From Acidihalobacter prosperus (GTDB lineage Bacteria; Pseudomonadota; Gammaproteobacteria; DSM-5130; Acidihalobacteraceae): DNA of 64,000 nt. Of this stretch, positions 1-64,000 are shown piece after piece (the stretch's first letter is position 1; every line of letters begins with the position of its first letter). Made by a program: the position numbers and the translations under genes. Where the stretch lies: the NCBI RefSeq assembly GCF_000754095.2, contig NZ_JQSG02000001.1, positions 419,140 through 483,139 on the forward strand, given 5' to 3'. The notes beneath the pieces are model-generated. The model saw only the letters and a list, made by a program, of their open reading frames with translations. It searched no databases and was not told the origin of the DNA.

Positions 1-2494
1 CCGGGAAGGTGTTCCAGCCAAGGGTATTAGAATAACGGAAGTCGGTTTTCATCTTCCCGCAGACAGTGCCAATCCAGATTAGATGCAGACGAGAAGCAAT
101 GAGTGCCATGTTCCATAAAGGAGCATCGTAAAGAGCAAAGGCAAGGTTGCTGACAACGGATCTGTTATCAAGCAACCCAACAGGTAGGTATTCGCGGCCT
201 TCTGAGGAAACACCAGGCAGAATTAAAGTGTGATGTGTTGCATGATTCATCTCGCGAAATTGATGGGCCCGCTTAGCCATATCTCTTGTGCCTGAATCTT
301 TACTCGCTTCCCTCATGCTCTTTACGCTATCAATTCGCTCCCGTATGGCTCTTATTCCCATCGCCCTAGGTAAAGCCTCATCAGTAATCCAAAGGCAGTA
401 ACGAACCAATCCACGGATGAATTCAGCCGAGCCATAGATCCGGCGTAGAAATTGATCCGATTCAGGGGGAGACAAGCTCAGCAACGGAATTTCTTCCGCA
501 GAGAGTAAAAGATTCCCACCATCAACCGGCATGTTTCCAAAGGACATTTCAGTTAGTCCTGATACGCTACTCCGTTGTCCGTGAACTACGATGTTTTCGC
601 CGATAGTTAGATAAGGAGTGATGTTTGCTGCTTCTCGAACTATAAGTTCTCCATCTGCGGATGAGTCATACAGACGTCTTTTCTTTGAAGTTTCAGTCGA
701 TAGACCAACTATTGCTACTGTGACACCGGCATTCTTACTAGCAAGATTTGCCCATTTGAATGATGTGTGAGCAAAACGTATGAATGAACCCACCTCAAAT
801 ATTTTTGGCCACAACAACGGTACAATTCTTCCCTGACAAACTGAGTTGGTACTAACAAAAGCTGATTCTGCTTTTGTTACCGCAGAAAAGGCCGCTGCTT
901 TCATGAACCAACCGCCAACATAATCTATTTGCTTGGATGAAATTCCATAGGGATTAAATACGGATTCGAGGTCGGCTTTTTGATCTTTTGTCTGCGTCTG
1001 ACTCCCTTTATATGGCGGATTTCCGCAAATATAAATTTCTCCTCCTTCGTTATCGAAGTTGATTTCAGTTTGCTTAACAGGTGCTCCAAACAAGTCGTCA
1101 GTCACAAGTTTGACACCCGTGCGGTGAACGTCCATAAGACTCAACCAATCCAAGCGCAGAGCATTGTCGCAGATGATCCAGTTCTGGGAGTTTAGCGGCA
1201 GAACCTCCGCCAGAGCATCCTGCTGGCCTCGATAGAGCACATCGCATTGGAACTCAGCAATTATCAGTGCCAGACGCGCTATTTCAGCAGGAAAGTCGCG
1301 CAGTTCGATGCCTCGGAAATTAGTTAGCGGAATGTCACTTCCCAGGTGGGCCTCGTCCCGGCGGCGGTTTATTTCGGCCTCGATCGCACGCATCTGCTTG
1401 TAGGCGATCACTAGAAAATTGCCCGAACCACATGCAGGGTCGAAAACGCGAATGCGCGCCATGCGTTTGCGCAAATTGAGCAGCTTGGCCTTGTTGTCGC
1501 CAGCCGCTTCCAGTTGCTCGCGTAAGTCATCGAGGAAGAGAGGGTTCAACACCTTCAATATGTTTGGCACGCTGGTGTAGTGCATGCCCAGAGCACCGCG
1601 TTCTTCATCGTCGGCCACGGCCTGGATCATGCTGCCGAAGATATCCGGGTTGATCTCCTTCCAGTTCAGATTTCCAGCATGCAGCAGATACGTGCGCGCC
1701 ATGCGCGTGAAGCGCGGAACCTCCGTGCTGCCCGAAAACAGGCCGCCGTTCACATAAGGAAACTGATCGGCCCAACTCGGTAACCGGGGTCGGGTGTCGG
1801 TACGCTCTTCGATCTTGACGTTCATGGCGCGGAAGATTTCGGATAGCACCTGATGGGTATTAGAGCCGTCGCGTTCGCCCATTTGCTCAACGGTGCGGGT
1901 GAACAGTCCTTCGCCGTTGAATATGTCAGTGTCTTCGGCAAAGAAGCAAAACACCAGACGCGCCATGAAATGGTTCATGTCGTGGCGACGCTCTTCTGTC
2001 GCCCAATCAGGGTTTTCTCGTAGTAACTCGACATAGAGCTTGTTCAAGCGACCAGTCGCGCGAACGTCAATAGGGTTGTCTTTGATCTCCTTAATGGTGG
2101 AGATGCCCGCCAAGGCCAGGAAGAAACCGAAGTGGTCAGGAAAGTCTGCATAGTCGCAGGCGATAGTTTCCCCGCTTGCCATTTCTTCGGCTTCAAGTGT
2201 TTGCCCGTCAGTCGCTAGAATGAACTTCGCCTTGGCTTTGGTGGTGGCCGCGCTGCCGTGCAATGCTTTAAGGGTATCGCCCACATTGCCGGGCTCACAC
2301 ACGGCAATATGTATGTTGTTGCGTTGGAGCACGGCTCCGGGCACATCAGACGCGTTGTTGTTGCCCGTGCGCAGGCGTTTGAGCGTCGTTTCCTTGTTGC
2401 CGAAGGCAGCCAGGAAGGCGAATGGGAATTCAGCCGCGTCGAAGGTTTGAAGGGCCAGTTCCGATAATGCTGATTCGATTTCTACTGCGTTCAT
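1..2494 (-). CDS. MmeI-type DNA methyltransferase, 3' end beyond window
   Basis: Reads leftwards from an ATG at 2494 and is still open at base 1, so about 831 codons are visible and the C-terminus is missing. Translation by hand gives an adenine-methyltransferase core: the AdoMet-binding motif FDPACGSGNFL near residues 350-361 and the catalytic CGNPPYKGS (NPPY class) near residue 490. The N-terminal part (FCFFAEDTDIF, GALGMHYTS) matches the helical region of the MmeI-like class I family, whose members combine methylation and target recognition, often with restriction. I do not see the D-x9-ExK nuclease motif of MmeI in the first 110 residues; the comparable stretch reads ATDGQTLEAEE. It may therefore be methylation-only, or act in a phage-defence role with a different nuclease. 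Codon use and GC resemble the island rather than the core genes. Confidence 0.85.
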   Translation of the reverse strand, partial: MNAVEIESALSELALQTFDAAEFPFAFLAAFGNKETTLKRLRTGNNNASDVPGAVLQRNNIHIAVCEPGNVGDTLKALHGSAATTKAKAKFILATDGQTLEAEEMASGETIACDYADFPDHFGFFLALAGISTIKEIKDNPIDVRATGRLNKLYVELLRENPDWATEERRHDMNHFMARLVFCFFAEDTDIFNGEGLFTRTVEQMGERDGSNTHQVLSEIFRAMNVKIEERTDTRPRLPSWADQFPYVNGGLFSGSTEVPRFTRMARTYLLHAGNLNWKEINPDIFGSMIQAVADDEERGALGMHYTSVPNILKVLNPLFLDDLREQLEAAGDNKAKLLNLRKRMARIRVFDPACGSGNFLVIAYKQMRAIEAEINRRRDEAHLGSDIPLTNFRGIELRDFPAEIARLALIIAEFQCDVLYRGQQDALAEVLPLNSQNWIICDNALRLDWLSLMDVHRTGVKLVTDDLFGAPVKQTEINFDNEGGEIYICGNPPYKGSQTQTKDQKADLESVFNPYGISSKQIDYVGGWFMKAAAFSAVTKAESAFVSTNSVCQGRIVPLLWPKIFEVGSFIRFAHTSFKWANLASKNAGVTVAIVGLSTETSKKRRLYDSSADGELIVREAANITPYLTIGENIVVHGQRSSVSGLTEMSFGNMPVDGGNLLLSAEEIPLLSLSPPESDQFLRRIYGSAEFIRGLVRYCLWITDEALPRAMGIRAIRERIDSVKSMREASKDSGTRDMAKRAHQFREMNHATHHTLILPGVSSEGREYLPVGLLDNRSVVSNLAFALYDAPLWNMALIASRLHLIWIGTVCGKMKTDFRYSNTLGWNTFP

Positions 2495-2810
2495 GGGGTT
2501 ACTAGTCTTTGTGACGTTGTCAGGCAATGCGCAACGGAGCGCTAGCGACAGCTGTGGAATGCCTCCATACCATGCCGCATGGCAAGCCCGCTGAGGCTGG
2601 GCGATAGCCGAGCTACAAAGGGTACCATGCGGCCAGCGACGCGCGGGGCGATGTTCCGCGCAAGCACCGCACCTGGGAACGCACCGGCCCCAATCCGGTC
2701 GCTTCCAGGCAGGGGGGAGCCGACTGACGCTGGCGGCCCCAGACGCCAGAGGTCCGCCCACGGACCGGCAGTTAGTCGGGGGGCGCAGCCCCGGCGTCCC
2801 AAGCCGGAGG

Positions 2811-2905
2811 CGCGGGAAACCCGCCCAAGTCGAGCACCGTGAAGACCGAGGCAAAGCCGAAGCCACCTGCGTGTCCAGCGCAGGCGGTTGGGCGGGTTTC
2901 CCGCG
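2811..2905. repeat. Perfect 17-bp inverted repeat with 61-bp spacer
   Basis: The left arm CGCGGGAAACCCGCCCA (2811-2827) is the exact reverse complement of the arm at 2889-2905. The left arm carries its own short symmetry around GGGAAACCC. No T-run follows either arm, which argues against a simple terminator. Confidence 0.8.
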
Positions 2906-3105
2906 CGTTGAGCAGTGCGCGGTAGCGCATTGCGAAAGGCGAGGGACGCCCCGACGTTCAGAGCGCGGGCATCGTCCAGATGCCAGAATGTCCGGCTGGT
3001 CGTTCAGACCAGGCATAGGACATGGCGTTCTTTGAAAAAATGTGGCTGTTCGCCTTTCCCATTCGGCCCCAGGCGACGTGCCCAACGAACTGGCTTAGTC
3101 GCTAT

Positions 3106-3124
3106 ACATGGTATGCAACCATGT
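3106..3124. promoter_or_regulatory. Operator-like inverted repeat before the relaxation-like gene
   Basis: ACATGGT (3106-3112) and ACCATGT (3118-3124) are perfect 7-bp arms separated by ATGCA. The site ends 11 bases before the ATG at 3136, so a protein bound here could cover the ribosome-binding or promoter region. Autoregulation is inference. Confidence 0.4.
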
Positions 3125-3135
3125 GGGACAAGCCA

Positions 3136-3933
3136 ATGAATAAGCACGATGGGCGAGTGATTGCCCAAGAGAATGAATTGCGTGTGTTACGCGCTCTCAA
3201 CCGATTCGGTTGGCTGCGTACACGCGACCTTGCCGCTCTTCTATGGCAGCGCTGGTCACAGCAGCCACGCGAAGCACCGGACCTGAAACCCGCTCAACCG
3301 ACTGCGAGCGGGTTACGTATGTCACAAAGGACCTTGCGCCGCTTGCGTGGCAAACGCCGCGTACTGAGCGCCAGAGCCCCAGACGGCAGCACAATCTATG
3401 CGCTTTCAGAAGCCGGAGCCCGTTCATTAAACCAACTAGGGATCGCGGCAGCCACAGGTAAAGACTTGCTGCGTAGTTTCAGTACTGCTCATTTCCGTCA
3501 TCGTTGCATTGCCAACGAGATTGCTTTGGGATCCATAATCAAGGGTTTTCGTGTTTCAACGGAACGAGAGATCGCCCGTGGGTTATGGCTCGGTGGGGAA
3601 GAGGGCATTGCGGGGAAAAAACCCGATACGCTGTTGCGGGCTGACGGTAAGGTATGGTGGATTGAGGTTGAACGCAGCCGGAAGAATGCAAAGGATTATT
3701 CGCGGTTGTTAAGATGGCTTGACGTTGTTAAGCGTGACGCTAGTCAAAACGGTCCGTCTTCCTTGCTTGGGCAGGAGAATCGATGGGGTAACGTCATGTT
3801 CGTGTGCACCCTCAGTTTCGAGACGAAGCTGTGTCGTGATCTCGGAAAGCGGGGCTGGACAAAAGAGCAGATTTATAGGCACATTTCGTTCAATAATTCG
3901 CTATATAACTTCAAGGACATCATATTTAGCTAA
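3136..3933 (+). CDS. Replication-relaxation-like protein
   Basis: Protein of 265 aa. The frame is open back to 3022, but the first 38 residues are aromatic-rich and unlike the rest, so I take the ATG at 3136 (MNKHDGRVIAQENE). Residues about 10-45 (ENELRVLRALNRFGWLRT) and the following basic stretch look like a winged-helix DNA-binding region. Residues about 160-200 contain KKPDTLLRADG...WWIEVERSRK, the P-D...E-x-E pattern seen in the Replic_Relax group of plasmid and mobile-element proteins. Members are linked to replication initiation or relaxation of mobile DNA, but the biochemical role is not established. It stands alone between the structured region and an insertion sequence. The match is from motif memory only. 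Confidence 0.5.
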   Translation: MNKHDGRVIAQENELRVLRALNRFGWLRTRDLAALLWQRWSQQPREAPDLKPAQPTASGLRMSQRTLRRLRGKRRVLSARAPDGSTIYALSEAGARSLNQLGIAAATGKDLLRSFSTAHFRHRCIANEIALGSIIKGFRVSTEREIARGLWLGGEEGIAGKKPDTLLRADGKVWWIEVERSRKNAKDYSRLLRWLDVVKRDASQNGPSSLLGQENRWGNVMFVCTLSFETKLCRDLGKRGWTKEQIYRHISFNNSLYNFKDIIFS

Positions 3934-3989
3934 CAAAGGGCATGGGGGAACGGCTTGGGTCAGTGCCGCCCGTCAGACCACTTAAACAG

Positions 3990-4010
3990 TATGGCTAAAA
4001 TACAGCCATA
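3990..4010. other. Short perfect hairpin after the relaxation-like gene
   Basis: TATGGCT (3990-3996) and AGCCATA (4004-4010) pair perfectly around a 7-nt loop. It sits just upstream of a terminator and could belong to the same 3' processing or termination region. Confidence 0.4.
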
Positions 4011-4012
4011 CG

Positions 4013-4048
4013 CCCGCCGGACGCGTCACTGGCCTCGGCGGGTTTTTT
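4013..4048 (+). terminator. Rho-independent terminator
   Basis: CCCGCCG (4013-4019) pairs with CGGCGGG (4036-4042) and is followed by TTTTTT (4043-4048). It would end the transcript of the relaxation-like gene, just before the insertion sequence. Confidence 0.65.
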
Positions 4049-4060
4049 ATTTGTGGCACT

Positions 4061-4068
4061 TTATTAAA
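4061..4068. repeat. Left copy of the 8-bp target-site duplication
   Basis: TTATTAAA, identical to 5046-5053, directly outside the left inverted repeat of the insertion sequence. Confidence 0.9.
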
Positions 4069-5045
4069 CATGCCTCTGAACCATTCTCAGCAACAAAGCT
4101 CTAACTCGTTGTGAAAAATGGAGAAAGGAGCCCTGAGATGAAAGCTGAAGCGATGAACCTCGTGCAATGGCAAGCGCGGTTTGGCACGGAAGAGGCCTGC
4201 TTGGAGGCGCTGAAACAAAAGCGCTGGCCCGAGGGGTTTCAATGCCCCAAGTGCGGGCATGACCGCGGATACTGGATCGCTGGACGAAAACTCTTTCAGT
4301 GCGGGCACTGTCGCCATCAGACCTCGGTGACGGCCGGAACGATTTTTCATTCGTCCAATGTGCCCCTGGTGCAATGGTTCCTGGCCATCTATTTGATGGC
4401 GAGCGACAAGGGCGGACTGTCGGCCCTGCGGCTGTCGAAGCAGATTGGGGTCTCCTGGATCACGGCTCACCGGATGTTGCGCCGCATGCGCCGCGCCATG
4501 GGCGATCGCGACAGCTTGTATCGCTTGGAAGGGCTGGTGGAGTTGGACGATGCCTTTGTCGGTGGACGCCGGTCTGGCGGGAAGAGCGGTCGAGGGGCCG
4601 AAGGCAAGACACCGATCCTGGTTGCCGTGGAAAACCGGGGCAAGAAGGCGGGCTTTATTGCCATAGAGACGACGCCTTCGGTCTCTGCCGACCGGATTCG
4701 CGAATTCGCGCGGCGACGCTTGCGCCCCAAGCAACCTACCCGTACCGACGGCTTGATAGCGCTGCGGGTTCTCGGAGAGAGCCAGGAGCATGAGGGGCGC
4801 GTGACCAAATCGCAACAGGTGGACGAATGGTTGCCGTGGGTACACATCGCCATTGGTAACCTCAAGGCCTTTCTTTTGGGCACATTCCATGGGGTATCCG
4901 GCAAATATCTGCAGGAATATCTGAACGAATTCGTCTATCGCTTCAATCGCCGTTTCTGGGAGCCAGAACTGCCGTTGAGGCTGCTCAATGCCTGTATGGA
5001 CCATCTGCCCGTCCGACTTGTTGCTGAGAAAGATTAATAGGCATG
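4069..5045 (+). mobile_element. IS1595-family insertion sequence, complete
   Basis: A 977-bp element bounded by inverted repeats that agree at 24 of 28 positions: 4069-4096 (CATGCCTCTGAACC...) and the complement of 5018-5045 (CATGCCTATTAATC...). It is flanked by an identical 8-bp direct repeat, TTATTAAA, at 4061-4068 and 5046-5053. Eight-base target duplications are typical of the IS1595 family. The single transposase frame is intact, and its stop codon lies inside the right repeat. Perfect duplication and intact ends indicate a recent, possibly still mobile insertion, landed between the relaxation-like gene and the ColE2-type origin. Confidence 0.92.
4138..5037 (+). CDS. IS1595-family transposase
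   Basis: Transposase of 299 aa. I choose the ATG at 4138 because GAAAGGAG lies eight bases upstream; an ATG at 4111 would add nine residues. Residues about 36-62 form the zinc ribbon of this family (CPKCGHDRGY...CGHC). The DDE-type ISXO2-like domain follows: VELDDAFVGG carries the first catalytic Asp, and the C-terminal block GTFHGVSGKYLQEYLNEF..RFNRR is the family signature. The frame shows no interruption, so it should be active on its own terminal repeats. Confidence 0.93.
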   Translation: MKAEAMNLVQWQARFGTEEACLEALKQKRWPEGFQCPKCGHDRGYWIAGRKLFQCGHCRHQTSVTAGTIFHSSNVPLVQWFLAIYLMASDKGGLSALRLSKQIGVSWITAHRMLRRMRRAMGDRDSLYRLEGLVELDDAFVGGRRSGGKSGRGAEGKTPILVAVENRGKKAGFIAIETTPSVSADRIREFARRRLRPKQPTRTDGLIALRVLGESQEHEGRVTKSQQVDEWLPWVHIAIGNLKAFLLGTFHGVSGKYLQEYLNEFVYRFNRRFWEPELPLRLLNACMDHLPVRLVAEKD

Positions 5046-5053
5046 TTATTAAA
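5046..5053. repeat. Right copy of the 8-bp target-site duplication
   Basis: TTATTAAA, identical to 4061-4068, directly outside the right inverted repeat of the insertion sequence. Confidence 0.9.
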
Positions 5054-5213
5054 ATGAAATATGAGGCATTATGCCTAAATGATAGGATTATTCTACCTAA
5101 CTATTATCTCGCGAACCGGGTCTAAGGCGATGCTGGTATCGATCTGGTAGCGCCGCCAATAGTCTATCAAAAAACATTAAATTCAAAAAATTAACTTAGA
5201 ATATAATTCGCCT

Positions 5214-5263
5214 GCCGCATTTGGCGGGCAGGGCGCTGTTATCTGATATGGTTTTTGTCTCAT
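5214..5263 (-). other. Candidate ColE2-type replication origin
   Basis: Read on the minus strand, this stretch begins ATGAGAC (5263-5257) and continues to TATCAGATAACAGCGCCCT (5248-5230). From memory these closely match the minimal origin of ColE2/ColE3-type plasmids, which reads ATGAGAC...TATCAGATAACAGCGCCCT. It begins about 15 bases after the rep stop codon, the position ColE2 origins occupy. An imperfect hairpin (TGCCCGCC/GCGGCA) and an AT-rich run (5161-5212) follow in the direction of transcription. In ColE2 the Rep protein binds the origin and makes its own primer. Whether this copy fires is inference. Confidence 0.65.
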
Positions 5264-5277
5264 TAGATGATGTTCCA

Positions 5278-6141
5278 TTAAACCATTAGATCATTTTTCA
5301 TGCGGCGATAATAAGTTGCGCGACTCACCCCCATAGAAACCCATGGCTTTCCACTAAGTGTTGTTGTCGCAGGACGCCCACCACGCTTGCCTCTGGCGGA
5401 CTGAATAGCAGAAAAACGACTCTCGTTGAAGTGCTGCCAAGTCCACTTAGCGACACTTTTTGCAGTTGCTTTGACCTCATTATTAGGCAGAGGAATATCG
5501 AACACATTCAGATTTTCTGCTTGCGCGAAAACTGCGCGATGCCATTCTGACACTGTGGCCTCATTCCGCTTGTATTCTCTAACCCATTGATATGCCCAAG
5601 CCCTGAGTTCATCGAACATAGTACAGTTTCGCCCAAGGCCAAGCGTTTCGCGTTGAGCATTATGCTTGGGGAGATCCACCCACTCAGCCAACTCATTTAG
5701 ATCGTAAAGATGATGAACCCATATTGACCGCCAATTATCGTGATAGGGATTTTTAGCGATGAGCCCAGCGTAGCCTGGATCAGCGCGCAGCTTAGCCAAG
5801 AAGGCTGCTTGCAGGGCGGCAGCGTAACGAATCGGCGCATCACGTGCGGCTTCACTCGTTACGACGGGTGTTTCCAATCCATAGAACAGGTGAGCGTGAG
5901 CGTTCTGCGGATTGATGACCGTCATCGTCGGCGGGGGAAGATTGGCATGCTCCCAAGCGAAGGCGGCACCGGGATAGTCTAGATCAAAGACCAGCCAGGC
6001 GACTGATAAAGGCGCGTTTGGCTGAATGTAGCGGTGTTCCATTGCGTCAATTGCTGGGCGAATCAGTAAACCTTGGCTCAACTCATTCGAGCAATATGGT
6101 CGACGCGGAAGTCGACTTTCAAATATTGTATGGATATTCAT
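5278..6141 (-). CDS. ColE2-family replication initiator/primase Rep
   Basis: Protein of 287 aa, the normal length for ColE2-type Rep. Residues about 10-60 (LPRRPYCSNELSQG, WLVFDLDYPGAAFAWE) and 70-90 (TVINPQNAHAHLFYGL) are the Replicase-domain signatures. NPYHD near residue 146 and LGLGRNCTMFDELRAWAY near 180 belong to the primase C-terminal part. The end (GVSRATYYRRMKND) is the origin-binding helix-turn-helix region. ColE2 Rep binds its origin and synthesises the primer for DNA polymerase I. The gene is full length with no frameshift, although it sits in an integrated island. The ATG at 6141 has no Shine-Dalgarno sequence and follows a hairpin directly, consistent with the SD-less translation known for ColE2 rep. 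Confidence 0.93.
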   Translation of the reverse strand: MNIHTIFESRLPRRPYCSNELSQGLLIRPAIDAMEHRYIQPNAPLSVAWLVFDLDYPGAAFAWEHANLPPPTMTVINPQNAHAHLFYGLETPVVTSEAARDAPIRYAAALQAAFLAKLRADPGYAGLIAKNPYHDNWRSIWVHHLYDLNELAEWVDLPKHNAQRETLGLGRNCTMFDELRAWAYQWVREYKRNEATVSEWHRAVFAQAENLNVFDIPLPNNEVKATAKSVAKWTWQHFNESRFSAIQSARGKRGGRPATTTLSGKPWVSMGVSRATYYRRMKNDLMV

Positions 6142-6159
6142 CGGGGCTTTTTTGCCCCG
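6142..6159 (-). promoter_or_regulatory. rep: Hairpin abutting the rep start codon
   Basis: On the rep transcript CGGGGC (6159-6154) pairs with GCCCCG (6147-6142) around an A6 loop, and the ATG follows with no spacing. No purine-rich ribosome-binding site can fit outside the stem. In ColE2 plasmids the leader structure and a small antisense RNA govern rep translation; the same logic is likely here. Confidence 0.55.
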
Positions 6160-6167
6160 GCCGCGCG

Positions 6168-6222
6168 TTACCTCATTAGTGTCCTCTCGTATTCAGTCCC
6201 CGATATCTCCTCAATTTCGCAT
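6168..6222 (-). promoter_or_regulatory. Rep leader with two minimal open frames
   Basis: Two tiny frames with good ribosome-binding sites precede rep. The first is ATG CGA AAT TGA (6222-6211), preceded by AGGAGGA (6236-6230) at 7-nt spacing. The second is ATG AGG TAA (6176-6168), preceded by GAGAGG (6188-6183) at 6-nt spacing. Rep itself has no such site. Terminating ribosomes here could reshape the rep leader or act as a translational timer; this is inference. Confidence 0.4.
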
Positions 6223-6289
6223 GCCGGGGTCCTCCTGTTTAGTTGTTATGGGATAATGTATAGCTACTAGATTGATGATCTGAGCACAT

Positions 6290-6541
6290 TTAGTAACGGA
6301 CCTTTCCGGCCTTGTATGCTGCTGGATCTGCCATCCATTTTTTGATTTCAATGGTTGGCCACGCCGTGGTTTTTTCTGACAGCTTTACTGGTTGAGGGAA
6401 TGTGCCAGCTTTAACATGCCTCCAAAGTGTTGCTCTGGAAAATGGAAGCAAACCAATGCAGTTCTTTTGTATGTCACCAACCAACTGTTTTTCACGAAGA
6501 AATGCTGATTCTTCTAATAGTTGTTGTCGTTTATCTTTCAT
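6290..6541 (-). CDS. AlpA-family DNA-binding regulator
   Basis: Protein of 83 aa. The core LLPFSRATLWRHVKAGTFPQPVKLSEKTTAW followed by EIKKWM is the AlpA/MerR-like winged helix carried by P4-type and integrase-bearing islands. Such proteins commonly act as regulators or excision factors for the adjacent integrase. It sits between the integrase side and rep, transcribed in the same direction as both, with an N-terminal extension of about 28 residues before the helix-turn-helix. An excision role is inference from family and position. Confidence 0.85.
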   Translation of the reverse strand: MKDKRQQLLEESAFLREKQLVGDIQKNCIGLLPFSRATLWRHVKAGTFPQPVKLSEKTTAWPTIEIKKWMADPAAYKAGKVRY

Positions 6542-6642
6542 CTGTTAACCGTCATGTTTGTTTGGTTTCTTGTTCTGTTGAAAAGCATTATGTCAAAGAA
6601 CAAAAATATGCTGTCCCAACAAACATGACTGTAAAGGTGGGT

Positions 6643-7329
6643 TTAGTGGGATGAGAGGATGTTGCGTATAGTTTTCTTATTAATCCTCATTCCTACTAAC
6701 GATATAAGCTCATAAATACTGCCGGCAACATGCGTTTGCGACGATTTCCCACAATAGTGATCGAGAGTAACCTTTAAATGTAAAATCAGCGGGACCATCT
6801 CTTTTTCGCGAGCCCCCGGCTTATTACCATAATTTCGATTAGCAATGCATTCAAGCGCCTTGATCGCGCAATCCAGCGAGCGCTGCAATTCAAGAATATG
6901 CAGTTTTGGATATTCCAGGTTTTCAATTGACCCATCTAGTGAATAGAAATCATACGCATGTCGAAGCTGCGCCGGTATAGTGCGTGCCTTTGGCTCTTCA
7001 GATTGGATCTCAGAAAAAATAGCATTTAGAGTCGGCCCCAGCTCGGGTAGGTGGAGTAGGTCATCAAGAGAAGACAAAACGGATTTTGTATTAATTATGA
7101 CGCCGTCAAGTGAAATTCTCTTTCTGATCTCTGTCTGCAATTTCCTGTAATTTTCTAATTCTGAAAAATGATCTAGATATACGGCGAGGTCATGAACCAC
7201 AGCGTCATTTTCTGTCCACTCGTAGTCCTCGCTCAGATCAGTATCTAGGATTTTGTCAATTAATGACTTTATGCGGTCTGAATGTTCAGAGTTCATTAGT
7301 TTTTCACTTTGTCTAAACTGGTGGGCCAT
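6643..7329 (-). CDS. Uncharacterised island protein, 228 aa
   Basis: I do not recognise a family. The protein is acidic in its first third (DTDLSEDYEWTENDAVVHD), largely helical by composition, and has no signal peptide, membrane segment or cysteine cluster. It begins 12 bases after the integrase stop codon on the same strand, so it is probably co-transcribed with the integrase. An alternative start is ATG at 7296. Its AT-rich codon use differs from the core genes. Cargo genes in this position of tRNA-linked islands are often defence or regulatory proteins, but nothing in the sequence shows this. Confidence 0.65.
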   Translation of the reverse strand: MAHQFRQSEKLMNSEHSDRIKSLIDKILDTDLSEDYEWTENDAVVHDLAVYLDHFSELENYRKLQTEIRKRISLDGVIINTKSVLSSLDDLLHLPELGPTLNAIFSEIQSEEPKARTIPAQLRHAYDFYSLDGSIENLEYPKLHILELQRSLDCAIKALECIANRNYGNKPGAREKEMVPLILHLKVTLDHYCGKSSQTHVAGSIYELISLVGMRINKKTIRNILSSH

Positions 7330-7341
7330 ATTTGGGTCTTA

Positions 7342-8538
7342 CTAGCTACTTTCCCTTTCCTCCCTTAATCTATCCAAATAGTCCGACCATGCCTGCATCA
7401 TTTCCCGCCTACCTTCAAGATGCGCCGTTCTGTTGTATGCGCGACCGTTGGGATCACGCACTGCATGTGCGAGTTGATGCTCAATCCAGTCAACGCGAAA
7501 GCCTAGCTTCTCATCAAGTACGGTTCGAGCCATGGCGCGGAACCCGTGTCCAGTTATATCGTTCTTGGTTGAATACCCCATTCTGCGTAATGCCTTGTTG
7601 ATGGTGTTGTCTGATATCGGATTTCTTGGTCCCCTCCCACTGAAAACGTAGATACCGCCACCCGTAAGCGGTCTAAGTTCGGAGAGAATTTCGAGGACTT
7701 GTGAGGAGAGGGGGACGACGTGATCCTGGCGCGTTTTCATCCGATTAGCAGGTATATCCCAACGTGCAGCATTCAAATCAAACTCTTTCCATTCAGCCAG
7801 GCGTAGTTCACTTGGTCTTAAAAAAACATGCGGAAGCATCCGAAGCGCAGCTTTGACTTGTAAGCTGCCCCGGTATGCATACATGTCCCGAAGTAGGGGG
7901 CCAATCTTCTCTGGATCGGTGATGCTTGCGAAGTGTTCGGGCTTCCAGGGGGTTAGTGCACCTTTAAGGTCAGAGGTTACGTCACGTTCAGCTCGACCTG
8001 TTGCAACTGCATATCGAAAGACCTGCCCACAGTTTTGTTTCGCTCTGTGAGCAGTCTCGACTACTCGCTCTTCAATCCGACGCAATACAGTCAGTAGTTC
8101 CTGAGGCTTGATGTCGGCTATGGCACGTCGGCCTATCCATGGGAATACATCGCGCTCGAAGCGACGCATGACCTTATTCGAATGATTTTTAGATTTGGTG
8201 GTCTGCCACTTCGCAAACCATTCCCGCGCTACTACCTCGAATGTGTTTCCATTTGACTCAACTTTGGCAAGCCTGGTGGCTTTACGATGCGCGCTCGGAT
8301 CGACACCAGTGGCGACTAGCTTTCTGGCCTCATCCCGGCGGTCACGAGCCAGTGCTAGGCTAATCTCGGGATATACGCCAAGAGAGAGGCGTTTTTCCCT
8401 GCCATCGTAGCGGTATTTGAAGCGCCACCATTTGCCGCCAGAAGGAGCAACTTCGAGATAGAGGCCTTTCTCGTCGGAGATTTTGTAAGCTTTGTCTTTG
8501 GGTTTGGCCTGCTTGATTCTGATGTCATTTAGCGGCAT
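7342..8538 (-). CDS. P4-type tyrosine integrase
   Basis: Protein of 398 aa, usual length for the family. Residues 1-90 form the N-terminal arm-binding domain typical of P4-like integrases (MPLNDIRIKQAKPKDKAYKI, GLYLEVAPSGGKWWRFKYRY, SLGVYPEISLALAR). The core-binding domain covers about 100-190. The catalytic domain contains RPSELRLAEWKEFD (first Arg), HVVPLSSQ, TGHGFRAMARTVLDE (H-x-x-R) and the terminal Tyr in GRAYNRTAHLEGR. It would integrate the island at the 3' end of the tRNA-Ala gene lying 165 bp upstream of its start. The frame is intact. Confidence 0.95.
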   Translation of the reverse strand: MPLNDIRIKQAKPKDKAYKISDEKGLYLEVAPSGGKWWRFKYRYDGREKRLSLGVYPEISLALARDRRDEARKLVATGVDPSAHRKATRLAKVESNGNTFEVVAREWFAKWQTTKSKNHSNKVMRRFERDVFPWIGRRAIADIKPQELLTVLRRIEERVVETAHRAKQNCGQVFRYAVATGRAERDVTSDLKGALTPWKPEHFASITDPEKIGPLLRDMYAYRGSLQVKAALRMLPHVFLRPSELRLAEWKEFDLNAARWDIPANRMKTRQDHVVPLSSQVLEILSELRPLTGGGIYVFSGRGPRNPISDNTINKALRRMGYSTKNDITGHGFRAMARTVLDEKLGFRVDWIEHQLAHAVRDPNGRAYNRTAHLEGRREMMQAWSDYLDRLREERESS

Positions 8539-8541
8539 TTG

Positions 8542-8597
8542 GGGGCAACTCCTTGGGCGCTTGGAGAGTTGCCCTCAATGTTGCCCCCAGTTGCCCC
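8542..8597. repeat. Clustered GTTGCCC repeats between integrase and tRNA
   Basis: GTTGCCC occurs at 8568-8574, 8580-8586 and 8590-8596, the last two one helical turn apart, and its complement GGGGCAAC is at 8542-8549. Short spaced repeats between an integrase start and its tRNA are what arm-type integrase or excisionase sites look like. Function is inferred from position only. Confidence 0.4.
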
Positions 8598-8637
8598 AAG
8601 ATGACAAGGGACTACATGAGGCAACGTGAGACAAAGA

Positions 8638-8670
8638 AAAAGCCGCATAGCTAGTAACTATGCGGCTTTT
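8638..8670 (-). terminator. Strong terminator after tRNA-Ala
   Basis: AAAAGCCGCATAG (8638-8650) pairs perfectly with CTATGCGGCTTTT (8658-8670) around a 7-nt loop. The stem is flanked by A-run and T-run, so it can stop transcription in both directions. It ends the tRNA-Ala transcript and insulates the integrase. Confidence 0.8.
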
Positions 8671-8702
8671 GAGACGCCAAGAGATGGCGTGAGACTGTTT
8701 GA

Positions 8703-8778
<76 letters not shown>

Positions 8779-9014
8779 ATCAAGGTCGCGCATTGTAATG
8801 CCAAATTCGGGCGGTGACTAGCCCCATGGCGGGACAGCGCGCAATCCGATACTGTGGCGGGCACTCATGAAGGCGCGCCTGTCCGGCCTCAAGAATGACC
8901 GTTGCGGCGCCGATATCCTGGGCAGGGTCTACGGGGCCGCAAGGCGCGTAAACCGCACGATCAATCATAACAATAGCGCGCGATTGCGCGACGGCTGAGG
9001 AGAACGACGCGATC

Positions 9015-10289
9015 ATGCATTTCATCCGGGAAAGCATCCGCAACAAACTGATTTTGATCACGGGCCTGGCGACCGCGATGCTGCTCGCGGCTTCCGTCTA
9101 TGGCCTGTGGGTTTCCTGGTCGGGCAGCGAAGCGGTCCGACAGCAGCTGTCCGGCGTTCAGACGATCGATACGACGGGTGTCCAGCATCTGCTGCAGGTG
9201 GCCGGCAGCATGCGTTGGCACATCGAATTGAGTTTTTGGCTGATGGGGCTGGCCGTGGCCATTTCCTTCGTGTGGTTCATGGCAGTACTCGAGGCGACCA
9301 TCGTGCGGCCGGCGAGAGTCCTGGTGGGCGATCTCGAGCGTATGGCCAGTGGCGATTTCACCCGGCCGGTGACGTCGCGCACCCGGGATGAGCTGGGTCG
9401 CATCGCAGGTGCGGCGGCCAGCGTGCAGTCGGCGCTAGGCGATATCATCCGCCAGATGCGCAGCGCCGGCGACGAGGTTTGCCGTTCGGTGATCGATCTC
9501 AAGGGCATCACCGAAAGCACCAACGATGAATTGTCCAGGCAGGACGCGGAGACGGGCCAAGTGGCCGCCGCGATGAATCAGATGGCCGCCACCAGTCAGG
9601 AAGTGTCGCGCAGCGCCATGGAGACCGCCGACGCCACGCACAGCGCGCAGGAACTGTCGCACCAGGGCGCGCTGGCATCAACCACCGCGATTACCAGCAT
9701 CGATATGCTGAGCCAGCGTGTGGTGAAGGCCACTGAGGTGATCCAGCGGGTCGAATCGCAGACCGAGGACATCAGCAAGATCCTTGAGGTGATCACCCTG
9801 ATCACGGAGCAGACCAACCTACTTGCACTCAATGCGGCCATCGAGGCCGCCCGAGCCGGGGAACAGGGGCGCGGTTTTGCGGTGGTGGCCGACGAGGTGC
9901 GTTCGCTCGCGAACCGTACGCAGTCATCGACTGCCGAGATCCAGGGCATGATCGAGCGTCTGCAGGGTGGAGCCAGGGAAGCGGTCTCGGTGATGGAAGG
10001 GGTGCGGGAGGAAGCCGGCAACAGCGAGGGGCAGGTGGAAGCCGCCGCGATCTCCTTGGCCGAGATAGCTGAAGCGATCAAGACCATCGACCGGATGTCG
10101 ACGCAGATCGCGACGGCGGCCGAAGAGCAGAGCGCCGTCGCGGAGGAGGTCAATCGAAGCCTGAGTTCGATCAGCGAGGGCACCCGCGTCGCCCGTGCCA
10201 GCGCCGGGAATGCGGCCGAGCAGAGTGCCAGGCTGGAGGATCTGGCCGGTCAGGTGCGCAAGGCCATCTCGCGCTTCAGGCTGGACTGA
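9015..10289 (+). CDS. Methyl-accepting chemotaxis protein
   Basis: Inner-membrane chemoreceptor of 424 aa. A membrane segment near residues 12-32 and another near 71-93 enclose only about 38 periplasmic residues, too few for a normal ligand domain. A HAMP domain follows (about 93-147, [22 protein letters not shown]), then a cytoplasmic coiled coil with the signalling tip [20 protein letters not shown] near residues 270-290, which contacts CheA/CheW. The start is supported by GAGGAGA at 8997-9003. No che genes are in the window. With so small a periplasmic part it may sense an internal or membrane-linked state, as redox/energy receptors do. Confidence 0.92.
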
Positions 10290-11030
10290 TCAGAGGCTCA
10301 AACGCTTGAACAGCCGCTCCGGGATCTGGCGGATGATCCACAGGATGCCGAACCAGAACCAGGGCGTGTAGATCACGTCGCGGCGGCGCCTCAGGCCGCG
10401 CATGATGTCGGACGCCACCGCTTCCGGCGAGGCCACCAGAAACAGTCCGGGCAGGCCATAGGTCATCGCGGTGTCGACGAAACCCGGCTTGACGGTCATC
10501 ACGTGAACGCCGGCGCGGTAGAGGCGATTGCGCAGACCTTGCAGGTAGAGTGCGAAACCGCCTTTGGACGCGCCGTAGATGTAGTTGCTCTGGCGGCCGC
10601 GGTCGCCGGCGACCGAACCGATGCCCACGATGAAACCGCCACCCTTGGCCTCCAGCCTGCGTGCGCATCGATTGAGAAATAGAGCGGGGGCGGTGAAGTT
10701 GACCGCGAAGACCCGAGCGGCCAGATCGTCATCCTCGCGCGCCTGTGGCCAGTCGCCCAGTAGACCGCTGGCCATCACCACACCACCGAATCCGCCCAGG
10801 GTTTCATCCGCTGCCGCGAGCAGATTTTCGTGGCTGTTCGTGTCGGCAATATCGTGAGAGCCGAAAGCGGTCCGCACGCCAAAGCGCACATGGAGATCGG
10901 CGGCAAGACGGGCCAGTTCGTCGGCATCGCGGGCCGCGAGATAAAGGTCGTGGCCAGCCGCGGCGAGTGCGCGCGCAAGAGCGCGGGCGATCGCGGAGGT
11001 GGCGCCGATGATCAGTACGGGTTCAGTCAT
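10290..11030 (-). CDS. Short-chain dehydrogenase, DprE2-like reductase
   Basis: Protein of 246 aa. The Rossmann motif is IIGATSAIARALA (residues 6-18), NFTAPALF is the mid-chain Asn region, and the active site is GSVAGDRG...YGASKGG (Ser, Tyr-x3-Lys). DprE2 of mycobacteria reduces the 2-keto intermediate of decaprenyl-phosphate ribose to decaprenyl-phosphate arabinose with NADH. The gene overlaps the DprE1-like gene by 8 bp, exactly the partnership seen in the arabinan pathway. The C-terminus is hydrophobic and basic (WFWFGILWIIRQIPERLFKR), consistent with membrane association near a polyprenyl substrate. The specific assignment rests on context as much as sequence. Confidence 0.8.
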   Translation of the reverse strand: MTEPVLIIGATSAIARALARALAAAGHDLYLAARDADELARLAADLHVRFGVRTAFGSHDIADTNSHENLLAAADETLGGFGGVVMASGLLGDWPQAREDDDLAARVFAVNFTAPALFLNRCARRLEAKGGGFIVGIGSVAGDRGRQSNYIYGASKGGFALYLQGLRNRLYRAGVHVMTVKPGFVDTAMTYGLPGLFLVASPEAVASDIMRGLRRRRDVIYTPWFWFGILWIIRQIPERLFKRLSL

Positions 11031-12384
11031 CGGGGATACTCAACCGCCGGGCCAGCGCGGAAACGAAACGGTTTTCAGGATCCAGGCGACGCTTGACCTG
11101 CAGCCATTCGCGATAGCGCGGGTACATGCTGCGGAATCGATCGCCGTCGAGACAGGCATCCTTGGCGAGATAGACGCGGCCGCCATGTGCCAAGGTGATG
11201 GCATCGAGTTCGGCGCACAGGTGCAGTGCTTGTTCGCCAAAAAGGGGCAAGTCCATGGCCAGGGTGTAGCCGGCGCGCGCAAACCCCAGTGGGGCCGGCC
11301 CGGCCTTGCCCATACGTTTGAGAACGGCGAGGAAAGGCGAGAGACCGGCGCTTTGCAGGCGCGCCAGCAATGCGCGCAGGCCGTTGTCTGCGGTGTCATC
11401 CGGCAGCACGCACTGGTACTGCACGAAGCCGCTCCGGCCGTAGAGACGATGCCAGTTGCCGAGCGTATCCAGCGGGTAGAAGAAGCGACGGTAGTCGAGC
11501 AGGCGGGCTTCCGTGCCGCCACGCAGGTTTGCGCGGTAATACAGCGCGTTGAAGGCGGAGACGGTATGGCGGTTGAGCAGTCCGCGGGGCAGATCGAAGG
11601 GGAGGGATCTGACGGCTCTTGCCGGCGGACTGAGCGCATGCCTCCGCCATGCGGCCGGTAGGCTTTCCAGGGGGGCGTGGTGTCCGCGCATGAGAATGCC
11701 GCGGCCGCCGCGCAGGCAGTCGATCCAGGCCACGGTGTAGTCATCGTCGTACTCGGGGTCGGCCAGCCGGGCCATCAAGGTCTGCAGGTCGCGCGCAGGA
11801 TGGTGACGCGTTTCGATGTAGCCGGTTTCCACGCGCTTGAGGCGCAGGGCGACTTCGCCGATCAGGCCGGTGAGTCCCATGCCTCCGGTGGTGGCGTGGA
11901 ATTCGTCCGGCGTTTTCGTGCGGTCCAGCCAGTGGGCCTGCCCATGTGCGTCGATCAGGCTCAGGCCGTCCACGTACGCGGAAAAGCTGCCTTCATGATG
12001 ATGATTCTTGCCGTGCACATCGCTGGCCACGCAGCCGCCGAGGGTGACGTGGCGCGTGCCCGGCGTCACGGACGGGAACCAACCCTGTGGTAACAGGCAT
12101 TCAATCAGGGCCTGCAGGGTGAGCCCGGCTTCGGCGCGCAACAGCCCGCTTCGCGGGTCGAAGTCGAGGATGCGATCGAGCCGGAGCATATCCACCACCC
12201 GTCCGTCGCCGTCAAGGGCGGCATCGCCGTAGCTGCGGCCACAGCCGCGCGCGATCAGGGGCGTGTCGTCGGCAAGCACCACCTTCTCGAGCAGGCGATA
12301 GCGCTCGGGACGGAGCACCGGTGCCTCGCGTCGAGGGTATTGTGCCCAGCCGGTCAGTGTCTGGATGCTCTGTGCGCTCGTCAT
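11023..12384 (-). CDS. FAD-dependent oxidase, DprE1-like
   Basis: Protein of 453 aa. An N-terminal FAD_binding_4 domain shows RGCGRSYGDAAL and the DprE1-type stretch DVHGKNHHHEGSF near residue 120. The C-terminal ALO-type domain ends KDACLDGDRFRSMYPRYREW..KRRLDP, close in pattern to mycobacterial DprE1. DprE1 oxidises C2 of decaprenyl-phosphoryl-ribose, the first half of its epimerisation to arabinose. It sits between the glycosyltransferase (4-bp overlap) and the DprE2-like reductase (8-bp overlap), so the three are translationally coupled. A plain sugar oxidase is the alternative; the HGKNHH motif and the neighbours favour DprE1. Confidence 0.85.
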   Translation of the reverse strand: MTSAQSIQTLTGWAQYPRREAPVLRPERYRLLEKVVLADDTPLIARGCGRSYGDAALDGDGRVVDMLRLDRILDFDPRSGLLRAEAGLTLQALIECLLPQGWFPSVTPGTRHVTLGGCVASDVHGKNHHHEGSFSAYVDGLSLIDAHGQAHWLDRTKTPDEFHATTGGMGLTGLIGEVALRLKRVETGYIETRHHPARDLQTLMARLADPEYDDDYTVAWIDCLRGGRGILMRGHHAPLESLPAAWRRHALSPPARAVRSLPFDLPRGLLNRHTVSAFNALYYRANLRGGTEARLLDYRRFFYPLDTLGNWHRLYGRSGFVQYQCVLPDDTADNGLRALLARLQSAGLSPFLAVLKRMGKAGPAPLGFARAGYTLAMDLPLFGEQALHLCAELDAITLAHGGRVYLAKDACLDGDRFRSMYPRYREWLQVKRRLDPENRFVSALARRLSIPDD

Positions 12385-13928
12385 CGACTGTCGAAATAGC
12401 GTTGGGTAAAAGGGCAGGACCCGACGGGCAGCCAGCCGGGAAAGTGATAATAGCGTTCGCGTATCTGCGTCAGTATCGTGCGCCGGTAGGCCGGGTAGCG
12501 GAAGCCGTCTCCGAGGATCAGGCTGATCGGCGCACCGTCGATCTCCACGACGCGTTTTTCGACGTGTGCGAAGTAGGGGGCATAAACCGAGGCTGGCAGA
12601 TTGTTGGTGCTGATCAGGAGTACGTTGCGTCCGTTCCAGTGCATGAAATCGGTCAGCACGTCGTCCTCGCGGCCGTGATCCGAGCCGCTGCCGAAGACGG
12701 CGAAATGACGGCCGGTGTGATACTCCAGTATGGCCGCGGAGGCATAGCCGCGCGTGGCCAGATGACGTCCCTTGGCATACGGCTCCGCGGCCTGCCAGAT
12801 ACGCTCGGTCTGCGTGCCGAGGACGACCATGGGGTAGTTCTTGCCGGTAAAGCGCAGGTCATGCACGGGCAGGGCGAGCAGGGTGCCTAGGAGCAACACA
12901 TGCAACAGCGAGAACACGGTCATGAAGCGCAGGCTTTGGCGATGCGAGCGCCCGTCGGCGAGCGCGCCGAAGAGTACGAAGACGAAGGGATAGAAGCCCA
13001 GCAGCCAATGCAGCCCGATCACGTTCTTGAACGACAGCAGCCCGAACAGCAGCAAGGGGACGCCCGCGAACACGGCAAACCCGCCGACCAGCGGCTCGCG
13101 GATGCGCGCAAGCAGCGCGACCCGTGCGCGAAAGAGTCCCAGCAGCAGCGGCGGGGTGATCAGGTAGAGCAGGGTCAACAGGTACAGCGGTGGCCCGGAG
13201 GGTGTGAATCCCTTGTGGGTACGGTTGGACAGATTGAACAGGAAGTTGTCCCAACAGTGCTCGTAGTTCCAATAGAGGTTGATCGCGAACAGCGCCGCGC
13301 TGATGGCGACGATCAGGAGCAGACCGATGAAAGCCTTGGCGCGGCGATCGATCAGCAGCCAGTACGCCGCAATGGCGATGGCCATCAGGCCCTCGAAGTA
13401 TTTCGAGAGCATGCCGAGGCCGACGGCCACGCCTGCCAGGGCGTAGTCGCGCAGGTGTCCGTTCAGACTGGCGCGGTAGCAGGCCCAGCCGCTCAGGAAA
13501 ATGAACAGGATCACCGGCGTGTCGGTGGTGATGAATACGTTGTAGAGGCTGACCGGGGAGATCAGGAACAAGGTCGCGGTCCAGTAGGCCATGGGGCCCG
13601 TGCGCGGACGCAGGATACGCATGATGCCCCAGGCCATGACGGGGCTGAGCAGTATGGCCGGCATGCGCAGCCACCATTCGGCTTTGCCGAGTGCGAGTAG
13701 GGCGGTGAGCCACCAGCCGACCATCGGAGGATGGTCGTAATAGCCCAGTGCGGGATGCATGCCCCAGACCACGAAATAGGCCTCGTCGCCGGTCATCGGC
13801 AGGACCGCGGCGAACAGAACCCTTAGAATGAGCGTCCCCGCCAAGGCGGCATAAAACACCCGGCGCGCCGACGGCGTTGCCGGATCATTCAGACCATGGA
13901 TTCCATCGCCGGACATGCGTGCATACAT
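12381..13928 (-). CDS. GT39-type membrane glycosyltransferase
   Basis: Protein of up to 515 aa with about ten hydrophobic segments. GDEAYFVVWGMHPALGYYDHPPMVGWW near residues 48-74 carries the periplasmic acidic motif of ArnT/PMT-type enzymes, which take sugars from polyprenyl phosphates on the outer face of the membrane. In this locus the donor would be a polyprenyl-phosphate arabinose made by its neighbours; the acceptor is unknown. The start is uncertain. ATG 13928 would overlap the divergent UbiA-type gene, ATG 13916 shares bases with its start codon, and GTG 13859 would leave room for a shared promoter. None has a clear ribosome-binding site. Confidence 0.85.
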   Translation of the reverse strand: MYARMSGDGIHGLNDPATPSARRVFYAALAGTLILRVLFAAVLPMTGDEAYFVVWGMHPALGYYDHPPMVGWWLTALLALGKAEWWLRMPAILLSPVMAWGIMRILRPRTGPMAYWTATLFLISPVSLYNVFITTDTPVILFIFLSGWACYRASLNGHLRDYALAGVAVGLGMLSKYFEGLMAIAIAAYWLLIDRRAKAFIGLLLIVAISAALFAINLYWNYEHCWDNFLFNLSNRTHKGFTPSGPPLYLLTLLYLITPPLLLGLFRARVALLARIREPLVGGFAVFAGVPLLLFGLLSFKNVIGLHWLLGFYPFVFVLFGALADGRSHRQSLRFMTVFSLLHVLLLGTLLALPVHDLRFTGKNYPMVVLGTQTERIWQAAEPYAKGRHLATRGYASAAILEYHTGRHFAVFGSGSDHGREDDVLTDFMHWNGRNVLLISTNNLPASVYAPYFAHVEKRVVEIDGAPISLILGDGFRYPAYRRTILTQIRERYYHFPGWLPVGSCPFTQRYFDSR

Positions 13929-14799
13929 CAGACTGCTTCGACCCCATCAGTGGACCAAAAACCTGTTCGTGTTCACTGGCATCGTGTTTTCTCACCGCTG
14001 GGGCGAGGCGGGCCTATGGTATCAGGTCATTTCTGCCGCAGTGGCGTTTTCGTTGGCATCCAGCGGGATTTACGCGATCAACGATGTGGCCGACCGGGAG
14101 CAGGATCGCGCCCATCCGCGCAAGCGCCGGCGGCCCGTGGCCAGCGGTGCGGTTTCGCCGTTGCAGGCGCTGATCGTCGGTGCGGGCTGTCTGGCGCTGG
14201 CACTGGCACTGGTGGCGCAGGTGTCACTGGTCGCATTCTGGCTGCTGACGGCCTACATCCTCATGAACGGCGCCTATTCGTTCCGCCTCAAGCATGTCGT
14301 CGTGCTCGATATTTTCATCATCGCCGCCGGCTTCATGTTGCGTCTGCTGGTCGGCACGGAAGGTGTGGGCATCGAGCCCTCGCGTTGGCTGTTGCTGTGC
14401 GGTTTCATGCTGACCCTGTTCCTCGGGGCGGCCAAGCGCCGGGCCGAGCTGATGGAGATCGCCGGCCGCGACGAGGAGTCGGCCGGTCGGCACCATGGCC
14501 AGCGCCGTGTGCTTGACGACTACACGCCGGCGCTGCTGGATTTGATCCTCGGCATTACCGCGACCGCCAGCATCATCACCTACGGGCTCTACACCATGAG
14601 TCCCGAGGTCATCCGTATCCAGGGTACCGCCAATCTGATCTACAGCCTGCCTCTCGTAATCTACGCGCTGTTCCGTTATCTGTACCGGCTCTATGGCCAT
14701 GGCAGCGGCGGCGACCCGTCCACCGACTTGTTCCGCGATCCCCACCTGCTGGCGGTTGGGCTGTTGTGGGTCGTCGTCACGCTGGCACTGCTGAGTTGA
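13915..14799 (+). CDS. UbiA-type polyprenyl-phosphate phosphoribosyltransferase
   Basis: Membrane protein of 294 aa. MRAYIRLLRPHQWTKNLFVF is the typical start of the decaprenyl-phosphate phosphoribosyltransferase group. The prenyl-phosphate/Mg motif is NDVADREQDRAHPRKRRRP near residues 58-76, and LFLGAAKRRAEL near 165 is a family marker. The enzyme transfers 5-phosphoribose from PRPP to a polyprenyl phosphate, the committed step to lipid-linked D-arabinose. It is divergent from the DprE1/DprE2-like genes that would use its product. A phosphatase for the 5-phosphate is not present nearby, as is often so. Other UbiA roles (quinone, heme) are less likely given these motifs. Confidence 0.85.
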   Translation: MRAYIRLLRPHQWTKNLFVFTGIVFSHRWGEAGLWYQVISAAVAFSLASSGIYAINDVADREQDRAHPRKRRRPVASGAVSPLQALIVGAGCLALALALVAQVSLVAFWLLTAYILMNGAYSFRLKHVVVLDIFIIAAGFMLRLLVGTEGVGIEPSRWLLLCGFMLTLFLGAAKRRAELMEIAGRDEESAGRHHGQRRVLDDYTPALLDLILGITATASIITYGLYTMSPEVIRIQGTANLIYSLPLVIYALFRYLYRLYGHGSGGDPSTDLFRDPHLLAVGLLWVVVTLALLS

Positions 14800-14810
14800 A
14801 TGCCGTCCGG

Positions 14811-14854
14811 CACCAAAGATACGCGCGGCGAATCTTCGGCGCGCCACTTTGGTG
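14811..14854. repeat. Long hairpin between the UbiA-type gene and the sRNA promoter
   Basis: CACCAAAG (14811-14818) pairs with CTTTGGTG (14847-14854), with further GCGCG/CGCGC pairing inside. It follows the UbiA-type stop codon by 11 bases. It lacks a T-run, so it may be a Rho-type or processing end. Lying 55-100 bp upstream of a sigma-54 promoter, it could also be an activator site. Confidence 0.45.
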
Positions 14855-14908
14855 CAATAAGTGTCACTCAAGGCGGTGGATTGCTCGAATCCTGCCGGTT
14901 TTCAGGTT

Positions 14909-14924
14909 TGGCACGGTCTCTGCA
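14909..14924 (+). promoter_or_regulatory. Sigma-54 promoter
   Basis: TGGCACGGTCTCTGCA keeps the invariant GG (14910-14911) and GC (14922-14923) with the required 10-nt separation, and matches the RpoN consensus TGGCACG-N4-TTGCA at all but one position. Transcription is expected to start near 14935, at the base of a strong hairpin, and no protein frame follows. Confidence 0.7.
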
Positions 14925-14934
14925 TTACTACGAC

Positions 14935-15006
14935 CAGGATCAAAGTTATGCCTTGATCCTGGTCGACTCCTCCTGCTTCTGGGGCGCCATTGGCGCCCCT
15001 TTTTTT
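14935..15006 (+). ncRNA. Candidate sigma-54-dependent small RNA
   Basis: A transcript from the sigma-54 site would be about 72 nt. Its 5' part is a stem in which CGACCAGGATCAA (14931-14943) is exactly complementary to 14953-14965 with a 9-nt loop; the first few bases of the left arm may precede the start. A single-stranded linker, ACTCCTCCTGCTTCT (14966-14980), follows, then a terminator hairpin with a T7 tail. The CUCCUCCU linker is complementary to Shine-Dalgarno sequences, as in C-rich-loop trans-acting sRNAs. No start codon with a ribosome-binding site lies inside. I do not recognise a named family. Confidence 0.55.
14981..15006 (+). terminator. Rho-independent terminator of the candidate sRNA
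   Basis: GGGGCGCC (14981-14988) pairs with GGCGCCCC (14992-14999) around ATT, followed by seven T residues (15000-15006). A very strong intrinsic terminator. Confidence 0.85.
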
Positions 15007-15087
15007 ATTATTTATTCAATGAGATGCCCCCTTTCGCATAACATGGGCGCTCGTGGTTCTGACTTAGCCGGGTTGCGCGGCTTGGGC

Positions 15088-15399
15088 TCAGCCTGCGGCT
15101 GACAAGGCTGCGGGGCCGAGATGAAGCGCATAGGCGATCCAGCCGAGGCTCAACAGGATCAACGGAAAGATCGTCCAGGGCGTAATGAGGCGACGGAAGA
15201 TCGCGCTTGCGGGACGATATCCAAGGCCATAGATGAAACCGCCCGCGGCGGCCAGTGTGGCAAGCGCGAACAGTGGCTCGCGAATGCCCTCGCCCGAGAA
15301 GGCGATCGTCCACGGATAGGACATGACCAACAGCGCAACCGCGGCGCCGCCACACAAGGCGATGCCATTACTCAGGCGTGCAAGGGTTTGAGGCGACAT
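15088..15399 (-). CDS. ybgE: Cyd operon protein YbgE
   Basis: Protein of 103 aa with three predicted membrane segments (about 12-30, 42-60, 74-95). Composition and position at the end of the cyd operon fit the YbgE family (Cyd_oper_YbgE), an accessory inner-membrane protein of cytochrome bd whose exact role is unclear. The sequence FSGEGIREPLFALATLAAAGGFIYGLGYRP is typical of the group. It follows the CydX-like gene by 75 bp on the same strand. Confidence 0.75.
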   Translation of the reverse strand: MSPQTLARLSNGIALCGGAAVALLVMSYPWTIAFSGEGIREPLFALATLAAAGGFIYGLGYRPASAIFRRLITPWTIFPLILLSLGWIAYALHLGPAALSAAG

Positions 15400-15474
15400 G
15401 GGTGACCGGCATCATGGGGTTGAGTCGGGATGCGGGCCCGCTCCGCCGGGCCCGCCGCGCACATCCGTGCTGTA

Positions 15475-15669
15475 CTAGTGTTCGCCGCGACCCTCTCCGG
15501 ATTGGCGGGCCTCGATCTGCGTGTCGAGCAGGACGCCGCCGGCGGCCGAAATCAGCACGATCATGACCGTACCGACGATCCAGGCAAAATACCAGGGTCC
15601 GTAATCGCCGATGATGACCGTGACGAATATCAGCAGCAGGGCGAGCAGTGTGTAGACGAGATATCGCAT
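15475..15669 (-). CDS. cydX: CydX-like small subunit with extra N-terminal membrane segment
   Basis: Protein of 64 aa, against about 37 for usual CydX. The part PWYFAWIVGTVMIVLISAAG (residues 25-44) carries the WYFAWI(V/L)G signature by which CydX packs against CydA. In front of it is an additional hydrophobic segment, RYLVYTLLALLLIFVTVII, so the peptide would cross the membrane twice. The tail EARQSGEGRGEH is polar. It sits 48 bp after cydB in the operon. CydX stabilises the heme sites of cytochrome bd. The extension might replace another small subunit; that is inference. Confidence 0.75.
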   Translation of the reverse strand: MRYLVYTLLALLLIFVTVIIGDYGPWYFAWIVGTVMIVLISAAGGVLLDTQIEARQSGEGRGEH

Positions 15670-15717
15670 GATTTGGTTTCCCCTGTAGGTGTCGTATCGG
15701 CGGGTGCCGCAGCCGCC

Positions 15718-16869
15718 TCAATAGGCATGGTCGTCGGTGGTCACGTGTTTTGCGGTGACCTTGCCGCGCATCACCCAGTAGCACCAGCTGGTGTACACGA
15801 GGATGGTGGGTACGAACACGATGGTCCAGCCGAGCATCCAGCCGAGTGTGGTGGCGCTCGACGAGGCGTTCCAGACCATGAGGCTGTGGGTGGGGTCCGT
15901 CACCGACGGCATCAGGAAGGGAAAGGTGGCCGCGCCCACAGTGCCGAGAATACCGATCCAGGCGAGCGCCCCCAGCCACCAGGCCACATGGGAACGCCCG
16001 GCCCTTGCCAGCAAAGTGGCCAGCGCGACGCCGGCATAGGCCAGCAGCGGCAGCAACCAGAGAATCGGATGAGTCGCGTAGTTGTGCAGCCACCCTCCGG
16101 GGACAATGGAAACGGGCTGCGTCACCAGCGGGCTGGCCTGCATGCCGGGATCGACCGTACCGTCGATCACGAAGCCCTTCATGTTGGCGACCCAGATGCC
16201 GGCCACCGTGAACAGCACCAGGGCAAGCGGCCCGGCCAGCGTCGCCACGCGACGGGCGCGCTCGTACAGAGCGCCTTCGCCCCGGTTCATCAGCATCAGC
16301 GCGCCCATCAGCGCCGACATTGCGACCGAGAGTAGCCCGGCCAGGATCGCGAAGGGATTGAACAGGCTGATGAAGCTGCCGGTGTAGACGGAGACGGCGG
16401 TGCCTTCCTGTGCGAAGTGGAAGGGAAAGCCCATCAACACGTTGCCCATCGCGGCGCCGTATACGAGCATCGGCACGAAACCGCTGACGAACAGGGTCCA
16501 GTCCCATACGTTGCGCCACTGTGGCGAGACCAGCTTGCTGCGGTATTCGAAGCCCAAAGGACGAATGATCATCGACCACAACAGCACCAGCATCACCACG
16601 TAGAGCCCCGAGAAGGCCGTGCCGTAGATCGTCGGCCAGGCGGCGAAGATCGCGCCGCCGCCGAGAATGAACCAGACCTGATTGCCGTCCCAATGCGGGC
16701 CGATGATGTTGAGCGCGATGCGGCGATCTTCGTCCGTGCGCCCGACGTAGCGCAGAATGGTGCCGACACCCATGTCCATGCCCACCATGATGGCGAGCCC
16801 CATCAGTAGTACGCCAAGCAGCAGCCACCAGACGATTTTGAGTATTGCGTAGGTCGTGAATACTTCCAT
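15718..16869 (-). CDS. cydB: Cytochrome bd oxidase subunit II
   Basis: Protein of 383 aa, usual length. The N-terminus LKIVWWLLLGVLLMGLAIMVGMDMG and the stretch NIIGPHWDGNQVWFILGGGAIFAAWP are CydB signatures, with eight to nine membrane segments overall. CydB pairs with CydA to form the quinol oxidase that reduces oxygen with high affinity and without proton pumping. It follows cydA by 17 bp on the same strand and precedes the cydX-like gene. Confidence 0.97.
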   Translation of the reverse strand: MEVFTTYAILKIVWWLLLGVLLMGLAIMVGMDMGVGTILRYVGRTDEDRRIALNIIGPHWDGNQVWFILGGGAIFAAWPTIYGTAFSGLYVVMLVLLWSMIIRPLGFEYRSKLVSPQWRNVWDWTLFVSGFVPMLVYGAAMGNVLMGFPFHFAQEGTAVSVYTGSFISLFNPFAILAGLLSVAMSALMGALMLMNRGEGALYERARRVATLAGPLALVLFTVAGIWVANMKGFVIDGTVDPGMQASPLVTQPVSIVPGGWLHNYATHPILWLLPLLAYAGVALATLLARAGRSHVAWWLGALAWIGILGTVGAATFPFLMPSVTDPTHSLMVWNASSSATTLGWMLGWTIVFVPTILVYTSWCYWVMRGKVTAKHVTTDDHAY

Positions 16870-16886
16870 GATGTCCTCTCTCGCGC

Positions 16887-18479
16887 TCAGTCGCGGTTGG
16901 GTGCCAGCAGGGGATGGGCAAACACGGGCTGGCCGGCCAGGCTGCCGCCGGCTTGAGAACCGGGTTCGTCGGGACCCTTGCGCACGAACTTGGTCATCAG
17001 ATACATCTCGACCACGATGAAGCTGGTGTACAACAGGACAAACCCCGTCAACGAAAATATCATGTAGCTCGCGCTATGCGTCGAGGCCGAAATCCAGGTC
17101 GGCAGCTGTTCGTATACCGTCCATGGCTGGCGCCCCACCTCGGCGGTGACCCAGCCCATTTCGCAGGCGAAGAAGGGCACCGGAATGAACCAGGGAGCAA
17201 TCTTGAGGAACCCGGTTCGCCGGCAGTCGGTCTTGAGCGAATACAAGGTCGCGAAGACCAGGAAGATGAGCATCGCAAAGCCCGCCGCCACCATCAGACG
17301 GAACGACCAGAACAGGATCCAGACCTCGGGAATGGTGTCCTTGGCGGCCTTTTCGATCTGCGCGGGCGTGGCTTTGGCAACGTCCGGTGCATAGCGCTTG
17401 AGCAGGAAGGCGTACCCCAGATCCTGTTTGTGTGCGTCGAAGGTGGCCAGCGCTTGCTTGTTGTCCGGATTCTGCTGGATCGCTTCCAGTGCGGTCAGTG
17501 CCGGAATGCCGTTTTTGATGCGCTGCGCCGCCTCCTGTTCGAGTTGTTTGATGCCGACGATCGGCGTGCTCAAATCGTGCTTGACCAGAATGGAAAGCAG
17601 ATAGGGAATCTTGATCGAGTACAGATTGCGCTGCTCGTCCTGGCTTGGAAAGGCGATGGCGTTGAAGCTGGCCGGTGCCTGCTCGGTTTCCCACAGCCCC
17701 TCCATCGCCGCCAGCTTGGTTGGCTGGCGGCCGCCATCGATAAAGCCAAGGGCGTCGCCGAGGGTGATGACGCCGACCGACGACAACACACCGAACAGCG
17801 CCGCCATGCGCAGCGAGCGCCGCGCCAGTTCGACATGACGTCCCTTGCCGAGGTACCAGGCACTGATGCCGACCACGAAGATCGCCGCGGTGACGTAGCC
17901 GGCCAGCGAGGTATGCACGAACTTGGCCTGCGCGTCCGGGTTGAACAGCAGGTGCACGAAGCTGGTGAGTTCAAGGCGCTGGGTGAAGGGGTTGAAGGTA
18001 GCGCCCTGCGGATCCTGCATGAAGCCGTTGGCGACCAATATCCAAAGGGCCGAAAGATTGGAGCCGAGGGCCACCAGCCAGGTCACGGTCAGATGTTGCA
18101 CGCGGCTCAAGCGATGCCAGCCCAGCAGCATCATGCCGACGAAGGTCGACTCCATGAAGAAGGCCATCAGCCCCTCCACTGCCAGCGGCGCGCCGAATAC
18201 GTCGCCCACGTAATACGAGTAGGTCGACCAGTTCGTACCGAATTCGAACTCCATGGTCAGGCCGGTGGCCACCCCGAGGGCGAAGTTGATGGCGAAGAGC
18301 TTGCCCCAGAACTGTGCCATTTCCTTGTAGATCTTGCGTCCAGTGGTGACGTAGACCGTTTCCATGGCGGCCAGGATGAAACTCAGTCCCAGCGTGAGCG
18401 GCACGAACAAAAAATGGTAAAGCGCGGTGGCGGCGAATTGCCAGCGCGACAGATCTACGACCAGATCGCTTGGAACCAT
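16887..18479 (-). CDS. cydA: Cytochrome bd oxidase subunit I
   Basis: Protein of 530 aa. LYHFLFVPLTLGLSF near the N-terminus holds the heme b595 His, FVHTSLAGY near residue 190 the heme b558 His, and GWVTAEVGRQPWTVY near 440 the conserved GRQPW block. A long Q-loop (about residues 255-385) with WETEQAPASFNAIAFPSQDEQRN places it in the long-loop class of E. coli CydA. It oxidises quinol and reduces O2 in the inner membrane. It is the first gene of the cyd operon, with an FNR-type box about 150 bp upstream, suggesting induction at low oxygen. Confidence 0.98.
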   Translation of the reverse strand: MVPSDLVVDLSRWQFAATALYHFLFVPLTLGLSFILAAMETVYVTTGRKIYKEMAQFWGKLFAINFALGVATGLTMEFEFGTNWSTYSYYVGDVFGAPLAVEGLMAFFMESTFVGMMLLGWHRLSRVQHLTVTWLVALGSNLSALWILVANGFMQDPQGATFNPFTQRLELTSFVHLLFNPDAQAKFVHTSLAGYVTAAIFVVGISAWYLGKGRHVELARRSLRMAALFGVLSSVGVITLGDALGFIDGGRQPTKLAAMEGLWETEQAPASFNAIAFPSQDEQRNLYSIKIPYLLSILVKHDLSTPIVGIKQLEQEAAQRIKNGIPALTALEAIQQNPDNKQALATFDAHKQDLGYAFLLKRYAPDVAKATPAQIEKAAKDTIPEVWILFWSFRLMVAAGFAMLIFLVFATLYSLKTDCRRTGFLKIAPWFIPVPFFACEMGWVTAEVGRQPWTVYEQLPTWISASTHSASYMIFSLTGFVLLYTSFIVVEMYLMTKFVRKGPDEPGSQAGGSLAGQPVFAHPLLAPNRD

Positions 18480-18628
18480 GCTCTCCTCTCCTCAAGCAGA
18501 ATGGCGGATAGTTCGGGCAGGCGGACGCTCCGGGCCCGACGGAGCCTGCGGCTGTGGCCTGGTTGTGGGTTGAGTTAAGCCTAGCCCTGGCCGCGAAGAG
18601 AGTATGTTGAAACGCTAATATAGAAACG

Positions 18629-18642
18629 TTGACATTGGTCAA
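18629..18642 (-). promoter_or_regulatory. FNR/ANR-type box upstream of cydA
   Basis: TTGACATTGGTCAA is a perfect TTGAC-N4-GTCAA dyad, close to the FNR-family consensus TTGAT-N4-ATCAA. Read leftwards, its TTGACC half could serve as a -35 element, with TATATT or TATTAG 14-16 bases on. It lies at the end of smr and about 150 bp before the cydA start. Confidence 0.55.
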
Positions 18643-18643
18643 T

Positions 18644-19189
18644 TCAATTGGGATTAGCGCGCAGCAGCACGTAGACGGCTCCGGTACCGCCATCGACAGG
18701 GCGTGCGGAAGCGAAGGCCAACACCTCGTCCAGCTGGCGCAGCCAATGGTTGACGCCCGGCTTGAGAACTGGCCCCTGATTGCCCGAGCGCCAACCCTTT
18801 CCGTGAATGATACGCACGCAGCCCATCCGTCTGCGCTGCTGCTCGCGTATGAAGCACAACAGCGCCTGCCGGGCTTCCTGTAAGCCGAGGCCGTGCAGGT
18901 CGAGTTCCGCGTCAATGCGGTACTGACCGCGCCGAAGCCTTCTGACGGTTTGCCGGGACGTGCCTGGACGGGCGTAACTTAGTATGTCGCCGGGTTGTAG
19001 ATCGGGGTCGTCGGGCGGATCCTGAAGCGAATCCTCGATCATCTGGCTGGCAGGCGGCGCCGGCTGCAGCGGACGGGCCGGAGGTGCGGGGCGATGGTCC
19101 GGACGCAGCACATCGGCGCGGATGCGCCGTACCCGCCCGACCGTTTGGCGGAAAAGCGCCTTATCATCGTCATGGCTGCTGCTGGACAT
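18644..19189 (-). CDS. Smr-domain protein
   Basis: Protein of 181 aa. The start is ATG 19189 ([20 protein letters not shown]); upstream codons in frame are Arg-rich and run under surE's promoter region. The C-terminal Smr domain shows [19 protein letters not shown] (residues about 98-116) and IIHGKGWRS with the H-G-x-G motif, typical of stand-alone Smr proteins such as YdaL/SmrA. These are thought to be endonucleases acting on nucleic acids, with roles in recombination or ribosome-collision rescue in some members. Which applies here is not visible. Confidence 0.9.
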
Positions 19190-19266
19190 GCGTGGTTCTC
19201 CCGCGATCATGGGGGCGGAAGCCGCCTGTTTGCAGTATATTAGCGCGCGTTCGTACCGGGGGGCAC

Positions 19267-20019
19267 ATGCACTTTTTGCTGAGCAACGACGACGGCTATC
19301 TATCCGAAGGGTTGGCCGCCATGGCGGAAGCGCTGAGCCGGCTGGGCCGCGTCTCCGTGGTCGCGCCCGATCGCGACCGCAGCGGCGCCAGCAATTCGCT
19401 GACCTTGACGCGCCCGTTGCGCGCCACGCAGATGCCCAATGGTTTCGTGCGAGTGGACGGCACACCGACCGACTGCGTGCATCTGGCCTTGACCGGTTTG
19501 CTCGACGAGGAACCCGACATGGTCATCGCGGGCATCAATCACGGCGCCAATCTAGGCGACGACGTGCTGTATTCCGGCACCGTGGCCGCCGCGACAGAAG
19601 GGCGTTTTCTCGGTTTGCCGGCAATCGCCGTCTCGTCAACGAGCTTCCAGCCGATCCATCTGGAAGCAGCCGCGGCTGCATTGGTGGGTATAGTCAAACG
19701 ACTGCACGACGAGCCTTTGCCGCGCGATACCATCCTCAATGTCAACGTGCCTGATCGTCCGGCATCCGAGCTCAGGGGTTTTCGTGCCACACGACTCGGC
19801 AGCCGGCACCGCGCCGAAGGCATGGTGAAGACAACGGACCCGCGCGGGCGCAGCATTTATTGGGTCGGGCAGGCCGGTCCGGAACAGGATGCGGGGCCGG
19901 GGACGGATTTCCACGCTGTCAATCAGGGCTGTATTTCCGTGACGCCCATCAAAATCGACTTGACACGGCACGAAGTGATCGGCCATCTGCAGGAGTGGTT
20001 GCACGCATGTCCGATTTGA
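19267..20019 (+). CDS. surE: 5'/3'-nucleotidase SurE
   Basis: Protein of 250 aa. The start [11 protein letters not shown] includes the metal-binding Asp-Asp of the family; SGASNSLTL (residues about 39-47) and [17 protein letters not shown] (about 90-106) complete the active site. SurE dephosphorylates nucleoside monophosphates and exopolyphosphate and supports stationary-phase survival. It overlaps pcm by 13 bp, the first pair of the surE-pcm-yqaA-nlpD-rpoS cluster. Confidence 0.97.
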
Positions 20020-20681
20020 CCACGGATGCGTTGAGCGGCATCGGCATGACATCGCAGCGTACGCGTGATCGCATGGTCGATCGGCTGCGCGCCCAGGGCA
20101 TCCAGAATGCAGCCGTGCTGCGCATCATGGCCGCGACGCCGCGACACCTGTTCGTCGACGAGGCGCTGGCGACCAGGGCCTATGAGGATACCGCGTTGCC
20201 GATCGGCTTCGGTCAGACACTGTCGCAACCCTATGTGGTTGCGCGCATGACCGAGCTTTTGCTCGAGGCCGGCACGCCCTCAAGCGTGCTCGAGATCGGC
20301 ACCGGCTCCGGTTACCAGGCGGCCGTGCTGGCCCAGCTCGTGCCCATGGTGTACACGGTGGAGCGCATCGGTGCGCTGGCGCAACGGGCCAGGCATCTGT
20401 TGGAGGGCGTCGGATTCCGGAATATCCGCTTCAAACTCGATGACGGTCACTGGGGCTGGCGGGAACAGGGGCCATATGACGCCATATTGCTCACCGCAGC
20501 CCCCGATGAGGTACCCGAAAGCCTTTTGCAGCAGCTGGCGCCCGGTGGCCGCCTGCTTGCACCGGTCGGCAGCGACGAACGCCAGCGACTCGTGATGGTG
20601 ACGCGCGAAGAGAAGGTGTTCGTCCACCGCACGCTGGATGCGGTTTCCTTCGTACCGATGCGTTCCGGACGAGAATTCTGA
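20007..20681 (+). CDS. pcm: Protein-L-isoaspartate O-methyltransferase
   Basis: Protein of 224 aa from ATG 20007, inside the end of sur[37 protein letters not shown] is the PCMT substrate region and [16 protein letters not shown] the AdoMet-binding motif I. It methylates isoaspartyl residues to start repair of aged proteins. Translational coupling to surE through the overlap is conserved in gammaproteobacteria. Confidence 0.97.
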
Positions 20682-20685
20682 GGCC

Positions 20686-21261
20686 GTGTTCGCGGGTCTT
20701 TATGCCAGGGTGTTCGAATGGTCCGGGCGTCCTGCAGCATGGCGCTACCTTGCCGGACTAAGCTTCGCGGAATCCTCGTTTTTCCCAGTGCCGCCTGACG
20801 TCATGTTGATCCCGATGTGCGTGGCAAAGCCCACACGCGCCTGGCGCCTAGCCTTCATCGCCACATTGTTTTCGACGCTCGGAGGCTTGCTGGGCTACGT
20901 GATCGGTTGGCTGGCTTATGACGCGATCGCACCGCTGCTCCAGAATGCGGGTTACGCAGCCCACGTCGCCGAAGCCGAAGCCTGGTTTGCTCGCTACGGC
21001 GTCTGGATCGTTCTGGTCGCCGGTTTTTCGCCTTTGCCCTACAAGGCGTTCACTGTTACGGCCGGCGCGCTGACCATGCCCCTGTTGCCATTTTTGCTGG
21101 CTTCCTTGCTCGGTCGTGGCGCACGTTTCTATCTCGTCGCAGTCGTCGCGAAATGGCTGGGGCCGCACGCGGAACCCTGGCTGCGCCGCTATGCCGAATG
21201 GCTCGGCTGGATGCTGGTTGTCCTGACGATTCTCGCGCTACTTTGGCTGAATCTCCGGTAA
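20686..21261 (+). CDS. yqaA: YqaA/DedA-type membrane protein
   Basis: Protein of 191 aa. I take the GTG at 20686, five bases after the pcm stop, since upstream codons lie within pcm. ESSFFPVPPDVMLIPM (residues about 29-44) and the paired re-entrant motif GFSPLPYKAFTVTAGALTM are the SNARE-associated/DedA signatures, with four to five membrane segments. YqaA proteins regularly sit between pcm and nlpD in this group. The DedA superfamily transports lipids across membranes; the substrate of this branch is unknown. Confidence 0.9.
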   Translation: MFAGLYARVFEWSGRPAAWRYLAGLSFAESSFFPVPPDVMLIPMCVAKPTRAWRLAFIATLFSTLGGLLGYVIGWLAYDAIAPLLQNAGYAAHVAEAEAWFARYGVWIVLVAGFSPLPYKAFTVTAGALTMPLLPFLLASLLGRGARFYLVAVVAKWLGPHAEPWLRRYAEWLGWMLVVLTILALLWLNLR

Positions 21262-21389
21262 ACTTGAGATATCGTTGCCAAGCCTCTGGTTGATCGGGAA
21301 ATGATGTACGCCACCGACGAGCATGTGCAACCCGCGAACACGCCCGGCGAATGCTTGCCCCTGCGGCGAAGCATGAGCGGTCCGACGGC

Positions 21390-22166
21390 ATGATGCGAGG
21401 ACCATTGCGCTGTATCCTGCCCATGCTCGTGGCGTTCGCGCTGGCGGCCTGTTCCGCGTTGCCGTATCAGGGGAGCGGGTTCCGCGCCGGCCACGTACAG
21501 GTGCGAAAAGGCGAAACGCTGTATTCGATCGCCTGGCGCTATGATCTCGATTACCACCAACTCGCTCGATGGAACGGTTTGACCCCGCCGTACACGCTGA
21601 CGCCAGGCCAATGGATTCGGATGAATCCGCCGGGACCTGGACAGACCCCAACACGGATGGCAGACCATCGACCGTCTCGTCCGGTGGCGCCTACCGCAAC
21701 GGCCGGCGTTGCCCGGCCGTATCACGCGTCGCCGCCGCCTCAAGCCAGGCCACTCGATCGTTCGCCTGGTTCGGATAACGGTTCGACAGCACGCGTGCAG
21801 TGGGTCTGGCCGACTCGGGGGCGCTTGCTGCAGCCTTATTCGAAAACCGATCAGGGCGTCGAGATCGCCGGCAAGCTGGGGCAGCCGGTAGTGGCCGCCG
21901 CATCGGGGCAGGTCGTCTACAGCGGCAACGGCCTCCCGAGTTATGGCAACCTCGTCATTATCAAGCATAATGGCCGTTACCTAAGTGCTTATGGCCATAA
22001 CCAGAAGCTCTTGGTGCGGGAAGGGGATGTGGTGAAAAGAGGTCAGACGATCGCCTTGATGGGGGAAAGCGGCACCGGCGTCACGCGCCCGATGCTGTTT
22101 TTTGAAATCAGAGTGGACGGCGATCCCGTAAACCCGATACCCTACCTTCCTGCAAGGGCCAATTAA
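21390..22166 (+). CDS. nlpD: Murein hydrolase activator lipoprotein NlpD
   Basis: Protein of 258 aa from ATG 21390. The signal peptide ends in a lipobox, LAAC, near residue 21. A LysM domain (HVQVRKGETLYSIAWRYDLDYHQLARWNGL) is followed by a Pro/Ser/Thr-rich linker and a C-terminal M23-type LytM domain (GVEIAGKLGQPVVAAASGQVVYSG...). NlpD in Enterobacteria lacks peptidase residues and activates AmiC at the septum. Here the first zinc ligand region reads GVEIAG rather than HxxxD, so it is also likely catalytically dead. The rpoS promoter commonly lies inside nlpD. Confidence 0.93.
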   Translation: MMRGPLRCILPMLVAFALAACSALPYQGSGFRAGHVQVRKGETLYSIAWRYDLDYHQLARWNGLTPPYTLTPGQWIRMNPPGPGQTPTRMADHRPSRPVAPTATAGVARPYHASPPPQARPLDRSPGSDNGSTARVQWVWPTRGRLLQPYSKTDQGVEIAGKLGQPVVAAASGQVVYSGNGLPSYGNLVIIKHNGRYLSAYGHNQKLLVREGDVVKRGQTIALMGESGTGVTRPMLFFEIRVDGDPVNPIPYLPARAN

Positions 22167-22237
22167 TAGATTTTATATAATTAAAACGAATCATCAACAA
22201 CCGGGGACCACTGACGTGGAATGGAGGGTTGTGACGC

Positions 22238-23347
22238 ATGAACATCCGGGGAGATGTGGATCCGAGAACGCTGAGCGATCTTGAGAAACGCGAACCAGAC
22301 GAGGACCTCGTGGAGGCGCGCCGGCAAGAGGCCGTATATGCCGAAGTCACGACGTTGGACGCTTCGGGAGAAAGGCTGGACGATCTTGAAGAAGACGCGG
22401 ACGACGACGAAGATGACGGCGACGAGACCATCGCGGAAGTAGAGGTATTGCAGGCGGATGCGGCGCCAGAACCGCCTCCCGCGAAAAAGCCGCGGCTATC
22501 AACGTCGGCGGCGGACATGGACGCTACTCGCCTGTATCTCAAGGAAATCGAGTATTCCAAGCTGCTGACACCCCAGGAAGAGGTTTACTACGCACGTCTC
22601 GCGCAGCGTGGCGACGAGACCGGCCGACAGAAAATGATCGTCTGCAACCTGCGTCTGGTCGTGAAGATCGCGCGCCGCTACATGAATCGCGGGCTGGCGT
22701 TTCTCGATCTGATCGAAGAAGGGAATCTGGGACTGATCAGGGCGGTGGAAAAATTCGATCCAGAGCGCGGATTCCGTTTTTCGACTTATGCGACTTGGTG
22801 GATTCGCCAGACCATCGAACGTGCGATCATGAATCAGACACGCACGATCCGGCTGCCCATCCATGTCGTCAAGGAACTCAACGTCTACCTCCGCACCGTG
22901 CGGGCATTGACCCAGCAGTTCAATCGCGATCCGACCTTGAATGAGATTTCGGACGTGATGGGGCGCCCGGTCGATGAAATCAAACGTTTGTTGCAGCTCA
23001 GCGAGCGGGCGACCTCGATGGATGTCACCATCGGCCAGGACAGCGGCCGTTCGCTGTCGGAAATGATCCCGGACGAACAGTCGCAGGAACCGGCCGACCT
23101 GCTGCAGGACGAAAACATTTCGGACTACGTGAGCCACTGGCTTGGGCAGCTTGACTCCAAGCAGCGCGAAGTGATCGTTCGTCGATTCGGCCTGATGGGT
23201 TACGAGAAGGCGACATTGGAGGAAGTGGGCAGCGCACTGGGCGTAACCCGCGAACGCGCAAGGCAGATTCAAATGGAAGCGTTACGGCGCTTGCGACAGA
23301 TTCTGGAAGGCACGGGTTTCTCCGAAGAGGCGCTGCTCCAGAACTAG
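22238..23347 (+). CDS. rpoS: RNA polymerase sigma factor RpoS
   Basis: Protein of 369 aa, slightly longer than the 330 of E. coli. Region 1.2 starts at [21 protein letters not shown] (about 94), region 2 contains [36 protein letters not shown] and [18 protein letters not shown], and region 4 ends [18 protein letters not shown]. The first 90 residues are unusually acidic, with a run of Asp/Glu near 48-66, which accounts for the extra length. RpoS directs general-stress and stationary-phase transcription. GGAGGG lies 11 bases before the ATG. A long AT-rich stretch (22167-22190) upstream could hold an extra promoter. Confidence 0.97.
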
Positions 23348-23364
23348 GGCATTGTACTGCAGGC

Positions 23365-23401
23365 GGCACTTCCCGCGGGACAAGGCCCAGCAGGAAGTGC
23401 C
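23365..23401. terminator. Hairpin between rpoS and the convergent gene
   Basis: GGCACTTCC (23365-23373) pairs with GGAAGTGCC (23393-23401), with inner GGG/CCC pairing. There is no T-run, so termination efficiency is uncertain; its position between convergent genes suggests this role. Confidence 0.45.
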
Positions 23402-23403
23402 GG

Positions 23404-23778
23404 TCAGTCGGATTGCAGTAGCGCTGCCGCCACCCGACGCTTCTCCGCCATCAGGATGGTATAAGTCCGGCATGCGGCGGCGGTGCTCATGAATTCGCAC
23501 CCTGCGCCGATATTCGCCAGCCTCGCCAGGCAGGTGCCATCTGGAAAGCGTTGACGTTCACCGGTTCCGACCAACAGGATTTCCGGCCTTTTGTCGAGCA
23601 CCGACGCGAGGTCGTCAACCTCGAAATCGTCGAAACGGGCTGGGCGCCAAGGCACCAGCAGCCATTCGGGCATCACAATCAGGCTGTCGCTATAGGCGAC
23701 ATGATTGATGCTGACCCAGCCTGGGCCGTGTGCGTCGATGATGTAGCTGGCGTCTGCCGAGTCTTCGATAAAGCGCAT
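23404..23778 (-). CDS. Mth938-like domain protein
   Basis: Protein of 124 aa. The pattern ILLVGTGERQRFPD (residues about 67-80) followed by GAGCEFMSTAAACRTYTIL is the Mth938/DUF498 fold, related to mitochondrial NDUFAF3 and Xanthomonas Xcc1710. The molecular role in bacteria is unknown. It is convergent with rpoS and divergent from alaC. Confidence 0.85.
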   Translation of the reverse strand: MRFIEDSADASYIIDAHGPGWVSINHVAYSDSLIVMPEWLLVPWRPARFDDFEVDDLASVLDKRPEILLVGTGERQRFPDGTCLARLANIGAGCEFMSTAAACRTYTILMAEKRRVAAALLQSD

Positions 23779-23883
23779 GGCGCCAGTTTATCATTACTCC
23801 CGCACACGATTGACAGTCCTCGCGCACATGCGTAATGTCGATTGCTTTGCAATCGGCATCCCATCAGTCCCGCAGGCCATTGT

Positions 23884-25062
23884 GTGAAAGACGAATTCCC
23901 GCGCATCCAGCGCCTCCCGCCGTACGTGTTCAATATCGTCAACGAGCTCAAGGCCAAGGCCCGCAGCCGCGGTGAGGACATCATCGATTTCGGCATGGGC
24001 AACCCTGATCGTCCGACGCCCGCGCACATCGTCGATAAAATGATCGAAGCCACGCGGCGTGGAGACACGCATCGCTACTCGGTTTCACGCGGCATCCCTC
24101 GCTTGCGTCGCGCCATTTGCCAATGGTATCGCGAACGCTTTGGCGTGGAACTCGATCCCGAGTCTGAAGCGATCGTCACCATCGGGTCCAAAGAGGGGCT
24201 TGCGCACCTGGCGCTTGCCACGCTTGGGCCGGGCGACGCGGTGCTCGTCCCCAACCCCGCTTACCCGATTCACCCGTACGGCTGCGTGATTGCGGGCGCC
24301 GATATTCGCCATGTGCCCATGACGCCCGAAGTGGATTTCTTTCAGGAGCTGGAGAAGGCCATCAAGGACAGCTGGCCGCGGCCGAAGATGCTGATCCTGA
24401 ACTTCCCGGGCAACCCGACCGGGCAGTGCGTGGAATTGGACTTCTTCGAAAAGGTGGTGGCGATTGCTCGCGAGCACGGGATCTGGGTGGTGCATGACAT
24501 CGCCTATTCCGAGATTACCTTCGATGGCTACGTCGCGCCTTCCGTGCTCCAGGTTCCTGATGCCAAGGACGTGGCGGTAGAGTTCTATTCGCTTTCGAAG
24601 ACCTACAACATGCCGGGTTGGCGCGTCGGCTTCATGTGTGGCAACGCAAAGCTGGTGGCCGCCTTGGCGCGAATGAAGTCATATCTGGATTATGGAATGT
24701 TTACTCCGATCCAGGTGGCGGCGATCACCGCGCTCGAAGGCCCTCAGGACTGCGTGGCCGAAATCCGCGACACCTACCGCAGGCGACGGGATGTTTTGTG
24801 CGATGGCCTCAACGGTATCGGCTGGAAAGTGGAGCGACCTAAGGCGACCATGTTCGTATGGGCAAAAATCCCGGAACGCTACCGCGAGCTGGGTTCGCTC
24901 GAATTTTCAAAACGTGTACTCAAAGAGGCCAAGGTTGCGGTTTCGCCTGGTATCGGTTTCGGATCCTATGGTGACGATCACGTCCGTTTCGGCCTGATCG
25001 AAAACGAACATCGGACACGGCAGGCGATTCGCGGTCTCAGGCAGATGTTCAGAGAAGGTTAG
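23884..25062 (+). CDS. alaC: Alanine-synthesising aminotransferase AlaC-like
   Basis: Protein of 392 aa from GTG 23884; the next upstream in-frame start (TTG 23842) adds residues without family resemblance. [19 protein letters not shown] and [12 protein letters not shown] are AlaC-type N-terminal marks. [18 protein letters not shown] and the PLP-lysine [15 protein letters not shown] (near 240) define a fold-type I aminotransferase. AlaC transfers an amino group to pyruvate. It is followed 69 bp later by hom, an order seen in related genomes. Confidence 0.92.
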
Positions 25063-25131
25063 CCAGCGGGCTCGCCTTAAAATAAGGTGCTTGCGACGCG
25101 GCACCGAATATAAGTTTTTTCGGAGGAAGTT

Positions 25132-26442
25132 TTGGAAGCAGTCAAGGTCGGCCTTCTTGGGCTGGGCACCGTAGGCAGCGGCGTCGTGCGTGTGCTGGCC
25201 CGCAACGACGAGGAGATCAGCCGCCGGGCGGGGCGTGCCATTCGTGTCGTCCGCGCCGCTTCGCGCGACCTATCGGTCCGTCGCGATTGCGATCTGAGCG
25301 GCATCGCGTTGACCGATCGCGCGCAGGATGTGGTGGACGATCCCGATATCGACATCGTGGTCGAACTCATTGGCGGTACCGGTATCGCTTACGAAATGGT
25401 GCTACGCGCGATCGATCAAGGCAAACATGTGGTCACCGCCAACAAAGCGTTGATCGCCCTGCACGGCAATGAGATCTTCGCGCGGGCCAGCGAGCGCGGC
25501 GTGACCGTCGCGTTCGAGGCGGCCGTGGGCGGCGGCATACCCGTCATCAAGGCCATACGCGAGGCATTGGCCGGGAATACGATCGAATGGCTGGCCGGCA
25601 TTATCAACGGCACTGGCAATTTCATCCTCAGTGAAATGCGCGACAAGGGTCGCGATTTCGAGGATGTGCTCTCGGAGGCACAGAGTCTAGGTTATGCGGA
25701 GGCCGATCCGACTTTCGACGTCGAGGGCATCGATGCCGCGCACAAGCTGACCATTCTGGCCTCGATCGCCTTCGGCATACCGCTACAGTACGAGCGTGTC
25801 TATACGGAAGGCATCACCCGCATCACGCGAGAAGACGTCACCTACGCGGCGGAATTGGGTTATCGCATCAAACACCTAGGCATTGCGCGCCGGCGTGATT
25901 CCGGCGTGGAACTGCGTGTCCACCCGACTCTGATCCCGCATCGCCGCCTGATCGCCAATGTGGACGGCGTCATGAACGCCGTGCTGGTGCGTGCCGATGC
26001 GGTGGGTTCCACGCTTTACTACGGCCCCGGTGCCGGTGCGGAACCGACGGCCTCCGCCGTGGTCGCCGATCTGGTCGACGTGACGCGTGCGCTGACGGTC
26101 GATCCGAACAACCGCGTGCCGCACCTGGCATTCCAGCCGGAAGCATTGATCGACCTACCGGTACTGCCGATTGGCGAGGCCGTCACCGCCTATTATCTGC
26201 ATTTGCGGGCACAGGATCGCCCTGGTGTATTGGCGGATATCACGCGCATCCTGGGTGACTTGTCGATCAGCATCGAAGCCGTACTGCAACGGCAACCAGC
26301 CGAGGAGGCGACGGATGCCTCGATCGTGATCGTCACTGCGGCGGTGCGCGAAGCCAACATGGATGAAGCGATACGTCGCATCGAGGCGCTGGACACGACC
26401 GCAGACCACGTGACCCGTATCCGCCTCGAAAATCTGAATTGA
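25132..26442 (+). CDS. hom: Homoserine dehydrogenase
   Basis: Protein of 436 aa from a TTG at 25132 with a good GGAGGAAG eight bases upstream. VGLLGLGTVGSGVV is the NAD(P)-binding motif, AAVGGGIPVIKAIREALAG and INGTGNFIL the catalytic-domain signature, with Lys/Glu residues in the EAQSLGYAEADPTFDVEG block. A C-terminal ACT domain (YYLHLRAQDRPGVLADITRIL) allows feedback by threonine. It reduces aspartate semialdehyde to homoserine. No thrB/thrC follows. Confidence 0.97.
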   Translation: MEAVKVGLLGLGTVGSGVVRVLARNDEEISRRAGRAIRVVRAASRDLSVRRDCDLSGIALTDRAQDVVDDPDIDIVVELIGGTGIAYEMVLRAIDQGKHVVTANKALIALHGNEIFARASERGVTVAFEAAVGGGIPVIKAIREALAGNTIEWLAGIINGTGNFILSEMRDKGRDFEDVLSEAQSLGYAEADPTFDVEGIDAAHKLTILASIAFGIPLQYERVYTEGITRITREDVTYAAELGYRIKHLGIARRRDSGVELRVHPTLIPHRRLIANVDGVMNAVLVRADAVGSTLYYGPGAGAEPTASAVVADLVDVTRALTVDPNNRVPHLAFQPEALIDLPVLPIGEAVTAYYLHLRAQDRPGVLADITRILGDLSISIEAVLQRQPAEEATDASIVIVTAAVREANMDEAIRRIEALDTTADHVTRIRLENLN

Positions 26443-26526
26443 GTGTGAGTGCGGTTGCCCGGCGCTCGTGGATGATCTGCACGGTGTACTTGCGCCCCCT
26501 ACCGAATGTCGTGGGCGGCCGTGTTT

Positions 26527-26802
26527 TCAGGCGGCGCCGTCGCCCGGATGGTCTGCGTTCAGCGAGTTGAGCTTGGCTGCAATGCGCGCGCGGGCCTCGT
26601 CCGGCAGGGGCAAGGCATGAGGGGATTCGGCCAGACTGTCCATGGCCTGGTCGATCCAGCGCAGCTGCACTCGATATCGCCGGCAGTTGCGACAAACGGC
26701 GAGATGCATGGAGAGCTTGGCCCTAAGCGGCCAGCCGAGCGTCTGCTCCCGCTCCAGCGAGAGGTAGTAGCCCGCTTCCCGACAGCTGATCATTCCCATC
26801 AT
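26527..26802 (-). CDS. Zinc-finger anti-sigma factor
   Basis: Protein of 91 aa. It starts at ATG 26802, overlapping the sigma-factor stop codon by 4 bp (ATGA). ISCREAGYYLSLEREQTLG and HLAVCRNCRRYRVQ form the H-x3-C-x2-C zinc-binding anti-sigma domain. There is no membrane segment, so it is a soluble anti-sigma factor, likely releasing its partner on oxidation or metal change. Coupled translation with the ECF sigma gene supports the pairing. Confidence 0.87.
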   Translation of the reverse strand: MMGMISCREAGYYLSLEREQTLGWPLRAKLSMHLAVCRNCRRYRVQLRWIDQAMDSLAESPHALPLPDEARARIAAKLNSLNADHPGDGAA

Positions 26803-27395
26803 GGTGCGGCCCCTCCGAACCAGAGTGCTTCCAGGCACTGACGGATCGACAATCTGGCTCTGTGCAGCAAAACATACAGATGGTTCGGTTTGACGCCGAG
26901 GGTTTGTGCGATGTCATCGCCGCCATCGGCCTGCAATTCATGCAGCGCGAAGGCATCGCGCTGCAGGTTGGGCAATCTGCCCATACAGACTTCCAGCACC
27001 TCCCACAAGGCACCGGCTTCGGTCTCCTTCAGGGGATCGCGCCCCCATTTTCCCAGATCCTGCCGCCAATGCCCATCGTCGTCGAAAACGCGATGATCGA
27101 TGGCGCTGCCGTCATGCTCCAACGCGTCTAGATCGACCGTATCCTGTGCGCGTTTACGTTGCCGGTAATGATCGGCGATCTTGTGGCGGAGAATGCCGGT
27201 GAGCCAGGTTTTCTCGCTCGAGCGCATGCTGTACTGATCTCTATGCTGCCAGGCCGACAGCAGGGTTTCCTGAACGATATCTTCTGCAACGGCAGGATTC
27301 CCCGTGCGTAGCAATGCGTAGCGATAGAGTGAGTTGCCATAACGCGACAGCCAATGCTCTGGCTGGGATGTCGGTGCTTCTTTGGAAACGCTCAA
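26799..27395 (-). CDS. ECF-type sigma factor
   Basis: Protein of 198 aa. I choose the TTG at 27395 because GAGGTGG lies eight bases upstream; the frame is open further, but that part is not sigma-like. Region 2 is ALLRTGNPAVAEDIVQETLLSAWQHRDQY and region 4 is LPNLQRDAFALHELQ...LGVKPNHLYVLLHRARLSIRQCL. The partner anti-sigma follows with a 4-bp overlap. A divergent DUF2282 gene starts 158 bp away, so the sigma factor most probably drives it, as ECF factors do in other DUF2282 loci. Confidence 0.9.
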   Translation of the reverse strand: MSVSKEAPTSQPEHWLSRYGNSLYRYALLRTGNPAVAEDIVQETLLSAWQHRDQYSMRSSEKTWLTGILRHKIADHYRQRKRAQDTVDLDALEHDGSAIDHRVFDDDGHWRQDLGKWGRDPLKETEAGALWEVLEVCMGRLPNLQRDAFALHELQADGGDDIAQTLGVKPNHLYVLLHRARLSIRQCLEALWFGGAAP

Positions 27396-27553
27396 AATGC
27401 TGCCACCTCGTCTGCCCAAGCTGAGATTAGCACATTGGATGGGGAGGTCTTTTGCGTGCGGCTGTAAGAAAGTCGGTGTGCGCGACGACTCAAATCGTGA
27501 GGACAGCATTGGCCTCAACCGAGTGGTTCACAACCGAATGCAAAGGGGGAAGG

Positions 27554-27811
27554 ATGAACAGTAAACAGAAGACAACGTATGCGCTGGCGGCCGTGCTCGC
27601 GATGACACTGGGCGGCATGAGCATGGGCGTGTCGGCTGCACCGGCCATGGAGAAGTGTTACGGAATCAGCAAGGCGCAGCATAACGATTGCGCCACTGCA
27701 ACCAACTCCTGCGCGGGCACCACGACCATGGACCGGGATCCACACGCCTTCATCGCCGTGCCGGCGGGCGTGTGCCAGAAAATCGCCGGAGGCAGCCTCG
27801 TAAAACCCTGA
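27554..27811 (+). CDS. DUF2282 (bufferin-type) secreted peptide precursor
   Basis: Protein of 85 aa with AAAGGGGGAAGG as ribosome-binding site. A signal peptide runs to ..GVSAAPA near residue 30. The mature part has four Cys (EKCYG, NDCATA, NSCAG, GVCQK) in the DUF2282 arrangement. These peptides, now called bufferins, are modified on Cys by DUF692 (MNIO) enzymes and bind copper or other metals in the periplasm. The usual bufB (DUF692) and bufC (DUF2063) partners are not in the window; the next gene downstream is on the other strand after a strong terminator. It is thus an orphan precursor, or served by enzymes elsewhere. Confidence 0.85.
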
Positions 27812-27825
27812 TTGCATGGCGTAAA

Positions 27826-27867
27826 CCCTGGATGCCGCATCGATGCGGCATCCAGGGAGATGTTTTT
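27826..27867 (+). terminator. Terminator of the DUF2282 gene
   Basis: A perfect 32-bp palindrome (27826-27857, arms beginning CCCTGGATGCCGCAT) is followed by TTTTT at 27863-27867. It isolates the peptide gene as a single-gene transcript and may act on both strands. Confidence 0.85.
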
Positions 27868-27894
27868 CGTGACGACCACCGAAGCCGGGTCGGC

Positions 27895-29256
27895 TTATGT
27901 GACCCTGATTTCGTATTTCTCCATCAAGCGATAGAGCGTAACGCGTGAAATACCCAGATTGCGGGCGGCTTGGGAGATGTTATTGTCGGTGCGCCTCAGA
28001 CATTTGCGGATGGCTTCCGCTTCCGCATCGCTTCTTGCCTCATCCAGGGTCATGAGCTTGACCGACGGATCATTTCGCCCGTCCAAGCCTAGATCCGCGG
28101 GTGTGATGAATCGCTTGTCGGACATGACCATGGCTCGCCGCACGCGGTTGATCAATTCGCGCACGTTGCCGGGCCATTCGTGATTTTTCATCGCCTTGAT
28201 GGCAGCATCGCTGAACCCCTTGATACGATTGCTGCCGTCGGTCGAGAACTTCTTGAAAAAATATTTCGCGAGAATGGAGACGTCGTCACCTCGTTCACGT
28301 AACGGCGGTATCTGCAGGCTCAAGACATTCAGTCGATAATAAAGGTCTTCACGAAAACGTTTTTCCTTAACGGCCAAGTCGATGTCGACATGCGTGGCCG
28401 CAACGATGCGCGCATCCACATAGAGTTTTTCTCGGCTTCCCACACGTTCGATCGTGCCTTCCTGCAGAAATCGCAGCAGGTTGATCTGGAGCTCATGGGG
28501 CAAGTCGCCGATTTCGTCCAGAAAAAGGGTTCCACCCTGCGCGGCTTCGATGAAGCCGATTTTGCGTTCGTGCGCCCCCGTAAAGGCTCCCTTCTCGTGA
28601 CCAAAGAGTTCGGACTGTATCAGCGATGCCGGCAGGGCGCCGCAATTGACGGCCACGAATGGCGCCTCGTGCCTCGATGAACGTTCGTGAATGGCACTGG
28701 CGGCCAGTTCCTTGCCCGTGCCGCTTTCTCCGGTGATGAGAACCGGAGCGTCAACACTGGCGACCTTGCGAATTTGTTGGAACAGGGCCTGCATCGAGGT
28801 GCTGGTGCCCACCATCTCATCTTCCTGCTCGTCATCGATGGTCGGATGCTGTTGGGTGAGCGCGCGCACCATGTCGGCCATGCCGTAAGCATGCCCGAGG
28901 GAAAAGAGCAGGCGGTCGCGGTCGGCCGGCAGGGTATGGTAGTCGTAAAAATAGTCGGCGATGCACTTGCGCAGCGGCTCCGCCGCGAGGCTGTCGATCG
29001 GGAGCAGCGCCACCCATTCGACATGCTGTCTGAAGGTGCCGTTCATGGGGTGAAGCTGATTCAGTGTATCGGTACAGTCAGCCGTGCCATCGAGCTGAAA
29101 CAGTCCCACCTTGATTTCTTGATGGTTGAGCAGTTCGACCGCATCGGGCACGGTATCGGCGAGATGTACCGCCCAGCCTGCCGCGCTTAGCTGGTCGATG
29201 AGTGGGAGCGGTTGCGGATCCGTCTGGTAGAACAGCAGGTTGCGAGCTGCACTCAT
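27895..29256 (-). CDS. Sigma-54-dependent activator, VpsR-like layout
   Basis: Protein of 453 aa. Residues 1-130 are a receiver-like fold without an obvious DD...D...K phosphorylation set. The AAA+ domain (about 145-370) has Walker A GESGTGKELAA, the RpoN-contact loop FGHEKGAFTGAHERK with intact GAFTGA, Walker B GGTLFLDEIGDLP and ENVREL-like NHEWPGNVRELIN. A Fis-type helix-turn-helix ends the protein (NNISQAARNLGISRVTLYRLMEKY). The layout resembles VpsR, but unlike VpsR the loop is canonical, so true RpoN activation is expected. Its target is unknown; the only sigma-54 promoter I see in the window is before the candidate sRNA at 14.9 kb. Confidence 0.93.
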   Translation of the reverse strand: MSAARNLLFYQTDPQPLPLIDQLSAAGWAVHLADTVPDAVELLNHQEIKVGLFQLDGTADCTDTLNQLHPMNGTFRQHVEWVALLPIDSLAAEPLRKCIADYFYDYHTLPADRDRLLFSLGHAYGMADMVRALTQQHPTIDDEQEDEMVGTSTSMQALFQQIRKVASVDAPVLITGESGTGKELAASAIHERSSRHEAPFVAVNCGALPASLIQSELFGHEKGAFTGAHERKIGFIEAAQGGTLFLDEIGDLPHELQINLLRFLQEGTIERVGSREKLYVDARIVAATHVDIDLAVKEKRFREDLYYRLNVLSLQIPPLRERGDDVSILAKYFFKKFSTDGSNRIKGFSDAAIKAMKNHEWPGNVRELINRVRRAMVMSDKRFITPADLGLDGRNDPSVKLMTLDEARSDAEAEAIRKCLRRTDNNISQAARNLGISRVTLYRLMEKYEIRVT

Positions 29257-29349
29257 GCATCCCCCTTGGATGTGTATCTGGCGAACTCAAGGCCCAAAGC
29301 CGTTGCGATACGTGTCGCTGCGGTCTTTCACGAGTTCGTCGAAGCGAGC

Positions 29350-29376
29350 GTACAAGCGTACTGTACGTTGTACTGT
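29350..29376. promoter_or_regulatory. Dyad and direct repeats upstream of the activator gene
   Basis: An 11-bp dyad, GTACAA(G)CGTAC-T-GTACGTTGTAC, covers 29350-29373 with one bulged base. GTACTGT is also repeated directly at 29358-29364 and 29370-29376, 12 bp apart. About 95-120 bp before the activator start, this is a candidate operator, perhaps autoregulatory. Confidence 0.45.
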
Positions 29377-29489
29377 CAGGCTAACAAGTATATGCGCTGA
29401 ATTCCCAGTCTCAAGGCGTCATATCATTGACGGAAGTCATGGCGGCCAGGACGTCGGTCGCTGGCGAGCGTCGATTGGGTGACGCTGCG

Positions 29490-30350
29490 TCAGCGCCAGT
29501 TGACCGGTAAACCCTTGTCCGCAAGCTGGCGCAGGGTGCTGGCAACGCATTCGTCGACGAAATCGATGCGAACGGGATTGGCATGAGCGCGCCGGGCCCA
29601 GGCTTCTGGCTGTTCGAGACCCGCCAGCCGATATAGCGCCGGCGACGGGAAATAGAAGGCTTCCACGAACTGGCGGAAAACCCTGTTGAGCAGGGGACGA
29701 TAGAGAGGGGCAAGGCGCCCGGCACTGGGCAGATGCAGATCGAGCGTCTCTCGCGCGTGTACGATGTGGCGCGCTTCGTCGATGGCATGCAGCGTGATGA
29801 TGTCATAGATGGTGTCCGCGATCTCGCCGCGATGCTTGCGTATCGTACGATTCATGCGGTCGGGCACCTGCTCACCGATCAGCACGGCTATCCAGAAGGC
29901 AGCAGAACGGTAGGGCGCATGACGTCCCACCCAGGTCGCAAGTCGAGGCCGTGTGAATGCGCTGGGCTCGATGGGCAAGCCGCTGCGCCGGATCAACTCC
30001 ACGAACATGAGGCTGTGGCCGGCTTCCTCGCGCAGCTCGTGCAGACGGTAGAGTGTTTCGGATGGCTGGCCCAGGGAATTGCCCAAGGCACGGCTGATCC
30101 GTTCCATGAAGATGCCCTCAAGCCATAGGGCCTTCTCGATGAAGTTGATGAACTCGTACTGGGAAAGCCGTATGCGCCGGGCTTCGGGGAGACGTTCGTA
30201 GGCAGGAATGCCATGTAGACTGACAGCGGCCTGCGGCAGCCACCAGCCCTCGAGATCGAGATCCTGCCAATCGATACGGGCCAGCGGATCCCGGTAAGGA
30301 TTGCTGCTGCGATTGAGCTGTTCGGTAAGGGCGCTGGCTTCCGCAACCAT
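29490..30350 (-). CDS. AurF-like diiron oxygenase
   Basis: Protein of 286 aa from ATG 30350. The frame is open further to a TTG at 30437, which would overlap the upstream gene by 4 bp; neither start has a clear ribosome-binding site. Iron ligands of the p-aminobenzoate N-oxygenase group are visible in order: Glu in FIEKALWLEGIF, Glu/His in LREEAGHSLMF, Glu in IGEQVPDRMN, and His/Glu/His in LHAIDEARHIVH. The family oxidises amines or carbon positions using a carboxylate-bridged diiron centre. No biosynthetic cluster surrounds it, so the substrate is unknown. Confidence 0.85.
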   Translation of the reverse strand: MVAEASALTEQLNRSSNPYRDPLARIDWQDLDLEGWWLPQAAVSLHGIPAYERLPEARRIRLSQYEFINFIEKALWLEGIFMERISRALGNSLGQPSETLYRLHELREEAGHSLMFVELIRRSGLPIEPSAFTRPRLATWVGRHAPYRSAAFWIAVLIGEQVPDRMNRTIRKHRGEIADTIYDIITLHAIDEARHIVHARETLDLHLPSAGRLAPLYRPLLNRVFRQFVEAFYFPSPALYRLAGLEQPEAWARRAHANPVRIDFVDECVASTLRQLADKGLPVNWR

Positions 30351-30433
30351 GGATGAGTGCACGCTGGAATCTGCGTGCGATTCTAAGGCATTACGCTTCC
30401 AGGCGACAGGGCGCCGCCTATTCGGCTGGTGAA

Positions 30434-31822
30434 TCAAGGCATCGCCAGGTCGAACGGGCTGCCATTGAGGCGTATCTGGCCGGCTTCGAAGCGTATGTCG
30501 GTATCATAGCCATCGCCTTGAGGGGTGATCAGACCTTGCTCCTCATACGCAATGATGCGCCGCTGGGACTGCGCGCGCCGTTCGACGGGGGAACGTGATG
30601 CGTCTCTTGCGCCACCCCGCTCGTTCAGCAGCCTGATCAGAAGCGGCCGTGCGATGCGCAGTCGCATGTTGGCGTGAATCAAGTCCAGCAGCGCGCCGAT
30701 GTCCGGATTCTTGGTCGTGGGCGCCGCGGCAACATGCGCGTGCCCACTGAGTTCGAGGCCGCTCCCATCCGCCGCGAACCTGAATTGCGCGTGCTTGAGC
30801 TGCGGCTGATGGCGGAGCAATCGGGCGAATCCGTACAGGGCCTCGTTGGCGAGCGAGGCCGGGTCGGTCAGACGCTCCGGATGCAAGGCCATGAACCAAC
30901 CGCGGTGACCAAATTCGACCAGGGCCGGTCTATACAGGTGCGCCAGTTCCACGTCCAGCGAAATCGGCCCAACCGCATTTTGGCCGATTGCAGACAGGCC
31001 CAGGGCGAACGAGAAATCGCCGGCAAGATAGTCCGCGCCTTCGCTTTGCACCATTCCGCTGATGCGCGAACCATTAAGCAATGCGATCCGACGCGAGTCC
31101 ATGGTCAGCACGATTTCACCTGTATCCAGGGCGCCATACGATTTCAGTCTTCCCCGGACGATTTCGTGTTTTGATTGCCAGTTGATCGGCGATACGGCGA
31201 CCACGGCCGTTTGCCCTTGCCGGGTCGTCATGTCGAGATGCAACCGCCCGACATGCGCGTCGCTGCTCCAGCCGGCGGCACCTGCGGGGATACGAAGACG
31301 TGCGATGGCCGCCTGCCATGCCAGACGGCCATCTTTGGCCAGCTTCAGCCTGCCGGGAGAAAGATGAACGTTTATGCTGGCTGATCCGTCGAAATGAATG
31401 ACGACAAAAAATTGATAGCGGCTGTCAGTCGGACGGAGGAGCTTGGATAGGCCGGGGATTCGGCCATCGATCAACGCTGCCACTGGCTTTAGCTGAAGGT
31501 CTTGTCTTCGCCATGCGGCAAACGGCAGGGGGCCGTAGGCGATATCGAGCGCCAGACGGATAGCGGGGGCCCCCATCAGCCGGGCGAGCGAAGCGCTCAG
31601 CTCCGGGTTGCGAGGCTGGAGTATCAGGGTGGCATGGCCGGAAAACCAGCCAGGTGCGACATCGGTGAGCCGTGCGCGCCAGTCGCCCTGTGCGTTGATC
31701 AGGCGGACGGCATTTTCAAGGCCCTGGTGCACCGTAGTCCTTAACGCGATCGGCGCGAGCGCAGTGCTCAGCAGGATGATCGCCGCAACAATGCCCGATG
31801 CCAGCAACTGCCTGTTATGCAT
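30434..31822 (-). CDS. YdgA-like (DUF945) membrane-anchored protein
   Basis: Protein of 462 aa from ATG 31822 (MHNRQLLASGIVAAIILLS). One N-terminal hydrophobic segment anchors a long periplasmic part rich in beta-type repeats, with SGHATLILQPRNPELS and late GARDASRS..., matching the DUF945 architecture of YdgA. Function is unknown; YdgA-like proteins are periplasmic and sometimes dimeric. It lies directly upstream of the diiron gene on the same strand, so the two are probably co-transcribed. Confidence 0.75.
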   Translation of the reverse strand: MHNRQLLASGIVAAIILLSTALAPIALRTTVHQGLENAVRLINAQGDWRARLTDVAPGWFSGHATLILQPRNPELSASLARLMGAPAIRLALDIAYGPLPFAAWRRQDLQLKPVAALIDGRIPGLSKLLRPTDSRYQFFVVIHFDGSASINVHLSPGRLKLAKDGRLAWQAAIARLRIPAGAAGWSSDAHVGRLHLDMTTRQGQTAVVAVSPINWQSKHEIVRGRLKSYGALDTGEIVLTMDSRRIALLNGSRISGMVQSEGADYLAGDFSFALGLSAIGQNAVGPISLDVELAHLYRPALVEFGHRGWFMALHPERLTDPASLANEALYGFARLLRHQPQLKHAQFRFAADGSGLELSGHAHVAAAPTTKNPDIGALLDLIHANMRLRIARPLLIRLLNERGGARDASRSPVERRAQSQRRIIAYEEQGLITPQGDGYDTDIRFEAGQIRLNGSPFDLAMP

Positions 31823-31981
31823 CGGAATCCTCGTGTTCTTTTCGCTTTGATAGGCGATGCCTCGACGGAGTATGTATAGCAGTTCACGACAGCCTTGGCA
31901 GGCTGCGCGCCGCATGGGGCGCTGCGGGGTTCGGCAGAGTTTGCCATGGTCGGCGTGTTCGGGTAATCTTTCGCCTCTTTG

Positions 31982-32560
<579 letters not shown>

Positions 32561-33838
32561 ATGGGGCGTGCCGGCAGCACTGGAGTTGCGGACGAGGCCT
32601 ACGATGCGCTCCCGACGCCGGTCTTCCATGTCCATAACGAGCGTTTGCTTTACGCGAATCCGGCAGCCCTTGAGATGCTGGAGGCGGATGCCTCCGACGA
32701 TGTCGTTGGACGATCGATATTCGATTTCGTACACCCGATCGATCGCGTGCGGATCGTCACCCGCTTGAAGCGCTTGGAAAACAAGGCCAGACGGTACTTC
32801 GGCATCGAAATGCTGATCCGAACGTGCCACGGCGAATTGCGTGGCGTGACGGTTTCCGCTGTCGCCGCAAGCCCGCCCGCCCAGGGCATCATCGTGGTGG
32901 CGATGGATGTCACGCGCCACCGCATGAAAACCTATCTGCGCGAAACCGAACGTAATATCGTGCGGCTGTTCGAGAACACGACGGACATCTATTACCGTAT
33001 CGATGCAGAAGGCAAGCTGCTGATGGCCAGCCCCGCGGTGGAGAGAATTCTCGGTTACCGTGCCGACGAATTACTGGGTCAGGATTCCAGTCTATTCTAC
33101 GCCGATCCGAACGACCGGAACGCCTTGATCGAGGTGTTGATGCGCGACAAGGCCATTGCCGACTACGAGGTGCGGCTGAGAGGCAAACAGGGGCAACTGG
33201 TCGATGTTTCGGTCAGCTCCCATGCCTTGTTCGATGAAGAAGGGAATTACATTGCGGTCGAAGGCGTGATTCGCGACCTGACCGAGCGCAAGCAGCTTGA
33301 GCGCCGCTTGCGGGTGCTTGCGACCGCGGACGAGTTGACGGGCATCCGTAATCGTCGGGTGTTTTTCGAGCATGCGGCTTCGGCGCTGCAGCGCGCACGG
33401 CGACACCGTCGGCCGATGGTGCTGATGATTCTGGATATTGATTGGTTCAAACGCATCAATGACCGATTCGGTCATCTTGGAGGAGATCGGGCATTGCGCG
33501 CGTTTGCGCAGACGGCAGGACTGGAGCTGCGCGATATCGATTTGTTCGGACGCCTCGGCGGCGAGGAGTTCGGCGTGGTGCTGGAAGACTGCCCACTGGG
33601 CGAGGCGCGGGCGGTGGGGGAGCGGATTCGCGCGCGGGTCGCATCCCTGAGCCTTGATATGGGGGAAGGGGTGAGCTTGCTGATGACGGTAAGCATAGGC
33701 GCCACCCTCAGCGGGCAGGCTGACGCACGTATCGAAGCACTATTGGAGCGGGCCGACCGGGCGCTCTATCTGGCCAAACAATCAGGCCGGAATCGCGTGC
33801 AATGGGATATTCCAGGGCCTCAACCCGCCGGCATGTAG
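32561..33838 (+). CDS. PAS-PAS-GGDEF diguanylate cyclase
   Basis: Protein of 425 aa. I take ATG 32561, preceded by GAAGGA at nine bases; ATG 32507 has none and sits in a hairpin. Two PAS domains (about 10-115 and 130-250, the second with IYYRIDAEGKLLMASPAVERILGY) precede a GGDEF domain. The catalytic loop reads GRLGGEEFGVVLED, and an inhibitory RxxD site (RDID) lies five residues before it. It should make c-di-GMP and be subject to product inhibition. There is no membrane segment, so the PAS domains probably sense a cytosolic signal such as redox or a bound cofactor. Confidence 0.93.
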   Translation: MGRAGSTGVADEAYDALPTPVFHVHNERLLYANPAALEMLEADASDDVVGRSIFDFVHPIDRVRIVTRLKRLENKARRYFGIEMLIRTCHGELRGVTVSAVAASPPAQGIIVVAMDVTRHRMKTYLRETERNIVRLFENTTDIYYRIDAEGKLLMASPAVERILGYRADELLGQDSSLFYADPNDRNALIEVLMRDKAIADYEVRLRGKQGQLVDVSVSSHALFDEEGNYIAVEGVIRDLTERKQLERRLRVLATADELTGIRNRRVFFEHAASALQRARRHRRPMVLMILDIDWFKRINDRFGHLGGDRALRAFAQTAGLELRDIDLFGRLGGEEFGVVLEDCPLGEARAVGERIRARVASLSLDMGEGVSLLMTVSIGATLSGQADARIEALLERADRALYLAKQSGRNRVQWDIPGPQPAGM

Positions 33839-33929
33839 GGCATGCCGTGGGCTTGAAGGTTAGGCGCTTGCACCCGACTCGGGGCTTGGTTCCACCAAAA
33901 CGGGCCGTATGAGGCGGGCGTTTCCCGCG

Positions 33930-34190
33930 CTAGCGGCGACGCCCCTTGGCCTTGGGTTTTTCGTCACGAACCTTGAGGTTGTTGCCGAGGAAGGTCTTGC
34001 CGTCGAGGGTGGCCATCGCGGCACGCGCCTCGTGTCCTTCCATGTCGACAAACGCGAAGCCCTTGCATTTGCCCGTGAACACATCGCGTGGCAGTTCGAG
34101 CTTGCGCACGGTGCCATATTCGGAAAAGAGTTCCTTGACGTCGTTTTCGGTTGTCTGCGGCGCCAGATTGCCGACGAAGAGCGTTTTCAT
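33930..34190 (-). CDS. RRM-type RNA-binding protein
   Basis: Protein of 86 aa from ATG 34190. MKTLFVGNLAP is RNP-2 and CKGFAFVDME is RNP-1; the tail KPKAKGRRR is basic. Small RRM proteins of this type bind single-stranded RNA and are often cold-induced in bacteria. It follows a cold-shock protein gene on the same strand after 179 bp, suggesting shared conditions of use. Confidence 0.92.
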   Translation of the reverse strand: MKTLFVGNLAPQTTENDVKELFSEYGTVRKLELPRDVFTGKCKGFAFVDMEGHEARAAMATLDGKTFLGNNLKVRDEKPKAKGRRR

Positions 34191-34369
34191 CGGTGAGCCC
34201 CCGTATGATGATTGGTTCGGTGTCGCCGGAGCGCGCCGCTGGATGGGCGCCTTTGGCGACGGGAATGCGAATCGGGCCGGATGCCTAACCCTTCCTTGCC
34301 GGAAGAGGGCAGCACCGGCCCGATGCGCAACCACGCTCTCCTCGCGGAGGGCGTGGCTTCACGAGGCGT

Positions 34370-34573
34370 TTACTGTGCGGAAACGTTGCTCGCCTGAGGT
34401 CCCTTGGGGCCGTTCTCGACGTCGAAGGTGACCGGCTGGCCTTCGGCCAGGGTCTTGAAGCCCGAGCCCTGAATGGCGCTGAAATGCACGAACACGTCCG
34501 CGCCGCCATTGTCCTGGGAGATGAAACCGAAGCCCTTGGACTCGTTGAACCACTTCACAGTGCCTGTCGCCAT
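34370..34573 (-). CDS. Cold-shock protein, CspA family
   Basis: Protein of 67 aa. [20 protein letters not shown] contains RNP-1 (KGFGFI) and DVFVHFSAI contains RNP-2. It binds single-stranded nucleic acid and relieves RNA structure. About 250 bp without a gene precede it; a long structured leader is usual for cold-controlled csp genes. Which csp paralogue this is cannot be said from the sequence. Confidence 0.96.
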
Positions 34574-34759
34574 GCTTGATGTACCTTTGGAAAATGAAAC
34601 AAATGGTTAGGTTCGCGAACAGGTATAGGAGAGAGGTGGTCCAGGAGGTAACCGGAAAGGAACTGCTGAAACTGCCAATTTCAATATCTGCCGCTGGCGT
34701 CGACTATAGGCCAATCGTTCTCCGAGCGCCACCAATTTTGTCGGCAGCTCCCGATAAGA

Positions 34760-34781
34760 GGCGCTACGCCGGCGTAGCGCC
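34760..34781. promoter_or_regulatory. Perfect 22-bp palindrome between divergent genes
   Basis: GGCGCTACGCC (34760-34770) is immediately followed by its exact complement (34771-34781), and GGCGCTA recurs just after at 34786. No T-run follows. Lying between the divergent csp and rpfE-like genes, it may be an operator; extrusion or a shared hairpin are alternatives. Confidence 0.45.
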
Positions 34782-34826
34782 GACAGGCGCTAGACTATGC
34801 CTCCCATCGAGACACGACAGGCTATC

Positions 34827-35843
34827 ATGCATTTGCACTTGATCGTTCCGGGCTTGGCCCGGCCGCTGCGTCGTTGGCAACAGGATTACGCCTGGCAGCC
34901 GCATGCCGACCATCTGGAGGTGCTGCTTGCCGGCGCGCGACACCGGGGTCGCGGCGCGCACAACCATATTGCCATGGCAGCAGAGGTACTGGGATGGCAG
35001 GGTGACAACCTACCGATTGCCGCGTTCCGGGCGCAGGGGCGCCTGCCGCCGGCAAAGGCGGGATGCGACTGGGTTTGCGCGGATCCGGTGCATTTGAGTG
35101 CCGACGCCAACTCCGCCGTGGTCTGGGATTCCAGGCGGTTCGATCTGCGATTAGACGAAGCGCAGGAACTGGCGGCGGCCCTGAACCGGGCATTGGGTGA
35201 CGGTGACTGGCACTTTCGCGTCGAAACGGCCGGGGAGTGGTATCTGAGCGTGCCGGCCGACGACGTTCCGAATGCGGCGATGTTGCACGAGGTGGCGGGG
35301 CGCGATCTCCGTCACGTAGCCGCACCAAACGCGGGATCCTCCAAGTGGCGCACGCGTCTGACCGAAATCCAGATGATCTTGCACGGCCACCCGGTGAATC
35401 TGGCGCGCGAGGCGCGCGGCGAACCCGCGGTGAACAGTCTCTGGTGTTGGGGTGGCGGACATCCGGCGACATGGGAACCCGATGCGCTTGCACGGGTAAT
35501 CGGTGGCGGCAGCGTGCTCGCTGGGATGGCTGCTGCCGCTGGATTGACGCACACAAAATCCGAGCTCGACGAATTTGCGCCCCCCCTTCGTGGCGGTGCG
35601 ATATTGTTGGTGCTCGACGACTTGGCCGAGGCGGCGGCCTACGACGACATTCAGGCCTGGGAGCGGACGCTGGGCAGACTGAATTCAACCTGGTTCGCGC
35701 GTCTCGTGCGCGCGCTGGATACGGGAGAGGTGGCGGATATCGAACTGCATGCCGACGGCAACCGTTGGCATATCCGACGGCGCAGCCGGTTGGCGCGCTG
35801 GAGACGCCCACGAGCGCTCGCAGCACAATTGGCGGACTCATGA
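34827..35843 (+). CDS. RpfE-like / phosphoglycerate-mutase-like protein
   Basis: Protein of 338 aa; ATG 34827 (MHLHLIVPGLARPL) is preferred over 34797. SLWCWGGGHPATW near residue 210 and EIQMILHGHPVN match the RpfE family of Xanthomonas, distantly related to cofactor-independent phosphoglycerate mutases. The family accompanies recJ, prfB and lysS in several gammaproteobacterial genomes, the order found here. The function of RpfE is unresolved. Confidence 0.75.
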   Translation: MHLHLIVPGLARPLRRWQQDYAWQPHADHLEVLLAGARHRGRGAHNHIAMAAEVLGWQGDNLPIAAFRAQGRLPPAKAGCDWVCADPVHLSADANSAVVWDSRRFDLRLDEAQELAAALNRALGDGDWHFRVETAGEWYLSVPADDVPNAAMLHEVAGRDLRHVAAPNAGSSKWRTRLTEIQMILHGHPVNLAREARGEPAVNSLWCWGGGHPATWEPDALARVIGGGSVLAGMAAAAGLTHTKSELDEFAPPLRGGAILLVLDDLAEAAAYDDIQAWERTLGRLNSTWFARLVRALDTGEVADIELHADGNRWHIRRRSRLARWRRPRALAAQLADS

Positions 35844-36107
35844 GGATGCGAGCGATTGCCTTCGGGTTCACTCCGCCCCGGTGTGCAAAACCGGGCCGCC
35901 AGCAGGGGCGGGGTTGACCGCGATGAAAACCTGCCGAGACAATCGTCCCATCGCCTGCGGAACTGTTTCCCATCGGCTCGTCGCCGGGATATCGGCAAGA
36001 CCATCGTCTGTACGCATGACCGTATTCGCCATCACCGAGCAACCACATACTGCGTCATCGTCCCGCATGGGTCGTTCCACGCATTCGCTGCGGGCGGGCC
36101 TGTCGTC

Positions 36108-37883
36108 ATGAGACATCCGCGCCCGCTATTGCGCCGCCGGTCGGTGGCGGCGCACGCCTTGCCGGACAGCGTGCCGCCGCTGCTGCGCAGGATCTATGCC
36201 GCGCGCGGAGCCACCGCGGCCGAAGGCCTGGTCAGGGATCTGAATGGCCTGGCGGATTATCGCCCCTTGGGCGGCATGGAGGCCGCGGTTGACTGCTTGG
36301 AGCAGGCGTTGCGCGAGCAGTGGCCGGTCATGATCGTCGGTGACTACGATGCGGATGGCGCCACCAGCACGGCGCTGGCGATCGAGGCACTGCGTTCCTT
36401 GGGCGCCCAGCACGTCGGCTACCTAGTCCCGAACCGCTTTACCCAGGGCTACGGGCTGTCGCCAGCACTGGCCGAAGAGGCCGCTGCACGCGGCGCACGT
36501 CTGCTCATCACGGTGGACAATGGCATCGCCGCGCATAGCGGCGTGCGCGCGGCACGCGCGGCAGGTATGGCGGTACTCATTACAGATCATCATCTGCCGG
36601 GCGAAGTTCTGCCTGAGGCCGATGCGATCGTCAACCCGAACCTGCCGGGCGACATCTTCCCCAGCAAATCGCTGGCGGGCGTTGGCGTGATTTTCTACGT
36701 CATGCTCGCGCTGCGGGCGCGCCTCCGGACCCAGAGCTGGTTCGAAGCCCACGGGCGGCCCACGCCCAATTTTGCCGAGCTACTGGATCTGGTTGCCGTG
36801 GGTACGGTTGCCGATGTGGTCGCTCTGGACGCGAATAATCGCATTCTGGTGGAGCAGGGATTGCGCCGTATTCGTGCCGGCAGGGCCCGTGCCGGGGTGC
36901 GCGCGCTGTTGCGAGTGGCCGGACGGGATCCGGCGCGCGTGGCGGCGAGCGACCTGGGTTTCGCCATTGGACCGCGACTGAATGCCACCGGACGCCTGGA
37001 CGATATGGCACTGGGGATCGAATGCCTGCTCGCGACGGACGAAACGCGCGCCGCGACATTGGCGCAACGCCTCGATGCGCTCAACCGTGAACGGCGGGAG
37101 TTGGAGCAGGATATGCGGGAACAGGCGATGTCGGCCGTCGAGGCCGCGTTCGCGCGCCTCGACGGCGACGCATTGCCTGACGGGCTATGCCTGTTCGATC
37201 CAGACTGGCACGAAGGCGTGGTGGGGCTGGTGGCCGGACGTGTCAAGGAACGATTTCATCGCCCGGTTGCGGTATTCGCACCGGGCGCCGACGGCATGCT
37301 CAAGGGTTCGCTCAGATCGGTGCCCGGCATCCATATCCGCGACGTGCTGGCGGATATGGCCGCCCGCGATCCGGATCTGTTGCCGCGTTTCGGGGGCCAT
37401 GCGATGGCCGCCGGACTTTCGCTAGAGGCGACGAGACTCGATGCTTTTTCCGCCTTGTTTGCGCAGGCCGTCTCGCGCCATGCGGACGACGAGGCCTTGC
37501 AACCCGTGTTGTGGAGCGACGGCGAGCTTGCGCCCGGCGAATTCGACTTGCAGACGGCCGAGGCCCTGCGTGCTGGCGGCCCATGGGGGCAGGGGTTTCC
37601 CGAACCCTTGTTCGACGGCGTGTTCGCCGTGCACGCCGCACGCGAGGTTGGTCAGGGGCATCTGAAGCTGCAGTTGCGCGACCCCAGGGATGGCAGGCTG
37701 CATGAGGCGATCGCCTTCCACTACGCTGAACTCGGCATGTCGCCCGATGGCGGGCGTGACGAGGCTCGATATGCCTTCCGGCTCGATGTCAACGAATACC
37801 GTGGCGAGCGACGTCCTCAGCTGCTAGTGACCGGCTACGATCTCATCGTGGACGAGGCCGGCGGCGACAGTGCCCATATTTGA
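36108..37883 (+). CDS. recJ: Single-strand-specific exonuclease RecJ
   Basis: Protein of 591 aa. The frame is open from 35856, but family similarity begins at ATG 36108 (MRHPRPLLRRRSVAAHALPDSVPPLLRRIYAARG). Catalytic DHH-family motifs are GDYDADGATST (about 76-86) and TDHHLPGE, with the DHHA1 motif FGGHAMAAGLSL near 430. RecJ degrades 5' single-stranded DNA in mismatch repair and RecF recombination. Bases 35844-36107 hold no gene I can support. Confidence 0.96.
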   Translation: MRHPRPLLRRRSVAAHALPDSVPPLLRRIYAARGATAAEGLVRDLNGLADYRPLGGMEAAVDCLEQALREQWPVMIVGDYDADGATSTALAIEALRSLGAQHVGYLVPNRFTQGYGLSPALAEEAAARGARLLITVDNGIAAHSGVRAARAAGMAVLITDHHLPGEVLPEADAIVNPNLPGDIFPSKSLAGVGVIFYVMLALRARLRTQSWFEAHGRPTPNFAELLDLVAVGTVADVVALDANNRILVEQGLRRIRAGRARAGVRALLRVAGRDPARVAASDLGFAIGPRLNATGRLDDMALGIECLLATDETRAATLAQRLDALNRERRELEQDMREQAMSAVEAAFARLDGDALPDGLCLFDPDWHEGVVGLVAGRVKERFHRPVAVFAPGADGMLKGSLRSVPGIHIRDVLADMAARDPDLLPRFGGHAMAAGLSLEATRLDAFSALFAQAVSRHADDEALQPVLWSDGELAPGEFDLQTAEALRAGGPWGQGFPEPLFDGVFAVHAAREVGQGHLKLQLRDPRDGRLHEAIAFHYAELGMSPDGGRDEARYAFRLDVNEYRGERRPQLLVTGYDLIVDEAGGDSAHI

Positions 37884-37905
37884 TACGCAGGCGCCGTGCC
37901 CGACA

Positions 37906-38172
37906 TCAATCCGGCAGGGCCAGCAGAGCGAAATAGGACAATAGGGCGGGGACGGCATAATCGAGCGTCAGCACCATCCATACCCAAGCTGGCGGAAATT
38001 TTTCCAGCAGATGCTGGTGCAGATCGAACAGGACGATCCAGTTGCCGAGCACCAGGCCGCCCAGCAGGCTGTCGCGTATGCGGGCGGGGCGCAGCAGACG
38101 TCGCCGCCCGGGGCGGGGCGCGTGCATGATTGCCGGCTCGGTCGGGTCTTGGCGCGGTTTGGGCATCGTCAT
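37906..38172 (-). CDS. Small two-segment membrane protein
   Basis: Protein of 88 aa, not recognised. A basic N-terminal part (PRPGRRRLLRPARIRD) is followed by two hydrophobic segments, LLGGLVLGNWIVLFDL and WVWMVLTLDYAVPALLSYFALLAL, with both ends likely cytosolic. It is convergent with recJ and divergent from prfB. It could be a real small inner-membrane protein or an open frame in GC-rich DNA; the sensible hydrophobic pattern favours the former. Confidence 0.5.
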   Translation of the reverse strand: MTMPKPRQDPTEPAIMHAPRPGRRRLLRPARIRDSLLGGLVLGNWIVLFDLHQHLLEKFPPAWVWMVLTLDYAVPALLSYFALLALPD

Positions 38173-38295
38173 GTCCGGTCAGGGTTGTCCCGTCGACTCA
38201 GACCGCCGCGGCTGTCCGCGGTTCAGCCGGCGCCAGGTCCACCGGCGCCACGCAATGCTGTAGAATCGGGCGTTTTTCGCTCAAGGGAATGCCGA

Positions 38296-39391
38296 ATGGA
38301 ACTCAACCCGGTTTATCAGCGGATCCGTGACCTGCGGGGGCGTCTGGATGCCCTCAGGGGGTATCTTTGACGTAGAGGTCAAGCGCGAGCGTCTGGAAGA
38401 GGTCCGCCGCGAGCTGGAGGATGCCGCGGTGTGGAACAATCCCGAGCGGGCGCAGAGCCTGGGCAAGGAGCGGGCGCAGCTGGAGGCCGTGGTCGAGACC
38501 ATCGACACGCTCGCCGCCGGCCTCGTGGACGGCGAGGAGCTTCTGGAGCTGGCAGAGGCCGAGAGCGACGACGATACCGTCGACTCCGTCGAGCGCGATC
38601 TCGACGATTACGAAGCGCGTGTGGGCCAGCTGGAGTTCCGTCGCATGTTCTCCGGCGAAATGGATGGCGCCAGCGCCTTCCTGGATATTCAAGCGGGCTC
38701 CGGTGGTACGGAAGCCCAGGACTGGGCCGAGATGCTGCTGCGCATGTATCTGCGCTGGGGTGAACGACGGGGCTTCAAGACCGAACTGATCGAGGAATCT
38801 CCGGGCGAGGTGGCCGGCATCAAGAGCGCCACGGTACGTTTCGAGGGCGAATACGCCTATGGCTGGCTGCGCACCGAAACCGGTGTCCATCGTCTGGTGC
38901 GCAAATCGCCCTTCGACTCCGGCAATCGCCGTCATACGTCGTTCGCTGCGGTTTTCGTATCGCCCGAGGTCGATGACGATTTCGATATCGAGATCAATCC
39001 GGCCGATCTGAAGGTCGACACCTATCGCGCGAGCGGCGCGGGCGGTCAGCACGTCAACCGTACCGAATCCGCGATCCGCATCACGCACATGCCATCGGGG
39101 ATCGTGGTGCAGTGTCAGAACGATCGTTCGCAGCACAAGAACCGCGCCACCGCCATGAAGCAACTCAAGGCCAAGCTCTACGAACTCGAGCTGCAGAAAA
39201 GGCAGTCCGAACAGCAGGCGGTCGAGGACAGCAAGTCGGATATCGGCTGGGGCAATCAGATTCGTTCCTACGTGCTGGACCAGTCGCGGATCAAGGATTT
39301 GCGCACCAGCGTCGAGACCGGCAATACGCAGGCGGTACTCGACGGCGGGATCGACATTTTCATTGAGGCCGCGCTCAAGAGCGGACTTTAA
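38296..39391 (+). CDS. prfB: Peptide chain release factor 2, programmed frameshift
   Basis: Reads 38296-38367, then shifts +1 to 38369-39391, giving 364 aa as in E. coli RF2. SPFDSGNRR holds the SPF tripeptide that reads UGA/UAA, and GAGGQHVNR carries GGQ, which triggers hydrolysis. Without the shift the protein ends after 24 codons at an in-frame TGA. It is followed 28 bp later by lysS, the conserved pair. Confidence 0.97.
38356..38371 (+). promoter_or_regulatory. prfB: prfB +1 frameshift site
   Basis: AGGGGGTATCTTTGAC: the internal Shine-Dalgarno AGGGGG lies three bases before the slippery CTT, followed by TGA and C. This is the canonical arrangement by which low RF2 levels favour slippage and autoregulate the protein. 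Confidence 0.95.
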
Positions 39392-39419
39392 AGAACTTCG
39401 GCGGAACGTAATAAACAAC

Positions 39420-40910
39420 ATGAGTAACATCCAGCAAGACGATGAAAACAAACTGATTGCTCAGCGCCGCGAAAAGCTTGAGCGCTTACGGGAGATCGGT
39501 GAGGCTTTCCCCAACGACTTCCGTCGCGATGCCGTGGCGGGCGAACTGCACGCGGAATACGACGAGATCGACGCAGAAACGCTGGAAGCCCGCCAGCTGC
39601 GTGTGCGCGTGGCCGGGCGCATGATGCTCAAGCGTGTGATGGGCAAGGCAAGCTTCGCGCAATTGCTGGACATGTCCGGACGTATCCAGCTCTACCTGCA
39701 GCGTGATCAGCTGGGCGATGGCTACCAGGCCTTCAAGGGCTGGGATATCGGCGACATCGTCGGTGCCGAGGGTCAGCTCATCAAGACCAAGACGGGCGAG
39801 CTCAGCGTGCGCGTCGATACCATCCGCCTGCTGACCAAGGCTGTGCGGCCGCTGCCGGAAAAATTCCACGGCCTGACGGACCAGGAGGTGCGCTACCGTC
39901 AGCGCTATCTCGATCTGATCATGAACGAACCTTCGCGCGCGACCTTCCGCCTGCGCTCGAAGATCGTGCAGTTCATCCGCAATTTCATGAGCGCGCGCGA
40001 TTTTCTGGAGGTCGAGACGCCGATGATGCAGGCCATTCCCGGCGGCGCCACGGCGCGGCCTTTCGTGACCCATCACAATGCGCTGGACATGCCGCTGTTC
40101 CTCCGCGTGGCCCCCGAGCTGTACCTCAAGCGCCTGGTGGTCGGCGGTTTCGAACGGGTATTCGAGATCAACCGCAATTTCCGCAACGAAGGTGTGTCTA
40201 CCCGGCATAATCCCGAGTTCACGATGCTGGAGTTCTACCAGGCCTACGCGACCTACGAGGATCTGATCGATCTGACCGAGACCATGCTGCGCGAGATGGC
40301 GGCGACATTGCTCGGCACGGAAAAGCTGGCCTATCAAGGCGAGGAATACGATTTCAGCAAGCCGTTCGCGCGTTTCACCATGCGCGAATCCGTGCTGCAC
40401 TATAATCCGCGCGTCGAGGCCGGGCAGCTTGATGATCCGACACGGCTGCGTGCGCTGGCCGATGCGCTGGGCATACCCGTCAAGCCGGGTTACGGTCCGG
40501 GCAAGATCCTGACCGAGATTTTCGAAAAGACGGTCGAGCACCGGCTGTCCGAGCCAACCTTCATTACCGAATATCCGACCGAGGTTTCGCCGCTGGCCCG
40601 TCGCAACACCCGCAACCCGGAAGTGACCGACCGCTTCGAGTTCTTCGTGGGCGGCCGCGAGCTGGCCAATGGCTTTTCCGAGCTCAACGATTACGAGGAT
40701 CAGGCCGAGCGTTTCCGGCGGCAGGTGGCCGAGAAGGAGGCGGGCGACGAGGAGGCCATGCACTTCGACGCCGATTATATCCGCGCCCTGGAGCACGGCA
40801 TGCCACCTACCGCAGGCGAGGGCATCGGCATCGACCGGCTGGTCATGCTGTTCGCGGACGCGCCGTCGATTCGCGATGTTCTGCTGTTTCCGCACATGCG
40901 ACCGGAATAA
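39420..40910 (+). CDS. lysS: Lysyl-tRNA synthetase, class II
   Basis: Protein of 496 aa from ATG 39420. An N-terminal OB fold (about 60-150, [22 protein letters not shown]) binds the anticodon. Class II motif 2 is [30 protein letters not shown] and motif 3 [15 protein letters not shown]. It charges tRNA-Lys. It follows prfB by 28 bp as one transcription unit. Confidence 0.98.
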
Positions 40911-40931
40911 TGGCCGCATGTGCGCGGGCAT

Positions 40932-41990
40932 TCACCCCGTTGCGGCGACTTCGAGCGAATAGGGCAGTTCGCGCAGCGTGACGTGAGCGCCCTTGCGCTG
41001 GCCGAGTCGCAGCTTCGCTCCCTGATCGGCACTGCCGATCTGCAGCACCGCCAGCCCTTCCAGACCGCCGTCCGGATGGCGGTAGGCTTCGACCAGTCGG
41101 CCGGCAGGATTGCCCTCGGCATCGGCATCGACGATCTCGGTGCCAGGATCAGCCGCGTCCGCGTCGATATGCACGCGGTACATGCGGCGCTTCAGGTTTC
41201 CGAGGTATTGCATGCGCGCGACGATCTCCTGCCCTGGGTAACAGCCTTTCTGAAAGCTGACACCGCCGATCAGCTCCATATTTGCCATCTGCGGCACGAA
41301 GGCCTCGCTGGTCGCGGGCTGGACCACGGGAATCCCCGCCAGCACGTTCAGCAGCCCCCAGCATGGCGCGCCCACCGGCGCGCCATGCACGTTCAGCCGG
41401 GTCCAAAGCTTGTGCAAGGGCTCCAGTGAGCCGTAAATCTCGTAGCGAGGATGGTGGCCGATGATACGCGCCACGGTGATGCCGTCGCGCGTGAGAGTGT
41501 CGTCGACCGCTTGCGGCGGGGTACACCCCAGGGCTTCGCCAAGCAGCGTGGCGGCATCCGGACCGGACAGCCCCATCCTGATCAGGCTCGCGCTGGCATC
41601 TTCAAGGGTCACGCGGCTGCGCAGCACGTACATGCGCAGTCGTTTGAGCATCGGCTCCAGCAGGGCTTGCGGCAACCGCAGATAATAGGTGCCGTCGCGT
41701 CGGATGACGCGGAAATTCGCCAGCATGCGCCCCTTGGGCGTGCAGTAGCTGCTCAGTTGGCTGTGCCCGGCATCGACCGCTTGGATGTCGTTGCTGAACT
41801 GGCCCTGCAAGAAATCGGCGGCATCCTCGCCGTAGGCCGCGATCAGGCCGTAGTGCGAGAGGTCGCAGATCACGTTGCCCGCAGTGGTCACCCGGCGCTC
41901 GCGCTCGGGATTGCCGAAGCTCACCACACTGCCGTCCTCGGCGAATTCGGCCCCGTCGTCCTGCAGGTAGGCCTTCCACTCGGGTTTCAT
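40932..41990 (-). CDS. ygfZ: Folate-binding Fe-S maintenance protein YgfZ
   Basis: Protein of 352 aa. KGCYPGQEIVARMQYLG (near 265) is the YgfZ signature with the essential Cys. The fold is that of GcvT-type tetrahydrofolate-binding proteins (DLSHYGLIAAYGEDAADFLQGQFSNDI). It helps maintain certain [4Fe-4S] enzymes. It is convergent with lysS and divergent from sdhC, often found near sdhE. Confidence 0.95.
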   Translation of the reverse strand: MKPEWKAYLQDDGAEFAEDGSVVSFGNPERERRVTTAGNVICDLSHYGLIAAYGEDAADFLQGQFSNDIQAVDAGHSQLSSYCTPKGRMLANFRVIRRDGTYYLRLPQALLEPMLKRLRMYVLRSRVTLEDASASLIRMGLSGPDAATLLGEALGCTPPQAVDDTLTRDGITVARIIGHHPRYEIYGSLEPLHKLWTRLNVHGAPVGAPCWGLLNVLAGIPVVQPATSEAFVPQMANMELIGGVSFQKGCYPGQEIVARMQYLGNLKRRMYRVHIDADAADPGTEIVDADAEGNPAGRLVEAYRHPDGGLEGLAVLQIGSADQGAKLRLGQRKGAHVTLRELPYSLEVAATG

Positions 41991-42158
41991 GCGATTCTCC
42001 GTCTCGGGTGACTCAGTATCCGGCTATGGTAGAACAAGCGTGGAAGCGCTGTCAGCCACGTGCGTGGGCTTGCTTATCCGCAGCCTTGTTCTGCTAGACT
42101 CAAACTCCCTCCGGCCAGCCGATAGAAGTCGCCCACAGGATCACAAGGACCGTCGCCG

Positions 42159-42533
42159 ATGAATGCACGTCCCGTCTATCTCGATCTGCTCAGAATTCGC
42201 CTGCCGCTGCCCGGAGTGATTTCCTTCGCCCACCGGATTTCTGGCGTGTTGCTGTTTATCGGCATTCCCTTCGCGCTCTACCTGCTCGAGCTGTCACTGA
42301 ATGGCCGCGCAGGATTTTCCCGTGCCCATGCGCTGCTGGCCTCACCCTGGCTGGCGCCCGTCCTGCTGCTGCTGGTGTGGAGTCTCTGCCACCACCTGTT
42401 GGCCGGCATCCGCTTTCTGCTCATGGATATCGAAATAGCCGTGGACCGGCGCGGCAGCCGCCTGAGCGCCGCCTGGGTGGGCGGATCGGCGCTTGTGCTC
42501 GCGTGTGTGTTGCTGCTGGAGTTCTATCTGTGA
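42159..42533 (+). CDS. sdhC: Succinate dehydrogenase cytochrome b556 subunit
   Basis: Protein of 124 aa with three membrane segments. [15 protein letters not shown] carries the quinone-site Ser/Arg, and [17 protein letters not shown] the heme-ligand His. It anchors the flavoprotein and iron-sulfur subunits and, with SdhD, binds heme b and ubiquinone. First gene of the sdh operon; the next start overlaps its stop by 4 bp. Confidence 0.95.
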
Positions 42534-42871
42534 AAACGGGGTTGAGCGGGCTGCGAGCCTGGCTGATTCAACGCGTGAGCGCCGTCTATCTGGGCGGCTT
42601 TTTCATTTTCGCCCTCGTCGCACTGGCAATCCATCCTCACCTCGACGCGGCCCGCTGGCAGACCTGGCTGTCACAGCCGCTGCTACAGCTGGCGCTGGCG
42701 CTCTTCATGATCATGCTGCTGGCCCATGCCTGGGTGGGTGCGCGCGACGTGATCGTGGACTATGTCCGACCCATCGGCCTGCGCCTGGGGCTGCTGGCCG
42801 TCGTGGCCTTATTTCTGCTGGGCTGCGGACTTTGGGCCGCACGCATCTTGTTACTGGCGAGTGGATCATGA
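42530..42871 (+). CDS. sdhD: Succinate dehydrogenase membrane anchor
   Basis: Protein of 113 aa from GTG 42530 (GTGA overlap with sdhC). [13 protein letters not shown] and [16 protein letters not shown] are SdhD marks, the latter with the heme His and the quinone-site Asp-Tyr. Three membrane segments. It overlaps the sdhA start by 4 bp, so the anchors and catalytic subunits are coupled. Confidence 0.94.
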
Positions 42872-44631
42872 AGCTGACGAGAAGACGATTTGACGCCCTG
42901 ATCGTGGGCGCCGGCGGCGCAGGCCTGCGCGCGGCATTGCAGCTGGCGCGCGCGGATGCGAACGTGGCCGTGGTGTCGAAGGTGTTTCCCACGCGTTCGC
43001 ATACCGTGGCCGCCCAGGGCGGCGTGAACGCGGCGCTTGCCAATGTCGTATCCGACGACTGGCACTGGCACATGTTCGATACCGTCAAGGGCAGCGACTA
43101 CCTGGGCGATCAGGACGCCATTGAATTCATGTGCCGTGCGGCGCCGAAGGTGGTCTACGAACTGGATCACTACGGCGTGCCGTTTTCCCGGCTGGAGGAC
43201 GGCACCATCTATCAGCGCGCCTTCGGCGGGCAGAGCCGCCACTTCGGCAAGGAACAGGCGGTACGCACCTGTGCAGCGGCCGACCGCACCGGGCATGCAA
43301 TCCTGCATAGCCTGTATCAGCAGAACATCCGCGCCAAGACCCATTTCTTCGACGAATACTTCACCGTCGATCTGATCAAGGACGCGGACGGCCATGTGCT
43401 GGGAGTGCTGGCCTTTTCCATCGAAACCGGCGAGCCGATCCTGATCGAGGCGAAAACGACCCTGCTGGCGACCGGCGGGGTGGCGCAGCTCTACCGCACC
43501 AATACCAATGCACTGATCAATACCGGCGACGGCATGGCCATGGCGCTACGCGCCGGCATCCCGCTCCAGGACATGGAGTTCATCCAGTTCCACCCGACCG
43601 GTATCGCCGGCCGCGGCATGCTGATTACCGAGGGTGCAAGGGGCGAGGGCGGCTATCTCGTCAACAGCGAAGGCGAGCGATTCATGGAACGCTACGCGCC
43701 GCACGCGAAGGACCTGGCTTCGCGCGACGTGGTGAGCCGTGCGATCTATACCGAGGTCAAGGAAGGCCGCGGCTGCGGCCCGCGCAAGGACTATTGCCTC
43801 CTCAAGGTCGATCATCTCGGCGCGGACGTGGTCAAGAGCCGCCTGCCCGGCATTCGCGACATGTGTCTGACCTTCCTGCATCTCGATCCCGCCGAACAGG
43901 CGATCCCGGTCTATCCGACGGCGCACTACACCATGGGCGGCATCCCGACCAATCGCTTCGGGCAGGTGGTGGTACCGGTACGCGACACGCCGGAGGCGCC
44001 CGTGCCGGGTCTGTATGCAGCCGGCGAATGCGCCTGCGTGTCCGTGCATGGCGCCAATCGCCTCGGCGGCAACTCGCTGCTCGACATCCTGGTATTCGGG
44101 CGCGCGGCGGCCAATCACATCATCGAATACCTGGCGGATAACCGCTACCACCGACCGATGGATGAGGATAGTGTCGAGGCCGCCATGGCCCGGCTCACGC
44201 GCTGGGATCGTCGCGGCGACGGCGAATCGCCGGAGCAGGTGCGGCACGCCCTCAAGCAGGCCATGGAGGATCACGTCGGCGTGTTCCGCGAACAGAGCCT
44301 GCTGGAAGCGGGCGTGGAGCAGGTTCGAGCGGTGGCCGAGCGCCTGCAGTCGGCCGTCCTGCGGGACCATTCGCGGGTCTTCAATACCGCCCGCGTCGAA
44401 GCCCTGGAAACGGAGAATCTCGTGGCCTGCGCGCAGGCCGTGGCGCAATCGGCCCTGGCGCGCACGGAAAGCCGCGGCGCACACAGCCGGGTCGATCATC
44501 CCAAGCGCGACGACGGTCGCTGGATGCGCCACAGCCTTTATTTCCTCGCCAGCGACAATCTCGATTACAAGCCGGTACGTACGCGGCCGCTGACCGTCGA
44601 TTCGTTTCCTCCGGTGGAGAGGGTCTACTGA
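42868..44631 (+). CDS. sdhA: Succinate dehydrogenase flavoprotein subunit
   Basis: Protein of 587 aa. [15 protein letters not shown] is the FAD-binding motif and [15 protein letters not shown] contains the His that binds FAD covalently. [21 protein letters not shown] and REDVVSR-like [13 protein letters not shown] surround the succinate site. It oxidises succinate to fumarate. Covalent flavination is aided by SdhE, encoded just after sdhB. Confidence 0.98.
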
Positions 44632-45332
44632 TGAAATTTTCTATCTACCGCTACGATCCCGAGGGCGCGGCGGCACCGCATATGCAGCCGTTCGAGCTCG
44701 CCGACGGCGAGATCGAACCGGGCATGATGCTGCTGGGTGCGCTGCTCAAGCTCAAGGAGCAGGACGAGACCTTGAGTTTCCGCCGTTCGTGCCAGGAAGG
44801 CGTGTGCGGTTCGGACGGCATGAACATCAATGGCACCAACGGCCTGGCCTGCATCACGCCGGTCTCCGGTCTGAAACAGCCGATCGAGATCCGGCCGCTG
44901 CCGGGCATGCCGGTGGTGCGCGACCTGATCGTCGACATGGACAACTTCTACGGCCAGTATCGTGCGGCGGAACCCTATCTCAAGCTCACCGATCCCGAAC
45001 CGGAGACCGAGTTCCGACAATCCCCGGAACAACGCACCAGGCTTGATGGGCTGTATGAATGCGTGCTCTGCGGCTGCTGTTCCGCGGCCTGCCCGTCCTA
45101 TTGGTGGAATCCGGACCGTTTCCTCGGCCCGGCCGCACTGCTACAGTCGGCACGCTTCGTGCTCGACAGCCGCGATCAGGCTACGGATGAACGGCTGACC
45201 CAGCTCGACGACGCCTACAAGCTCTACCGCTGCCACAGCATCATGAACTGCGTCCAGGTTTGTCCCAAGGGATTGAATCCCACGCGTGCGATCGGCCAGA
45301 TCAAGCACGCCATGCTCAAGCGCTCGATCTGA
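44631..45332 (+). CDS. sdhB: Succinate dehydrogenase iron-sulfur subunit
   Basis: Protein of 233 aa. RRSCQEGVCGSDGMNING..C binds the [2Fe-2S] cluster, CVLCGCCSAACP the [4Fe-4S] cluster and CHSIMNCVQVCPKGLNP the [3Fe-4S] cluster. It passes electrons from SdhA to ubiquinone. Its start codon shares a base with the sdhA stop. Confidence 0.98.
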   Translation: MKFSIYRYDPEGAAAPHMQPFELADGEIEPGMMLLGALLKLKEQDETLSFRRSCQEGVCGSDGMNINGTNGLACITPVSGLKQPIEIRPLPGMPVVRDLIVDMDNFYGQYRAAEPYLKLTDPEPETEFRQSPEQRTRLDGLYECVLCGCCSAACPSYWWNPDRFLGPAALLQSARFVLDSRDQATDERLTQLDDAYKLYRCHSIMNCVQVCPKGLNPTRAIGQIKHAMLKRSI

Positions 45333-45333
45333 A

Positions 45334-45582
45334 GTGGAGGCGGACGGGCGTTTGCGTTGGCACTGTCGGCGCGGCATGCTTGAACTCGACCTGCTCCTCG
45401 GCGCGTTCGCGAATCACGGTTATAACGTACTCGACGATGCCGGCCGTTTAGCGTTCGAGCGCTTACTGGAGTATCCTGATCAGGTACTGTTGGACATCCT
45501 GATGGGCCGGATGGCCCCCGCAGACCCGGGAATTGCCCATGTCGTCACCCAGATCCGTGGAGCCACTGTATCTCCAGCCTAA
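45334..45582 (+). CDS. sdhE: FAD assembly factor SdhE
   Basis: Protein of 82 aa from GTG 45334, one base after the sdhB stop. The RGMLELDLLL motif (residues 13-22) is the conserved SdhE signature that contacts SdhA, and the protein has the usual five-helix length. It promotes covalent attachment of FAD to SdhA. It is placed directly after sdhB and overlaps the next gene. Confidence 0.93.
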   Translation: MEADGRLRWHCRRGMLELDLLLGAFANHGYNVLDDAGRLAFERLLEYPDQVLLDILMGRMAPADPGIAHVVTQIRGATVSPA

Positions 45583-46006
45583 GCCGTCCCGGCAGCTGGC
45601 GGGTTTTTTCGTATTGCTGCACGTCACTGCGGCCGCGGTATTGCCGTATCTGAGCTTGCCGGCCTGGAGCCTCGTGTTTCTTGGTTTGCTGCTGGCCTGG
45701 AGTCTTTACCGCAATCTGCGTCTCTATGTGCTGCTCAACAGCAGCCGCAGCGTGCTGCGGCTGGTCTGGGAGGTCTCGGGCAGCTGGCGCGTGTGGGATG
45801 GGCTGGGGCAGGAACACCGGGCACAGCTCGCACCGGATTGCTATGTGCATGCACGCATCATCGTGCTCAGCCTGCGCATGATGGACGGCGACGGCCGTCG
45901 GGCAGTGGTGCTGTTGCAGGATTCACTCGAAACCGATGCCCTGAGGCGCCTGCGCGCGCGCCTGCGCGCCGAGCATTTCGGGCGAAATGACGAGCATGAC
46001 AACTGA
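45539..46006 (+). CDS. ygfX: YgfX-like membrane protein
   Basis: Protein of 155 aa. Two hydrophobic segments near 20-60 (GFFVLLHVTAAAVLPYLSLPAWSLVFLGLLLAW) precede a cytosolic part with GSWRVWDGLGQ and a basic C-terminal tail. The layout and position after sdhE fit YgfX (CptA), reported in E. coli to pair with SdhE and affect cell-shape proteins. It overlaps sdhE by 44 bp. Confidence 0.8.
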   Translation: MSSPRSVEPLYLQPKPSRQLAGFFVLLHVTAAAVLPYLSLPAWSLVFLGLLLAWSLYRNLRLYVLLNSSRSVLRLVWEVSGSWRVWDGLGQEHRAQLAPDCYVHARIIVLSLRMMDGDGRRAVVLLQDSLETDALRRLRARLRAEHFGRNDEHDN

Positions 46007-46430
46007 ATTTTCTCTCAAACGCATGGATTTGGCCGAAACGCAGGGAACACTCGACGCCCTGCTTAGCGACGACCCCGAACACCATTACAGCGAGGATGAG
46101 CTCGACGCCATCGAGGCGATCGATCCTGAACTCGCGTTGCGTATCGACAGGGTGCAGACCCAGGCTGCGCGTGCGCTGGCCGAAGGCCGTCCCGCAACCG
46201 GGCCGATCGATCTGGATGCGGTACGCGCGGCCATCGAGGAGGCACGCGCCATTCTCCTTCAGGATGGCGGCGATATCGAATTCGTGGCGCTGGAGGAGCG
46301 CACGGTGCGGGTGCGGCTCAAGGGTGCCTGCGTGGGCTGCCCGCGCGCGACACTCGATCTGCGCAACGTGGTCGAGCGGCTGGTGCGCAGCCGCGTGCCT
46401 GGCGTGGCCAAGGTCGCCAATCAGTTCTGA
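45987..46430 (+). CDS. NifU C-terminal-domain protein
   Basis: Protein of 147 aa. The C-terminal half (about 72-145) is a NifU/Nfu domain with LKGACVGCPRATLDLRNVVERLV, where the C-x2-C binds a [4Fe-4S] cluster for delivery to targets. The N-terminal 70 residues are acidic and carry no recognised domain (DDPEHHYSEDELDAIEAIDPELALRIDRVQ). It overlaps ygfX by 20 bp. A role in maturing SdhB or nearby Fe-S enzymes is plausible by position. Confidence 0.85.
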   Translation: MTSMTTEFSLKRMDLAETQGTLDALLSDDPEHHYSEDELDAIEAIDPELALRIDRVQTQAARALAEGRPATGPIDLDAVRAAIEEARAILLQDGGDIEFVALEERTVRVRLKGACVGCPRATLDLRNVVERLVRSRVPGVAKVANQF

Positions 46431-46459
46431 CGCCCCCGGCATTCGCGGGCAATGCTTGC

Positions 46460-48127
<1,668 letters not shown>

Positions 48128-48170
48128 TTAGCAAATCCGTGCGCGATTGTCCCTGTGCTATTCTCGCCCC

Positions 48171-48671
48171 ATGTTCATTCAGCACCGATATCCAGGACAT
48201 CTGTTCAGCGCGCCGCGCAGCTTCGCGTCGCTGATGGAGCTCTACGAGCAGAATTACATTGCGCTCAGACGGCTGTGTCCGCGTCTGCCGGCTCAAGGCG
48301 AACACTGGGTGTCTGCTCCGCAAGGGGCGCCCCGGCTGTATCTAAGCCTGATCGAGCACACCCGTTACACCAGCAGCCTCGAACTCACGCACCGCTTCGA
48401 CGCACCGCCGGACGACATACTGGCGCCTTCGCTATCCGTACGGATCTATCATGACGCCCGCCAGGCCGAAGTATTGATGCGGCATGGCGCGAACCCTGCC
48501 GGCAGCCGCCACCCGGCCTTCGGTTCACCGGATGGAACCGGAGAGCTGCGCGCCCGCTGGTCGGCGAATCGATTCCTCAACCGCTGGCTGCACTACTGTC
48601 TGGGGCAGGGCCATACCTTCTCTGGCGGGCGCGCAGCCCGTGCCGGCTCCCTGGTGCCCACAGCCGAGTAG
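48171..48671 (+). CDS. DUF1249 (YqiB-like) protein
   Basis: Protein of 166 aa from ATG 48171. SLMELYEQNYIALRRLCP and the later LSVRIYHDARQAEVL are the DUF1249/YqiB signature. Function unknown. It is encoded alone, between pgm (divergent) and iscR. Confidence 0.88.
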   Translation: MFIQHRYPGHLFSAPRSFASLMELYEQNYIALRRLCPRLPAQGEHWVSAPQGAPRLYLSLIEHTRYTSSLELTHRFDAPPDDILAPSLSVRIYHDARQAEVLMRHGANPAGSRHPAFGSPDGTGELRARWSANRFLNRWLHYCLGQGHTFSGGRAARAGSLVPTAE

Positions 48672-48698
48672 CGCATGGGCGGATCACCCTGTCAATTG

Positions 48699-48727
48699 TT
48701 GACTGATGTGGTCGGTTAACCTAGAGT
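48699..48727 (+). promoter_or_regulatory. iscR: iscR promoter
   Basis: TTGACT (48699-48704) and TAGAGT (48722-48727) are spaced by 17 bp. The spacer and -10 region (GGTCGGTTAACC TAGAGT) has partial dyad character, and IscR represses its own promoter in related bacteria. No perfect IscR box is visible to me. Confidence 0.55.
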
Positions 48728-48792
48728 AACCAACCAGCACACTCGGGATTTATCCCGGGCGTCCAGTCACAATCAGACAAAGGCGATCGACC

Positions 48793-49272
48793 ATGAAACT
48801 GTCAACGAAAGGCCGCTACGCGGTCACCGCGATGATGGATCTCGCCATCCATGACAAGGTTGGCCCCGTCACTCTGGCGGATATTTCCGTATGCCAGGGC
48901 ATTTCCCTTTCCTACCTCGAACAGCTGTTCGCCAAACTGCGCAAGGAGCATCTGGTCGAGGGTGTGCGCGGTCCGGGCGGCGGCTATCGGCTGGCGCGAC
49001 CGGCCGATCAGATTACGGTCGCGCAGATCATTTCGGCGGTGGACGAATCCGTCGATGTTACCCGCTGTAACGGGCAGAGCGATTGCCAGGACGGCGAGCG
49101 CTGCCTGACCCATCAGCTGTGGGACGATCTGAGCCAACGCCTTTACAGCTTCCTGGACGGCATCACCCTGGCCCAGTTCGCCAACCGTCCCGACGTGCAG
49201 GCCATCGCTGAACGTCAGGACAAGGCCGGCCGTCGCCAGTTCATGACGTATCGCCGTACTGCCGCCGCCTGA
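48793..49272 (+). CDS. iscR: Fe-S cluster regulator IscR
   Basis: Protein of 159 aa, Rrf2 family. [18 protein letters not shown] begins the winged helix, and the cluster-binding Cys lie in [22 protein letters not shown] (three Cys, C-x5-C-x5-C). With a [2Fe-2S] cluster it represses the isc genes; without it, it acts on other sites. Its stop codon overlaps the start region of iscS. Confidence 0.97.
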
Positions 49273-49286
49273 TGCGGAGCATCGCG

Positions 49287-50510
49287 ATGGACGAAGTGAA
49301 GACGCCGATATATTTGGACTATGCGGCGACGACGCCGGTGGACGGTCGAGTGGCGGACGTGATGTGCGGTTATCTGACGCGAGAGGGCGTGTACGGTAAT
49401 CCGGCGTCGCGCAGCCACTGTTTTGGCTGGTCGGCGGAGGAAGCGGTGGAGCGCGCGCGCGCCGAGGTGGCGGGGCTGATCAATGCCGATCCCAAGGAGA
49501 TCGTGTGGACCAGCGGCGCGACCGAGTCGGACAATCTTGCGATCAAGGGCGTGATGCATTTCTACGCGCGCAAGGGCCGGCACATGGTGACCAGCAAGAC
49601 CGAGCACAAGGCGGTGCTGGACACCTGCCGGCAGCTTGAGCGCGAGGGCTGCGAGGTGACCTATCTCGATCCGGAGCCGAACGGCCTGATCGATCTGGGC
49701 AAGCTTGAGGCGGCGCTGCGCGAGGACACCGTGCTGGTGTCGCTGATGCACGTCAACAACGAGATCGGCGTGATTCAGGACCTTGAAGCCGTGAGCGCGC
49801 TGACCCGTGCGCGGGGCATCCTGCTGCATGTGGATGCCGCGCAGTCCGCCGGCAAGGTGCCGCTGGACGTGCAGGCCCTGGACATCGACCTGGCCAGTCT
49901 CTCGGGGCACAAGATGTACGGCCCCAAGGGCATTGGTGCGCTGTACGTGCGGCGCAAGCCGCGGGTGCGCCTGGAGGCGCAGATGCATGGCGGCGGGCAC
50001 GAGCGCGGCATGCGCTCGGGCACCCTGGCGACGCACCAGATCGTCGGCATGGGCGAGGCGGCGCGGCTGGCGCGCGAGGAGATGGGTGCCGACCTCGAGC
50101 GCATCCGCGGCCTGCGCGACCGGCTGTGGGCCGGGGTCAACGACCTCGAGGCCGTTTACCTCAACGGCGACCTGGCGCACGGCTACCCCGGCATTCTCAA
50201 CGTCAGTTTTGCCTACGTCGAAGGCGAGAGCCTGCTGATGGCGCTCAAGGACCTGGCGGTCTCCTCCGGCTCGGCGTGCACCTCGGCGAGTCTTGAGCCG
50301 AGCTACGTGCTGCGCGCGCTGGGCCGGGACGACGAACTGGCGCACAGTTCCATCCGTTTCTCGATCGGGCGTTACACCACGGCTGCGGAGATCGACCACG
50401 CGATTGCCGAAGTGCGCCAGGCGGTGGGCAAGCTGCGCGAGCTTTCGCCGTTGTGGGAGATGTACCAGGACGGCGTGGATCTCAAGAGCATTCAATGGGC
50501 CGCCCACTGA
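49287..50510 (+). CDS. iscS: Cysteine desulfurase IscS
   Basis: Protein of 407 aa. I take ATG 49287, preceded by GGAG seven bases upstream; ATG 49272 would add five residues. [13 protein letters not shown] starts the fold, [18 protein letters not shown] carries the PLP Lys and [17 protein letters not shown] the persulfide Cys. It removes sulfur from cysteine for Fe-S clusters and tRNA thiolation. iscU follows. Confidence 0.97.
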
Positions 50511-50544
50511 GGGCGGACGGACACGGGACACGGAGGACGCAAAG

Positions 50545-50952
50545 ATGGCATACAGCGACAAGGTAATCGATCACTACGAGAACCCGCGCAACGTGGGCAC
50601 CCTGGACAAGGGCGACGCGAGCGTGGGCACGGGCATGGTAGGCGCGCCGGCGTGCGGCGACGTGATGAAGCTGCAGATCAAGGTCAACGCCGCGGGCGTG
50701 ATCGAAGACGCCAAGTTCAAGACCTACGGCTGCGGTTCGGCGATCGCCAGCTCGAGCCTTCTGACCGAATGGGTCAAGGGCAAGACGCTGGCGGAGGCGG
50801 GCGAGATCAAGAACACGCAGATAGCCGAGGAACTGGCGCTGCCACCGGTGAAGATCCATTGCTCGGTGCTGGCGGAGGACGCCATCAAGGCCGCCATCGC
50901 CGACTACCAGGGCAAACAAAACGACAATAACCAGAACGCTCAGTCCGCTTGA
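50545..50952 (+). CDS. iscU: Fe-S scaffold protein IscU
   Basis: Protein of 135 aa. Cluster-binding Cys are in GAPACGDVMKLQI, KTYGCGSAIASSS and PVKIHCSVLAEDA, with the HscA-binding LPPVK intact. The C-terminal tail KQNDNNQNAQSA is longer than usual. The operon ends here: iscA, hscB, hscA and fdx do not follow, and the next gene is convergent. Confidence 0.97.
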   Translation: MAYSDKVIDHYENPRNVGTLDKGDASVGTGMVGAPACGDVMKLQIKVNAAGVIEDAKFKTYGCGSAIASSSLLTEWVKGKTLAEAGEIKNTQIAEELALPPVKIHCSVLAEDAIKAAIADYQGKQNDNNQNAQSA

Positions 50953-53034
50953 TCAACCTTTCTTTTCCATGCGCACTCTGACCGGTTCGCCGGTCCTTTG
51001 GCCCGCCTTCGCGGGCCTTTTCGTATCCAGGTCCGCCAGCGCTCCGGCGACCGCCTGCCGCAAACGCGCCAAGCGCCGGGAACGTGACTGCTCGCCGGGA
51101 CCCGCCGCGGCAAAACGCGCTTCCAGGTAGGACGTCGCAACCTGGCCGGCGCTGGCCGCCAGGGCCGGCCAATCGCGAGCGAGCCTCAGGGCAAAGGCCT
51201 GCACACCCTCCTGCCTGGCCGGACTCAGACCGTGACGGCGGAGGCGGCGCAGATAGCGTTGATAGAGTCGCTGCTCGGGAGTGGGCGGCGGCGGCCGGTG
51301 GCGCCAGTAGGTCCAGGCAAAGCCGATCGCGGCGAGCAAGGCGAATCCGGCGGCGAGATAGCCGGCAAGCGCGCCCCAGTCCGAGCGTAGCCCGAGGCGA
51401 TGGAGCAGCGCACGCTGTTCGGCCGGGCCGAAGGCGATGACCCAGGTGTCCCACAGATATCCGGCGGTATCCCAGCCCGAGCGCAGGGAGTCGCCCCAGT
51501 GCGCAAGCCAGCCGCGCTGTTCGCTGCGCAGGCCCAGTCCGCCCTCTGCCGTGGCGCCGGTGCCCGCTTCGACGCGGGAGGCGGCCACGGCAGCCGTCGG
51601 ATCGACGCGTGTCCAGCCACGGCCATGCAGCCAAACCTCGACCCAGGCATGCGCATCCGCATCGCGCACGGTGAAGTAGTGCAGCGCGGCATTCCAGCGG
51701 CCACCCATATAACCGACGACCACTCTCGCCGGGATATTGGCGGCGCGCATGAGTACGGCAAACGCGCTGGCGTAGTCCTCGCAAAATCCCTGACGCGTAT
51801 CGAACAGGAAGCGATCGGTGATGTCGCCGTTCAGTCGTGGCGGATTGAGCGTGTAGTAAAAGGGTTGGTCATGAAAATAGCGCAATGCGCGGGCAATAAC
51901 GGCTCGTGGCGCCGGATCCGCCGCCTTCCAGCGCCTCGCCAGCGCATAAGCGCGCGGCGCGGCGTTTGTCGGCAGACGGAGATAGGCGGCCAGCGCTGCG
52001 GGTGGGAGTCGCGCGCCCAGGCGCGCGGCGGTAGGCGCTGCGTGCAGGCGGAAACTGCGCACGTTGTTCTCTATGCGGTTTGCCCGCAACGTATGCCCCG
52101 CGATCAGTCGTGTCCCGGGTGGGGCGGCGACCGGCCAGCCGAGCACGGGGACGGCGCGGTGATCGGAGGCCTGTAGCAGCAGCGTATAGGTGATCGGCCG
52201 GCCGGAAGCCCGCAGGCGCCCGGCCGGCGGGGCTGGCGGGCCGGGGTGCCAGCTGCGTCCGTTGAAGCGGTCGAGGACGTAGGCGCGCCAGTAACGGGCC
52301 TGCGGTGGTGGCGGAGACTCTGGAAAATGCGCGCGGAACGCGATCGCCTGCGAGCGCACGAGTTGAGAAATCGCCCCCGGCGACATGTGGTCGCTGAGGC
52401 CAGTGACGGCCTTGCCACGGTCCGGCAGCCGCCCCCAAAGCGGGCCATCGATGCGCGGAAAGAGCACGAACAACATCAGCATCAGGGGGATGGCGGCCGC
52501 GATGCGACCACCGGAGACGGCCAGCAACCGATGCGTCGATAGCATGCTGCGCCGGCTCTGGATTTGCTGCAGCACTGCCGTGAGCCATACCAGATTGGCC
52601 AGTCCGAACAGGGTACGGAGGATTCCCTGACCGAACAGAAACAGGCTCGCGGTGAGCAGATAGGCACTCAGGGCGACGACCATCAGGTCGCGGGTATTGC
52701 GGGTTTCGAAACATTTGACCGCGACGATGAGCAAAAGCAGCGAAACACCGGCTGCCGCGCCGTTGAGTGTATGAAACCACAGCCAGACGCCGAGCATGGC
52801 GGCCAGTCCTAGCATTGCGAGCAAAAAACCCGGGAGACGAGGCCAGCCACGATACAGGCTGAGGGCGCCAAAACCGAATGCTGCGATGGCAACCGCAGAT
52901 GCCCAGGCCGGCAATGCGCCGAAGAGCATGGCCGCGATGGCGGCGAGACTCGCCAACAGCGCGTACAGCGCGCTATGCATCGTTGCGGGCAGATCGTTCT
53001 GCCGGCGCCCCCGGTTGACGTGACGGTGCTTCAC
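50953..53034 (-). CDS. TgpA-type transglutaminase membrane protein
   Basis: Protein of up to 693 aa. I take GTG 53034, which overlaps the DUF58 stop by 4 bp; ATG 52980 is the alternative. About six hydrophobic segments at the N-terminus (DUF3488) precede a periplasmic transglutaminase core with the Cys, His and Asp regions TRQGFCEDYASAFAVLMRAANIPARVVVGYMGG and DADAHAWVEVW, then one more segment and a C-terminal DUF4129-like region. TgpA in Pseudomonas is essential but its substrate is unknown. It belongs with the MoxR and DUF58 genes upstream. Confidence 0.92.
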   Translation of the reverse strand: MKHRHVNRGRRQNDLPATMHSALYALLASLAAIAAMLFGALPAWASAVAIAAFGFGALSLYRGWPRLPGFLLAMLGLAAMLGVWLWFHTLNGAAAGVSLLLLIVAVKCFETRNTRDLMVVALSAYLLTASLFLFGQGILRTLFGLANLVWLTAVLQQIQSRRSMLSTHRLLAVSGGRIAAAIPLMLMLFVLFPRIDGPLWGRLPDRGKAVTGLSDHMSPGAISQLVRSQAIAFRAHFPESPPPPQARYWRAYVLDRFNGRSWHPGPPAPPAGRLRASGRPITYTLLLQASDHRAVPVLGWPVAAPPGTRLIAGHTLRANRIENNVRSFRLHAAPTAARLGARLPPAALAAYLRLPTNAAPRAYALARRWKAADPAPRAVIARALRYFHDQPFYYTLNPPRLNGDITDRFLFDTRQGFCEDYASAFAVLMRAANIPARVVVGYMGGRWNAALHYFTVRDADAHAWVEVWLHGRGWTRVDPTAAVAASRVEAGTGATAEGGLGLRSEQRGWLAHWGDSLRSGWDTAGYLWDTWVIAFGPAEQRALLHRLGLRSDWGALAGYLAAGFALLAAIGFAWTYWRHRPPPPTPEQRLYQRYLRRLRRHGLSPARQEGVQAFALRLARDWPALAASAGQVATSYLEARFAAAGPGEQSRSRRLARLRQAVAGALADLDTKRPAKAGQRTGEPVRVRMEKKG
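51000..51021 (+). terminator. Terminator of the isc transcript
   Basis: GGCCCGC (51000-51006) pairs with GCGGGCC (51011-51017) around CTTC, followed by TTTT. It lies inside the 3' end of the convergent transglutaminase gene. A second hairpin, GACCGG/CCGGTC, lies just upstream. Confidence 0.7.
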
Positions 53035-54038
53035 GTGCCGGTCTCGTATAGGGCCAGCATTTCCAGACACTGGCGACGATGATGGGTACCGGTGTTCGGC
53101 GGTATTTCGCTGCCGGGCAGGGCGAGACCGTATGGCGCGCCGTTTGCGTCGGCATCGAGCACCCAGCGGCACAGGACCGACAAGCGCGTTTCCGTGTCGA
53201 GCAGCGGCGTGTCTTCCCAGCGTAACCAGCGGACGTGCATGCCGGTTTCACTTTCGAACTGCTTGCTGAGCAGGGATTCGCTACGTGCCGTGGCGCGCCA
53301 GGCAATGCTGTGCGGCGGGTCGCCGTGTCGATACGGGCGCAGACCGGCAAACACATCGTCATCCTCGCCGAATCTGGCGCGAGCACCCTGGGCTGACGCG
53401 CCGGTGCCGATCGGGCGATATAGATCGCGGGGCGCTGGAGCCGGCGCGACCAGCAGCGGCTGGGGGAATCGCAGCAGGCTCCAGGCACGAAAGAGTCCGA
53501 GCGGATAGCGCGTGCTGATGCGGATTTCAGGGATCTGCCTGCGTCCACGTCGCATCGGTGGCAAGTCGATCCGCAGCGCCGTCGTGGCAAGGATGTCACA
53601 GTCATGCGGCGTGTGCTTATCTTCAGCGAGCTGACAAACGATGGCCGGGCGAGGTCGTGCGTCTGGGATACCCAGGCGCAACACGAGCTGCGATGGCAGG
53701 CCGCCCAGCGGCGTCGCAGGCGGTTCGGCCTCGATGCGGAGCCCGAGGAGGTTGCGGTGGGTTTGCCAGATCGCATTGATTGCGATACCCGCGAGCAGGA
53801 AAGTGGCGGCGAAGATCATGCTGTTGTTGTAGTTGAGCGCGAACAGCAACATCACGGCCAGCATGGCGCCATAGCCAAGACCCGCGCCCGTCGGCAGTAT
53901 GAATAGACGGCGGCGCTCCAGCGTGACGGCTTGGCCGGTAATCCGCAGCCGGCGCTGCGCCCACCGCGCCACGATGCCGACATGCGATGCGGGACGGGCG
54001 ACCCTGCTCAGGGTAAGGAAACCTGATCCAGCAGCCAT
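53031..54038 (-). CDS. DUF58 protein
   Basis: Protein of 335 aa from ATG 54038. Two hydrophobic segments (about 50-90: LGYGAMLAVMLLFALNYNNSMIFAATFLLAG) are followed by the DUF58 region with FAGLRPYRHGDPPHSIAWRATARS. Such proteins partner MoxR ATPases and are linked to metal insertion, cell-envelope or stress functions. It overlaps moxR by 31 bp and tgpA by 4 bp. Confidence 0.9.
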   Translation of the reverse strand: MAAGSGFLTLSRVARPASHVGIVARWAQRRLRITGQAVTLERRRLFILPTGAGLGYGAMLAVMLLFALNYNNSMIFAATFLLAGIAINAIWQTHRNLLGLRIEAEPPATPLGGLPSQLVLRLGIPDARPRPAIVCQLAEDKHTPHDCDILATTALRIDLPPMRRGRRQIPEIRISTRYPLGLFRAWSLLRFPQPLLVAPAPAPRDLYRPIGTGASAQGARARFGEDDDVFAGLRPYRHGDPPHSIAWRATARSESLLSKQFESETGMHVRWLRWEDTPLLDTETRLSVLCRWVLDADANGAPYGLALPGSEIPPNTGTHHRRQCLEMLALYETGT

Positions 54039-54940
54039 CCCGACAAGGATTCCGCACTTTGCAGGTCGCCGCCCGGGGTCCCGAGGCGGTGTCCCGCCAC
54101 GGCGCCGAAGACCGCCTGAACATCTTCCGGAACGACGTAATCGCGCCCTCTGATCGCGGCGAAGGCGCGACTCGCGCGTACCAGGGCCAAGCCCGCGCGC
54201 GGCGATAGGCCCGGCTGAACCTGTTCGGAATGCCGCGAGACATGCAGCAGCGCCTGAATGTAATCGAGCAGTGGAGCGGAAAGATGCACGCTTTCTACCT
54301 GCGCTTGCAGGGCGGTCAGTTCGGGCGGCGTGAGCAGGGGTTGCAGCGTTTCGAGCGTGTGCCTGCGGTCCTCCCCGGAGAGCAGCGTGCGTTCGGCGTC
54401 GGCGTCGGGATAACCGAGGCTCAAGCGCATAAGGAAGCGATCGAGCTGCGATTCGGGCAGGGCGAAGGTACCCAGTTGCTGCAAGGGATTCTGCGTGGCG
54501 ACGACGAAAAACGGTTGGGGGAGGGGTCTGGCTTCGCCATCGAGCGTGACTTGGCGTTCCTCCATCGCCTCGAGCAGGGCACTTTGCGCCTTGGGTGTGG
54601 CGCGGTTGATTTCGTCGGCAAGCAGCAACTGCGTGAATACGGGACCAGGATGAAAGCGGAATTCGCCTTGTTCGCGGTCGTAAATCGAGAGACCCAGGAT
54701 GTCCGCCGGCAACAGATCGCTGGTGAACTGCACGCGCTGGAAGCGCAGACCGAGCGTGACGGCGAGCGCGTGAGCCAGGGTGGTTTTGCCCATGCCGGGC
54801 AGGTCTTCGATCAACAGGTGCCCGCGTGCGAGCAGGCACGTAAGCGCGAGTTCGATAATCGAAGACTTGCCGAGAATAACCTCTGAAACAAGGTTAATTG
54901 TATCCGACAGCTTATTGTTTATATTTATAATTGATGCCAT
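54008..54940 (-). CDS. MoxR-family AAA+ ATPase
   Basis: Protein of 310 aa. Walker A is EDLPGMGKTTLA, Walker B LLADEINRATPKAQSALLEAMEE, with sensor 1 FFVVATQNPLQQLGTF and the arginine finger region PESQLDRF. MoxR proteins act as chaperones activating partner proteins, typically with VWA or DUF58 partners. First gene of the three-gene set; an AT-rich start region (NININNK) is unlike the rest. Confidence 0.95.
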   Translation of the reverse strand: MASIININNKLSDTINLVSEVILGKSSIIELALTCLLARGHLLIEDLPGMGKTTLAHALAVTLGLRFQRVQFTSDLLPADILGLSIYDREQGEFRFHPGPVFTQLLLADEINRATPKAQSALLEAMEERQVTLDGEARPLPQPFFVVATQNPLQQLGTFALPESQLDRFLMRLSLGYPDADAERTLLSGEDRRHTLETLQPLLTPPELTALQAQVESVHLSAPLLDYIQALLHVSRHSEQVQPGLSPRAGLALVRASRAFAAIRGRDYVVPEDVQAVFGAVAGHRLGTPGGDLQSAESLSGWLLDQVSLP

Positions 54941-55041
54941 TTAGCCTGTTCTCGGGGAACCATGCCAACAGGATAGGCGATTCGCATTGTCAACGCGAGC
55001 GCCTTGGTCCGGGCCGCAATCTGCGCCTGGATCGATGGGAT

Positions 55042-55593
55042 TCAGGGTTTTGCCGACGGTGCCAACGCACTGCGGGCTAGTGCGAAATCGCCCGGGATCA
55101 TGCGCTGGTATTTTGCCGCCTGTTTTTCCACGCCCTCGATCGCGATCAGTTCGTCGTGGGTGACTCGCCCGCTCCCCGCCATCTTGATCCACACCTGTGC
55201 GGCGGCTGCCAGCATCGTGTAGCGGGCGCGCGTATCCTCCAGTGCCTTCCAGGCAGCCTGGCGGGCGTGCGTGTTGTGTAGCTTGGGGATCGGGATCGCC
55301 GCCAGGGTTGCGCCGACCTGGTTGATGGTGTCGTAGGTCTGGTTGGCTGCCTGCGACAGCGCGCCAAAATCCTTCTTCTGGCTGAGCACGACGGTCTGGC
55401 GCTTGAACTCGCTCCAGGCCTGCTCGGCGGGCTGCGCGGTTTCGTTGACATGTTTTTCGAATACGGCAAGCGCGGTACGACTCTGCTGCATCGTGTCGGT
55501 CTTGCTCGGAAACAGGGTGACCAGTGCGAGTGCCGCCAGGGCGGCGACCACCATGATCGGCATGATGTAGCGGCGGATCGATATCGAGCTCAT
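55042..55593 (-). CDS. Uncharacterised signal-anchored helical protein
   Basis: Protein of 183 aa from ATG 55593. A hydrophobic segment (YIMPIMVVAALAALALVTLF) anchors a helical periplasmic part (about 35-175) of polar, Gln/Ala-rich composition resembling the ligand domains of four-helix sensors or cytochrome-like bundles, without Cys or heme motif. I do not recognise it. It follows roxA by 43 bp on the same strand. Confidence 0.65.
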   Translation of the reverse strand: MSSISIRRYIMPIMVVAALAALALVTLFPSKTDTMQQSRTALAVFEKHVNETAQPAEQAWSEFKRQTVVLSQKKDFGALSQAANQTYDTINQVGATLAAIPIPKLHNTHARQAAWKALEDTRARYTMLAAAAQVWIKMAGSGRVTHDELIAIEGVEKQAAKYQRMIPGDFALARSALAPSAKP

Positions 55594-55636
55594 TGTCTGG
55601 ATTCCCTGATTCTGTGATTTCGGCATGCGCTGCACG

Positions 55637-58200
<2,564 letters not shown>

Positions 58201-58251
58201 TTATAATACCCCAAGCCCGCCAGACCGACCCCAGCTAGCAGGGAGCAATGC

Positions 58252-59634
58252 ATGGCATCAGTCGAGCAATACCGTATCGAACACGACAGCATGGGCGAGC
58301 TGCACGTGCCTGCCGAGGCGCTGTGGGGCGCCCAGACGCAACGTGCGATCGACAACTTTCCGGTCAGCGGCCAGCGCATGCCCGCGCGTTTCATCCAGGC
58401 CGTGGCGATGATCAAGTCGGCCGCCGCGCGCGCGCATGCCGGTCTCGGGCTCATGTCGACCGAGGTCGCCGCCGCCATTGCCGCGGCCGCCGACGCAGTG
58501 GCCGAGGGGCAGCACGCGGATGCCTTCCCGGTCGATGTATACCAGACGGGTTCCGGCACCAGCACCAACATGAACGTGAACGAGGTCGTCGCGCGCCTGG
58601 CCGGCGAACGACTGGGCCGCGCGGTACATCCCAACGACGACGTCAATCGCGGCCAAAGCTCCAATGACGTCATTCCGAGCGCGCTCCACCTGAGCGCCGC
58701 GCTGGCCTGCCAACAACAGCTGCTGCCGGCACTGGATCACCTGGCCTGCGTCATCGAAACGCGTGCCGGAGAACTGGACGGCGTGATCACCACCGGGCGC
58801 ACGCACCTCATGGATGCGATGCCGGTGCGCCTGTCTCAGACGCTCGGCGGCTGGGCAGCGCAGGTTCGCATGGGCGCCTCGCGCATCGAGACGCTGTTGC
58901 CACAGGTGCGCGGACTCGCACAGGGCGGCACCGCGGTCGGTACCGGCGTCAATGCGCACCCAGAGCTGGGTGCGCGCATCGCCGCGCTGCTATCCGAGCG
59001 CACCGGCATCGACTTCCACGTACGCGCCAACCTGTTCGAGGGACTGAGCGCCCAGGACGACATCGTGGCGCTGTCCGGTCAGATCAAGAGTGTCGCAACG
59101 GCATTGATGAAGATTGCCAATGATCTGCGCTGGATGAACTCCGGTCCGCTGGCCGGGCTGGGGGAGATCCGCTTGCCGGCGCTGCAACCGGGCAGCAGCA
59201 TCATGCCGGGCAAGGTGAACCCGGTGGTGCCGGAATCGGTTTGTATGGTGGCCGCACAGGTGATCGGGCTGGATACGGCGATGACCCTCGCTGGACAATC
59301 GGGCAATTTCCAACTCAACGTAATGCTGCCTCTTCTTGCCAACAATATACTTCAAGCAATTGAATTGACAGCAAATGTCTCGATCCTTCTGGCCGACAGG
59401 GCGATCCGCGGCTTTGAGGTCGACCGCGAGCGAACGGCCACTGCGCTGGCGCGCAATCCGATTCTCGTCACCGCACTCAACGACGTCATCGGCTACGAAC
59501 GGGGCGCGGCCATCGCCAAGCAGGCCTATGCCCAGGGCCGGCCGGTGATCGAGGTCGCCCTGGAGATGACCGACCTTGACGAAACCTCGCTGCGTCGACT
59601 GCTCGACCCGGCCGCGTTGACCGGCGGCGCATGA
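58252..59634 (+). CDS. fumC: Fumarate hydratase class II
   Basis: Protein of 460 aa. GSSIMPGKVNPVVPESV (near 317) is the superfamily loop, and TGSGTSTNMNVNEV and SSNDVIPSALHLS complete the active site. It hydrates fumarate to malate without an Fe-S cluster, so it stays active under oxidative stress. The ATG at 58252 follows purB divergently by 81 bp. Confidence 0.98.
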   Translation: MASVEQYRIEHDSMGELHVPAEALWGAQTQRAIDNFPVSGQRMPARFIQAVAMIKSAAARAHAGLGLMSTEVAAAIAAAADAVAEGQHADAFPVDVYQTGSGTSTNMNVNEVVARLAGERLGRAVHPNDDVNRGQSSNDVIPSALHLSAALACQQQLLPALDHLACVIETRAGELDGVITTGRTHLMDAMPVRLSQTLGGWAAQVRMGASRIETLLPQVRGLAQGGTAVGTGVNAHPELGARIAALLSERTGIDFHVRANLFEGLSAQDDIVALSGQIKSVATALMKIANDLRWMNSGPLAGLGEIRLPALQPGSSIMPGKVNPVVPESVCMVAAQVIGLDTAMTLAGQSGNFQLNVMLPLLANNILQAIELTANVSILLADRAIRGFEVDRERTATALARNPILVTALNDVIGYERGAAIAKQAYAQGRPVIEVALEMTDLDETSLRRLLDPAALTGGA

Positions 59635-59685
59635 TTCGCGCCCCGCGCAGTCGGATGTGCCGGCCATGGCAGTCCGCAGGGCGAT

Positions 59686-60924
59686 GTGACTGTGTCTGAT
59701 CCCGAGCGTCTCAGCGAACGCCTGGCACTCGGCGTCTGGCCGGGCCTGCGGCGCTCATGGAGCCGGTTGTACCAACTACTGCGCGCGGACCGCTGGTTCC
59801 CTCATGTACCGCTGTCGCTGGGCGTGGGGCTTGCCGGCTTGCTGCAACTGGTGCCCGATCTGCGCAAGCTGCTCGGTCTGACGCTCTCGGTACCGGATCT
59901 CGGCCACCTGAACGAAGGCTTTTCGACCCTCGCCATCCACGGCATCCCGCAGTTCGCCGTCGGCATGCTGCTGCTGGTCATGTCGCTGGGCCTGCTTTGG
60001 CACTCCCGACTCGCCTGGGTGACCACCATGCTGGTCACGCTGGCGGCGGTGGCGGTCCAGTTGATCGCCTCCGGCGGACACTATCCGCTGGAAACCGGCT
60101 ACAACGTCATGCTGCTGCTGGCCCTGTTGGCAGGACGCCGCTATTTCGATCGCAGCAGTCTCGCCACGGGCACCCTGTTTGCGCTGACCAGCGTGCTGCT
60201 GACGCTCGGTTACGGCGTCTTCGGCGCCTATCTGCTTGGCAGCCAGTTTCATCCAGCCATCACCGGCGCAGACGACGCGCTGTATTTCGCTGTCGTCACC
60301 ATGTCCACGGTAGGCTATGGCGACATCGTGCCGGTCACCCCCGAGGCGCGCCTGTTCGTGGTATCTCTGATCGTGCTCGGACTGGTCATTTTCGCCACTT
60401 CGCTGAGTGCGATCCTCGGCCCCTTGATGAACAATCGCCTGATTGCCCTGATCCAGCCAAGGAGATCCCGAATGGAGCGCGCCAATCATTACATCGTCGT
60501 CGGCGACACCGCTCTTGCGCGCAACAGCTTCAAGGAATTGCAGAACCGCGGGCAGAAACTGACGCTGATTCTGCCGCGCCAGATGGACGAGGGTCCCTAT
60601 CAGAACGCCGACATCATCGTCGGCGACGGCAGCGACATCGAAATCCTGCGCAAGGCAGGCGCCGAACGCGCCAAGGCCGTGCTGGCGCTGGGCGACGACG
60701 ATTCGGAAAATGCGTTCGTGATTCTCGCCGTCAAGGAGATCGGCGAAGGCATTCGCACGGTGGCCGCGGTCAGTGACGCGCGTAACCTGTCGCGCATCAA
60801 GCGTGTACAGCCCGATCTGCTGCTGGCGCCCCAGGTGCTCGGCGGCGAACTGCTCGCGATGGCGCTCAGCGGCGAGGAGATCAATTCCGAAACGCTGTTC
60901 GATCAATTACTGCACGTGCGCTGA
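59686..60924 (+). CDS. Kch-type potassium channel with RCK domain
   Basis: Protein of 412 aa from GTG 59686. About six hydrophobic segments (residues 35-260) end with the pore and filter TMSTVGYGDIVPVTPEARLF. A Rossmann-type TrkA-N domain follows (HYIVVGDTALARNSFKELQNRG), which gates in response to nucleotides. Likely a K+ channel. Next to corA by 30 bp, so the two are probably co-expressed. Confidence 0.93.
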   Translation: MTVSDPERLSERLALGVWPGLRRSWSRLYQLLRADRWFPHVPLSLGVGLAGLLQLVPDLRKLLGLTLSVPDLGHLNEGFSTLAIHGIPQFAVGMLLLVMSLGLLWHSRLAWVTTMLVTLAAVAVQLIASGGHYPLETGYNVMLLLALLAGRRYFDRSSLATGTLFALTSVLLTLGYGVFGAYLLGSQFHPAITGADDALYFAVVTMSTVGYGDIVPVTPEARLFVVSLIVLGLVIFATSLSAILGPLMNNRLIALIQPRRSRMERANHYIVVGDTALARNSFKELQNRGQKLTLILPRQMDEGPYQNADIIVGDGSDIEILRKAGAERAKAVLALGDDDSENAFVILAVKEIGEGIRTVAAVSDARNLSRIKRVQPDLLLAPQVLGGELLAMALSGEEINSETLFDQLLHVR

Positions 60925-60954
60925 AACACCGGCATTACGACAGGGAGAACCTTC

Positions 60955-62049
60955 ATGGGCTTCGATTCGCACCGTACCCACACCCGCAAGATCGGCAGTG
61001 CTCCGGGAACGTTGATCGATCTTCCGGTCACTTCCCCATCCCGGCTCTGGGCGGTGCACTATCGCGGCGAGGAGATGCACGAACACCTTGACATCGATTT
61101 GGACGATGCTCGCGCGCTCGTATCCGCCGACAGCGTCACCTGGATACATATACAGGGTCAGCCCGACCGGCGCCTGCTCGACCGGCTCGGCGAGGTCTTC
61201 GACCTGCACTCGCTGGCTCTTGAGGACGTCCAGTCGCTGGTGCAGCGGCCCAAGCTGGACGTCTACCAGGAACAATTGTTCGCCATCCTGAACCTGCCGC
61301 GCTGGAACGGCGAAGGCGTCGAACTCGAGCAGTTCAATCTGTTCATGGGCGAAGGCTACGTGCTCAGCATCCACGCCGGCGAGGAAGAAGTGGTGCAGGC
61401 CGTGCGCCGGCGCATGGCCAAGGTCAGGACGCGTCTGCGCACCCACGGCGCGGACTATCTGTTCTATGCCCTGATGGATCTGGTGGTCGATCAGGCCTTC
61501 CCCGTGCTGGAGACCTTCGGCGAGGAGGTCGAGGCATTGGAGGAGGTGCTGTTGGAGCGCCCCAGCCGCGACCTGCTGTCGGCCATCTACCAGCACAAAC
61601 GCAACCTGATGATCTTGCGCCGCCAGCTCTGGCCGACGCGCGAGGTGGTCAGCCAGCTGATGCGCGGCGCCAACGACGAGGAGTATTTCGCCCCCGACCT
61701 ACAGCCCTTTCTGCAGGATCTCTACGATCACACCGTGCACATCATGGATTTGCTGGAAACCTACCGCGACGTGGTCGCCAGCATGCTCGACGTGTATCTG
61801 TCGAGCGTCAGCAACCGGCTCAACGACATCATGCGCGTGCTGACCATGATCTCGACCATCTTCATCCCACTGACCTTCATCGTCGGCGTCTATGGAATGA
61901 ACTTCGGCAACAACACCAAGAGCCCGTGGGCGATGCCCGAGCTGAACTGGTATTACGGCTACCCGCTGGTGTGGGGGGTGATGCTGCTGATCGCGGCGGC
62001 GATGACGATCTTTTTCCGGCGCAAGGGCTGGCTGGGCGGCAGCCGGTAA
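60955..62049 (+). CDS. corA: Magnesium/cobalt transporter CorA-type
   Basis: Protein of 364 aa. A large cytosolic N-terminal domain precedes two C-terminal membrane segments with the signature GVYGMNFGNN between them and the basic tail RRKGWLGGSR. It carries Mg2+ inward as a pentamer. Follows the potassium-channel gene. Confidence 0.96.
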   Translation: MGFDSHRTHTRKIGSAPGTLIDLPVTSPSRLWAVHYRGEEMHEHLDIDLDDARALVSADSVTWIHIQGQPDRRLLDRLGEVFDLHSLALEDVQSLVQRPKLDVYQEQLFAILNLPRWNGEGVELEQFNLFMGEGYVLSIHAGEEEVVQAVRRRMAKVRTRLRTHGADYLFYALMDLVVDQAFPVLETFGEEVEALEEVLLERPSRDLLSAIYQHKRNLMILRRQLWPTREVVSQLMRGANDEEYFAPDLQPFLQDLYDHTVHIMDLLETYRDVVASMLDVYLSSVSNRLNDIMRVLTMISTIFIPLTFIVGVYGMNFGNNTKSPWAMPELNWYYGYPLVWGVMLLIAAAMTIFFRRKGWLGGSR

Positions 62050-62074
62050 GCCGGTCGGCCACCGCCGAACGCCA

Positions 62075-63073
62075 TCAGGCGGTCGCGACGTTTTCCGGCG
62101 GCGCCATGAATTCCGGTCCCACGGAATCGGGAATGCATTCCCGCAGGATGGCATCGATCGCAACGCGGTCCGCAACATCGATGGACCAGCCCATCACCGC
62201 ATCGACGGGATCGAGCTGGTCCGGGCGTCGGGCGCCCCACAGCGCGGTCGCCACACCCGGCTGGTCGATCAGCCAACGCAGCGCCAGATGGATGACGCGA
62301 CGGTCGTATTGCTCCTGCGCGTACGCGTCCAGCCGGCGCACCGCCTCGAGGTAGTGTCCGAAACGCGGCATCTGGAACTTCGGATCGGACAGGCGCAGAT
62401 CGTCGCCGGTAAAGCGCGTGTCGGCCTGCATGCGTCCGGAGAGCAGCCCGCGGCAGAGCGCGCCGTAGGCGATCATGCCGATACCCTGCTGCACGCAGTA
62501 ATCGGCGACGCCGCCCTCGATCTCGCGCTCGAAAAGGTTGTAGGGCGGCTGATTCGTGGCCAGCGGCGCCGCCTTGGCGAAGGCGGCCATCTGCTCCGGC
62601 GAATAGTTGCTCACCCCGATCGCGCGGATCTTGCCCTCGGCGCACAGCGCTTCAAGGGCGGCCGCGGTCTCCTCGAAGGGCACCGCACCGTCGGGCCAGT
62701 GCACCTGATAGATGTCGACGTAGTCCGTGCCCAGACGACGCAGCGAATCCTCGATTTCTTGGCGGATGCGTGCCGGCGAACTGTCGCGGCTGACGCGCCC
62801 GTCCTGCCAGGCCAGGCCCACCTTGGTGGCCAGTACGATGCGGTCGCGCCGGCCGTACTGGGCCAAGGCCTTGCCCACGATCTCCTCCGAGCGGCCGAAG
62901 CCATAGACGGGCGCGGTGTCGATCAGCGTAATGCCGCGGTCGAGCGCGGCGTGTACGGTATCGATGGCCGCGCGTTCGTCCGTGCCGCCCCACATCCAGC
63001 CGCCGATGGCCCAGGTGCCCAGACCGATCTTCGGCACTTCGATATCCGCGTGTGCCAGGCGGGTGTGTTCCAT
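62075..63073 (-). CDS. Aldo/keto reductase
   Basis: Protein of 332 aa. GLGTWAIGGWMWGG begins the barrel; the catalytic Asp and Tyr are in ITLIDTAPVYGFGRSEEIVGKAL, the Lys in RIVLATKVGL and the His in VDIYQVHWPD. NADPH-dependent reduction of aldehydes or sugars is expected; the substrate is not visible. Convergent with corA. Confidence 0.93.
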   Translation of the reverse strand: MEHTRLAHADIEVPKIGLGTWAIGGWMWGGTDERAAIDTVHAALDRGITLIDTAPVYGFGRSEEIVGKALAQYGRRDRIVLATKVGLAWQDGRVSRDSSPARIRQEIEDSLRRLGTDYVDIYQVHWPDGAVPFEETAAALEALCAEGKIRAIGVSNYSPEQMAAFAKAAPLATNQPPYNLFEREIEGGVADYCVQQGIGMIAYGALCRGLLSGRMQADTRFTGDDLRLSDPKFQMPRFGHYLEAVRRLDAYAQEQYDRRVIHLALRWLIDQPGVATALWGARRPDQLDPVDAVMGWSIDVADRVAIDAILRECIPDSVGPEFMAPPENVATA

Positions 63074-63255
63074 ACAGACTCCTTGTGTCGCGATGATCTC
63101 GGTCGGTCCGACACCGTGCGGTCGGGACGGCGCACGCAGGTGTCAAACCGCTCGGTCTGTATTCTGACCCGTCTAACGGTCGCGAGTTCAGCGGCGCATA
63201 TCCACGCTCGATCGTTGACGGCCGACGGTGTCTGGGTGCCGGGGCGGGAATCCCG

Positions 63256-64000
63256 TCATGCGTCCCGTGCGAGCAGTCCCGCATCGCCGCCGACCGCGGC
63301 GGTATTGATCGTCAGCACCCGTTCGGTGGAGAAACGCAGCAGATAATGCGGACCGCCCGCCTTGAAGCCTGTGCCCGATAGCCCTTCGCCGCCGAAGGGC
63401 TGCACGCCGACCACGGCACCGATCATGTTGCGGTTTGCGTATAGATTGCCGACCCGGGCGCGATCGGCGATCTGGCGTATCCGTGATTCGATCCGGCTGT
63501 GCACGCCGAGCGTCAACCCATAGCCGGTTGCGTTGATGGCGTCGACAATCTGATCGAGCGTGCCCGCGCGCCAGCGCACCACGTGCAGAAAAGGCCCGAA
63601 AACCTCGCCTTCAAGTTCATCGATGCCTTCAAGCCGGAAGACCGCCGGCGCGACGAAGTGGCCATGAGCGCATGCGGCGGATAGTTCGGCCCGTGCCAGC
63701 AGGCGGCCCGCTTCGGTCAGGCCAGCCGCATGCGCTTCCAGGTCCGCCCGCGCGTCGGCGTCGATCACGGGTCCGACGTCGGTGGACAGACGGGCCGGAT
63801 CGCCCGTCGCCAACAAATCGAGCGCGCCGCTCAGCATGGTTAGCACGGTTTCCGCGATCTCGTCCTGGAGGTACAGCACCCGGAGCGCGGAGCAGCGCTG
63901 ACCTGCGCTCGAAAAAGCCGATTGCACCACATCCCGTACCAGCTGTTCCGGCAAGGCGGTGCTGTCGGCGATCATCGCATTGAGGCCTCCGGTTTCCGCA
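63256..64000 (-). CDS. putA: PutA C-terminal aldehyde dehydrogenase part, start beyond window
   Basis: The frame is open to base 64000 (reading AETGGLNAMIADS at the edge), so only the last 247 codons are present. GQRCSALRVLYL contains the nucleophilic Cys, and EVFGPFLHVVRW and NLYANRNMIGAVVGVQPFGGEGLSGTG are characteristic of the P5C dehydrogenase half of bifunctional PutA. It oxidises glutamate semialdehyde to glutamate in proline catabolism. A single-domain P5C dehydrogenase cannot be excluded from the visible part. Confidence 0.88.
   Translation of the reverse strand, partial: AETGGLNAMIADSTALPEQLVRDVVQSAFSSAGQRCSALRVLYLQDEIAETVLTMLSGALDLLATGDPARLSTDVGPVIDADARADLEAHAAGLTEAGRLLARAELSAACAHGHFVAPAVFRLEGIDELEGEVFGPFLHVVRWRAGTLDQIVDAINATGYGLTLGVHSRIESRIRQIADRARVGNLYANRNMIGAVVGVQPFGGEGLSGTGFKAGGPHYLLRFSTERVLTINTAAVGGDAGLLARDA

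Follow-up and report, generated by a model that had tools for sequence, protein, structure and literature searches.

A probable small RNA gene with a sigma-54 promoter, NtrC-type upstream sites and an anti-Shine-Dalgarno linker in Gammaproteobacteria

Described relatives and layout of the locus

Qrr, GlmY/GlmZ and CrcZ are short intergenic RNAs of Gammaproteobacteria that are transcribed from sigma-54 promoters. They differ in their activators and seeds from the RNA described here, which was found in the window, a stretch of 64,000 nucleotides from Acidihalobacter prosperus. Neither this RNA nor its homologs match any family of Rfam 15 in gathering or E-value mode, and the original prediction, which recognised no named sRNA, thus holds in this respect. 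GlnZ of enterics is also unlike it, since GlnZ derives from the 3' UTR of the glnA mRNA and has no promoter of its own. The closest counterpart in regulation is NrsZ of Pseudomonas aeruginosa, whose synthesis under nitrogen limitation depends on NtrB/C and RpoN; NrsZ targets the ribosome-binding site of rhlA and activates this gene (PMC8395346). Both are sRNAs of the NtrC/RpoN type, the regulator and action of the window RNA being predicted. As described, NrsZ is a processed RNA of ~226 nt from the ntrC-PA5126 gap, whereas the window RNA has ~72 nt, comprises one hairpin and a terminator, and is located 5' of nagZ in relatives. A second point of reference is NfeR1/alpha-r14 of Sinorhizobium with the related 'cuckoo' RNAs, in which an ultraconserved anti-Shine-Dalgarno (anti-SD) motif CCUCCUCCC is kept unpaired while the stems vary. 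NfeR1 silences mRNAs at their SD, blocks the ribosome-binding site of ntrB and is tied to NtrBC, but this alphaproteobacterial RNA has a promoter without sigma-54 boxes that is repressed by NtrC (PMC10746234). The window RNA shares with it an anti-SD motif in an unpaired part; however, NfeR1 has three hairpins that each carry CCUCCUCCC, whereas the window RNA has one 5' hairpin and harbors its motif once, in the linker.

The features of the locus are as follows.

14809-14825, + strand: NtrC-type site 1, weak (half site GCACCA, 8/14 by eye), arm conserved in three genomes of the genus
14840-14856, + strand: NtrC-type site 2, CGCGCCACTTTGGTGCA, 12/14 of TGCACCAnnnTGGTGCA, none of 500 shuffles as good
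14909-14914, + strand: sigma-54 -24 element TGGCAC, invariant in 5/5 family genomes
14921-14923, + strand: sigma-54 -12 element TGC in GG-N10-GC spacing, invariant in the family
14935-15006, + strand: predicted sRNA transcript, ~72 nt, from the expected start (match to covariance model R2, see below, at 14909-15006)
14935-14961, + strand: 5' hairpin CAGGATCAA-AGTTATGCC-TTGATCCTG, 13 bp (14931-14965) with upstream DNA included
14966-14978, + strand: conserved linker ACUCCUCCUGCUU, single-stranded, with anti-Shine-Dalgarno sequence, presumed to be the seed
14981-15006, + strand: intrinsic terminator GGGGCGCC-ATT-GGCGCCCC-T7, its helix maintained through compensatory substitutions in a different order

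Promoter, hairpin, linker and terminator together span 14908-15006. At 14908-14924, the promoter TTGGCACGGTCTCTGCA agrees with the sigma-54 consensus YTGGCACGN4YTGCW at every position. The spacing between GG (14910-14911) and GC (14922-14923) is exactly N10, and the -24/-12 boxes lie just 5' of the RNA, as in sigma-54-dependent sRNA genes. There is one exact match in the 64-kb window compared to 0.03 expected from shuffles, while a tolerance of two mismatches yields 16 sites versus 14.3 expected, and therefore the exact match alone is informative.

Transcription from sigma-54 promoters usually starts ~12 nt past the -12 box, which places the expected +1 near 14935. The inverted repeat of 13 bp (CGACCAGGATCAA/TTGATCCTGGTCG) that had been reported as the hairpin is present, but its outer 3-4 bp are probably not transcribed because of this start, leaving ~9-10 transcribed pairs; the outermost pairs are also those that break in the closest relatives. 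Folding of the strand from 14925 results in the 5' hairpin and the terminator with the linker unpaired (-41.4 kcal/mol, z = -8.1). The terminator has eight pairs, all of them GC, followed by T7; the linker and strong terminator of the original prediction are borne out. On the DNA level, the linker ACTCCTCCTGCTT is unique in the window (0 expected). The only GGA of the RNA sits inside a stem, in contrast to the several loop GGA motifs of CsrA/RsmA-sequestering RNAs, and a CsrA/RsmA-binding role is therefore unlikely.

Conservation and covariance in other orders

The close comparison covered five genomes of the family (G000 to G004). The unit from the -24 box through the T-run is kept as a block in all five, and in the alignment the flanks are variable, in contrast to TGGCAC, TGC, GGATC, TGATCCTGGTCGACTCCTCCTGCTT and the terminator. 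The same folded shape is found in 4/4 relatives of the window within the family, and in the second genus the unit is conserved though the neighbouring genes differ. Promoter, hairpin, linker and terminator are thus co-conserved, and the original prediction passes the test on which it had staked its refutation. Covariation was not significant among the five close genomes alone, which is why an alignment from another order was needed.

Covariance model R1, built from the five family genomes, provided distant candidates in a search of 369 gammaproteobacterial genomes. A pattern composed of the -24/-12 boxes, CTCCTCCT and a T-run, with its reversed version as control, matched 11/369 gammaproteobacterial genomes (control 0) and 11/47 genomes in the order of G110 (control 0); with a strict GCTTTTTT tail it lost most members including the window. 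Two of the former 11 matches (G060, G196) are false and were rejected, as they represent a fliE promoter without terminator hairpin and reach ~22 bits with model R2. Chance promoter-linker matches attain this value, which provides a useful false-positive level. In two genomes, a sigma-54 promoter with CTCCTCCT in the leader is located 5' of a fliE-like gene, at L160:6013-6109 (-) and L161:5829-5926 (+); neither locus has a terminator hairpin, so they are not this sRNA.

In the alignment of the 11 loci from the G110 order, changes on both sides support both helices. The compensatory support amounts to six pairs and 11 cells, a level equalled by 0-1 of 500 shuffles, and 95.8% of the cells are paired versus at most 46% in sliding controls. 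Model R2 was built from these 11 loci alone, without any window sequence. It finds the window unit at exactly 14909-15006 with 63.7 bits (E 1.3e-16) as the sole match in 64 kb, thereby documenting the homology of the unit to loci of another order free of circularity. In total, R2 matches 37/369 genomes at E <= 0.001. The weaker matches contain sigma-54 boxes together with C/U-rich linkers, which do not in every case read CUCCUCC; they are probably relatives or look-alikes and were not counted as members. A search of plasmid records gave no match. Tandem candidate copies of this sRNA type are present in two distant genomes, namely, at G182:C121:16611-16717 and 16788-16898, and at L136:5760-5872 and 5974-6087, the latter pair with clear sigma-54 boxes in one copy only. 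These alignments and models place what is very probably a regulatory RNA in a widespread bacterial family that is absent from Rfam and of a known kind (cf. NrsZ and NfeR1).

NtrC-type sites and the conserved linker

The original prediction had missed the NtrC-type enhancers. The known NtrC box is TGCACCAnnnTGGTGCA (PMC8743547), and site 2 matches it at 12 of 14 positions ~60 bp 5' of the -24 box, an arrangement typical of the NtrC regulon. Site 1 is located on the left arm of an inverted repeat (14810-14826/14839-14855) that is similar to the pair of sites seen in G409 to G412, and TGCACC-N5-GGTGC sites are found upstream in relatives. Of 20 promoters, 11 have a site that fits the E. coli NtrC box at 12/14 and is located 61-93 bp from the -24 box, and the summed site score of 11 representatives is 113, compared to 90.7 +/- 2.6 (maximum 97) in dinucleotide shuffles. 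Genome-wide counts of the NtrC-box pattern were too high to be informative. NtrC is encoded in 12/13 genomes tested above the cut-off, including that of the window; the exception is 75% complete. The enhancer sites at these promoters make nitrogen control of the sRNA by NtrC likely. The window itself also encodes an enhancer-binding-protein domain on the minus strand (28090-28947; NtrC profile 94-377; G000:C1:447229-448086).

Among the transcribed parts, conservation is highest in the linker, and in 18/20 members the linker is predicted to be unpaired (mean P > 0.8). Both points strengthen the earlier suggestion that it is able to pair with ribosome-binding sites, the pairing itself still being a prediction. 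It is exactly complementary to AGGAGGAGU, and its duplex with AGGAGGAG has a calculated energy of -14.3 kcal/mol. An Hfq gene is present in 9/9 genomes tested, including the window's genome. The target search among relatives retrieved 26 matches of GCAGGAGGA before ATG without a shared orthologue across relatives, and a duplex scan of the start sites within the window revealed nothing convincing. In G003, the ATG of a form II RuBisCO-like gene (identified by eye; L186, ~1500) is preceded by AAGCAGGAGGA, which is perfectly complementary to the linker over 11 nt; this gene is a possible target.

Alternative explanations and proposed mechanism

The gene neighbourhood of the unit is variable. In the window and its genus it is flanked by a UbiA-family gene and by a convergent cyd operon, whose nearest gene is of the YbgE family (15088-15399, - strand). 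In nine other genomes (G004, G048, G131, G339, G371, G375, G376, G409, G412), one of them from the same family as the window (G004), the unit is immediately followed by nagZ in the same orientation, which in G048 heads a nagZ-MscS-phosphoribosyltransferase-phosphorylase cluster. This gene begins ~0.9 kb downstream of the unit in G110, G370 and G377 and is absent from the 12 kb examined in G003. The position 5' of nagZ is thus usual but not required, and several members including the window lack it. A second recurring neighbourhood is an HNH-like gene close to sRNA candidates in two unrelated families (L159 and L141; PLEWINYQDAVRLYH / PLRWIPWQDAVCLYS, by eye). The recurrent nagZ synteny could suggest that the unit acts in cis on the gene 3' of it, as a leader or attenuator, but a strong terminator stands between unit and nagZ, the next gene in the window is convergent, and the changing neighbourhoods imply that the RNA moves without nagZ; we regard a leader role as very improbable. 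Even less credible is the reading that the unit encodes a small protein or is nothing more than a terminator separating convergent genes. The downstream gene is indeed convergent and two ORFs overlap the unit (14766-15041 and 14800-15102), but these frames are not kept among homologs, whose length differences break them and which have stops in all three frames across members, whereas conservation extends to promoter, linker and helices, the latter with compensatory pairs. The absence of a protein frame, also claimed originally, is thereby corroborated. What is left is an intergenic non-coding unit ending in an intrinsic terminator, and we are highly confident that the locus is a real sRNA gene.

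Two further alternatives accept this sRNA gene and concern its regulation and action. The same RNA might respond to another activator that recognises a similar GCACC/GGTGC motif, with a signal other than nitrogen. The NtrC profile matches 45 stretches of the genome, of which many represent different enhancer-binding proteins, and no good NtrC-type site was found in G003, G004 and G248, so another activator may serve there; given the close fit to the E. coli NtrC box in more than half of the promoters, we consider this explanation unlikely, yet worth bearing in mind. Alternatively, the CU-rich linker could be no mRNA seed and instead bind Hfq, ProQ or some other RNA-binding protein, or serve as its decoy. 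The lack of a recurrent mRNA target and the several distant candidates that are C/U-rich without being an exact anti-SD, e.g., UUUACCCUCCCUCUCUU, would accord with such a role, but the 13 nt of ACUCCUCCUGCUU are almost identical in two orders, which would be expected of a seed, and its complementarity to the SD is exact, which makes a decoy function rather improbable.

We therefore favour a trans-acting sRNA, for which we infer transcription, activator, Hfq use, targets and direction of regulation as follows. Under nitrogen limitation, phosphorylated NtrC would bind the paired sites at 14809-14856 and activate RpoN-RNA polymerase at 14909-14923, resulting in the ~72-nt RNA. The 5' hairpin would protect the RNA end and present the unpaired linker, of which CUCCUCCU is the part that would pair with the target SD. 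By analogy with NfeR1 and NrsZ, we propose that the linker occludes AGGAGG-type ribosome-binding sites of several mRNAs and blocks their translation, probably aided by Hfq on the terminator U-run. We hold this full mechanism, an NtrC/sigma-54-induced RNA with anti-SD linker pairing, to be probable with moderate confidence.

The original prediction was right in substance, as the locus has the features of a compact RpoN-type sRNA conserved across Gammaproteobacteria; to this the present analysis adds the RNA family, its covariation, its synteny with nagZ and an NtrC-type enhancer. Direct control by NtrC and sigma-54 is known for only a few sRNAs. The covariance models established here would allow annotation of the family, and if the proposed mechanism is true, many environmental Gammaproteobacteria would, through the fixed anti-SD seed of this conserved family, share a post-transcriptional step of the nitrogen-stress response.
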